This document shows positions 1 to 34,977 of a stretch of 34,977 bases of DNA, in pieces. Numbering within the stretch: position 1 is the stretch's first letter; each line of letters opens with the position of its first letter. Below the pieces are notes generated by a model, which made no database searches, was not told the origin of the DNA, and saw only the letters and a list, made by a program, of their open reading frames with translations. The translations under genes and the position numbers were made by a program. This stretch comes from Campylobacterales bacterium (GTDB lineage Bacteria > Campylobacterota > Campylobacteria > Campylobacterales > Sulfurimonadaceae): contig JAPLGO010000001.1 of NCBI GenBank assembly GCA_026390115.1, positions 1 to 34,977 on the forward strand. Reading direction: 5' to 3'.

Positions 1-43
1 AAAATATACTCTAGCATACAAAAAGAGAAAAATAAAAAATAGC

Positions 44-125
44 ATCCGGACACTTATGCTAAAATGGCATTACAGAAAATATCTTTTTTAAAGTGTCCGA
101 ATCATTTCGCTGAAGGTGTCCGGAT
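44..125. repeat. Inverted/direct repeats of the GGACAC motif, possible insertion-sequence end
   Basis: ATCCGGACAC (44-53) is repeated in inverted orientation as GTGTCCGGAT (116-125), and a third copy, AAGTGTCCGA, lies at 91-100. The two leftward copies are about 24 bp apart. Closely spaced repeated motifs of this kind are typical of transposon ends (for example IS21-like), but no transposase is visible in the window, so the assignment is only a guess. The repeats overlap the 3' end of the small leftward ORF at 88-249. Confidence 0.3.
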
Positions 126-249
126 ACTCCGCTGTATGCACTTTATCTACTTTTATCTTTGATGTAGTTGTCTGTGAGGTTACTTTATTAGTTTCTTTGT
201 TTACAGTTGTGTAAATATTTTGATACGATATTACTTTTTGACCCGCCAT
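88..249 (-). CDS. Small hypothetical protein (53 aa), possibly truncated by repeat/IS-end DNA
   Basis: A short leftward ORF begins MAGQKVISYQNIYTTVNK and ends in SEMIRTL. Its ATG (249-247) is preceded by a strong Shine-Dalgarno, AAGGAGG, about 9 nt upstream, which is the main reason for calling it. The protein is polar, Thr/Lys/Val rich, with no membrane segment, and I recognise no family. Its last dozen or so codons are made from the GGACAC repeats at 91-125. The original gene may therefore have been longer and been cut by an inserted element, the present C-terminus being read-through into the repeat. The alternative is an intact micro-protein. Confidence 0.4.
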   Translation of the reverse strand: MAGQKVISYQNIYTTVNKETNKVTSQTTTSKIKVDKVHTAEYPDTFSEMIRTL

Positions 250-877
250 TGTGTTGTTCCTCCTTGGAATTATATTTTAGCAATTAAGCACCTAAAATTA
301 CATAGATATTATGTAATATGAAAGTATAACCAAATTTAATGAGATAATTACATTAAATTTTAATATATTTTCATAAATTATAAAAACAAATGCTAATCAT
401 CTATGATTAGAACATCTTTTTAGAATGAAAAATTATAATGCAATAATCAAAAAATCATAAAAACACTAATCACTATAATTAAAACACTTAATCATAGTGA
501 TTATTATTGTGCATCTGTATGATTAGAAATTTTGGTTAAAAATAACTACAAAAAACCCTATAAATAGGCTTTTATTTAACTTTTAACCGTTAGTGACCTC
601 TTCTATTATATTATGGGAATTAAATCAAACACTTCTCTCTCGTCTGGCATGATATTGAATTTCAGCCGTCTCTATTTCATAAATTGCTCGTCAATTTTGA
701 AGTAGTGACGGCTACGCTTACAATCTGCATGATTACAAGCATAACGAATTTTGCACCGCCTCAAAATAGCTTTACGACTGCATCACTAAAAAAGAATTGT
801 GAAATTCTTTTGAAGATTCAAGATATTTGAAATTTTATTCCTACTACATGACATAAATATTTTAAAAAGGAAGAACT
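250..877. other. AT-rich intergenic stretch with palindromes; no convincing gene
   Basis: About 630 bp without a supported gene. Positions 300-530 are very AT-rich and carry several ATGATTAG/CTAATCAT motifs, listed separately. A weak hairpin (CCTAT-AA-ATAGG) followed by a T-rich run lies near 555-575. The leftward strand at about 620-785 reads like coding sequence with a Cys/His cluster but is broken by stops. The stretch may be regulatory or recombination DNA of the accessory island, or decayed mobile DNA. Confidence 0.5.
393..526. repeat. Cluster of ATGATTA(G) inverted repeats
   Basis: CTAATCAT-ct-ATGATTAG is a perfect 8-bp inverted repeat at 393-410. TAATCACTAT (467-476) pairs with ATAGTGATTA (494-503). 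TTAATCATAG occurs at 489-498 and a further ATGATTAG at 519-526. Repeated half-sites of one motif suggest binding sites for a regulator or a recombinase accessory protein. The HTH protein and recombinase about 600 bp downstream are candidate partners, but that link is inference. Confidence 0.45.
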
Positions 878-985
878 ATGTTACAGAAAATAACGCTTAG
901 CTTGGCTAAGTGGGTTTGGTACCCCGCAGTTGAAGGATTAGTATCCACAATAATTTCACAGTTGGTGCTTATGCACCTTTCATAA
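878..985 (+). CDS. Putative 35-aa peptide
   Basis: ATG at 878 follows an AGGAAG ribosome-binding site at 868-873. The reading frame encodes 35 residues starting MLQKITLSLAKWVWYP and ending LVLMHLS. The peptide is moderately hydrophobic with two lysines near the N-terminus, so it could be an amphipathic or membrane-associated micropeptide. The coding DNA contains two hairpins (CTTAGC-TTG-GCTAAG at 896-910 and GGTGC-TTAT-GCACC at 964-977), and a terminator-like hairpin follows at 1028-1044, suggesting a short discrete transcript. It could equally be a structured non-coding RNA whose ORF is accidental. Confidence 0.35.
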   Translation: MLQKITLSLAKWVWYPAVEGLVSTIISQLVLMHLS

Positions 986-1027
986 CAGACACTTATTGAA
1001 CTGTTTCGTCTATTTCATTATCTTGGT

Positions 1028-1044
1028 GGGGCATAGCCCCTTTT
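1028..1044 (+). terminator. Rho-independent terminator-like hairpin
   Basis: GGGGC-ATA-GCCCC (1028-1040) is followed directly by TTTT. It is a compact GC stem in an AT-rich region, reading rightward after the 35-aa ORF. Confidence 0.5.
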
Positions 1045-1056
1045 AGCTTTGTTTTC

Positions 1057-1076
1057 GTACTTTTGACTAAAAGTAC
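1057..1076. repeat. Perfect 8-bp palindrome GTACTTTT/AAAAGTAC
   Basis: GTACTTTT-gact-AAAAGTAC lies between the terminator-like hairpin and the HTH gene. It is a plausible operator or hairpin for the HTH/recombinase pair downstream; no binding protein is known. Confidence 0.45.
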
Positions 1077-1152
1077 ATATCTGAACAACCACCGAATAGA
1101 CTTGTATGTATTTCTTTTAGAAAAAATGTTTATCTAATCAACGAGGTGCAAA

Positions 1153-1533
1153 ATGAAACTAACTATCAACTACAAAACAAGAGCTTCCAAAGTTTTAAAC
1201 TTTTCAACAGAAGAGATAGATGAATACGCAAAAAGAGTTAAAGGGCATTTGAATAAATGTATATTGGATAATAATACTTTAACAACAAATCAGATTATCC
1301 AATCAATATTTATAATCAAAGATATTCAAGATAAGCAGATAGAGAGAGAAGCAAAAGAGCTTCAAATCCAAAATCCAGTTATACGAAAACATCAACACGA
1401 TATTAAAATATTAAATCATGCAGGGCTTGGAGCGTCAAGGATTTCAAAAGAGCTTAGAGCAAAGTTTAATGTTCATGTGTCGCCTTCTACTATACAGAGA
1501 TATTTAAGAGATTTGAATAATGGGAAATCTTAA
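1153..1533 (+). CDS. HTH-containing DNA-binding protein of the accessory region
   Basis: A 126-aa basic protein with no recognised family. Its C-terminal third (about residues 90-122), running from GLGASRISKELRAKF to STIQRYLRDL, has the pattern of a resolvase/Hin-type helix-turn-helix: a first helix, a turn at VSPST, and a recognition helix. The N-terminal part is helical and charged, perhaps a dimerisation region. The ATG follows a GAGGTG ribosome-binding site. It ends 31 bp before the recombinase start at 1565, so the two are probably co-transcribed. A likely role is regulator or accessory factor for the recombinase or its element, inferred from position only. Nearby palindromes could be its sites. 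Confidence 0.55.
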   Translation: MKLTINYKTRASKVLNFSTEEIDEYAKRVKGHLNKCILDNNTLTTNQIIQSIFIIKDIQDKQIEREAKELQIQNPVIRKHQHDIKILNHAGLGASRISKELRAKFNVHVSPSTIQRYLRDLNNGKS

Positions 1534-1564
1534 GGGTGGCACATTTGAAAAACAGAGGAGAGAC

Positions 1565-2377
1565 ATGAATTTTAAATTATTTGCATTGGGAACGAAAAAA
1601 CGAGGAGATAGCCTCACGCACTCAAAAGCTCTCTTAACTAAAAGAGATATGTATTTTGATGATTTTGCAAACTATATGGAATCACAAGGGATTGAAGATA
1701 AATGGAATTTACTTCTCAATGAAGCAAACTTAAATGGCTTCTTAGAGCAAAGATTGAACGGATTGGCACTAAGTACAGTAGAAAACTATTTAAGCGGTTT
1801 TAACAGCTTATTAAGTGCATTTAAAGAGATTAATATTATGGTTGGCGTGTCTCAAAATTATTTAAAAAATAAATTCAATGATATTAAGCAGACTACACCA
1901 AAAAATATAAATATCGATAAACGAGGATTACAGTCCAACACTGTTTTAAATGATTTAAAAAATATAAGATACGAATCTTATGTAATTGGAAAATTAATGT
2001 TAACTCATGGTTACAGAATATCGGAAGCCATGAAAATCGTTCATGAGCCACAAAAATATGTGAAACTACTCTCTAACGGTGACTATAAGATTTCTGGTGT
2101 ATCTGGTAAGGGTGGCAAGATTTATCATGATAAAATCTTGAATCATAATGAAATGCAACTTATAAAGAATATGGCTAATATTCCCTCTAAGGCTGCTTTT
2201 CATAGAGATTTAAAACAAATTGATAGTAATTTAAGAGCTCATGATTTTCGATATAGCTTCGCTAAGAATTTGTTTAATGAAAAAGTTGTGGAAGTTGGAT
2301 ATAAAAGAGCCTTAGAGGTTGTTTCTAAGGCTTTAAATCATAATAGAAGTGCTATAACTAAACATTACTTAAGGTAA
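1565..2377 (+). CDS. Short tyrosine recombinase (270 aa)
   Basis: A site-specific recombinase of the phage-integrase/Xer fold. The catalytic set can be read in order: Arg in HGYRISEA, a Lys in the SGKGGK beta-hairpin, H-x-x-R in AHDFRYSF, a second His in LNHNRSAI and the nucleophile Tyr in KHYLR near the C-terminus. The N-terminal 120 residues look like a SAM-like core-binding domain. ATG at 1565 is preferred over one at 1520 because a strong AGAGGAG Shine-Dalgarno (1554-1560) sits 4 nt upstream of it; the earlier ATG overlaps the HTH gene. It is too short to be the housekeeping XerH, so a mobile-element or plasmid-type recombinase is likely. It converges with the lipoprotein gene, leaving an 8-bp gap. 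Confidence 0.8.
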   Translation: MNFKLFALGTKKRGDSLTHSKALLTKRDMYFDDFANYMESQGIEDKWNLLLNEANLNGFLEQRLNGLALSTVENYLSGFNSLLSAFKEINIMVGVSQNYLKNKFNDIKQTTPKNINIDKRGLQSNTVLNDLKNIRYESYVIGKLMLTHGYRISEAMKIVHEPQKYVKLLSNGDYKISGVSGKGGKIYHDKILNHNEMQLIKNMANIPSKAAFHRDLKQIDSNLRAHDFRYSFAKNLFNEKVVEVGYKRALEVVSKALNHNRSAITKHYLR

Positions 2378-2385
2378 GCAAGTTT

Positions 2386-2877
2386 TTATGGCAAAGTTAA
2401 TGTAGCATTAATAGGATTTATTACCGGAGTGATTGTTTGATTTACATCAATAATCGATTTATATATTTCTTGGAAATTGTATATATTTCCATTCTGCAAT
2501 ATAATATAAGAATAACTTATATTACTATCTTCTGCACAGATATAGCTTACTGATAAACCAGTACGAGTTTCTACGCTACAAGTGATATTAATAGTACCGT
2601 ATAAAGTATTGCTGCTCACAATTGTTTGAGTGATACCACTTTTTTCTAATTTCAGAATAATAGGACTCGTATTGGCGTCTGGTTCAACTCTATTCCATGT
2701 AATATTGAGGTCTCCATTATCTAAAAATTTGGTTGTTACACTATCTACTGTTGCAGAAACAGTGACTCCATTACTATTAACTTTTGTTGTTGGCGATGCG
2801 ACAGTTGCTACTTCCTCACAACCAACGAAACCAATCAATACAATACCTACTAAACATACGTATAAAAGTTTCTTCAT
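2386..2877 (-). CDS. Putative lipoprotein
   Basis: A 163-aa protein with a lipoprotein signal: MKKLLYVC followed by a hydrophobic stretch and the lipobox FVGC, with Cys20 as the predicted lipidated residue. The mature part is Thr/Ser/Asn/Val-rich, beta-strand-like, and contains two further cysteines around a TCSVETRTGLSVSYICAED segment, possibly a disulfide. The middle of the chain resembles a fibronectin/immunoglobulin-like beta-sandwich only in general composition. No function can be assigned. A ribosome-binding site (AAAGAGAA) precedes the ATG. It sits inside the accessory island and probably has its own promoter in the AT-rich gap at 2878-3045. Confidence 0.65.
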   Translation of the reverse strand: MKKLLYVCLVGIVLIGFVGCEEVATVASPTTKVNSNGVTVSATVDSVTTKFLDNGDLNITWNRVEPDANTSPIILKLEKSGITQTIVSSNTLYGTINITCSVETRTGLSVSYICAEDSNISYSYIILQNGNIYNFQEIYKSIIDVNQTITPVINPINATLTLP

Positions 2878-3045
2878 TTATTCTCTTTTCAATTATTTGA
2901 TAAGATTGTAACTACAATTAAATTAAATTGCGAAATTTGTAAAAATATTTTTATATTATTGTTTAATTTTGTTAAATTAACATACTTTATTTAAACAATC
3001 TTTCCTATTATCTAAATAGGAGTTATTAGATTAAATATAGTAAAC

Positions 3046-4203
3046 TTAAACTCCTTGTTCGTTTAAAATTTTATACTCGCGGCATCCTTGCTCTAACTGT
3101 GCATCACAAGCTTTGCCAAAAAGTTCTTTAGCTCTTTTTTTATCTTGTTTTACACCTTCTCCATTGTGATACATAATTCCGAGATTAAAACAACCAGTAG
3201 CATTTCCACTATCACAAACTTTTTTATAAAGTTCTACTGCTTTAAATTTATCTTGTTTTACACCTTCTCCATTGGCATACACAAGCCCAAGATTAGAACA
3301 ACCACCAGCAATTCCACTATCACAAGCTTTTTTATAAAGTTCTGCCGCCTTAAACTTATCTTCTTTTACACCTTCTCCATTGTAATACATATCTCCGAGT
3401 TTAGAACAACTATAAGCATTTTCACTATCACAAGCTTTTTTATAAAGTTCTGCCGCCTTAAACTTATCTTGTTTTACACCTTCTCCATTGGAATACATTA
3501 ATCCAAGACCAAAACATCCACCAGTAATTCCACTATCACAAGCTTTTTTATAAAGTTCTGCCGCCTTAAATTTATCTTGTTTTACACCTTCTCCATAGGC
3601 ATACATAACTCCGAGATTAGAACAGCCATAAGCAATTCCATTATCACAAGCCTTTTTATAAAGTTCTGCCGCCTTAAACTTATCTTGTTTTACACCTTCT
3701 CCATTGGAATACATATCTCCGAGTTTAGAACAACTATAAGCATTTTCACTATCACAAGCTTTTTTAAAGAGTTCTGCCGCCTTAAACTTATCTTGTTTTA
3801 TATCTTCTCCATTGTCATACATAAGCCCAAGATTAGAACAACCAATAGCATTCTCACCATTACAAGCTTTTTTATAAAATTCTACTGCTTTAAATTTATC
3901 TTGTTTTACACCTTCTCCATTGGCATACATAAGCCCAAGATTAGAACAACCATCAGCATTTTCACCATCACAAGCTTTTTTATAAAGTTCTGCCGCTTTT
4001 AATTTATCTTGTTTTACACCGTCCCCATTATTGTACATAAATCCGAGATTATAACAACCATTAGCATTTCCAGCATCACAAGCTTTTTTAAAGAGTTCTG
4101 CTGCGTTTGTTTTATTGCTTTTGTCATATTCGGCAAACCCTTCTTGAACTTCATCTCCAAATATTGATAGAGTGAGAAGTATAATGAGCATCCATATTTT
4201 CAT
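3046..4203 (-). CDS. Exported cysteine-rich Sel1-repeat protein (Hcp-like)
   Basis: A 385-aa protein with an N-terminal signal peptide (cleavage likely near residue 16) followed by nine complete 36-residue Sel1/TPR-like repeats (residues 34-357) and a partial tenth. Each repeat reads approximately AAELYKKACDSG..GC.NLG, then MY.NGEGVKQDKFK. Two cysteines spaced seven residues apart per repeat match the helix-pair disulfides of the Helicobacter cysteine-rich proteins (HcpA-E). Such proteins are secreted or periplasmic alpha-solenoids that bind other proteins; some Hcps bind penicillin derivatives weakly. Repeats 4 and 7 are nearly identical. An AAGGAA ribosome-binding site lies upstream of the ATG. 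Its specific partner is unknown. Confidence 0.85.
   Translation of the reverse strand: MKIWMLIILLTLSIFGDEVQEGFAEYDKSNKTNAAELFKKACDAGNANGCYNLGFMYNNGDGVKQDKLKAAELYKKACDGENADGCSNLGLMYANGEGVKQDKFKAVEFYKKACNGENAIGCSNLGLMYDNGEDIKQDKFKAAELFKKACDSENAYSCSKLGDMYSNGEGVKQDKFKAAELYKKACDNGIAYGCSNLGVMYAYGEGVKQDKFKAAELYKKACDSGITGGCFGLGLMYSNGEGVKQDKFKAAELYKKACDSENAYSCSKLGDMYYNGEGVKEDKFKAAELYKKACDSGIAGGCSNLGLVYANGEGVKQDKFKAVELYKKVCDSGNATGCFNLGIMYHNGEGVKQDKKRAKELFGKACDAQLEQGCREYKILNEQGV
3133..4104 (-). repeat. Nine tandem 108-bp coding repeats
   Basis: The Sel1-repeat gene consists of nine in-frame 108-bp units with high DNA identity; units 4 and 7 differ at only three residues. Such arrays can expand or contract by recombination in multiples of 36 codons without frameshift. 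Confidence 0.8.
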
Positions 4204-4250
4204 ATTTTCATTTCCTTGATTTTTAAAAAATATTATCTAAACAAACTTAA

Positions 4251-6005
4251 TTATTCATAATATTCATTAAATTTTGTTTTCAATATATCTAAATTTAGAT
4301 TCTCATAATGGCATTTACAAATCATTTCATATTTAACTTTTGGTCTAAATTTTCCATATCGGCTTTGACCTTGTGAACTATTCTTATGCCCTGACAAATA
4401 GTCAAGGATTCCATCTTCAATTAGCCCTTTTAAGCTTCCGCTAAAATTATGTCTAAACGAGTGTAAATCAAGCAGTATCTCTTTATTTTTGAGCTTTGTA
4501 AGCGTTTCTTCATCTAACCATGTTTTCTTATCATCATTGTATCTTTTGCCGTACGCTTGACCATATCCTTTTTTTGCCGTGTGATACAATTCTTGAAAAA
4601 GTCTTTCATAGCCTTTTTTCCTCTGACTTTCTATAAACTTTAATATGCCTAATTCTATTAAAATCGGGTGTATAGGGATGGTTCTTTTGCTTTGAGCGTT
4701 CTTTAACTGCTGGTCTGAAAATTTGTCTTCTATTCTGAAAAAGTGTATGCCGTCCTCTTCTGTTATTTGCTCTAAATATATTTGGGCTATTTCATTTGAA
4801 CGACAACCTGAATACAATAAGACAAGTGGCATCCAAACATCACTTGGACGCTCTTCTAAGCTCTCTTGTAGCTTACTTGTATAAACTGCACTCGCAAATA
4901 AATCATTAAGCTGTGAAGAGTAATACTCTTTTCTTTTATCATCATCAGAGGATGCACTTAAATTACTTTTACTTTTCAATCTATTTCTATCTAAGAGCTC
5001 ATTCTCGACTGCATAGTTTAAAAAACTATTAATGTTGATAACTTTATTTGCAAGGGTGCTTTCGCCTATTGTTGGATAGTTCTCTTTCTTTGAGATTGCG
5101 ATAATCTCTTTATATGTTTTTGTAGCATAGAGACTTTTATACTTGTTCCCGTCTGGTAAGAATAAAATATCTTTCGCGAATGCTTCAAGTTCTTCATGTG
5201 TAAAGTCGATTAAATACTCTTTATCTATAAGATTTAATAATATTGAAGTATCTCTAATTGTGCGTTCTTTCTCTTTTGAGGTCAAGGTTGCTTTGAAACT
5301 TTCAAAAACTTCTTGAGCAGTTTTTGAGTAATATCTTTCATCTATTGGGCTTTTTTCCGGCACGATTGGTGCTGGTGTGGGGGCTTGATAAGGTGTATTA
5401 TAGAGAGAGATGACTTGTCCTATATCCATACCATTTAAGTAAGTTGGGCTTTGTAAAGGAGTTTCTACCCTTTGCTCATTTCGTGCTTTATCTAAATGCA
5501 AAAGCTCTATCTCTCCCTTGATTACTTCATCTATATATCTATTTTGATTTTCTTTTGATAAAGTATTGAAGGTATCTATAAACTTTTGCTTCATGTTACT
5601 ATTTGTGACTATGTTTGTGTATGTAAACAGCTTGTCCGATGAATAAAGAGAGTTTGTTAAATTTGAGAGAGCCTTTTCAATTGCTTTGGGATGACTACCA
5701 AGTCGCTCATCGCCATTTTTTGTTGTGTATTTGTAGGTTTGTTCTCGTTGTTGCGAGTAAGAGCTATAATCATCTTTTGCCTCTTGTACATACTCTTTAA
5801 TTGTTGCTTGTATTAAATCTACCTCTTCTTCAAAACTCACTGTAATATCCTTAAATAATGATGTTATACGAGCGTTTATTATAGCAGTTATGAAATTAGC
5901 TTCTGATTTATTGTCAGTTTGTAATGATATGACTAAATTCTTTCGTGTTGTGGGTAACTTTCTTTTGTAGTGGAAAGTGTTTCTGTGTTGTGTGAGGTAT
6001 TGCAT
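4251..6005 (-). CDS. Phage/island-type tyrosine integrase
   Basis: A 584-aa integrase. The N-terminus (QHRNTFHYKRKLP) resembles the short arm-binding beta domain of phage-like integrases. The C-terminal third holds the catalytic tyrosine-recombinase domain: Arg in YSGCRSNEIAQI, H-x-x-R in LHSFRHNF, His in LSGHKNSS and Tyr in SRYGKFR. It would integrate or excise the neighbouring element. I chose the ATG at 6005; an in-frame ATG at 6035 would add MHQRLHQKGK, translated from a direct repeat, and lacks a better ribosome-binding site. The gene start lies about 120 bp from the 3' end of tRNA-Leu and is transcribed away from it, the classic arrangement of an island inserted into a tRNA gene. This explains the accessory character of positions 1-6000. 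Confidence 0.85.
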   Translation of the reverse strand: MQYLTQHRNTFHYKRKLPTTRKNLVISLQTDNKSEANFITAIINARITSLFKDITVSFEEEVDLIQATIKEYVQEAKDDYSSYSQQREQTYKYTTKNGDERLGSHPKAIEKALSNLTNSLYSSDKLFTYTNIVTNSNMKQKFIDTFNTLSKENQNRYIDEVIKGEIELLHLDKARNEQRVETPLQSPTYLNGMDIGQVISLYNTPYQAPTPAPIVPEKSPIDERYYSKTAQEVFESFKATLTSKEKERTIRDTSILLNLIDKEYLIDFTHEELEAFAKDILFLPDGNKYKSLYATKTYKEIIAISKKENYPTIGESTLANKVININSFLNYAVENELLDRNRLKSKSNLSASSDDDKRKEYYSSQLNDLFASAVYTSKLQESLEERPSDVWMPLVLLYSGCRSNEIAQIYLEQITEEDGIHFFRIEDKFSDQQLKNAQSKRTIPIHPILIELGILKFIESQRKKGYERLFQELYHTAKKGYGQAYGKRYNDDKKTWLDEETLTKLKNKEILLDLHSFRHNFSGSLKGLIEDGILDYLSGHKNSSQGQSRYGKFRPKVKYEMICKCHYENLNLDILKTKFNEYYE

Positions 6006-6014
6006 TTTGCCTTT

Positions 6015-6037
6015 TTGGTGCAACCGTTGGTGCAACC
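6015..6037. repeat. Tandem TTGGTGCAACC direct repeats upstream of integrase
   Basis: TTGGTGCAACC occurs twice with a 12-bp period directly upstream of the integrase start. Short direct repeats at this place are often integrase arm-type sites or an operator; here this is inference. Confidence 0.5.
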
Positions 6038-6122
6038 AAACAATAAAAAAGCCAAAATCATTGATAATTTAAGATAAATTAGTTTATGAAGTATTGTATT
6101 ATAAGGGTTTAAAGAGAGTAGA

Positions 6123-6207
6123 TGGTGCGGATGGGGAGACTCGAACTCCCACACCTTGCGGCACCAGATCCTAAGTCTGGCGTGTATACCAATTTCACCA
6201 CATCCGC
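6123..6207 (-). tRNA. tRNA-Leu (anticodon UAG)
   Basis: Acceptor stem GCGGATG pairs with CATCCGC, with discriminator A and encoded CCA. The anticodon loop CTTAGGA within stem CCAGA/TCTGG gives UAG. The long variable arm is characteristic of tRNA-Leu, and the T-loop GTTCGAGTC is present. It is the last gene of the leftward five-tRNA cluster and the probable attachment target of the integrase island. Confidence 0.95.
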
Positions 6208-6290
6208 GCACTATTATTATAAATTTCTGAATTTTTAATTTCTTAACTTTAGAAGTTAAAGCTGTCTCAGCGACTAGCCATATAATATTA

Positions 6291-6367
<77 letters not shown>

Positions 6368-6478
6368 AAATTTTAACCAGATTAACCCGATTAATTCTTG
6401 ATTTAAAAAAATCAAAGCTTTAGTGACCAAGAGACTAGCAAAGATAAATAGACTTCGTTCATTTACCATTAATGTAGA

Positions 6479-6555
6479 TGGTGCGCCCGATAGGATTCGA
6501 ACCTATAACCATCGGAGCCGAAATCCGAAACTCTATCCAGTTGAGCCACGAACGC
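6479..6555 (-). tRNA. tRNA-Arg (anticodon UCG)
   Basis: Acceptor GCGTTCG pairs with CGGGCGC. Anticodon loop TTTCGGC within TCGGA/TCCGA gives UCG, reading CGN arginine codons. CCA is encoded. Third gene of the cluster; a 111-nt AT-rich spacer separates it from the next tRNA. Confidence 0.95.
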
Positions 6556-6588
6556 TACTGCTTTTATTAAGTATTATATTTTGTATTA

Positions 6589-6666
6589 TGGGGTGGGATG
6601 CGGGGCTCGAACCCGTGACCCCCGGCACCACAAACCAGTGCTCTAACCAACTGAGCTAATCCCACC
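6589..6666 (-). tRNA. tRNA-His (anticodon GUG)
   Basis: Acceptor GTGGGAT pairs with ATCCCAC, with the extra G(-1) opposite discriminator C that is diagnostic of tRNA-His. Anticodon loop TTGTGGT gives GUG. CCA is encoded. Second gene of the cluster. Confidence 0.95.
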
Positions 6667-6704
6667 ATGCTAAAAAATATAAAACTTAAAATTATTTTAA
6701 AAAG

Positions 6705-6782
6705 TGGTCGGGGTGAAAGGACTCGAACCTTCGGCCCCCTGGTCCCAAACCAGGTACTCTAACCATACTGAGCTACACCCCG
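6705..6782 (-). tRNA. tRNA-Pro (anticodon UGG)
   Basis: Acceptor CGGGGTG pairs with CACCCCG. Anticodon loop TTTGGGA within CCTGG/CCAGG gives UGG. CCA is encoded. First gene of the leftward tRNA operon, starting about 40 nt after the strong promoter at 6826-6854. Confidence 0.95.
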
Positions 6783-6825
6783 ACCTAACACAAAAACCAA
6801 GCAAACAGCTGATTAATGAGGCGAA

Positions 6826-6854
6826 ATTATAGTCAATAACTTTTAAAATGTCAA
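6826..6854 (-). promoter_or_regulatory. Sigma70 promoter of the tRNA operon
   Basis: On the minus strand TTGACA (6854-6849), a 17-bp spacer and TATAAT (6831-6826) match the consensus exactly. This is unusually complete for a genome where most promoters show only a -10 box. The discriminator TTTCGCC is GC-containing and shared with ffs. Confidence 0.85.
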
Positions 6855-6894
6855 TACTTTTTTGCTAATTCTTTTTTATATTTATTATTTTAAG

Positions 6895-6900
6895 TATAAT
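6895..6900 (+). promoter_or_regulatory. -10 box upstream of the 89-aa gene
   Basis: TATAAT preceded by T-rich tracts, in the style of Campylobacterota sigma70 promoters; it predicts a leader of about 70 nt before the ATG at 6979. It is divergent from the tRNA promoter. Confidence 0.55.
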
Positions 6901-6978
6901 AACTTTAGAATACGTGAATTGCGAGTTACTAAAAAAGCATAATTTATAAGATTACATCCATTTAACGGGAGGTTATAT

Positions 6979-7248
6979 ATGAATAACACAAAAGATAGGT
7001 GCAAAAAACTTTTAGCTCTTGAGGGCATTGATATAAATTCGGAGATAGATTTTGATGTAAACGGAAAAGTTCATACGCTCAGTTTTTTTTATATTATCGA
7101 AACATTTATGGAAGCATCAAATGTATCGCAAACTATTTTTTTCACTGCTCTAGAAAAATCATTAGATACTAAAGAAATGGGTGTTGATAGATTTTTTGAA
7201 GGAATGGGTCAACTATTATTGATGACGCATCTCTCAGAGAAAATATAA
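6979..7248 (+). CDS. Small hypothetical protein (89 aa)
   Basis: An acidic, apparently helical 89-aa protein, beginning MNNTKDRCKKLLALEGIDI and ending THLSEKI, with no signal peptide or membrane span and no family I recognise. The ATG is preceded by a strong GGGAGGT ribosome-binding site and a TATAAT promoter about 80 bp upstream, so it is very likely expressed. It lies 41 bp upstream of the heme-type sensor diguanylate cyclase, which appears to have its own -10 box, so partial co-transcription is possible. A functional link to c-di-GMP sensing is only positional. A run of eight T (7083-7090) lies within the frame. Confidence 0.65.
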   Translation: MNNTKDRCKKLLALEGIDINSEIDFDVNGKVHTLSFFYIIETFMEASNVSQTIFFTALEKSLDTKEMGVDRFFEGMGQLLLMTHLSEKI

Positions 7249-7277
7249 TTTTAAGTCTTTTAGCTATAAATATCTGA

Positions 7278-7283
7278 TAAAAT
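7278..7283 (+). promoter_or_regulatory. -10 box for a leaderless diguanylate cyclase mRNA
   Basis: TAAAAT (in GATAAAAT) ends 6 nt before the ATG at 7290, with no Shine-Dalgarno between. Transcription would start at or next to the start codon. Confidence 0.45.
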
Positions 7284-7289
7284 ATTTTT

Positions 7290-8906
7290 ATGAATAATTT
7301 ATCAAGATATGCTGCACTTTATATTATTGGTGTTGTAACATTAGTAGGACTTTCTTATGCTATTTATCAATTTTCTACGCAAAGCATAGAGTTTCAGAAA
7401 CAGATACTTGTTAAACAAGCTCAAACTCACTACTTTGACCAAATAAATACAAGAAAGTGGAATGCTTCTTATGGAGGGGTGTATGCCTTTGCTAAAGTTG
7501 GGGAAGAGCCAAATCCATATCTCAAAGATAATACTTTAAAAACTGATGACAATAGAACACTTATCAAAATAAATCCAGCCTGGATGACAAGGCAGCTTTC
7601 TGAAATTTCAAATATAAAAGATTTTCACTTTCGCATTACAAGTCTTAACCCTATAAATCCAAATAACAAAGCAACACCATTTGAGAAAAGAGCACTTGAA
7701 CATATTGAAAAAACAAGAGAAACAGAATATTACGAATTAGCCGAAAATAATCAATTCAACTATATGGGTTCTCTCGTAACGACTAAAGATTGTTTAGTCT
7801 GTCATGAAGTTCAAGGATATAAAGTTGGTGATATTAGAGGTGGAATTAGTGTCAGTCTAGACAGCAGCGAATATAATCTATTTGTTACGGACACAAAAAA
7901 CAAATCGTTTTTGAGTATTTCGTTAATTTTCCTCTTTTTGTCAGCGATTATATTTTTGATAAAAAAACAGATTGCAAACAATGAATATCTCAAATTAGAA
8001 GTTGAAAAAAGAACAAAAGAAATAAAACTGACTCAAGAGCTTCTTCAGCAAATTTTAGATGCCGACCTCAGTTTACTCATAGTGACAGATGGAGAGAACC
8101 TTGTTTTTACAAATAAGACTGCTCTTGATTTTTTTGGTTTGAATTCATTAGAAGAGTTCAGAGATAAATTTCAACATATTTCAGATATTTTTGAAAAAAC
8201 AGATAAAAAAGATTTCTTACAGCAATATATAGATGGTCAACATTGGATAGATTATTTGCAAAAAAAACAGTATGAAAAAGAGCTAAAAGTATTAATCAAA
8301 AAGGATGCCAGAAATCGATACTTTAAGCCACATGCCAAAAAAATATCAGTTGAAAATGAAACACTCTATCTGATTATATTTAATGATATTACAAAACATT
8401 ACGAAAAGATTGAACAGCTTAAAGAGGAGGCTGCAAGAGATACCTTAACAAAACTCTTCAACAGAGGTAAATTTAACGATGTTTTAGCCCAATCTATGGT
8501 GCTTAGCCAAACAACCTCATCTCCTCTGTCAATAATATTTTTGGATATAGACCATTTCAAAACCGTGAATGATACGCTTGGGCATAATGTAGGTGATGAA
8601 GTTTTAGTGGAGATAGCTGAAATTATCTCTTCAGCTGTCAGGGAAGGTGATTTTGTGGCAAGATGGGGTGGTGAAGAGTTTATCATAACTCTTCAAAGTA
8701 CAAATAAAGCACAGGCAACAACTTTAGCAGAAAAAATAAGAAAAAGAGTAGAAGGGCATACATTTAAAAGTGCGGGCAAACAGGCAATATCTCTTGGTGT
8801 TACAGAGTACATCTGCAATGAAAGTAGGAAGAGCTTGACAGATAGGGTTGATAAAGCACTCTATGACGCCAAACAAAGCGGCAGAAATAGAGTGGTGACT
8901 TATTAA
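7290..8906 (+). CDS. Membrane sensor diguanylate cyclase with c-heme-type DUF3365 domain
   Basis: A 538-aa protein that should make c-di-GMP in response to a periplasmic signal. TM1 is at about residues 8-27 and a periplasmic Tll0287-like/DUF3365 domain at about 30-200. That domain carries C168-L-V-C171-H172, a CxxCH covalent heme site typical of this family. TM2 lies at about 207-225, then a coiled linker, a PAS-like domain (about 245-370) and a GGDEF domain (about 380-538). The active-site motif is GGEEF (460-464), and REGD (451-454) fits the RxxD product-inhibition site, so the enzyme looks active and feedback-controlled. Redox, oxygen or NO sensing is the family-based guess. Its stop overlaps that of the convergent thiG by 4 bp. 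Confidence 0.9.
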
Positions 8907-9682
8907 AACTGTATCATTCCGTCAATCGGAGAAGAGGCAGTTGCATAAGGTCGTTTAGCAATTCTTCCCGATAAATAGCTCATCCTTCCTGCAATTACCG
9001 CATGTTTCATGGCCTCTGCCATAATCATAGGATTTTGTGCACAGGCAATTGCCGTGTTTGTTAAAACCCCATGTGCACCCAACTCCATCGCATATGCGGC
9101 ATCGCTCGCACACCCGATTCCAGCATCAACGATTACAGGAACACTAACAGCTTCACGGATGAAAACTATGTTATATGGATTTTGAATCCCTAAACCGCTT
9201 CCAATGGGTGCAGCCAAAGGCATGATGGCATGCGCGCCGGCATCTTCAAGTCTTTTTGCCATAATCGGGTCATCCGAAGTGTAAGCCATAATTGTAAAAC
9301 CCTCTTTTGATAAGATTTCACATGCTCTAATAGTCTCCAAAACATCAGGATAGAGAGTTTTAAGAGTGTCACCGATAACTTCAAGCTTTATCAAATCAAT
9401 CCCTGTTGCCTCACGCGTGAGACGAAATGTAGTTATTGCTTCCTCGGCTGTTGTACATCCGGCAGAGTTTGGCAAGAACTTTACATTTGTGCCTTTAAAT
9501 GTGTCGCGAAGATTCTCCTGCTCAGGGTTTGTAATGTTGAGACGGCGAACTGCGACTGTGATTAGCTCACTTCCGCTCAAAAGTGTTGCTTGTTTTGTTA
9601 TTTCAAAATCTTTATATTTTCCGCTTCCTACTATTAAACGAGAACCTAACTCATATTTTCCGATTTTTAATTTTGTATCCAT
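8903..9682 (-). CDS. thiG: Thiazole synthase ThiG
   Basis: A 259-aa TIM-barrel enzyme that condenses 1-deoxy-D-xylulose-5-phosphate, dehydroglycine and ThiS-thiocarboxylate into the thiazole phosphate of thiamin. Full length for the family. Recognisable segments are [11 protein letters not shown] near the N-terminus, the Schiff-base lysine in LIKLEVIGD (Lys99), the phosphate-binding [11 protein letters not shown] loop and [11 protein letters not shown]. It is the last gene of a leftward operon after the P-loop ATPase and nnrDE. No thiS, thiH or thiF is next to it, so the rest of the pathway is encoded elsewhere. A 4-bp tail-to-tail overlap with the diguanylate cyclase is present. Confidence 0.95.
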
Positions 9683-9703
9683 TTTTATTCCTTCATTTTA
9701 TTT

Positions 9704-11095
9704 TTATAACTTCGCAATACTGTCAATCAAATCATAAGGGGTGAGTGAAAAATCTGCACCACTGTATTTACTTGCCAAGCTTACATGTGCAAGTGAACCG
9801 TTTTTTGCAGCTTCAAGCGGGGTAAAACCTTGAGCCAAAAGTGAGCCGATTAAGCCACTTAATACATCTCCGCTTCCCCCTTTTGCTAAGGCTTGCGTAC
9901 CATGTGGATTGATAAAATATTCATTCCCTTTTACGATAATGACATTTGCTCCTTTGAGCAAAAGCACGACATGCGGAAATTTCTGACAAAACATTTCTAC
10001 ATATTTAAAACGGTTCTTTTGTAAAATTTCAACGCTTATATTTGCGATTTGCATACGTTTTAAAAGCGCCGTAAATTCCTTAGCATGCGGAGTCAAAACC
10101 ACATCTTCTCTTTTTAAAATCTCTGTGAGTATCGGCATGTGAAAAATATCGGCATCAGCTAGAAGAGGAAGGGAATTATCCAAGAATTTTTGAAGCTCTT
10201 TGTCACTAAATTCCTCTCCCATACCCATGCCCAGAGCAAGCGCCGTAGCATTAGAAGGTATTTCATGTGAATACATAATTGTCTGCGGAACTTGTACTAC
10301 TTCATAACCGACAAGAGTTACCAAACCGGCTCCAAATCTCAGAGCAGCCTCCGCACTCATTATACTTGCTCCCGATTTAGTTCCACATGCCAAAGCTAAA
10401 TGTCCGAAACTTCCTTTATGCGAATCTTTTTTAGTTCGATAAGGAAGATTCAAATCGTCCAAATCAAGCAAATTCCACGAACTTTGTGTCTCATACACCG
10501 TTCGTGAAAGACCCAAATTCAAAACCTCAATTTTTCCGACAAACTCTTTTGCCTCGTCCAAAAACATCTGTTTTTTTAAAGCACCCATTGTAAGCGTTAC
10601 ATCGCACACAAAACACTCAGATACACATTCACCGTTTTGTTTGAGACCGGAGGGAACATCACATGCTATTTTAAAAGCTTTGAGAGCATTAAGTTGAGAC
10701 ATAACTTTTTTAAGTTCATCGCTAAATTCTCCATCAAAGCCCGTTCCGACGACAGCATCAATTAAAACATCACAATCCCTAAGCTCTGAACATGTATTTA
10801 CCCCAACACTTTTGGCTCTTTTGTTTTGCAAAACTGCCATCTCTGACTTTGGTTCTTTAGCGTAAAATAAAGAGACAGCATAGTCGCCATGCAAAATTCT
10901 TCCACATGCCAAACCGTCTGCTCCGTTATTGCCACTTCCACATGCCACAATAACCGACGACCCTTTTGCAAAGTTTTTACGGATAAATTCCGCCATTCCA
11001 TTGGCTGCATGCTCCATCAAAATATCTTCGTTCAAAGCAAATTTTTCGTAGCATCTTTTGTCTAACGATGAAACCTCATCAAAAAGCTTTTGCAT
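9704..11095 (-). CDS. nnrDE: Bifunctional NAD(P)H-hydrate epimerase/dehydratase
   Basis: A 463-aa metabolite-repair enzyme. The N-terminal YjeF_N epimerase domain (about residues 1-200) has GSGNNGADG at 53-61 and VVGTGFDG. The C-terminal YjeF_C/ribokinase-like dehydratase domain carries the LTPHAKEF and GTQALAKGGSGDVLSG signatures, the latter with the catalytic Asp. Together they re-isomerise and dehydrate damaged hydrated NADH/NADPH back to the cofactors. The chain is somewhat shorter than the roughly 500 aa of E. coli Nnr, mainly in the C-terminal domain, but both active-site signatures are intact. It starts 2 bp after the upstream ATPase and is followed by thiG 21 bp later, so all three probably form one operon. 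Confidence 0.92.
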   Translation of the reverse strand: MQKLFDEVSSLDKRCYEKFALNEDILMEHAANGMAEFIRKNFAKGSSVIVACGSGNNGADGLACGRILHGDYAVSLFYAKEPKSEMAVLQNKRAKSVGVNTCSELRDCDVLIDAVVGTGFDGEFSDELKKVMSQLNALKAFKIACDVPSGLKQNGECVSECFVCDVTLTMGALKKQMFLDEAKEFVGKIEVLNLGLSRTVYETQSSWNLLDLDDLNLPYRTKKDSHKGSFGHLALACGTKSGASIMSAEAALRFGAGLVTLVGYEVVQVPQTIMYSHEIPSNATALALGMGMGEEFSDKELQKFLDNSLPLLADADIFHMPILTEILKREDVVLTPHAKEFTALLKRMQIANISVEILQKNRFKYVEMFCQKFPHVVLLLKGANVIIVKGNEYFINPHGTQALAKGGSGDVLSGLIGSLLAQGFTPLEAAKNGSLAHVSLASKYSGADFSLTPYDLIDSIAKL

Positions 11096-11097
11096 CT

Positions 11098-11832
11098 CTA
11101 ATCTTTTGCTACATACTCATCAATTTTAACTAAGTTGCTTATAATATTATTAAAAAGAAGAGTGCGGTGAGATGTTCGATACTGGTGAAAAAACTCGTTT
11201 TTTGCTAAAGTTTTCAGCTGTGCCGTGTTGTAATACTCTAAATTTGAACATTTACCAAGATACAAAAATGTGAAAAGCAATTTAAGTTGTGGGTTTTCAA
11301 AAATTTCATGCGGCTGTGCCAAAAATGTAAAACCATATTTTTTGAGATTTAAAAATCCAAGCATGTAGAGCAAAAAGTCTTCAAATTTTGTATAAAAACC
11401 ATCCAGATTTTTAATATCGTGGAAAAAGTAGTAATAATTTTCTAAAAGTCCCTGCGTTTGAAGCGTTTGTGTTAATTTGCTTGTAACATCTCTTTTGTTT
11501 GAAAAATAGCGAGGGTCAACTGCCATATAAATGTGTTTTTTATCCGCAATCAATTTATCCAGTTCTATTTTAAACGCATCACTTTCGTCAAATTTTATAT
11601 AATTAAAATGTTCATCTTTGTATCTTGGCTCTATTTCATCCACATTAGAATCCGCAAAATCAAGATACAAAGTTGCAACACCGCTATCAACTACATAATT
11701 TCTTATCTTACATGCAAGGTTCGTTTTACCCGCACCCTCTTCTGCCAAAATCAGAGTATTATAACGAAGCGCTCGCTCTTCAAGTTTCAATGCATTTATG
11801 CTACTCTCAAATTTTCCTATAACATTTCTCAT
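11098..11832 (-). CDS. P-loop ATPase of unknown function
   Basis: A 244-aa cytoplasmic protein with a clear Walker A, AEEGAGKT, at about residues 31-38 and a possible Walker B region, HIYMAVDPR. No further domain is recognisable; the C-terminal half is rich in Phe, Leu and Tyr. The ATG at 11832 is chosen because a GGAG ribosome-binding site lies about 8 nt upstream; an in-frame TTG four codons earlier overlaps that site. It heads the operon with nnrDE and thiG. An AAA-like or KAP/STAND-like ATPase is possible, but sequence inspection does not settle it. Confidence 0.7.
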   Translation of the reverse strand: MRNVIGKFESSINALKLEERALRYNTLILAEEGAGKTNLACKIRNYVVDSGVATLYLDFADSNVDEIEPRYKDEHFNYIKFDESDAFKIELDKLIADKKHIYMAVDPRYFSNKRDVTSKLTQTLQTQGLLENYYYFFHDIKNLDGFYTKFEDFLLYMLGFLNLKKYGFTFLAQPHEIFENPQLKLLFTFLYLGKCSNLEYYNTAQLKTLAKNEFFHQYRTSHRTLLFNNIISNLVKIDEYVAKD

Positions 11833-11939
11833 AATTTTCTCCAAAAAAATTTTAACAGTGATTATATCTTATCTATTGGTTTCTTAAACTTTATGTATTG
11901 CGTAAACTATTTAAACGACAAATATGAAATGAAAACGGG

Positions 11940-11945
11940 TATAAT
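11940..11945 (+). promoter_or_regulatory. -10 box for a leaderless kdsD mRNA
   Basis: A perfect TATAAT, preceded by a G-rich GGG extension, ends 6 nt before the kdsD ATG at 11952, with no Shine-Dalgarno. It probably drives kdsD, the pseudouridine synthase and rarA. Confidence 0.6.
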
Positions 11946-11951
11946 TTCACT

Positions 11952-12914
11952 ATGGATTACAAAGAAATTGCACAAGAAACTTTAAATATCGAAGCGTCAG
12001 CTCTGCTGCAAGCATCTAAAAACATGAATGATGTTTTTGAAAAAGCTGTGGAGCTGATACTCTCCTGTAAAGGTAAACTTATAGTTACCGGCGTTGGAAA
12101 GAGTGGACTTATCGGTGCAAAGATGGCTGCAACTTTTGCTTCTACCGGAACGCCTAGCTTTTTTATTCACCCTACAGAAGCGCTTCATGGCGATTTAGGC
12201 ATGATAAGCAAAGAAGATGCGGTTATTGCCATCAGTTACAGCGGTGAGAGTGAAGAGCTTAGCTCCATTCTGCCTCACATCAAAAGATTTGGCACTCCAA
12301 TTATCGGCATGACGAGAGATTCAAACTCTACACTTGGAAAATTCAGCGATTTAGTTATTGACGTGGTAGTTGAAAAGGAGGCTTGTCCGCTGGACATCGC
12401 ACCGACCAGTTCAACTACTCTTACTCTGGCTTTAGGCGATGCACTTGCGGTTTGTCTCATGCGAGCAAAAGATTTTAAAAAGAGTGATTTTGCTTCGTTC
12501 CACCCCGGTGGAGCATTGGGTAAAAAATTGTTTGTTAAAGTTAGCAACCTCATGCGAACTAAAGATTTACCGATAGTGGGAAAAGAGGCAAAAGTTAAAG
12601 AAGCGATTCTTGAAATTAGCCATGGCAGGTTAGGTACAGTTTTGGTCGTAGATGAGCAAGAGAGACTTGTGGCACTTGTAAGTGATGGCGATATTCGCCG
12701 TGCACTTTTGAGAGATGATTTTTCACTTGAAGCAAATGTTTTGGAATATGCTACAAAAAACCCTACAACATGCGAAGATGAAAACATGCTGGCAAGTGAA
12801 GCACTCGTTCTGATAGAAGAGAAAAAAATACAGCTTTTAGTAATTACAGATAAAAATAAAAAGATAAAAGGTGTGCTTCATATCCACACCTTGATTGAAA
12901 AAGGCATATCATAA
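11952..12914 (+). CDS. kdsD: Arabinose-5-phosphate isomerase
   Basis: A 320-aa KdsD/KpsF-family enzyme converting ribulose-5-phosphate to arabinose-5-phosphate, the first step to KDO for lipopolysaccharide. The N-terminal SIS domain (about residues 35-190) holds GVGKSGLIG at 47-55, SYSGESEE and the HPTEALHGDLG segment with catalytic-site residues. Two CBS domains follow (about 205-320). Length matches the family. It is the first gene of a rightward operon; its stop overlaps the ATG of the next gene by one base. The start is supported by a TATAAT 6 nt upstream and no ribosome-binding site, suggesting a leaderless message. Confidence 0.95.
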   Translation: MDYKEIAQETLNIEASALLQASKNMNDVFEKAVELILSCKGKLIVTGVGKSGLIGAKMAATFASTGTPSFFIHPTEALHGDLGMISKEDAVIAISYSGESEELSSILPHIKRFGTPIIGMTRDSNSTLGKFSDLVIDVVVEKEACPLDIAPTSSTTLTLALGDALAVCLMRAKDFKKSDFASFHPGGALGKKLFVKVSNLMRTKDLPIVGKEAKVKEAILEISHGRLGTVLVVDEQERLVALVSDGDIRRALLRDDFSLEANVLEYATKNPTTCEDENMLASEALVLIEEKKIQLLVITDKNKKIKGVLHIHTLIEKGIS

Positions 12915-13702
12915 TGATGCGATTAAATAAATATATTGCTCACAATTCGAGCTACTCAAGACGCGAAGCAGACGCTGCTATCCAGAGCGGTTATGTAAGA
13001 ATAAACGGTGAAATACAAGACAATCCTGCAACGCAGGTGGATGAAAAAAAAGATGTGGTTTACATAAGCGGAAAACCTGTGACTCCACAGGACAAATATA
13101 CGGTTATTGTTTATAACAAGCCAAAAGGCGAGCTTGTAACAAAAACTGACCCAAAAGGTAGAAGAACAATTTACGATACACTCGACAAACAGTACAAGCA
13201 CTTTGTTCCGGTCGGAAGACTCGATTATGCTACTGAAGGAGTTCTGCTTCTGACAGATGCCTCAAAAATTGCAACGGCTCTCATGACTTCAAATTTGGAG
13301 AGAATTTATAAGGTAAAAATTAAAGGTCCAGTTACAAATGAGATGGAAGGGGCGATGCAAAACGGATTGGAACTTAAAGATGCTTCTGCCGGAGGGCACT
13401 CCCACAGCACGATTACCTCTATGACTTTCGCACCCTTTTTGGGCTATAAAATACAAAAAAGCGAGCACAACTACTCTATCTTAAAAATAGCTATCGCTGA
13501 GGGTCAAAACCGTGAAATCAGAAGATTCTTTGCACACTTCGGTGCAGAAGTAGCCGACCTTAAAAGAATCAGTTTTGCAGAAGTTGAGTTAAATAACCTT
13601 CCAACAGGCAAAACAAGATTTTTGACAAGAAGCGAATATTCTGCTCTTTTTACATTTATGAAAGAAGAAAACAAGAAAGCAAAAGAGAGGGGAGTGAAGT
13701 AA
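12914..13702 (+). CDS. 23S rRNA pseudouridine synthase, RluB/RsuA family
   Basis: A 262-aa enzyme with an N-terminal S4 RNA-binding domain (about residues 1-60) and an RsuA/RluB/E/F catalytic domain. GRLDYATEGVLLLTD contains the catalytic aspartate and GQNREIRRFF is the C-terminal family motif. By family it isomerises a uridine in 23S rRNA (RluB-type, helix 90-92 region), but RluB and RsuA or RluE cannot be separated by eye. The start is ATGATG immediately at the kdsD stop; either ATG works. It is the second gene of the kdsD operon and ends 2 bp before rarA. Confidence 0.9.
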   Translation: MMRLNKYIAHNSSYSRREADAAIQSGYVRINGEIQDNPATQVDEKKDVVYISGKPVTPQDKYTVIVYNKPKGELVTKTDPKGRRTIYDTLDKQYKHFVPVGRLDYATEGVLLLTDASKIATALMTSNLERIYKVKIKGPVTNEMEGAMQNGLELKDASAGGHSHSTITSMTFAPFLGYKIQKSEHNYSILKIAIAEGQNREIRRFFAHFGAEVADLKRISFAEVELNNLPTGKTRFLTRSEYSALFTFMKEENKKAKERGVK

Positions 13703-13704
13703 AT

Positions 13705-14910
13705 TTGCGAGATTTTACTCTTTCTCTGCGACCAAAAAATTTTGATGAGATAGTCGGACAAGAGCATCTATGCGGTGTGAACGCTCCGCTGCGTCTTCTT
13801 TGTGAGAAAGGTGTTTTGGGACACAGCTTTTTTTATGGACCTGCCGGATGCGGAAAAACGACTATTGCTAGGGTTATTGCGAAGAGCATGCAACTCCCGT
13901 TTTATGAGTTCAATGCTACCTCCATCAAAATTGAACAACTGCGAAAGATTTTTGACCAATACAAAAATACCCTGGAGAAACCTCTTATTTTTATAGATGA
14001 AGTCCACAGATTAGCTAAAAATCAGCAGGAAGTTCTACTTCCCGCTATGGAGAACAACTCTGTTTTGGTTATAGGCGCTTCAACAGAAAACCCTTTCTTT
14101 TCACTTACCTCTGCTATTCGCTCCCGATCCATGCTTTTTGAGATTAAACATATAACAAACAAGGCACTTAAAAATCTTTTACTTTTAGCATGCGCAAGTG
14201 CCACGGCTGGGTGCGAGAATAATGCAATAACTTTGAATGAAGAAGCAAGAGAGTATCTTGTTGCGAGCAGTGGCGGGGATGCAAGGGCAATGTTGAAACT
14301 TTTAGAGTTTGCATCAAATATAAGCAGACATGTAACACTTGAGTTATTAAAATCACTCCGACCAAACGCACTCAGTGCCGGAAGCAGTGAAGCGGGTGTC
14401 CATTATGATTTGGCAAGTGCCATGATAAAATCCATAAGAGGCTCAGACATGGATGCCGGCATCTACTATTTGGCTAGACTGATTGATGGAGGAGAGAGTG
14501 CTGAATTTATAGCAAGAAGATTAGTTATTTTAGCCAGCGAAGATATAGGAAACGCAAACCCGCAGGCTCTAACTCTTTGCACTTCTGCCATGACAAGCGT
14601 TTCAAAAATCGGCTATCCAGAAGCCAGAATTATTTTAGCTCAGGCAGTTATTTATTTATGTGCCTCTCCAAAATCTAATTCAGCATATCTGGCAATAAAT
14701 TCAGCACTTCAAACAGTTAACGATGGAATCATGCTAGAAATTCCAAAAAACATTACAAACAACCATCAAAACTACTTATATCCCCATGACTTTGGCGGCT
14801 ATGTAAAACAGAAGTATCTTTCAAAGCCGCTTAGATTTGTTACACTAAAAGATATAGGTTATGAAAAAAAGATGAAAGAGTGGATTGATTTAGTATTTGA
14901 CAGGTCTTGA
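13705..14910 (+). CDS. rarA: Replication-associated recombination protein A (RarA/MgsA)
   Basis: A 401-aa AAA+ ATPase of the RarA/WHIP family, related to clamp loaders, acting at stalled or damaged replication forks. Walker A GPAGCGKT is at 45-52, Walker B IFIDEVHR at about 95-102, sensor 1 in GASTENPFFSLTSA and an arginine-finger region in IRSRS. The C-terminal part (SEDIGNANPQAL and later the YLYPHDFGGYV segment) is the tetramerisation/RarA C-domain. The start codon is TTG, immediately after the previous gene and with GAGGGGAGTG upstream; no ATG is suitably placed. It is the last gene of the kdsD operon. Confidence 0.93.
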   Translation: MRDFTLSLRPKNFDEIVGQEHLCGVNAPLRLLCEKGVLGHSFFYGPAGCGKTTIARVIAKSMQLPFYEFNATSIKIEQLRKIFDQYKNTLEKPLIFIDEVHRLAKNQQEVLLPAMENNSVLVIGASTENPFFSLTSAIRSRSMLFEIKHITNKALKNLLLLACASATAGCENNAITLNEEAREYLVASSGGDARAMLKLLEFASNISRHVTLELLKSLRPNALSAGSSEAGVHYDLASAMIKSIRGSDMDAGIYYLARLIDGGESAEFIARRLVILASEDIGNANPQALTLCTSAMTSVSKIGYPEARIILAQAVIYLCASPKSNSAYLAINSALQTVNDGIMLEIPKNITNNHQNYLYPHDFGGYVKQKYLSKPLRFVTLKDIGYEKKMKEWIDLVFDRS

Positions 14911-14983
14911 CATAGGTCAATAAAAAAGATCCAGAGTTTAGATATCATAAATCCATTTTTAAATTAACAGTAGGATTTATGTT

Positions 14984-15271
14984 ATGAATTTATCTACAAG
15001 CTCAAATAGAATTATCATAGATGGAAACATCAAAACAGTCGGTGATTTTCAGAGCATAAAAAACAGTGTTGATTCTGTGATTGTAAACAATAAGAATATA
15101 GTGGTAGATATTAAAAACTCTCTATCACTTACATCTGCCGTGATAGGTTACTTTAATAAACTTATCTTAAAAGACAATATAAGCATACAGGTAAATGTTG
15201 GGGACAAACAACTTTATGAACTGCTAGATGATTTAAATCTCACTTCTGTTTTTAACCTTAAAAAGGTTTAA
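14984..15271 (+). CDS. STAS-domain protein
   Basis: A 95-aa protein with the alternating strand/helix pattern of a STAS (anti-anti-sigma) domain. Its central segment [16 protein letters not shown] is where the phosphorylatable Ser/Thr of SpoIIAA-like proteins sits. Such domains relay signals through partner binding and phosphorylation. No sigma factor or anti-sigma kinase is adjacent. It lies 2 bp before a NIT-type chemoreceptor, so the two are surely co-transcribed; a scaffold or signal-coupling role with the receptor is inference. The ribosome-binding site AGGAT lies 7 nt before the ATG. Confidence 0.7.
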
Positions 15272-15273
15272 TT

Positions 15274-17250
15274 ATGACTATAAAATATAAATTAAACATC
15301 ATATTGTCAATGGTTTTAGCTTTTTCGTTGATAATAATTGGATTAAGTATAAAAAATGCAGTATCTGATAGAGCTTTCATACTTCAAGCTGAAGAGCTGA
15401 ACATTCTATCTCAAAAATTAAGTCTTCTTATACATGAAACTCAAAAAGAAAGAGGAGCCAGTGCCGGTTTTATTAGTTCCAAAGGCAAAGAGTTTACTGA
15501 AATTTTGCCAAAGCAAAGACCTTTAACTACAGAAAAAAACAGAGAGCTGAACGCTTATATTTCAACACTTGATTTAAACTCTTTTACTGATGAGTTAAAA
15601 TCGGAAATTTCATCTTTCAGAACTGAGATAGACAAAATAGAGGCTGTTCGCACACAAGTGGATGCTCTAAGCATAAGTTCTAAAGAGACTGTGGCTTACT
15701 ATACAAATATGAATAGCAAAATCTTAAATATCGTATCTTTAACAGCAAAATTGGCAAACACCCCTGAACTTGTAAAAGCACTGGACACTTACACTAACTT
15801 TTTAAAATCTAAAGAGAGAGCAGGAATAGAAAGAGCGGTTCTTAGCGGGGCTTTTGCTGCTGATAAATTTGGTGATGGAGCATTTGCAAAGTGGATTACT
15901 CTCGTTGCAGAACAAGATAGCTATCTTGATGCAGCTTTTGTTATGGCGAGCGATAACACTAAAGCTTTTTACAAAAATAAACTCAGCGATCCTTCTATAG
16001 AAGAAGTTAACAAGATGAGAGAAATCGCAAAAAACAAAGCTATTTCCGGTGAATTTGGAGTAGATAGTGTTACGTGGTTTAAAACAATTTCAAAGAAAAT
16101 TGATTTATTAAAAGAGGTGGATGATGAGATTTCTCAGCAAAATTCTCTCTTGCTTGGGCAGTTAAAATCAGCTTCTCAAACGAGAACAACTGTAACACTA
16201 TTTAGCTACACTCTCTTTACTATTGTAATCTTTATTATAATTTTATTTATAAGCAAAGGGGTGAACAAAAGTGTTCAATCTAGTTTAGAAAAAATTGAAT
16301 GTATCTCTCGCGATCTGGATTTAACATGCGATATCATCGTCCCGGGTAAAGATGAGATATCTCAAATTTCAAAAGCTATACATATTATGATAATCGCATT
16401 TAAGCAGAGCGTAAATGATTCAATAGAAGTTGCTTCTTCAACCTCTTCTGAGAGCAATAAGTTAAATGAAATTGTAAGTGATTTGACCGTAAATAGCAAA
16501 TTAACAGAAAGCAAAATTGCAAGTATAAATATTTTAGTTTCTGAAGTTGGAAGCAGATTGGATAATGTTGAAGAATCTTCTATAACGGTAACTGAGGATT
16601 TAGAAAAAACATATAATGTCTTAGATGGATTCATAGGCAAACTTGACTTGGTAGTTAGCTCTATAGAAAGAGGGAGTATTCATCAGGAGGAATTAGCACA
16701 TAAGGTTTCATCCTTAACCGAACAGGCTAAAAACATCAAAGAGGTTTTAAGCATTATCTCCGATATTGCGGAGCAGACAAATCTTCTGGCACTGAATGCC
16801 GCAATTGAAGCGGCTAGAGCCGGCGAACATGGAAGAGGATTTGCAGTTGTAGCAGATGAAGTGCGTAAACTGGCGGAGAGAACACAAAAAAGTTTAAGTG
16901 AGATAAGCGCAAATGTAAATCTCATCACGCAGAATGTTGTAGAGATTTCTGGCGAAACCGATAAAACTTCACAAAATATGCACAACATTGCAGATTCAGC
17001 TCAGGAGCTAATCGCTTCCTCACAAGAGACAAAAAATAATCTATCTATTACACGAGACAAATCAACTGATGTTATGCACCAAAGTACATACATTGCTACA
17101 AAAACTAAAGAGCTAATCGCTGATATGGACGAGGTCATAGAAATAAGTTCTAAAAATACAAAACTAAGAGTGACGGTAGAAGATACCGCTAAAACGCTCT
17201 CTTCTGATTCACAAAAACTTCAAAATACCCTGCATAAATTTAAAGTTTAA
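15274..17250 (+). CDS. Methyl-accepting chemotaxis protein with nitrate/nitrite-sensing (NIT) domain
   Basis: A 658-aa transmembrane chemoreceptor. TM1 is at about residues 7-27 and a periplasmic four-helix NIT-type domain at about 45-290 with the family signature [13 protein letters not shown] (about 54-66). TM2 is at about 303-325, a HAMP-like linker follows, and the cytoplasmic signalling coiled coil has the highly conserved hairpin tip [20 protein letters not shown] and [18 protein letters not shown]. It should bind CheW/CheA and bias swimming. NIT domains in NasR and relatives respond to nitrate/nitrite, fitting a denitrifying lifestyle, though ligand prediction from the family name alone is weak. 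No C-terminal CheR tether is seen. Confidence 0.92.
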
Positions 17251-17308
17251 TATTCAAAAACTCCTCTTCATTCCGTGCATGTCACGGTATGTGAGAATAG
17301 GATTATTG

Positions 17309-17390
17309 AACTTCTTGCAAAATTCAAAACACGCTCGGCTTCGCTTGCGCTGCAGAATCGTTCTCTTAGTTTTGAGTTTTGTAAGAAGTT
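17309..17390. repeat. Long imperfect inverted repeat between MCP and rplT
   Basis: AACTTCTTGCAAAATTCAAA(AC) at 17309-17330 pairs with 17369-17390 at 20 of 22 positions, enclosing a 38-nt GC-richer loop. An outer pair, CTTCATTC (about 17267) with GAATGAAG (about 17400), extends the symmetry. It could be a transcribed hairpin, an attenuator or a dispersed intergenic repeat. Confidence 0.55.
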
Positions 17391-17422
17391 TATTAAATAG
17401 AATGAAGGTTAGAGAGTTTAGC

Positions 17423-17453
17423 AAAGCTAAAGACCAAAAGGTCTTTATGCTTT
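17423..17453. terminator. Bidirectional terminator-like hairpin between convergent MCP and rplT
   Basis: AAAGC-T-AAAGACC-AAAA-GGTCTTT-AT-GCTTT forms a 12-bp interrupted stem directly after the rplT stop. T-rich sequence follows on the plus strand; the minus side has no T-run, so it is stronger for the rightward MCP transcript. Confidence 0.5.
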
Positions 17454-17811
17454 ATTTGCTAAGTGCTGCTTTTGAAGCTTCTGCAACTGCACTAAATGCT
17501 GCTGCATCATTCATCGCCATATCAGCAAGAATTTTACGGTCAAGTTCGATACCAGATTTATGAAGTCCATTTATGAAAGTTGAATAATTCATTCCATTTA
17601 AACGACAAGCAGCATTAATACGAACAATCCATAATTTACGGAATTCGCGTTTATTTTGCTTACGGTCACGGAACGCATAGTAATATGAACGTTCAATTTG
17701 CTCTTTAGCTTTTCTGAAATGCTTACGGCGTCCGCTGTAAAAACCTTTCGCTAATTTTAATATCTTTTTGTGTCTTCTTCTACGAACAACACCTGTTTTT
17801 ACTCTTGGCAT
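17452..17811 (-). CDS. rplT: 50S ribosomal protein L20
   Basis: A 119-aa, highly basic protein, full length for L20. [19 protein letters not shown] at the N-terminus, followed by [16 protein letters not shown] and [21 protein letters not shown] (read in two pieces), are family hallmarks. L20 binds 23S rRNA early in large-subunit assembly and in many bacteria represses its own operon through the mRNA. It follows rpmI by 103 nt. The spacer has a hairpin (CCACAA-TTT-TTGTGG, about 17857-17871) that could serve regulation or processing. Confidence 0.98.
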
Positions 17812-17914
17812 ATTTTTCCTTTTTCTTTACCCGTGATACTTTTTGTCTCAGAGGTGCCACAATTTTTGTGGTCTTGCCCAATTAAAATAATTGGAGATTT
17901 ATAATTAACTAAAA

Positions 17915-18106
17915 TTAGTTAATCATAGCCTTTACATTTTTCTCATCTACTTTAGCAATCACTTTAGGTGCATTTTGCTTGCGACGAGTGCCTGCATCTT
18001 GTTTAGTTAAAATATGGCTTCTAAACGCTGTTCCGCGTTTAACAGTACCATTTTTCTTAACTTTAAAACGCTTTACAGCGCCTTTAACAGATTTCATTTT
18101 TGGCAT
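17915..18106 (-). CDS. rpmI: 50S ribosomal protein L35
   Basis: A 63-aa basic protein beginning MPKMKSVKGAVKRFKV, with the conserved RSHILTKQDAGTRRK segment. It is an L35 component of the large subunit. It is preceded by a strong AAAGGAG ribosome-binding site. The usual upstream partner infC is absent; the next gene upstream is divergent, and a TATAAT promoter with a CCGCGCC discriminator lies about 40 nt upstream. It forms a two-gene operon with rplT. Confidence 0.97.
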   Translation of the reverse strand: MPKMKSVKGAVKRFKVKKNGTVKRGTAFRSHILTKQDAGTRRKQNAPKVIAKVDEKNVKAMIN

Positions 18107-18145
18107 CGATAACTCCTTTGTAAAATTCTCATTATAGAGGCGCGG

Positions 18146-18151
18146 ATTATA
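18146..18151 (-). promoter_or_regulatory. -10 box of the rpmI-rplT operon
   Basis: TATAAT on the minus strand followed by CCGCGCC. A second TATAAT lies at 18136-18131, 9 nt downstream. The GC-rich discriminator resembles those of the tRNA operon and ffs. Confidence 0.6.
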
Positions 18152-18174
18152 CCCGAATTATTATAAAATTTTGA

Positions 18175-18180
18175 TACAAT
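18175..18180 (+). promoter_or_regulatory. -10 box for a leaderless 75-aa gene mRNA
   Basis: TACAAT, in the context ATTTTGATACAAT, ends 6 nt before the ATG at 18187. The same 13-nt string recurs at 18704-18716 in front of the nucleoside-phosphorylase-like gene. Confidence 0.55.
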
Positions 18181-18186
18181 AACCTT

Positions 18187-18414
18187 ATGAATTCAATAAA
18201 ACACATAAAAAATGCACTTGCAGAGTTAGATAAAGAGGTTCAAAAGATGTTGCTTGATTGGAGTATTCCGCTCAATGAAAAAGATAATTTAATGCTTCCG
18301 ATTCTTCAGCAAAAAAGAGTTTTGACTCAAACGCTAGAAGATTTGACATATTTAAAGAATAATCCGCCAAAACCAAATCAGCCATGCGGAATTTCAAAAT
18401 ATAGGGAAGATTAA
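18187..18414 (+). CDS. Small hypothetical protein (75 aa)
   Basis: A 75-aa soluble protein, helical through about residue 58 (NALAELDKEVQKMLLDW and ILQQKRVLTQTLEDLTYL), then a Pro-rich tail with one cysteine (PPKPNQPCGISKY). No family is recognised. No Shine-Dalgarno is seen; the ATG is 6 nt after a TACAAT -10 box, so it should be read from a leaderless message. It stands alone between the divergent rpmI operon and the convergent ffs gene. Confidence 0.6.
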   Translation: MNSIKHIKNALAELDKEVQKMLLDWSIPLNEKDNLMLPILQQKRVLTQTLEDLTYLKNNPPKPNQPCGISKYRED

Positions 18415-18553
18415 AATGTTCAATAGAAACATTCGCACATATTTTTAGCATATAATTTTATTCAGGTTAAAGGCAAAATTGAGGAGTTTGCTGAAGTAAA
18501 TAACAAAAGCATACTCAATTTCAATACCGAAATTGGGCAAAAGCATATGTTAT

Positions 18554-18665
18554 AAAAAGTACTTCTCTCCAGATACCTGCGGCACATAACAGTTAAAGGC
18601 GTGCTGCTGCATTCCTGCCCTGACACAATATCTCGAACTGCCATTGCACAGGTCTAAAGAGAAGC
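18554..18665 (-). ncRNA. ffs: Signal recognition particle RNA (4.5S-type)
   Basis: The minus strand contains the SRP signature GTCAGGGCAGGAATGCAGCA(G) at 18624-18604: a symmetric internal loop, the GGAA-type tetraloop region and the asymmetric AGCAG loop that bind Ffh. The 3' side holds the partner GTGCCGCAGGTATCT. CTTCTCT (18664-18658) pairs with AGAGAAG (18568-18562) to close the long hairpin, and a TTTTT run at 18558-18554 ends the transcript. The roughly 112-nt size is that of the short bacterial form without Alu domain. The promoter is TTGTAA-N16-TATAAT. Confidence 0.93.
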
Positions 18666-18671
18666 GGCGAA

Positions 18672-18699
18672 ATTATAGCCTAAAAAGCTAAAATTACAA
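18672..18699 (-). promoter_or_regulatory. Promoter of ffs
   Basis: TTGTAA (18699-18694), 16-bp spacer, TATAAT (18677-18672), then TTTCGCC, the same discriminator as the tRNA operon promoter. The divergent -10 box of the next gene lies only about 35 bp away. Confidence 0.7.
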
Positions 18700-18710
18700 A
18701 ACAATTTTGA

Positions 18711-18716
18711 TACAAT
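18711..18716 (+). promoter_or_regulatory. -10 box of the peptidoglycan-recycling operon
   Basis: TACAAT within ATTTTGATACAAT ends 5 nt before the ATG at 18722; no Shine-Dalgarno is present, so the first gene is probably translated from a leaderless end. Confidence 0.55.
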
Positions 18717-18721
18717 TACGA

Positions 18722-19276
18722 ATGCTATATATTGTAACTGCACTCAAACCTGAAGCTCAAGCATTTATTGACAGATACAGCCTTCAAAAGAGTAAATTGG
18801 AGGATTTCAATATATTTACAAACAAAAAAACAATTCTTATTGTTGGTGGTATTGGCGTTAAGAATGCGACTCTTGCAACACAAAGTTTAATTAATCACTT
18901 CGACATCACGGACGATGATGTATATATTAATGTCGGCATCTGTGGGGCAAGTAGAAAGTACAAAATCGGTGAGCTTTTGCAGATAGATACAATAAACTAT
19001 AAAAACCATACATACTCTATCCATCAGAAAATTACAACAGCTATTGAGTGCCTCGATGAAGAATCAAGCGAAGAAAAGTATGAGATAGTTGATATGGAAT
19101 CATTTGGTTTTTATAACGCTGTAATCCACTCTCCTGCCATAAAGAATAGCTATATTTTCAAAGTTGTATCTGACCATTTTGAACCTCATAAAGTTACAAA
19201 AGATGGCACAAAATCACTTATTTTCAGTGTGATAGACGCTATAAATAGTATAATTTTTACAAAGGCTAATTTTTGA
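18722..19276 (+). CDS. Nucleoside phosphorylase-superfamily protein
   Basis: A 184-aa protein of the PNP/MTAN fold. It has IVTALKPEAQAFI at the N-terminus, the VGGIGVKNA and VGICGAS glycine segments, VDMESFGFY matching the nucleoside-binding DMEs motif, and VVSDHFE, where the catalytic Asp of MTA/SAH nucleosidases sits. It is shorter than MTAN (about 230 aa). The substrate (MTA/SAH, futalosine or something specific to cell-wall salvage) cannot be told. ATG at 18722 is preferred to a TTG at 18707 because the -10 box occupies the latter position. Its TGA overlaps the TTG start of the NagZ gene, making it the first gene of the peptidoglycan-recycling operon. Confidence 0.75.
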   Translation: MLYIVTALKPEAQAFIDRYSLQKSKLEDFNIFTNKKTILIVGGIGVKNATLATQSLINHFDITDDDVYINVGICGASRKYKIGELLQIDTINYKNHTYSIHQKITTAIECLDEESSEEKYEIVDMESFGFYNAVIHSPAIKNSYIFKVVSDHFEPHKVTKDGTKSLIFSVIDAINSIIFTKANF

Positions 19277-20367
19277 AATTTATTCTTCTTCTTCTTCTTA
19301 CACATTCTCTTAATGCAAACGATGTAAACAAAGAGGATATAAAACTTAAAAAGATGATAGGCAGAATGCTCATTGTAGGATTTGAAGATGAAAAAATCAA
19401 TGAAAAAAGTAAAATAGTAAAACAGATAAACGAGTATGAGTTGGGCGGTGTCATTCTTTTTGACCGTTTTTACAGTGACAAAACAAAAACTAAAAACATT
19501 AGCTCTCCAAAACAGCTCCAAGAGCTAACACAAAAGCTAAAATTACTCTCAGCAAAGCCGTTTTTAATCTCGGTGGACCAAGAGGGGGGAAGAGTTGCAA
19601 GATTAAAGCCCTCTTATGGATTTGATGAAATTCCATCCGCTCTCAAAGTATCCAAAGAGGGCACTCCACAAGCCAAACAAACATATGCAAAAATGGCAAA
19701 AATGTTAAAAACAAATGGCATAAACTGCAACTTTGCCCCGATTGTTGACTTGGCACTCAATCCGGAAAACAGCGTTATTGTAGGACTTGAGCGCTCTTTT
19801 GGAAGTTCAGCCGAGCAGGTTAGCAGCTATGCAAAAATGCTCATAGACGCACAAAAAAAAGAGGGTGTCCTGAGTGTACTCAAACACTTCCCAGGACATG
19901 GCTCCTCACTCGGAGATTCACATCAGGGATATGTAGATATCAGTGAAAGTTGGAGTAAAAAAGAGCTGGAGCCATACCAAACTCTCATAGATTCAAAAGA
20001 TGTTGATATGATAATGACGGCACATGTTTTCAACTCTCATTTAGATAAAAAGTACCCTGCCACACTTTCCTACAAAATCAATACAAAACTCCTAAGAGAG
20101 CAGATGAACTACAGGGGAGTAATAGTGAGCGATGACATGCAGATGAAGGCGATTTCTCAAAACTACTCCGTAAAAGAGAGTGTTGCCTTAGCGATTAATT
20201 CGGGCGTTGACATGCTTCTTTTTGGCAATCAGTTAGCTACCCAGGATATTGATGAACTTGTGGATGTAATACTAACACAGGTCAAAAGCGGAGAGATTCC
20301 AGAGGCGAGAATAAAAGAGTCAAACAAACGGATTGAGCTGCTGCTCAAGAAGAGTATAAAAGAGTGA
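19273..20367 (+). CDS. nagZ: Exported beta-N-acetylglucosaminidase NagZ-type (GH3)
   Basis: A 364-aa glycoside hydrolase family 3 enzyme that removes GlcNAc from GlcNAc-anhydroMurNAc (muro)peptides. Catalytic features are complete: VDQEGGRV at 101-108, KHFPGHG (204-210) with the acid/base dyad DSH (215-217) and VSDDMQM containing the nucleophile (about Asp287). Unlike cytoplasmic E. coli NagZ, it begins with a clear signal peptide, KFILLLLLTHSLNA, so it should act in the periplasm. The start codon is TTG, overlapping the upstream stop as TTGA; its own stop overlaps the GTG of the symporter. This places the hydrolysis step before import. Confidence 0.9.
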   Translation: MKFILLLLLTHSLNANDVNKEDIKLKKMIGRMLIVGFEDEKINEKSKIVKQINEYELGGVILFDRFYSDKTKTKNISSPKQLQELTQKLKLLSAKPFLISVDQEGGRVARLKPSYGFDEIPSALKVSKEGTPQAKQTYAKMAKMLKTNGINCNFAPIVDLALNPENSVIVGLERSFGSSAEQVSSYAKMLIDAQKKEGVLSVLKHFPGHGSSLGDSHQGYVDISESWSKKELEPYQTLIDSKDVDMIMTAHVFNSHLDKKYPATLSYKINTKLLREQMNYRGVIVSDDMQMKAISQNYSVKESVALAINSGVDMLLFGNQLATQDIDELVDVILTQVKSGEIPEARIKESNKRIELLLKKSIKE

Positions 20368-21833
20368 ACAGCGCTTTTTCTTCCCTTGACTGGATAATTT
20401 TTACAGCCTACTTTTTAGTTCTCGGTGTCTCATCTATCATTTTAAGTCGTGTTAAAATCACCTCTTCAAGAGACTATTTTATCGGTTCAAACTCCATGCC
20501 GATGCTCGCCGTTGCCATCTCTGTACTAACAACATCTCAATCTGCCGCAACCTTTTTAGGAGTTCCGGAGTACTCCTATGCAAATAATTTCACCTTTATA
20601 GGGTTTTACTTTTCAGCCCTACTCGCTGTCATTTTTGTAGCCTTTGTGCTTGTTCCCAAGTTTTATGCAATGAAGGCTGTTACGGTCTATGAACTTTTGC
20701 AGATACGCTACGGAGAAAGTGCAAAGAAACAAGCAGGAATCATGTTTTTAATAGGGCGAATTTTTGCCAGCGGAGCGAGACTCTACATCGGTTCTATTGC
20801 AATCAGCATGATACTTTTTGGGGATATTCTCTTTTTGCATGTCTCTTTTTCTATTTCTCTTTTGATGTTAGGGGCTTTGGGCTACACCTACTTTGGCGGA
20901 ATAAAATCTATAATTATCAGCGATGTTATTCAGGGAATAGTTTATATCGGTGCAGCAATTGCAGTGATGATTTTTCTCTTCAATTCTCTCGAACATGTGA
21001 GCATATTAGAGACACTCAATGCACATGATAAGCTCAAATTTATAGACACCTCCTTCGATGAAAAATTCAATATTTTCGGGCTTTTTACGGGTGTATTACT
21101 TCTCAACATTGCTGCATTCGGTCTTGATCAAGACATGACACAGAGGGTGCTCTGCTGTGAAAATAAAAAGGAGGCGGCGAAATCGCTTATTCTATCAATT
21201 CTGCTCACGATTCCGGTCGTGCTTGTTTTTTTAACCATCGGGGTTTTTCTCTATCTTTTCTACATGCAAGGTGGAGTAACTCAGAGTTTTGAAGGTGAAA
21301 AAATTACTATCTTCATGTACTATATTTTGAATGAAATGCCCGATGGCATGCGTGCAGTTGTCACAATTGGGGCGATTGCCGTAACACTCTCAAGCACAAA
21401 CTCTGTTTTGGGTGCCATGGCTTCGGTAGCGGTTGAGGATATTTACAAACCGTGGAAATTAAAAAGAGGTTACATGGATGAAATGCACTTTGTAAAAGCC
21501 TCAAGAGCAGCGGTGCTCTTTTTTGCTCTTAGTTTATCTCTTATGGCTATGGCAAGTTATTTTTGGCAGAGGTACAGCGACCTTTCACTCATCAGCTTTG
21601 CACTGGGCGTGATGGCTTTTGCCTACACAGGACTTTTGGGAGTTTACTTTTCGGCGATTTTTACAAGCCGCGGAAATGCCAGAACTGTTCCATGGGCACT
21701 CTCTGGCGGATTTCTAAGTGTTTTGGCTCTGCAACCCTACACTTTTGGAATTACAATGGATTTTTCTTGGCAGATAGTTATAGGGACAATTGTTGCATTT
21801 GGCGTAATGCAGGTAGGAGCAAGTGATGAGTGA
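20364..21833 (+). CDS. Sodium/solute symporter (SSS family), candidate cell-wall sugar importer
   Basis: A 489-aa integral membrane protein with about 13 hydrophobic segments and the SSS-family N-terminal pattern: RDYFIGSNSMPM, then VLTTSQSAATFLGVPE in TM2, and GRIFASGARLYIG further on. This is the LeuT-fold family of PutP, SGLT and the sialic-acid transporter SiaT. The GTG start overlaps the nagZ stop (GTGA) and the gene overlaps anmK by 11 bp, so it is translationally embedded between NagZ and AnmK. Context suggests it imports anhydro-MurNAc, MurNAc or GlcNAc released in the periplasm, replacing AmpG. This substrate is inference; the family assignment is firm. Confidence 0.88.
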   Translation: MNSAFSSLDWIIFTAYFLVLGVSSIILSRVKITSSRDYFIGSNSMPMLAVAISVLTTSQSAATFLGVPEYSYANNFTFIGFYFSALLAVIFVAFVLVPKFYAMKAVTVYELLQIRYGESAKKQAGIMFLIGRIFASGARLYIGSIAISMILFGDILFLHVSFSISLLMLGALGYTYFGGIKSIIISDVIQGIVYIGAAIAVMIFLFNSLEHVSILETLNAHDKLKFIDTSFDEKFNIFGLFTGVLLLNIAAFGLDQDMTQRVLCCENKKEAAKSLILSILLTIPVVLVFLTIGVFLYLFYMQGGVTQSFEGEKITIFMYYILNEMPDGMRAVVTIGAIAVTLSSTNSVLGAMASVAVEDIYKPWKLKRGYMDEMHFVKASRAAVLFFALSLSLMAMASYFWQRYSDLSLISFALGVMAFAYTGLLGVYFSAIFTSRGNARTVPWALSGGFLSVLALQPYTFGITMDFSWQIVIGTIVAFGVMQVGASDE

Positions 21834-22908
21834 AAAATATATCGGGGTGATGAGCGGAACAAGCCTTGACGGCATTGATGTTGTACTTTGTGAAATTAAT
21901 TCAAAAAGTTGCAGACTTCTTTTCTCCTCGGAATATCCTTTTGATAAAAAGCTCAAAGAGGATGTTTTACATGCAATCAACGCACCGATTACGCTTGAAT
22001 ATATAGGTCATCTCGACACCCGTTTAGGCGAACTTTTTGCCGACGCAATCAACTCTTTTCTAGAAGAAAATAATATCTCTCCGGAAGAAGTAACTGCTAT
22101 CGGACTCCATGGACAGACGCTCTGGCATCAACCCAACGGCGATTTTCCTTTTTCCATGCAACTTGGAAATCCAAATATTCTCACTACTAAAACTGGAATA
22201 AGCGTAGTAAGCGATTTCAGACGCAAAGACATCGCTAACGGCGGTCAAGGCGCACCGTTCGCACCCGCTTTCCACAAGGAAATTTTTGGCTCAATCGGAC
22301 GAAATACGGCAGTTGTAAACATAGGAGGAATGGCTAATATCACATTTTTGAACGGCGAACTTCGTGGGTATGACACTGGAGTCGGTAATGTTTTGATGGA
22401 CTACTGGATACAGCAAAACAAAAATCTATCCTTTGATAAAGATGGAAAGTTTGCGGCATGTGGAAGAGTAAATGAAGAACTATTAAAGAGCTTTTTAAGT
22501 GACGATTACTTCCAAAAACTCCCTCCAAAAAGTACAGGCAGAGAGTATTTCAACGCCACTTGGCTATCCTCGCATCTGCCTACTTTTCAAACCATAAAAG
22601 ATGAAGATATTCAGAGAACGCTCCTAGAACTCACCGCTCAAAGCATTGCAAATGAAATTCTAAACACTCCAACAGATTTGTTAATAATCTGCGGCGGCGG
22701 AGCAAAAAACAGCTTTTTAATGCAAAGACTTCAAAAGCTTTGCAAAATAAAAGTAGCAAAAAGCAACGATTTTGGAATCAGCAGCAACTTTTTAGAAGCC
22801 ATGGCATTTGCATGGCTGGCGTATAAAAGAGTGCATAATGAAGAAGTGATGCTCAGCTCTGTAACCGGTGCAAAAAAAGATTCAATTTTAGGCGGTGTTT
22901 ATGTATAA
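21823..22908 (+). CDS. anmK: Anhydro-N-acetylmuramic acid kinase
   Basis: A 361-aa AnmK-family kinase that cleaves the 1,6-anhydro ring of anhMurNAc and phosphorylates it to MurNAc-6-phosphate. Recognisable are the phosphate-binding MSGTSLDGID near the N-terminus, GLHGQTLWHQP, the FRRKDIANGGQGAPFAP substrate region, VNIGGMANITFL and CGGGAKNSFLM near the C-terminus. Length matches the family. Two adjacent ATGs (21823, 21826) can serve as start. It lies between the symporter (11-bp overlap) and AmgK, an order that defines the salvage pathway. Confidence 0.95.
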   Translation: MMSEKYIGVMSGTSLDGIDVVLCEINSKSCRLLFSSEYPFDKKLKEDVLHAINAPITLEYIGHLDTRLGELFADAINSFLEENNISPEEVTAIGLHGQTLWHQPNGDFPFSMQLGNPNILTTKTGISVVSDFRRKDIANGGQGAPFAPAFHKEIFGSIGRNTAVVNIGGMANITFLNGELRGYDTGVGNVLMDYWIQQNKNLSFDKDGKFAACGRVNEELLKSFLSDDYFQKLPPKSTGREYFNATWLSSHLPTFQTIKDEDIQRTLLELTAQSIANEILNTPTDLLIICGGGAKNSFLMQRLQKLCKIKVAKSNDFGISSNFLEAMAFAWLAYKRVHNEEVMLSSVTGAKKDSILGGVYV

Positions 22909-23839
22909 ATTCAGCAAATGGTTGGAAACAACAGCGTATAGAAATCATAGTGTAGCAGTGGCTTCGGCGGATGCTAGTTTTAGGAAGTATTATAGACTTT
23001 CGTTCAAAAATCAGAGTGTTTTATTGATGGATTCATCTTTGGAAAAAAACTCTCTGGCTCCGTTTTTGGATGTAACAGCGAGACTTTTAGAGGCAGGAGT
23101 GAATGTACCATCTATCATAGAGCAAAACCTTCAAGAGGGATTTTTGATACTCAGAGATTTTGGAAATATTCATTACCTAAATATTTTAAATAGCGATAAT
23201 TATAAAACACTTTACAGCGATGCAATGGATACTATTGTGGCGATGCAAAAGGCAGAAGTTTCAGGATTGCCGCTTTATGACAAGAGATTTCTGCATGTGG
23301 AGATGGATTTGATGCAGGAGTGGTACTTAGAAAAACTGCTGGATTGCACACTCTCACAAGCCCAAAAAAAGCTGATTCAAACTTCGCTTGACGCTATTTC
23401 GAATGTCGTGTTAGAACAGCCTCAAAATATTTTTGTACATCGAGACTTCCACTCACGAAATATCATGATTACCAGTGAAAATAAAATTGGTGTTATTGAT
23501 TATCAGGATGCCATGAACGGGGCGATTACTTATGATTTAGTTTCGCTTTTAAAAGATTGTTATATTGAGTTTCCCAGAGAGGAAGTTGAAAAACTGGTCT
23601 TAGAATTTCGTGATAAAAAGGGGCTAGAGACGGGTGATAGAACTTTCATAAAGTGGTTTGATTTTATGGGCTTGCAGAGACATATCAAAGTGCTTGGAAT
23701 ATTTTCACGTCTCTTTTTGCGTGATGGCAAAGATGGATACCTCAAAGATATTCCGCTCACTCTCAAATATGTGCTTGATACGGCTGACAGATATGATGAG
23801 ACAAAAGAGTTGGCAAAGTTTTTAAAAGAAATTCAATGA
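22901..23839 (+). CDS. amgK: N-acetylmuramate/N-acetylglucosamine anomeric kinase AmgK
   Basis: A 312-aa aminoglycoside-phosphotransferase-fold kinase that makes MurNAc-1-phosphate (or GlcNAc-1-P) for cell-wall salvage. The N-lobe carries SADASFRKYYR. The catalytic loop is VHRDFHSRNIM (Asp at about 182) and the metal-binding segment VIDYQDAM. Length agrees with Pseudomonas AmgK. The ATG at 22901 lies inside the end of anmK; a GTG two codons earlier is possible. Its stop overlaps the MurU ATG (ATGA). Identification rests on fold motifs plus its place between AnmK and MurU. Confidence 0.9.
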   Translation: MYKFSKWLETTAYRNHSVAVASADASFRKYYRLSFKNQSVLLMDSSLEKNSLAPFLDVTARLLEAGVNVPSIIEQNLQEGFLILRDFGNIHYLNILNSDNYKTLYSDAMDTIVAMQKAEVSGLPLYDKRFLHVEMDLMQEWYLEKLLDCTLSQAQKKLIQTSLDAISNVVLEQPQNIFVHRDFHSRNIMITSENKIGVIDYQDAMNGAITYDLVSLLKDCYIEFPREEVEKLVLEFRDKKGLETGDRTFIKWFDFMGLQRHIKVLGIFSRLFLRDGKDGYLKDIPLTLKYVLDTADRYDETKELAKFLKEIQ

Positions 23840-24495
23840 AAGCGATGATTTTGGCAGCCGGTCGAGGAGAGCGAATGCGCCCTCTTACGGATGCTCTTCC
23901 GAAGCCTCTTTTGGAGGTTAGAGGCAAACCTCTTATTGTTTGGCATGTAGAAAAATTGGCAGCATCCGGATTTAAAGAGATTATTATAAACATTGCTCAT
24001 TTGGGTTATAAAATCCCTGAACTTCTTGGCGACGGAAAAGCTTGGGGAGTAAAGATAGAATACTCCGATGAGCAACATGAGGGTGCACTGGAGAGCGGAG
24101 GCGGAATCATAAAAGCACTTCCCATGCTAGGAAGCAAACCTTTCTTAGTGGTCAATGGAGATGTCTTTTGCGACTATCAATTTGATACAAATTTTGAGCT
24201 TCACAATAAACTCGCACACCTCATTTTAGTGCCTAATCCCGAGCATAATCCGCAAGGAGATTTTGGTCTAAAAGAGTTTTCAGTTCTAAACAATTCCTTA
24301 ACAAATTATACATTTTCCGGAATTGGGTACTATAATCCAGAAATTTTCGATAAAATATACTATGGGAAACAGGCGTTGGCTCCCATTATTCGTGACGCTA
24401 TCGACAAAGAAAAGGTGAGTGGTGAGTTATATGACGGCATTTGGCACGACATAGGCACTCCGCAAAGACTTCAATTCATAAATAGGCAGGTTTGA
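23836..24495 (+). CDS. murU: N-acetylmuramate-1-phosphate uridylyltransferase MurU
   Basis: A 219-aa nucleotidyltransferase. The signature AAGRGERMRPLTDALPKPLL at the N-terminus binds the nucleotide, VVNGDVFCDY carries the metal-binding Asp, and WHDIGTPQRL is the C-terminal motif. In the AmgK/MurU route it converts MurNAc-1-P and UTP to UDP-MurNAc, bypassing de novo MurA/MurB synthesis and fosfomycin sensitivity. A generic sugar-1-P nucleotidyltransferase would look similar, but the overlap with amgK makes MurU the best name. It ends 1 bp before the lytic transglycosylase gene. Confidence 0.92.
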   Translation: MKAMILAAGRGERMRPLTDALPKPLLEVRGKPLIVWHVEKLAASGFKEIIINIAHLGYKIPELLGDGKAWGVKIEYSDEQHEGALESGGGIIKALPMLGSKPFLVVNGDVFCDYQFDTNFELHNKLAHLILVPNPEHNPQGDFGLKEFSVLNNSLTNYTFSGIGYYNPEIFDKIYYGKQALAPIIRDAIDKEKVSGELYDGIWHDIGTPQRLQFINRQV

Positions 24496-24496
24496 T

Positions 24497-25474
24497 ATGA
24501 TAAGAGTAATTTTACTACTGTTAATTACAACACAAATCTGGGCAAATCTCAAAAAATGTAATTTTGAAAATAAAAATTACAAAGATATTTGCCAAAAAGT
24601 GGTTGTGAATGGAGTTCCTTCCGCTTATGCAAATGAGTTTCTTGTTACAAACTTTAACTCGCAAAAGCCAGATGAAACCGAAATTAAAAACATGCCAAAG
24701 AAGCATGCGAAAGTTGATGCAAAAAACGGAAAAAAAGTTAAGAAGAAGCCATCCAAACATGCAAGTGAAATCGTCGCTCACCTGCAGGAGTACAAAGAAG
24801 TTTATGATTATGCTGAAAAAAAGTATGGCGTAAATCGTGAAATTGTCGCAATAATTTTGCTCAAAGAGTCGAAACTCGGCAAAATAAAACTCACAAATAA
24901 TGCTTTAACAGTTTTCAACTCTATGGCTACAAAAAAGAGTCCTGAGAACACAAAACAGATGGAAATCGTTGATAGCGGCAAAATAAATTTGGTAAATATA
25001 ATTACCTATTGTTATAAAAAAGGAATTGAGCCGGAGGAGTGTAACTTTCCTAGCTCACACACTGGAGCAGTTGGTATACCGCAATTTATGCCGGAAAGTT
25101 TTAGTTACATTGCCGGCTATGAAACAAAAGTCGGTGATTTGGCAAGAATGGAAGATGCTATAGTTTCAACAAGTAATTACCTCAACAAAAGAGGTTCATT
25201 TAAGAAACTGATAGATTGGGATAAAACACCAAAAATAGCAGAAACTGAAAAAGCTTGGAAAAAGTTTAGTGCAACTCATAAAAACAGCTCTTTTGTTTAT
25301 GAGAAAAGCGAAAAAGAGAGTAAAGATTATAGCTGCTTCAGATGTGAAACCGGAGAGACAGCCTATGTCAAAGAGTATGCAAAAAAACTTATGAGCTTCA
25401 ATAACTCTTCAGATTATGCTCTTGAAATTCTGAAACTTGCCTATAATGCACATATCGGACTTAGCAAATCGTAG
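24497..25474 (+). CDS. Exported lytic murein transglycosylase, MltB-like (GH103)
   Basis: A 325-aa protein with a signal peptide (MIRVILLLLITTQIWA). A Lys-rich linker lies at about 63-90, then a lysozyme-like domain. The catalytic Glu is probably Glu124 in ILLKESKLG. GAVGIPQFMPESF (190-202) matches the GAxGIxQFMPxS signature of MltB/SltB. It cleaves glycan strands to give GlcNAc-anhydroMurNAc products, the substrate of NagZ in the same operon. The C-terminal third includes a CFRC pair. No lipobox is seen, so it is probably periplasmic rather than lipidated. It is the last gene of the operon and overlaps the convergent mutarotase gene by 14 bp. Confidence 0.85.
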   Translation: MIRVILLLLITTQIWANLKKCNFENKNYKDICQKVVVNGVPSAYANEFLVTNFNSQKPDETEIKNMPKKHAKVDAKNGKKVKKKPSKHASEIVAHLQEYKEVYDYAEKKYGVNREIVAIILLKESKLGKIKLTNNALTVFNSMATKKSPENTKQMEIVDSGKINLVNIITYCYKKGIEPEECNFPSSHTGAVGIPQFMPESFSYIAGYETKVGDLARMEDAIVSTSNYLNKRGSFKKLIDWDKTPKIAETEKAWKKFSATHKNSSFVYEKSEKESKDYSCFRCETGETAYVKEYAKKLMSFNNSSDYALEILKLAYNAHIGLSKS

Positions 25475-26294
25475 CTTTTAGAGTGTGAAACTCTTTAGGC
25501 TCCAAAATTTTAAAATCTTCAAAAGCATTTGCCGATTCGATGCAGACAAACTCTCTGTAAGCATCGTCTCGCATTCCACTCATTCTTTTGCATTTTTCAC
25601 TCCATGGATTCCACACAACTATAGAGGATGAACCCTCGTTTTTAATGCTAATTGTACTATTTTTATCGATAAGTAAAATCTCGCTCTCTACCTCTTGAAA
25701 AACGCAATCAAACTCTCCACTAAATGTAATATCACTTTTTTGCACATGGTGCTTATCTGTAAGAGCATCTAAATAAGGTTTATCATTCAACCCCATAATT
25801 GCTATATTTGAGATGTCGGATATTTGAAAATAGGTGTGGAGTGCCTACGTGATTTTAAAGGGTTTTTCATCAAGGTTTGTGGTTGTAAGTTCCATAATTA
25901 ATTTTTCAGATATTGTTACTTTCAGCTCTAATAAAAAGCTGAAATTCCAAAATTCTCTGCTCTGATTTGTTTCATCTAGAATAAATGTAATTTGCGTACT
26001 GTTTTCATCTATCTCTGTGTATTTTTCTACTCTCCACATGCCGACTCTCGCAAACCCATGTTGCGGTAAATCAGGATTATTCATCCCAAAAGAGGGCCAG
26101 CAAAGGGGAATACCGCCTCGCAAAGCCTTGCCAATTTCAAAATCACTTGTATCACTGAGCCACAGAATCGGCTCTTCATTTATACGTGCAAAATGAAAAA
26201 TATGTGCACCTTGAAGTGCAATTCTTGCAGATGCAGCGTTGTTGTTCACCTCCACATATTCAAACCCATTTTCAAATTTTTTAAACTCTACCAT
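25461..26294 (-). pseudogene. D-hexose-6-phosphate mutarotase (YeaD-like), interrupted by an in-frame amber codon
   Basis: The frame is 277 codons, normal for the aldose-1-epimerase-like hexose-6-phosphate mutarotases, but codon 150 is TAG (25847-25845). The N-terminal 149 residues contain LRGGIPLCWPSFG and HGFARV, hallmarks of the family. After the TAG the same frame continues directly with ALHTYFQISDISNIAI, the strongly conserved segment with the catalytic His, and ends after WNPWSEK and FVCIESANA. Relatives commonly have Gln or Glu just before ALHTYF, so a single base change explains it. No frameshift is involved. It could be a recent pseudogene, a sequencing error or suppressed read-through. 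It is the third gene of the HAD/porter operon. Confidence 0.85.
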
Positions 26295-26295
26295 G

Positions 26296-27561
26296 TCAGC
26301 TCCACGAACTCATTTTGCGCCATTTTAGGGCATACATAAATATAAAGAAATAGCAGACCACTCCAATAAGATAGGTGAACTGCATGTCTCCGCTCAGTTG
26401 GGAGATTTTTCCAAATAGAAGCGGGAGAACTGCTCCTCCGGCTATTGCCATAATAAGGAGGGCGCTTCCTTGTGCAGTATATTTTCCTAGTCCCTCAAGT
26501 GCCAAAGGCCAGATTGTAGGCCATACGAGGGCATTTGCAAAGCCCAAAAGTGCTACAAAAGCTACACTGTTTGGAAGAGTGGGAATTCCGCTCCAGCCCC
26601 ACAATATTTCTGAAACTTCGCTGCTGCTGTTTGAGCTAAAAGCGACTCCCAGCAAAAATAGAATTCCTAAAACAGAGGAGCCCATTAATGCCGCTTTTTG
26701 TGAGAGAAATTTAGGTATAAATGCTACTCCGACCAAATAGCCAAAAACCATAAAAATCATAGTGTAGGAGGTTAGAGCTGTTGCATTTTCAACACCTAAA
26801 CTCTGCCCGTAAAGCCCTATTGTATCACCTGCGATAACCTCTATTCCGACATAAAAGAATAGTGCAACAGCACCTAAAATTACCCGTGGGAAGTGAAAAA
26901 TGCTCTCTTTATCTTCATGCTCTTCGTGGCATTCAAGTTCGGGAAGCGATGAAAATTTTATCAAAAGAATCAGAAAACTAAGCACAACTGCCATAATAAG
27001 ATAGGGCACAATCAATCTATGTGCCAAGGATTCAATATCTGCTGCTGAAAGCTCAACATACAAGAGATTTGGAATATCAGAGAGAATAAGAGCCGTAAAA
27101 ACTAAAGGAACCAGAACCCCTGCACTCTTGTTTATAAGCCCCATAATACTTATTCGCATGGCAGCACTCTCTATTGGACCTATCAAAACTACATAAGGGT
27201 TTGAAGCAGTTTGTAGCGTTGTGAGTCCTGTTCCGAGAGTAAAAAGTGCCAACAAAAAGAGTGCATAGTTTGCGCCCAAAGCAGCAGGAATAAAGAGGAG
27301 ACTCCCAATGACCATTATGCCCAAACCGATTGCCATGGCATTTTTATATCCCGTTTTTTCTAAAACAAAAGACATTGGCAGAGCCATGACGGTGTATGCT
27401 ATGTAAAAAGCAAAGGTAACAAAGAGCGATTGAAACTCTGTTAAATCGCATATAACATTCAAAAAAGGAATTAGGGAACCATTGAGCCATGTCACAAAAC
27501 CAAATATAAAAAAGAGCGTACCTATGATAATCATTGGCAGAATTGTTGATTTTTCACTCAA
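26296..27561 (-). CDS. Sugar/proton symporter, FucP/GluP-type MFS
   Basis: A 421-aa, roughly 12-TM major-facilitator protein. The N-terminal part (FGFVTWLNGSLIPFL, then FAFYIAYTVMALPMSFVLEKTGYKN in two pieces) is the FucP/GluP glucose-galactose porter pattern, as in Helicobacter HP1174. The second half contains GFANALVWPTIWPLALEGLG, also typical. It probably imports a hexose with protons or sodium. It starts 1 bp after the HAD phosphatase stop and ends just before the mutarotase, forming an operon for uptake and handling of a sugar. The exact sugar is unknown. Confidence 0.88.
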   Translation of the reverse strand: MSEKSTILPMIIIGTLFFIFGFVTWLNGSLIPFLNVICDLTEFQSLFVTFAFYIAYTVMALPMSFVLEKTGYKNAMAIGLGIMVIGSLLFIPAALGANYALFLLALFTLGTGLTTLQTASNPYVVLIGPIESAAMRISIMGLINKSAGVLVPLVFTALILSDIPNLLYVELSAADIESLAHRLIVPYLIMAVVLSFLILLIKFSSLPELECHEEHEDKESIFHFPRVILGAVALFFYVGIEVIAGDTIGLYGQSLGVENATALTSYTMIFMVFGYLVGVAFIPKFLSQKAALMGSSVLGILFLLGVAFSSNSSSEVSEILWGWSGIPTLPNSVAFVALLGFANALVWPTIWPLALEGLGKYTAQGSALLIMAIAGGAVLPLLFGKISQLSGDMQFTYLIGVVCYFFIFMYALKWRKMSSWS

Positions 27562-27562
27562 A

Positions 27563-28381
27563 CTAGACTCCTTCTAAATATTTTGCTACGCCATCTTCAT
27601 CGTTTGTATGCGGCAGGACAATATCGGCGAACTTTTTTACCTCGTTTTGGGCGTTTGCAACTGCTACCGCAGTGTTTGCCAACTCAAACATTCCCAAATC
27701 ATTGAAGTTATCACCAAAAACCGTAAGATTTGAGAGCTCAAAATTGCTCTGCTCGCTTACGCTCAAAATACCATGCGACTTATCCGCATTTTTATGTAGA
27801 ACTGTCAAAAAGTAACATCCTACATATGCCTCGGGTGCCAAAATAAACTTGAGAGTATCACCAAACATCTGCTTTAAATGTTTTTCAAGATTTCGTAATA
27901 ACTGCTCTTCTCCCATGTAAACGATCTTAAAGTTATCACGCATCGCTCTGAGATTCTGGCGCTCTTGAAGGTTGTCATCTTTGGAATATCTCGATAAAAC
28001 ACTTTTTTGATGTTCATTTAAAACAGTAGAATAAAGAAAAGCTTCATTCAAATTTTGATCAGCCAAAGCCAGAACAAAAGGGTAAATACCGAATTTTCCA
28101 CCCTCTTCTATAATGATATCTGCAACCTCTTGAGTTATAAACTTTGTCTCTATTATCTTCCCCTCTATCGTAGCAATCAGTGCACCGTCAAGAAGAATCA
28201 TGGGAGTGTTTATATGAATGCCTTTTAAAAATTCTGCTGTTTTTTTGTAGGTTCTGGCAGTTGCAACACTCAGCAATGCCGTGTCTGCTTTTGCATTCCA
28301 AATCTCTTTAGTAAAAGCACTCAGAGATAAATCTGTTCGTAAAAATGTGTGGTCAAGGTCTGTTATGTATATGTTTTTCAT
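27563..28381 (-). CDS. HAD-superfamily phosphatase (Cof/IIB type)
   Basis: A 272-aa HAD hydrolase with nucleophile motif I DLDHT (Asp8, Asp10), motif II in SVATART, a C2-type cap in the middle and motif IV FGDNFNDLGMF. It belongs with Cof/YbiV and sucrose-phosphatase-like enzymes acting on sugar phosphates. It is first in a leftward operon with a sugar porter and mutarotase, so a hexose-phosphate substrate is likely. No ribosome-binding site is seen; a TATACT -10 box ends 6 nt before the ATG, suggesting a leaderless mRNA. It could also supply the phosphatase missing from the facing peptidoglycan operon, but MupP belongs to a different HAD subclass. Confidence 0.82.
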   Translation of the reverse strand: MKNIYITDLDHTFLRTDLSLSAFTKEIWNAKADTALLSVATARTYKKTAEFLKGIHINTPMILLDGALIATIEGKIIETKFITQEVADIIIEEGGKFGIYPFVLALADQNLNEAFLYSTVLNEHQKSVLSRYSKDDNLQERQNLRAMRDNFKIVYMGEEQLLRNLEKHLKQMFGDTLKFILAPEAYVGCYFLTVLHKNADKSHGILSVSEQSNFELSNLTVFGDNFNDLGMFELANTAVAVANAQNEVKKFADIVLPHTNDEDGVAKYLEGV

Positions 28382-28387
28382 GTTAAA

Positions 28388-28393
28388 AGTATA
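28388..28393 (-). promoter_or_regulatory. -10 box for a leaderless HAD-operon mRNA
   Basis: TATACT on the minus strand ends 6 nt (TTTAAC) before the ATG at 28381. Confidence 0.45.
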
Positions 28394-28400
28394 TCTAAAG

Positions 28401-28406
28401 TATAAT
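28401..28406 (+). promoter_or_regulatory. -10 box upstream of the SDR gene
   Basis: TATAAT predicts a leader of about 25 nt before the GTG at 28439; a TAAGG ribosome-binding site lies in that leader. It is divergent from and nearly overlaps the HAD-operon promoter. Confidence 0.5.
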
Positions 28407-28438
28407 GCGTAAGAAGTAATTTTTTATAAGGTTTTAGA

Positions 28439-29134
28439 GTGAAAACAGCAGTAGTAACGGGTGCTAGCAGCGGCATGGGAAGGGAGATTTCTTTGCGACT
28501 TTTGTCGCTTGGGTATAGGGTTATAGGTATCAGCAGAAGCGTAAAGAAAGAGTCGTTTGAGAGTGAAAATTTTACTCCGTTGCAAGCAGATTTATCGGAT
28601 GAAGTTTCAACACTTTTAGCATGTGACGTTCTGAAAAAAGAGAGTGTTTGCATGCTCATCAACTGCGCAGGATTCGGTAAGTTTGAACCGCATGAGGAGT
28701 TAAGTACCCGAATTATCTCCGACATGACCTTTTTAAATTTAACAGCACCGATGCTTCTTACAAATGCCATCTTAAGAGATTTAAAACAAAACAGCGGTTA
28801 CCTCATCAATATCAACTCCATTGAAGCGATAAGAGCCAGCAAATTTGCGGGTGTTTATAGTGCGACAAAAGCCGGTTTAAAGGCATTCAGCGATTCTCTT
28901 TTTGAAGAGACAAGAAAAAGCGGACTCAGCATAAGCAATATAAATCCCGACATGACTGAAACCGCATTTTATAATGAACTCAGATTTGAAACAAGTATTA
29001 AAGAAGAGGAGAAACTCTTGGTCTCAGATATTGCCGACGCGGTAGAACATATAATTAGCATGAGAAAGGGTGCAGTTGTGAGCGACTACACCATAAGAAG
29101 TTTAAATTTCGGGATTTCTAAAAAAAAGCTATGA
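28439..29134 (+). CDS. Short-chain dehydrogenase/reductase
   Basis: A 231-aa classical SDR. The NAD(P)-binding motif TGASSGMG is at residues 7-14, the NCAG motif near 75-78, the catalytic Ser in NINSIEA and Tyr140/Lys144 in YSATK. Length and order match classical SDRs; the substrate is unknown. The start is GTG with TAAGG upstream. It is monocistronic and converges on the flagellar chaperone operon, overlapping the FliT-like gene by 6 bp at the stops. Confidence 0.9.
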   Translation: MKTAVVTGASSGMGREISLRLLSLGYRVIGISRSVKKESFESENFTPLQADLSDEVSTLLACDVLKKESVCMLINCAGFGKFEPHEELSTRIISDMTFLNLTAPMLLTNAILRDLKQNSGYLININSIEAIRASKFAGVYSATKAGLKAFSDSLFEETRKSGLSISNINPDMTETAFYNELRFETSIKEEEKLLVSDIADAVEHIISMRKGAVVSDYTIRSLNFGISKKKL

Positions 29135-29383
29135 CATCATGTCAAGGTTGCGTGATGTCGGAATATCGGTTGATCGTAAGAATTGTAGGTTCTTTTGTAT
29201 CTGATTCATGGATTTGAGCACTTCATCTTTTAATCCGCCAAACACGCGACTGGCTTCTTCTAAAAGATAAATTGCCTCTTCCATATCTGCTTTTTCTGTA
29301 AGCTGTGGAATAACATCCAAAAGCTTATCTAACGATTCCGTATTCTTCTCTATTATGGCTATTTTAAGTTTAGTTAACCACAT
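29129..29383 (-). CDS. Small helical protein downstream of fliS (FliT-like)
   Basis: An 84-aa, all-helical, charged protein beginning MWLTKLKIAI. It overlaps the end of fliS by 14 bp and is the last gene of a fliD-fliS unit, the position that FliT (FliD export chaperone) occupies in many bacteria. Sequence similarity to FliT is not evident by eye, so the assignment rests on synteny, size and helical composition. It could instead be another flagellar export chaperone or regulator. Confidence 0.55.
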   Translation of the reverse strand: MWLTKLKIAIIEKNTESLDKLLDVIPQLTEKADMEEAIYLLEEASRVFGGLKDEVLKSMNQIQKNLQFLRSTDIPTSRNLDMMS

Positions 29384-29744
29384 TCGTGCTTTCTCGCCAT
29401 GCGTCTAAAAGACCTTTGAACACATTGTTTACTTCGTCAATCTTTGTTACATCGTTTGTAAATCCTGCACTATTTAAAAGCTGTATCTCATAATTATAAA
29501 GACCTTCCAGATACTCAGCTACTTTGCCTTGAGAGATATCTAAAATGGAAATAAGCTCTGTAATAATGGCGATAGAACGGTTTATCCAATAGACTCTTTT
29601 TTCAATGTTTTCATCTTTGATTGCTTTTTTTGCCTGAGCATTAAAACGAAGAACACCTTCATACAACATCTCTATAAGTTTAGCCGGAGATTCTATTCCA
29701 ACATTGTTTTGCGCATAAATATCATGAGCTACATTACCATACAT
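29370..29744 (-). CDS. fliS: Flagellin export chaperone FliS
   Basis: A 124-aa, four-helix FliS that binds the C-terminus of flagellin in the cytoplasm and prevents early polymerisation. The motif ESPAKLIEMLYEGVLRFN near the N-terminus is diagnostic. I start at the ATG at 29744 (MYGNVAHDIYAQNN), which has an AAAGGG ribosome-binding site and gives the usual length; an ATG 13 codons upstream would add a polar tail not seen in homologues. It lies about 90 bp after fliD and probably shares its FliA-type promoter. Confidence 0.93.
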   Translation of the reverse strand: MYGNVAHDIYAQNNVGIESPAKLIEMLYEGVLRFNAQAKKAIKDENIEKRVYWINRSIAIITELISILDISQGKVAEYLEGLYNYEIQLLNSAGFTNDVTKIDEVNNVFKGLLDAWRESTNVVN

Positions 29745-29836
29745 ATTAGACCCTTTTTTATTGTTTTGATTAAATTCATTCACACTATATATATCGACAT
29801 ATCAGCTATTTTCTTTAGCTTTTCAGTAGAAGTTTA

Positions 29837-31231
29837 CTAATTACCCGTTGTAGATTTAGTCATCTGAGTAAACACCGACGAAGCAGAGTTGATTTTAGCA
29901 ATCATAGAATCATAAGCCGCATACTGTTTTTTCAGTATCTCATATCTTGCATCCAGTCTCGTCGTAGCCGCTGTTTTTCGGTCATTTAGCGATGTTGTTT
30001 CTGATGCTAAACTATCTTTATACTGATTTAAAATTCCACTAAAACTGGTATAGCTAGTAACCAAAGTAGAAAACCCCGTAAAAGCACCGGTTAATGCTAC
30101 AACACTGTTATCAGCTTTTGTAAAATTGCCTCCGGAAAAGAATGCTTGAACATTCGCCGAATTATCATCCAACTTTGTATTGAGAGTAGTTTTATTAACA
30201 GAAAGTGTCCCGTCTTTTGCTATATCAAAACCATAATCTTCCAAACTTCCCGCACCTCCACTGATACTATGAAGCATATTTTGAATAGAGCTTTGCATTC
30301 TTTTAATTGTGCTTTCATTGGAGAAAATACCCCTTACACTGCTGTCGGTGCTTGAAACTGTCAGTTTATTCAATTCAGTCATCGTTTCATTATATTTTGA
30401 CACAAAACTATCAATTTTAGCCGTTATAGACGCTCGGTCTTGAGCCACGCTCACATCAGACGAGCCAGGTGCGTTCAAAGTAATTTTATATCCTGTAACT
30501 AAGTCATTCACTTGATTTGAACTTCTTGTAATTGCTTGCCCGTTGAAAGTAAAAGATGCATCCGTTCCCGTAGGAAGACCAGTTAGCGGGTCGTTTATCG
30601 TAGTCATACCACCGGCGCCGTCTACCAATTTAGAGTTTAAAAGACCGCTGTTGTCTGTTATAGATATATCTTGAGATGCCCCCGTATTTTTTGCACTCAA
30701 AACTAGATGAGATGCAGTGCCGCTCACATTTAAAACTGTAGCATCCACTAAATCGCCAGCCTGTTTTTTTATTAGATTTTTCAAATCATCCAAGCTTGTT
30801 GTTGCATCATAGTTGATGGTTATCGGTGCACCACCGCCTACACTAATATTAAAGCTACCGGCTCCCGTAGCCACTTTATCGGTAGAAGCTGCAAATGCAC
30901 CTGACTCTTCTATTCGTTTTGTAGCCAAATTGTTAACCGTCAAATTAAAATTTTGCATATCACTGTTAGAGTCAGCTGTAACAGCAACAGAAGTTCCTGT
31001 TACAGTTGCAGAACGAGCATTAAAAAGAAGTGGATCTTTAAGTGCATCTATGCTGTCTACAAGATTTGTCATATTGGCACTCATTAATGCAAAGCTGTCC
31101 TGTTTATCTTTAGTGTTTGCCAAATCTAAAGTTATTGGAGTAACAAATTTAGCATCATCTGCCGCCCTTAACTGATCTAATACACTCTGGGTTAAAATAC
31201 TTGAGCCTACACCTAGTGAACTGACACCCAT
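29837..31231 (-). CDS. fliD: Flagellar filament cap protein FliD (HAP2)
   Basis: A 464-aa filament cap protein that folds flagellin at the filament tip. The N-terminal region SSILTQSVLDQLRAADDAK and the C-terminal QKQYAAYDSMIAK-like coiled segment (here LKKQYAAYDSMIAKI) mark the two FliD ends. The central domains are Thr/Ser-rich and variable. It is shorter than the roughly 640-690 aa caps of Campylobacter and Helicobacter. ATG at 31231 is chosen because AAGGAT lies just upstream and because the sigma28-type -10 element lies between it and an earlier in-frame ATG at 31297. Confidence 0.92.
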   Translation of the reverse strand: MGVSSLGVGSSILTQSVLDQLRAADDAKFVTPITLDLANTKDKQDSFALMSANMTNLVDSIDALKDPLLFNARSATVTGTSVAVTADSNSDMQNFNLTVNNLATKRIEESGAFAASTDKVATGAGSFNISVGGGAPITINYDATTSLDDLKNLIKKQAGDLVDATVLNVSGTASHLVLSAKNTGASQDISITDNSGLLNSKLVDGAGGMTTINDPLTGLPTGTDASFTFNGQAITRSSNQVNDLVTGYKITLNAPGSSDVSVAQDRASITAKIDSFVSKYNETMTELNKLTVSSTDSSVRGIFSNESTIKRMQSSIQNMLHSISGGAGSLEDYGFDIAKDGTLSVNKTTLNTKLDDNSANVQAFFSGGNFTKADNSVVALTGAFTGFSTLVTSYTSFSGILNQYKDSLASETTSLNDRKTAATTRLDARYEILKKQYAAYDSMIAKINSASSVFTQMTKSTTGN

Positions 31232-31280
31232 AATAAATCCTTTTCCTAATAATTTTTCATTCTCATTTATATTAAATATT

Positions 31281-31307
31281 ATATCGGTAAATTTCATTAA
31301 CTTTTTA
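31281..31307 (-). promoter_or_regulatory. FliA (sigma28)-type promoter of fliD-fliS
   Basis: Minus strand: TAAAAAGTT (31307-31299), 11-bp spacer, CCGATAT (31287-31281). This matches the sigma28 layout TAAA..-N11-(G/C)CGATAt/A known for late flagellar genes and leaves a leader of about 45 nt before the fliD ATG at 31231. Confidence 0.65.
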
Positions 31308-31381
31308 GCAAGATAGTAAATTTAATGGTACTTAATTTGCTATACAAATATACAAATACTATTTTTTGCAAGAGAGCTGTC

Positions 31382-32569
31382 GTGAATATATTACATTTAA
31401 TTGGTAGAAACAGAGAGCTTTTTTATGATGATATGAAAACAAAAGAAAAAGAGCTTTTCTCGGTTGTCTCTTCATCCACTTTTTTAGTCATCGGCGGTGC
31501 AGGAACTATCGGGCAGGCAGTTACTAAAGAGATATTTAAACGAAACCCGAAAAAACTCCATGTCGTGGATATCTCTGAGAACAACATGGTCGAATTGGTG
31601 CGTGATATACGAAGCTCATTCGGCTATATCGATGGAGAGTTTGCCACCTTCGCACTTGATGTTGGAAGTGTTGAATATGACGCTTTTATAAAGAGTGACG
31701 GCAAATATGATTTTGTCTTAAACCTCTCCGCTCTCAAACATGTACGAAGTGAAAAAGATGCTTTTACGCTTATGCGGATGGTGGATGTCAATGTTTTCAA
31801 TACCGACAAAACACTGCAACACTCCATAAACAACGGCACTAAAAAATACTTCTGTGTAAGCACGGATAAAGCCGCGAATCCCGTAAACATGATGGGAGCA
31901 AGCAAAAGAATTATGGAGATGTTTTTGATGCGTCGCTCTTTGCAAATCAACATTTCGACCGCCAGATTTGCCAATGTCGCATTTAGTGACGGAAGTCTTT
32001 TGCATGGCTTCGATCAGCGCATCCAAAAAAGACAGCCGATTGTCGCACCCAACGACATAAAACGCTACTTTGTAACTCCGCAAGAATCAGGTGAACTCTG
32101 TCTTATGAGCTGTATTTTCGGGCAAAACCGTGATATTTTTTTTCCAAAACTTGACGATAATCTGCATCTCATTTCATTCGCCGACATTGCCGTGAAATAT
32201 TTAAAAGATTTGGGATACGAGCCTTATTTGTGCAAAAATGAAGATGAAGCGAGAGAGCTTTGCAAGACACTGCCGGATGAAAAAAAATGGCCTTGTTTGT
32301 TCACTTCGAGCGATACAACGGGTGAAAAAGATTTTGAAGAATTTTTTACCCAAAAAGAAGTTTTGGATATGGAGAGATTTGATACTATCGGGGTTATAAA
32401 AAACGAAGCTGTTTTTAATGAAGAAAAGCTCAATGATTTTCAAGACACCATGCATTATTACAAGCGAATCCTTGAATGGACAAAAGAGGATATTGTAAGA
32501 GAATTTTTTGACCTTATTCCGGACTTCGGGCATGTGGAAACCGGCAAATATCTTGATGGAAAGATGTAA
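31382..32569 (+). CDS. legB: Nucleotide-sugar 4,6-dehydratase, LegB-like
   Basis: A 395-aa extended-SDR dehydratase of the CapD/PglF class, first step of legionaminic-acid (or bacillosamine) synthesis from UDP- or GDP-GlcNAc. A Rossmann motif VIGGAGTIGQ lies at about residue 36-45. VSTDKAANPVNMMGASKR carries the Thr-Asp-Lys catalytic triad and the MxxxK in place of YxxxK that is typical of PglF-like enzymes. I use GTG at 31382, giving a start at NILHLIGRNRELF and following an AAGAGAG ribosome-binding site; an ATG 19 codons upstream would add a Lys/Tyr-rich stretch with no support. It overlaps nothing and is followed by legC 1 bp later. Confidence 0.82.
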   Translation: MNILHLIGRNRELFYDDMKTKEKELFSVVSSSTFLVIGGAGTIGQAVTKEIFKRNPKKLHVVDISENNMVELVRDIRSSFGYIDGEFATFALDVGSVEYDAFIKSDGKYDFVLNLSALKHVRSEKDAFTLMRMVDVNVFNTDKTLQHSINNGTKKYFCVSTDKAANPVNMMGASKRIMEMFLMRRSLQINISTARFANVAFSDGSLLHGFDQRIQKRQPIVAPNDIKRYFVTPQESGELCLMSCIFGQNRDIFFPKLDDNLHLISFADIAVKYLKDLGYEPYLCKNEDEARELCKTLPDEKKWPCLFTSSDTTGEKDFEEFFTQKEVLDMERFDTIGVIKNEAVFNEEKLNDFQDTMHYYKRILEWTKEDIVREFFDLIPDFGHVETGKYLDGKM

Positions 32570-32570
32570 G

Positions 32571-33710
32571 ATGCAGGAAACAGTAGATTTCATTCAAAAA
32601 ACTTTTAACACCAAAGAGTTTATTCCTCTGCATGAACCACGATTTTTCGGGAATGAAAAAAAGTATCTGAATGAGTGTATCGACTCTACTTTTGTTTCAA
32701 GTGTCGGCAAATTTGTGGATAATTTTGAAAAAGTGTTCGCCCTCAAAGTTGGCTCAAAATATGCCGTTGCTACGGTAAACGGCACGGCGGCATTGCACAT
32801 TGCGCTTATTTTGGCGGGTGTGGAACATGGTGATGAAGTGATAACGCAGCCGCTCACATTTATAGCCACATGCAATGCCATAAGCTACTGCGGTGCAAAA
32901 CCAGTTTTTGTGGATGTGGGTTTGGATACGATGGGGTTAAGCCCAAAATCACTGGAAAATTTTTTAACAATACACTGTGAAATTGTAGATAAAAAGTGCA
33001 TCAATAAAACGACAGGAAAAACTATAAAAGCCTGTGTTCCAATGCACACTTTCGGGCACCCATGCAGAGTGGATGAAATAAAAACAATCTGCGACGCTTG
33101 GCATGTGGAACTCATAGAGGATGCGGCGGAGAGCTTGGGAAGCTACTATAAAGAGAAACATACGGGTACCTTCGGCAAACTCGGAGCATTCAGCTTTAAC
33201 GGCAACAAAATCATCACTTCAGGCGGCGGCGGTGTGATTGTGACGGATGATGAGGCTTTGGCAAAAAGAGCAAAACACCTCACGACAACCGCAAAAATTC
33301 CACATGCTTATGAGTTTGTGCATGACATGATTGGCTATAACTATCGCTTACCAAACTTAAATGCTGCGCTTTTGGTAGCTCAACTCGAACAACTAAATGG
33401 GTTTTTAGAAAATAAAAGAGCGTTAGCAAATGAATATGCCGAATTTTTCAGTAAATCTGCCGATATAAAATTTATAAAAGAGCCAAAAGATGCAAAGTCA
33501 AACTACTGGCTTCAGGCAGTTCTGTTAAAAGATAAAAAAGAGAGAGATGAATTTTTAGAGTTTACAAATAAAAATGGTGTTATGACACGCCCAATTTGGC
33601 GGCTTATGAATGAGCTTGAAATGTTTAAAACATGTCAATGTTCTGATTTGACGCACTCAAAATATCTGGAAGAGAGAGTTGTAAATATTCCTAGCAGTGT
33701 GAGGTTATAA
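32571..33710 (+). CDS. legC: PLP-dependent aminotransferase, LegC-like
   Basis: A 379-aa DegT/DnrJ/EryC1 sugar aminotransferase converting the 4-keto-6-deoxy nucleotide sugar to its 4-amino form. It has ATVNGTAALHIAL (cofactor phosphate site), EDAAESLGS with the pyridine-binding Asp, and SFNGNKIITSGGGG with the Schiff-base lysine (about Lys213). NYRLPNLNAAL is also typical. ATG at 32571 lies 1 bp after the dehydratase stop; a longer frame from 32508 overlaps the upstream gene and is unlikely. The stop overlaps the acetyltransferase ATG by one base. Confidence 0.88.
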   Translation: MQETVDFIQKTFNTKEFIPLHEPRFFGNEKKYLNECIDSTFVSSVGKFVDNFEKVFALKVGSKYAVATVNGTAALHIALILAGVEHGDEVITQPLTFIATCNAISYCGAKPVFVDVGLDTMGLSPKSLENFLTIHCEIVDKKCINKTTGKTIKACVPMHTFGHPCRVDEIKTICDAWHVELIEDAAESLGSYYKEKHTGTFGKLGAFSFNGNKIITSGGGGVIVTDDEALAKRAKHLTTTAKIPHAYEFVHDMIGYNYRLPNLNAALLVAQLEQLNGFLENKRALANEYAEFFSKSADIKFIKEPKDAKSNYWLQAVLLKDKKERDEFLEFTNKNGVMTRPIWRLMNELEMFKTCQCSDLTHSKYLEERVVNIPSSVRL

Positions 33711-34282
33711 TGGAAGAAATTTTACTCATCGGCGGCGGCGGACATTGCAAAAGCGTTATTGATGTGATTGAACAAGAAAAGAGATACAAAATTGCCGCAA
33801 TTATTGACAAAAAAGAGCTTATCGGCAGCGAAGTTTTGGGCTATAAAATCATCGGCTGCGACGAAGACTTGAAAGATTTACGACAGAAATTCTCACATGC
33901 CATCGTTACCGTCGGGCATATAAAATCCAACGTAATTAGAGTAAAACTTTTTGAACTTTTAAAAGAGTTGGATTTCCACATGCCAACCATAGTCTCACCT
34001 CTGGCATATGTTTCAAAACATGCATTTGTGGACGAAGGAAGCGTGATTATGCACCATGCGCTTGTGAATCCGCATGCCAAGGTCGGCAAAAACTGCATCA
34101 TAAATTCTAAAGCGCTGATTGAACATGACGCAGTTATTGAAAATTTCGTTCACATTGCAACGGGTGCAATCATCAACGGCGGAGCAACCGTAAAAGAGAA
34201 CACATTTTTTGGAAGCGGTGCGGTGATACGGGAGTATGCTACGGCGCATGGATTTATAAAAGCGGGAAGTGTCGTAAAATGA
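33710..34282 (+). CDS. legH: Sugar O/N-acetyltransferase, NeuD/PglD family (LegH-like)
   Basis: A 190-aa protein with the N-terminal Rossmann-like PglD subdomain (ILLIGGGGHCKSVIDVI) and a C-terminal left-handed beta-helix of hexapeptide repeats (about residues 95-190). The catalytic-base histidine is His139 in LIEHDA. It should N-acetylate the 4-amino sugar using acetyl-CoA. The beta-helix type, rather than a GNAT-fold PseH, favours the legionaminic/bacillosamine route over pseudaminic acid. The stop overlaps the neuB start (ATGA). Confidence 0.85.
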   Translation: MEEILLIGGGGHCKSVIDVIEQEKRYKIAAIIDKKELIGSEVLGYKIIGCDEDLKDLRQKFSHAIVTVGHIKSNVIRVKLFELLKELDFHMPTIVSPLAYVSKHAFVDEGSVIMHHALVNPHAKVGKNCIINSKALIEHDAVIENFVHIATGAIINGGATVKENTFFGSGAVIREYATAHGFIKAGSVVK

Positions 34283-34977
34283 AAAGAGTGTTTATCATTG
34301 CAGAAGCAGGAGTGAACCATAACGGGAGCACAGAGTTAGCTAAGAAACTCATCGATGTGGCAGCTCTTGCCGGTGCGGATGCTGTAAAGTTTCAAACTTT
34401 TAAAACAGAAAATCTTGTGAGCAAAAATGCAAGTAAAGCAGAGTACCAAAAGAGCACAACAGATGCGAATGAGAGCCAGTTTGATATGATAAAAAAGCTC
34501 GAGCTCGACGTTTCCGCACATCGTGAACTCATAGCCTACTGTAAAGAAAAAAATATCATGTTTCTCTCCACCCCCTTTGATTTGGACAGTGTGGATTTGC
34601 TCCAAAATCTAGGTCTTGAGATATTTAAAATCCCAAGCGGTGAGATAACTAACCTCCCCTATTTGAGAAAAATCGGAGCTCTAAATAAAAAAGTAATACT
34701 ATCTACCGGTATGGCGAACATGGATGAGATTGCGGATGCAGTGGCAATTTTAACCGCTTCGGGCACAAAAAAAGAGAACATTACTGTGCTTCATGCAAAC
34801 ACCGAGTATCCAACTCCGATGGAGGATGTAAACCTAAATGCGATGCTCAGTATAAGAGACACCCTGAATGTTGCATGCGGATACAGCGACCATACTCTGG
34901 GAATTGAGGTAGATATTGCCGCTGTCGCTCTGGGTGCGGAGTGCATCGAAAAACATTTTACCCTTGATAACACAATG
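34279..34977 (+). CDS. legI: N-acetylneuraminate/legionaminate synthase, NeuB/LegI-like (partial, runs off window)
   Basis: The first 233 codons of a NeuB-family synthase that condenses a 6-carbon amino sugar with phosphoenolpyruvate. The start IIAEAGVNHNGS, then GADAVKFQTFK, FLSTPFDL, FKIPSGEITNLP, the STGMA segment and EYPTPMEDVNLN are all family hallmarks, ending at the window edge in GAECIEKHFTLDN. The usual C-terminal antifreeze-like SAF domain would lie beyond. The ATG at 34279 overlaps the acetyltransferase stop. The substrate is probably 2,4-diacetamido-2,4,6-trideoxymannose, judged from the upstream genes. NeuC/LegG and NeuA/LegF genes would be expected downstream. Confidence 0.9.
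   Translation, partial: MKRVFIIAEAGVNHNGSTELAKKLIDVAALAGADAVKFQTFKTENLVSKNASKAEYQKSTTDANESQFDMIKKLELDVSAHRELIAYCKEKNIMFLSTPFDLDSVDLLQNLGLEIFKIPSGEITNLPYLRKIGALNKKVILSTGMANMDEIADAVAILTASGTKKENITVLHANTEYPTPMEDVNLNAMLSIRDTLNVACGYSDHTLGIEVDIAAVALGAECIEKHFTLDNTM

Follow-up and report, generated by a model that had tools for sequence, protein, structure and literature searches.

A candidate periplasm-first peptidoglycan-recycling operon with a sodium symporter as putative anhydroMurNAc importer in relatives of Sulfurimonas

Results

Relatives of Sulfurimonas appear to cut wall fragments outside the inner membrane and to import the muramic sugar, not whole fragments, by a sodium-driven carrier. In the window, by which we mean the whole analyzed stretch of 34,977 nucleotides, seven ORFs on the + strand span positions 18722-25474 and probably constitute a peptidoglycan-recycling operon of this periplasm-first kind, with a sodium:solute symporter (SSS) as the importer of anhydroMurNAc. 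The initial annotation had interpreted the locus in terms of periplasmic cleavage and a sodium carrier, which is supported by the data below. It had also described seven overlapping genes; their presence and positions were confirmed, as were overlaps at five of the six junctions, the remaining one being a 1-base gap between the genes for MurU (ending at 24495) and an MltB-like protein (starting at 24497).

The first gene (18722-19276) encodes a PNP/MTA-nucleosidase-like protein with weak NCBIfam matches only (the best at E 7.8e-10, 38.6 bits vs. 161) and no Pfam match; it was present in 7/27 anmK neighborhoods, window counted, and these data give no evidence of a pathway role. It is followed by NagZ, a GH3 N-acetylglucosaminidase of 364 aa with a secretion-like leader (19273-20367; PF00933, E 9.7e-70), the SSS protein (20364-21833; PF00474 (SSF), E 1.2e-21), the anhydroMurNAc kinase AnmK (21823-22908; PF03702, E 2e-132, above the NCBIfam cut-off), the MurNAc/GlcNAc 1-kinase AmgK (22895-23839; NF045759, E 1.7e-77, 260.7 bits and thus below the cut-off of 550), the MurNAc-1-P uridylyltransferase MurU (23836-24495; NF045761, E 3e-91, above cut-off) and an MltB-like lytic transglycosylase with a leader (24497-25474; PF13406 (SLT_2), E 3.8e-26), relatives of which were found in 14/27 anmK neighborhoods, window counted.

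Among 298 Campylobacterota genomes, 27 with and 271 without AnmK, the SSS clade of the window occurred in 26 of the former versus none of the latter, and in 24 of the 27 the symporter gene lay within the fetched stretch around anmK, in line with the conserved linkage that the initial annotation had anticipated. AmgK and MurU were present in all 27 anmK neighborhoods. In 80 named loci, anmK followed the SSS gene within 1.5 kb in 58/70 cases, and NagZ and/or an amidase was encoded directly upstream of the SSS gene in 69/75; in L078 and L079, the closest relatives by SSS identity, amgK does not adjoin anmK. Loci L076 and L077 were left aside. Given these co-occurrence and linkage counts, the operon represents more than a chance assembly.

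Hydrophobic, secretion-like leaders were found in 14/14 operon copies of NagZ, and in 0/27 AnmK and 0/27 AmgK proteins from the same loci. Only one of the other 13 leaders is weaker than that of the window NagZ (2.26); leaders were also seen in nine unlinked NagZ proteins read in Sulfurovum-type genomes. This agrees with the signal peptide originally proposed for NagZ and supports its predicted export, albeit short of proof. All 14 operon copies carry the motif KHFPGHG...DSH, which we take to be the NagZ Asp-His loop. GH3 proteins also occur in 92/271 anmK-lacking genomes, so that NagZ alone is not diagnostic. The window NagZ is a short form that lacks an amidase domain, while eight relatives carry one; a NagZ-Amidase_2 fusion was evident in 3/3 long forms scanned, and the His/His/Asp residues are retained in 15/15 amidase domains. 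Sulfurovum-type genomes encode a secreted amidase directly before the SSS protein. In the window's genome, an AmpD-like amidase with a leader-like N-terminus is encoded away from the operon (G000:C9:41324-41752), beside DUF819 and an epimerase, and free relatives of the fused amidase have leaders as well. A cytoplasmic NagZ as in E. coli is not favored in view of the NagZ leaders and the NagZ-amidase fusion.

It is conceivable, though in our view unlikely, that the symporter imports intact GlcNAc-anhydroMurNAc as an AmpG substitute and that a membrane-anchored or cytoplasmic NagZ cuts the disaccharide after import. Larger fragments do enter other bacteria via AmpG and YejBEF-YepA, as described in PMC9790009, and NagZ export is predicted from leader features only. 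Such a scheme would have to accommodate the leaders of every operon NagZ, the fusion of NagZ to an amidase whose free relatives carry leaders, and the position of NagZ directly upstream of the SSS gene in 52/75 named loci. Moreover, AnmK, encoded by the gene that usually follows the SSS gene, acts on a monosaccharide.

The seven genes had been thought to cover every step to UDP-MurNAc except one phosphatase. In fact two activities are lacking, the MurNAc-6-P phosphatase and the peptide-removing amidase, for which the genes at 27563-28381 and G000:C9:41324-41752, respectively, are candidates. The former, just downstream of the operon on the - strand, encodes a Cof-type HAD-IIB hydrolase (PF08282, E 1.5e-40) that was present in 27/27 anmK genomes, but also in 6/17 anmK-lacking controls; it would be the best candidate for the missing phosphatase. 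Adjoining it is a gene for a NagP-like MFS carrier (26296-27561, - strand; NF046060, 511.9 bits at a cut-off of 625), a candidate GlcNAc importer found in 16/16 anmK genomes of the window's family versus 0/11 without anmK, and missing from all 11 anmK genomes of a second family.

An AmpG homolog, which would have been at odds with the initial annotation, was not detected: TIGR00901 (E 0.001), which does match E. coli and others, gave no match in the window's genome and matched 0/27 anmK-bearing genomes. By itself this absence falls short of significance (Fisher p 0.055), and among the 11 proteins of the window's genome that match MFS_1, the NagP-like carrier is the only one with an assigned identity. 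For MurQ (TIGR00274), the window's genome had nothing above cut-off and one weak match in a 617-aa frame, in keeping with the absence of a MurQ etherase from Pseudomonas-type systems.

Outside Campylobacterota, three sphingomonad plasmids carry the same SSS clade next to murQ, and two of these records have anmK nearby as well; one sphingomonad stretch (L159) gave no AnmK match, and in the one AnmK-bearing plasmid record that was inspected no symporter was annotated in its stretch. In our profile search of genome contigs with the SSS alignment, 565 matches were confirmed and the best 80 retained; every one of these 80 had a Campylobacterota-type title, which left other phyla visible only via plasmids. 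The sphingomonad clusters hold a TonB receptor, MurQ and NagA and look catabolic. Together with the import of external MurNAc by Tannerella forsythia MurT, as reported in PMC5790795, this could indicate that the Campylobacterota system serves mainly to scavenge MurNAc or anhydroMurNAc from the environment instead of recycling the cell's own wall. We consider this a little less likely still than disaccharide import, as the Campylobacterota set ends at UDP-MurNAc, with AmgK and MurU in every anmK neighborhood, MurQ stays below cut-off in the window's genome, the operon has its own transglycosylase, and none of the named operon genes codes for an outer-membrane importer.

The PF00474 match and an SSS fold place the symporter in the SSS family, its closest solved relative being SiaT (5NVA; Z 43.2, rmsd 2.6, 457 aligned residues, 24% identity). 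SiaT (5NV9/5NVA) is a sodium/sialic acid symporter that binds the carboxylate via Ser60, Thr63 and Arg135, the latter forming a salt bridge (PMC5931594). Aligned to the residues named there, the symporter retains Ser60, Thr63, Asp182 (here Asp187) and Arg260 (here Arg261). The Arg135 position is an invariant Ala135, with Arg132 and Arg139 invariant nearby, and the protein lacks the complete SiaT-type carboxylate site of Ser60, Thr63 and Arg135. Sialic acid uptake is not favored, since the neighbors are peptidoglycan genes in both lineages and the salt-bridge arginine is not at the same position; anhydroMurNAc would be the plausible substrate, in support of which SiaT, as the closest relative of solved structure, transports a sugar acid that is N-acetylated. 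Transport of something unrelated, such as GlcNAc or another N-acetylated sugar, by a symporter placed in the operon through shared regulation only is highly improbable: although the substrate is a predicted one and SiaT itself is a sialic acid carrier, the symporter accompanies AnmK almost without exception and is absent from all AnmK-lacking genomes, a second lineage (the sphingomonads) also has mur-gene neighbors, and a separate NagP-like carrier exists in the window's family.

Discussion

According to the route that we propose, the MltB-like transglycosylase would release GlcNAc-anhydroMurNAc-peptides, from which the secreted AmpD-like amidase (a separate gene here, fused to NagZ in several relatives) would take off the peptide and secreted NagZ the GlcNAc. 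AnhydroMurNAc would then enter the cytoplasm with Na+ via the SSS carrier, to be converted by AnmK to MurNAc-6-P, presumably by the HAD-IIB hydrolase to MurNAc, and by AmgK and MurU to UDP-MurNAc, with flux predicted to run in this direction. In the window's family, GlcNAc may be imported by the NagP-like carrier, and AmgK could phosphorylate GlcNAc too. A wider reading seems possible, although we would lean slightly against it in full: a complete diderm periplasm-first route with separate carriers for anhydroMurNAc (SSS), GlcNAc (NagP-like) and murein peptide (DUF819), a new HAD-IIB MurNAc-6-P phosphatase, and an SSS clade that forms an anhydroMurNAc carrier family present in sphingomonads as well.

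Parts of the operon have precedents. Pseudomonas-type MurNAc salvage consists of AnmK, MupP, AmgK and MurU, where MupP belongs to a HAD subfamily different from HAD-IIB. The window likewise has the genes for AnmK, AmgK (with the reservation of its profile score) and MurU grouped together, with UDP-MurNAc as the end product, but differs in the lack of an AmpG match, the leader-bearing NagZ and amidase, the SSS carrier and the HAD-IIB (Cof-type) phosphatase candidate. With the E. coli AmpG route it shares a lytic transglycosylase, NagZ, an AmpD-like amidase and AnmK; unlike that route with its cytoplasmic NagZ and AmpD, the order here appears inverted, cleavage preceding import, and AmpG was not found. 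SiaT, in turn, is related by structure and the retained residues, yet differs in overall sequence, at the Arg135 position and in the peptidoglycan-gene neighbors found here. As to NagZ outside the cytoplasm, the Bacillus enzyme is extracytoplasmic and mycobacterial LpqI is similar in this respect; neither is known to belong to a diderm AmgK/MurU system that has an SSS carrier or in which NagZ is fused to an amidase. That LpqI is a NagZ acting outside the cytoplasm is stated in PMC6572805.

In Agrobacterium, the ABC importer YejBEF-YepA takes up muropeptides in place of AmpG, and ampD and nagZ mutants accumulate cytoplasmic intermediates, according to PMC9790009. The common feature is that AmpG is replaced; the difference is that an ABC importer of muropeptides does so there and a secondary carrier, of a proposed monosaccharide, here. 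For the MurNAc carrier MurT of T. forsythia, PMC5790795 gives two assignments: its introduction names the sodium symporter superfamily, its discussion the major facilitator superfamily. By description alone, MurT resembles the symporter as a non-PTS MurNAc carrier. It differs in working with MurK and MurQ in catabolism, in an organism that has kept AmpG and has no predicted AnmK (PMC7670621).

New here are the NagZ-amidase fusion and placement, the HAD-IIB candidate, the NagP-like neighbor and the occurrence of the same SSS clade in sphingomonads. We found neither a study of peptidoglycan recycling in Sulfurimonas nor a paper on an SSS anhydroMurNAc carrier in the open-licence PMC literature, a silence that is weak evidence of absence because the search covered this literature only. 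If the proposal holds true, cutting and import can swap their order in the cell-wall recycling of Gram-negative-type cells. The SSS clade would then be a candidate anhydroMurNAc carrier family, the MurNAc-6-P phosphatase step would have a named candidate, and recycling would become testable in a group for which that literature offered us no study. It would also warn against equating a missing AmpG with missing recycling.

As a minor observation, an aldose-epimerase-like gene (25461-26294, - strand) is split into two pieces, 25461-25796 and 25845-26294, with PF01263 on the longer one. Comparison with the two nearest named relatives gave no real match within their fetched stretches; L048 is one of the relatives that have the gene whole (278 aa).

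Operon and flanking genes

The seven-gene peptidoglycan-recycling operon that the initial annotation had placed at 18722-25474 (forward strand) is confirmed, with Pfam and NCBIfam identifying six of its seven tightly packed genes: a NagZ-type GH3 protein, an SSF-type sodium:solute symporter (SSS), AnmK, a MltB-like transglycosylase, MurU (above the NCBIfam cut-off) and AmgK (E 1.7e-77, below the NCBIfam cut-off). The first gene, on the same strand, encodes a PNP-like protein that gave weak matches only. The genes had been described as overlapping throughout, which holds for five junctions, the sixth being a 1-base gap. The accompanying interpretation, namely that disaccharides are cut in the periplasm and anhydroMurNAc is then taken up by SSS in place of AmpG, is supported at the genome level, and we consider it quite probable.

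A bacterial small SRP RNA gene (18563-18660, reverse strand) starts some 60 bases 5' of the operon's first gene and points away from it, and a cluster of five tRNA genes occupies 6126-6782 of the reverse strand. Downstream of the operon, again on the reverse strand, are an aldose-epimerase-like gene (25461-26294) broken into two ORFs (25461-25796 and 25845-26294), a gene for a NagP-like MFS carrier (NCBIfam 511.9 bits versus a cut-off of 625) and one for a Cof-type HAD-IIB hydrolase (27563-28381; Pfam, NCBIfam). The split epimerase-like gene, a single 278-aa ORF in the related locus L048, may result from a frameshift, decay or a sequencing error.

Co-occurrence and linkage

Each part was searched for in 298 Campylobacterota genomes. 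AnmK was found in 27 and the SSS clade (profile built from 20 sequences, E ≤ 1e-60) in 26, every one of them AnmK-bearing; the sole AnmK genome lacking an SSS match (G284) is a 240-contig assembly in which the anmK start lies 678 bases from a contig end. Amidase_2 occurs in 47 genomes (26 of 27 with AnmK versus 21 of 271 without) and GH3 in 117 (25/27 versus 92/271). Fisher p values for association with AnmK were 1.6e-36 for SSS, 1.8e-23 for the amidase and 2.0e-9 for GH3, values that overstate independence as the genomes are related. AmpG-like matches, none above cut-off, were obtained in 33 of the 298 genomes and in 0 of the 27 with AnmK, in line with the proposed replacement of AmpG, this absence being by itself not significant (p = 0.055). 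Four species of the window's genus (G015, G027, G254, G289) have neither AnmK nor SSS, as expected if the pair is retained or lost together.

Linkage of SSS to anmK was likewise borne out. Stretches of ~11-19 kb were fetched around anmK in 26 other genomes and mapped together with the window; AmgK and MurU relatives are present in all 27, SSS in 24, NagZ and the transglycosylase in 14 each, and the PNP-like gene in 7. SSS is missing from the stretches of G234, G266 and G284. A separate contig of G266 holds the PNP-like gene, NagZ and SSS together, and in G234 SSS is on a separate contig with no NagZ nearby. A sister genus is represented by G191 and G288, where the distance between SSS and anmK is roughly 5 and 8 kb.

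A separate collection of named loci, the best 80 of 565 confirmed SSS matches with species partly overlapping the genome set, was examined as well: of the 70 loci that extend 1 kb or more beyond SSS, 58 have anmK within 1.5 kb after it. Immediately 5' of SSS, the 75 loci with at least 1.2 kb upstream carry NagZ alone (23), NagZ plus amidase (29), amidase alone (17) or neither (6). The loci closest to the window by SSS identity among these best 80 matches, L078 (96%) and L079 (88%), keep the PNP-like gene, NagZ, SSS and AnmK together, with amgK not adjoining; in the genome of L078 amgK lies ~6 kb past anmK, provided that contig C15 is L078's contig. In L079, from which amgK has moved away, the ORF directly 3' of anmK (L079:8705-9427) resembles a class D beta-lactamase by eye.

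NagZ and the amidase

Signal peptides had been claimed for NagZ, and secretion-like leaders are indeed predicted for all 14 NagZ of the anmK stretches by a simple measure with internal controls, the highest 10-residue hydropathy mean within the first 35 residues (2.08-3.41; the window's NagZ, at 2.26, is second lowest). Transglycosylases reached at least 2.0 in 12 of 14 cases versus 0/27 for AnmK (maximum 1.99), 0/27 for AmgK, 1/27 for MurU and 1/7 for the PNP-like protein; each gene was read from its first possible start codon, so some N-termini are blurred. All nine unlinked NagZ read in the second family (Sulfurovum-type genomes) have hydrophobic leaders by eye.

By length the 14 proteins form two groups: eight of 550-575 aa, and the window's NagZ with five others at 364-370 aa. 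The C-terminal end of the long form resembles the second family's amidase, Pfam returned GH3 plus Amidase_2 in 3/3 long NagZ scanned, and NCBIfam a weak AmpD match in the single one scanned; judged by these domain matches, several relatives carry NagZ and an amidase as one fusion protein. A His, His, Asp set, which we take to be the AmpD zinc ligands, is kept in all 15 aligned amidase domains (eight fused, six free and the window genome's own).

In the second family a free amidase is encoded directly 5' of SSS. The window's genome has a free amidase with a leader (G000:C9:41324-41752), free copies are present in G126, G186, G200, G252, G266 and G287 as well, and in all seven genomes the amidase adjoins a DUF819 membrane protein; an epimerase gene lies within a few kb of this pair in 4/7, the G126 stretch stopping 0.7 kb past DUF819. 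In the window's genome (L075:8151-11003, on G000:C9) the AmpD-like amidase gene overlaps the DUF819 gene, which in turn overlaps an epimerase gene with L-Ala-D/L-Glu epimerase as best match, below cut-off. As the amidase has a leader and adjoins DUF819 and an epimerase, peptide removal, a step left out of the initial annotation, has a gene and looks periplasmic; a peptide branch is suggested, with DUF819 as candidate murein-peptide carrier. YkuD-like L,D-transpeptidase-type proteins (by eye) are encoded close to the amidase at L075:5750-6445 and L055:2985-3677, and of six further stretches three have relatives of the former close to the amidase.

Candidate phosphatase and candidate GlcNAc carrier

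AmgK/MurU salvage in Pseudomonas operates with MupP. Relatives of the HAD-IIB hydrolase are present in 27/27 anmK genomes (49-100% identity) versus 6 of 17 anmK-lacking genomes of both families (38-47%), the latter being the full 11 from the window's family plus six chosen in the second; its gene is inside the anmK stretch in 16/27, window included. The NagP-like carrier was found in 16/16 anmK genomes of the window's family, adjoining the HAD-IIB gene in each, versus 0/11 anmK-lacking ones, and in none of the 17 second-family genomes, of which 11 carry anmK. In 9 of these 11 the HAD-IIB gene lies in the anmK stretch without NagP, indicating that it tracks the MurNAc route and not the carrier for GlcNAc. 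We propose that it is the MurNAc-6-P phosphatase. Muramic sugar, GlcNAc and peptide may each have a carrier of their own.

The symporter

By sequence, SiaT, a symporter for sialic acid, is the solved structure nearest to SSS (E 1.2e-31), and the AlphaFold2 model of SSS (mean pLDDT 82.9) fits SiaT 5NVA best, above other SSS members (Z 43.2, rmsd 2.6, 457 aligned, 24% identity). Residues were read by alignment to SiaT, in which Ser60 and Thr63 are described as holding the carboxylate, Arg135 as the salt-bridge residue and serine 345 as part of the Na3 site (PMC5931594), and invariance from a 20-sequence SSS alignment. Ser60 and Thr63 are kept and invariant; Asp182 and Arg260 correspond to invariant Asp187 and Arg261, the Na2 serines to Ser343 and Ser344 (the latter invariant) and the Na3 serine 345 to Asn346. 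In contrast to SiaT, the Arg135 position is taken by Ala135 without variation; Arg132 and Arg139, both invariant too, lie roughly one turn before and after it. Such a pattern would suit binding of an N-acetylated sugar acid other than sialic acid.

Every single element has precedent. NagZ localisation differs among recycling systems, an extracytoplasmic NagZ being described in a mycobacterial paper (PMC6572805) and the usual AmpG route with NagZ in Caulobacter (PMC13046382); YejBEF-YepA is an earlier AmpG replacement (PMC9790009), and a further unusual route for MurNAc has been put forward in a mycobacterial preprint (PMC13041923). The T. forsythia non-PTS MurNAc carrier MurT, assigned within PMC5790795 to the sodium symporter superfamily (introduction) and the major facilitator superfamily (discussion), might carry anhydroMurNAc, as suggested in PMC7670621, and E. 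coli MurP can do so (PMC7670621). In PMC9537276 the cargo of a marine SSS protein is an oxidised sugar acid derived from chitin; a term search of a review of prokaryotic SSS proteins gave no hit for muramic, MurNAc or peptidoglycan (PMC7918813). The combination, the NagZ-amidase fusion (not queried by name) and the SSS-AnmK pairing were not found in the literature searched.

Among the best 25 of 105 tblastn matches to plasmids, five sphingomonad records showed 41-44% identity to SSS, one from Croceicoccus 36% and the other 19 showed 24-31%. The annotated neighbourhood in Novosphingobium EMRT-2 comprises AnmK, a TonB receptor, SSS, MurQ and GntR, and the same order was read from ORFs in the unannotated Novosphingobium RL4; that of Sphingopyxis granuli comprises a TonB receptor, SSS and MurQ, with no AnmK match found in the stretch. 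Croceicoccus, whose record carries no annotation, has an AnmK match 7.3 kb from SSS. Across 23 Campylobacterota and three sphingomonad SSS sequences 99 residues are invariant, including Arg132 and Arg139. The sphingomonad plasmid stretches L158:3889-10482, L159:7986-10431 and L161:3888-10500 have murQ and a TonB receptor adjoining SSS, and anmK is also present in L158 and L161, where a PP2C-phosphatase-like gene lies directly 5' of it.
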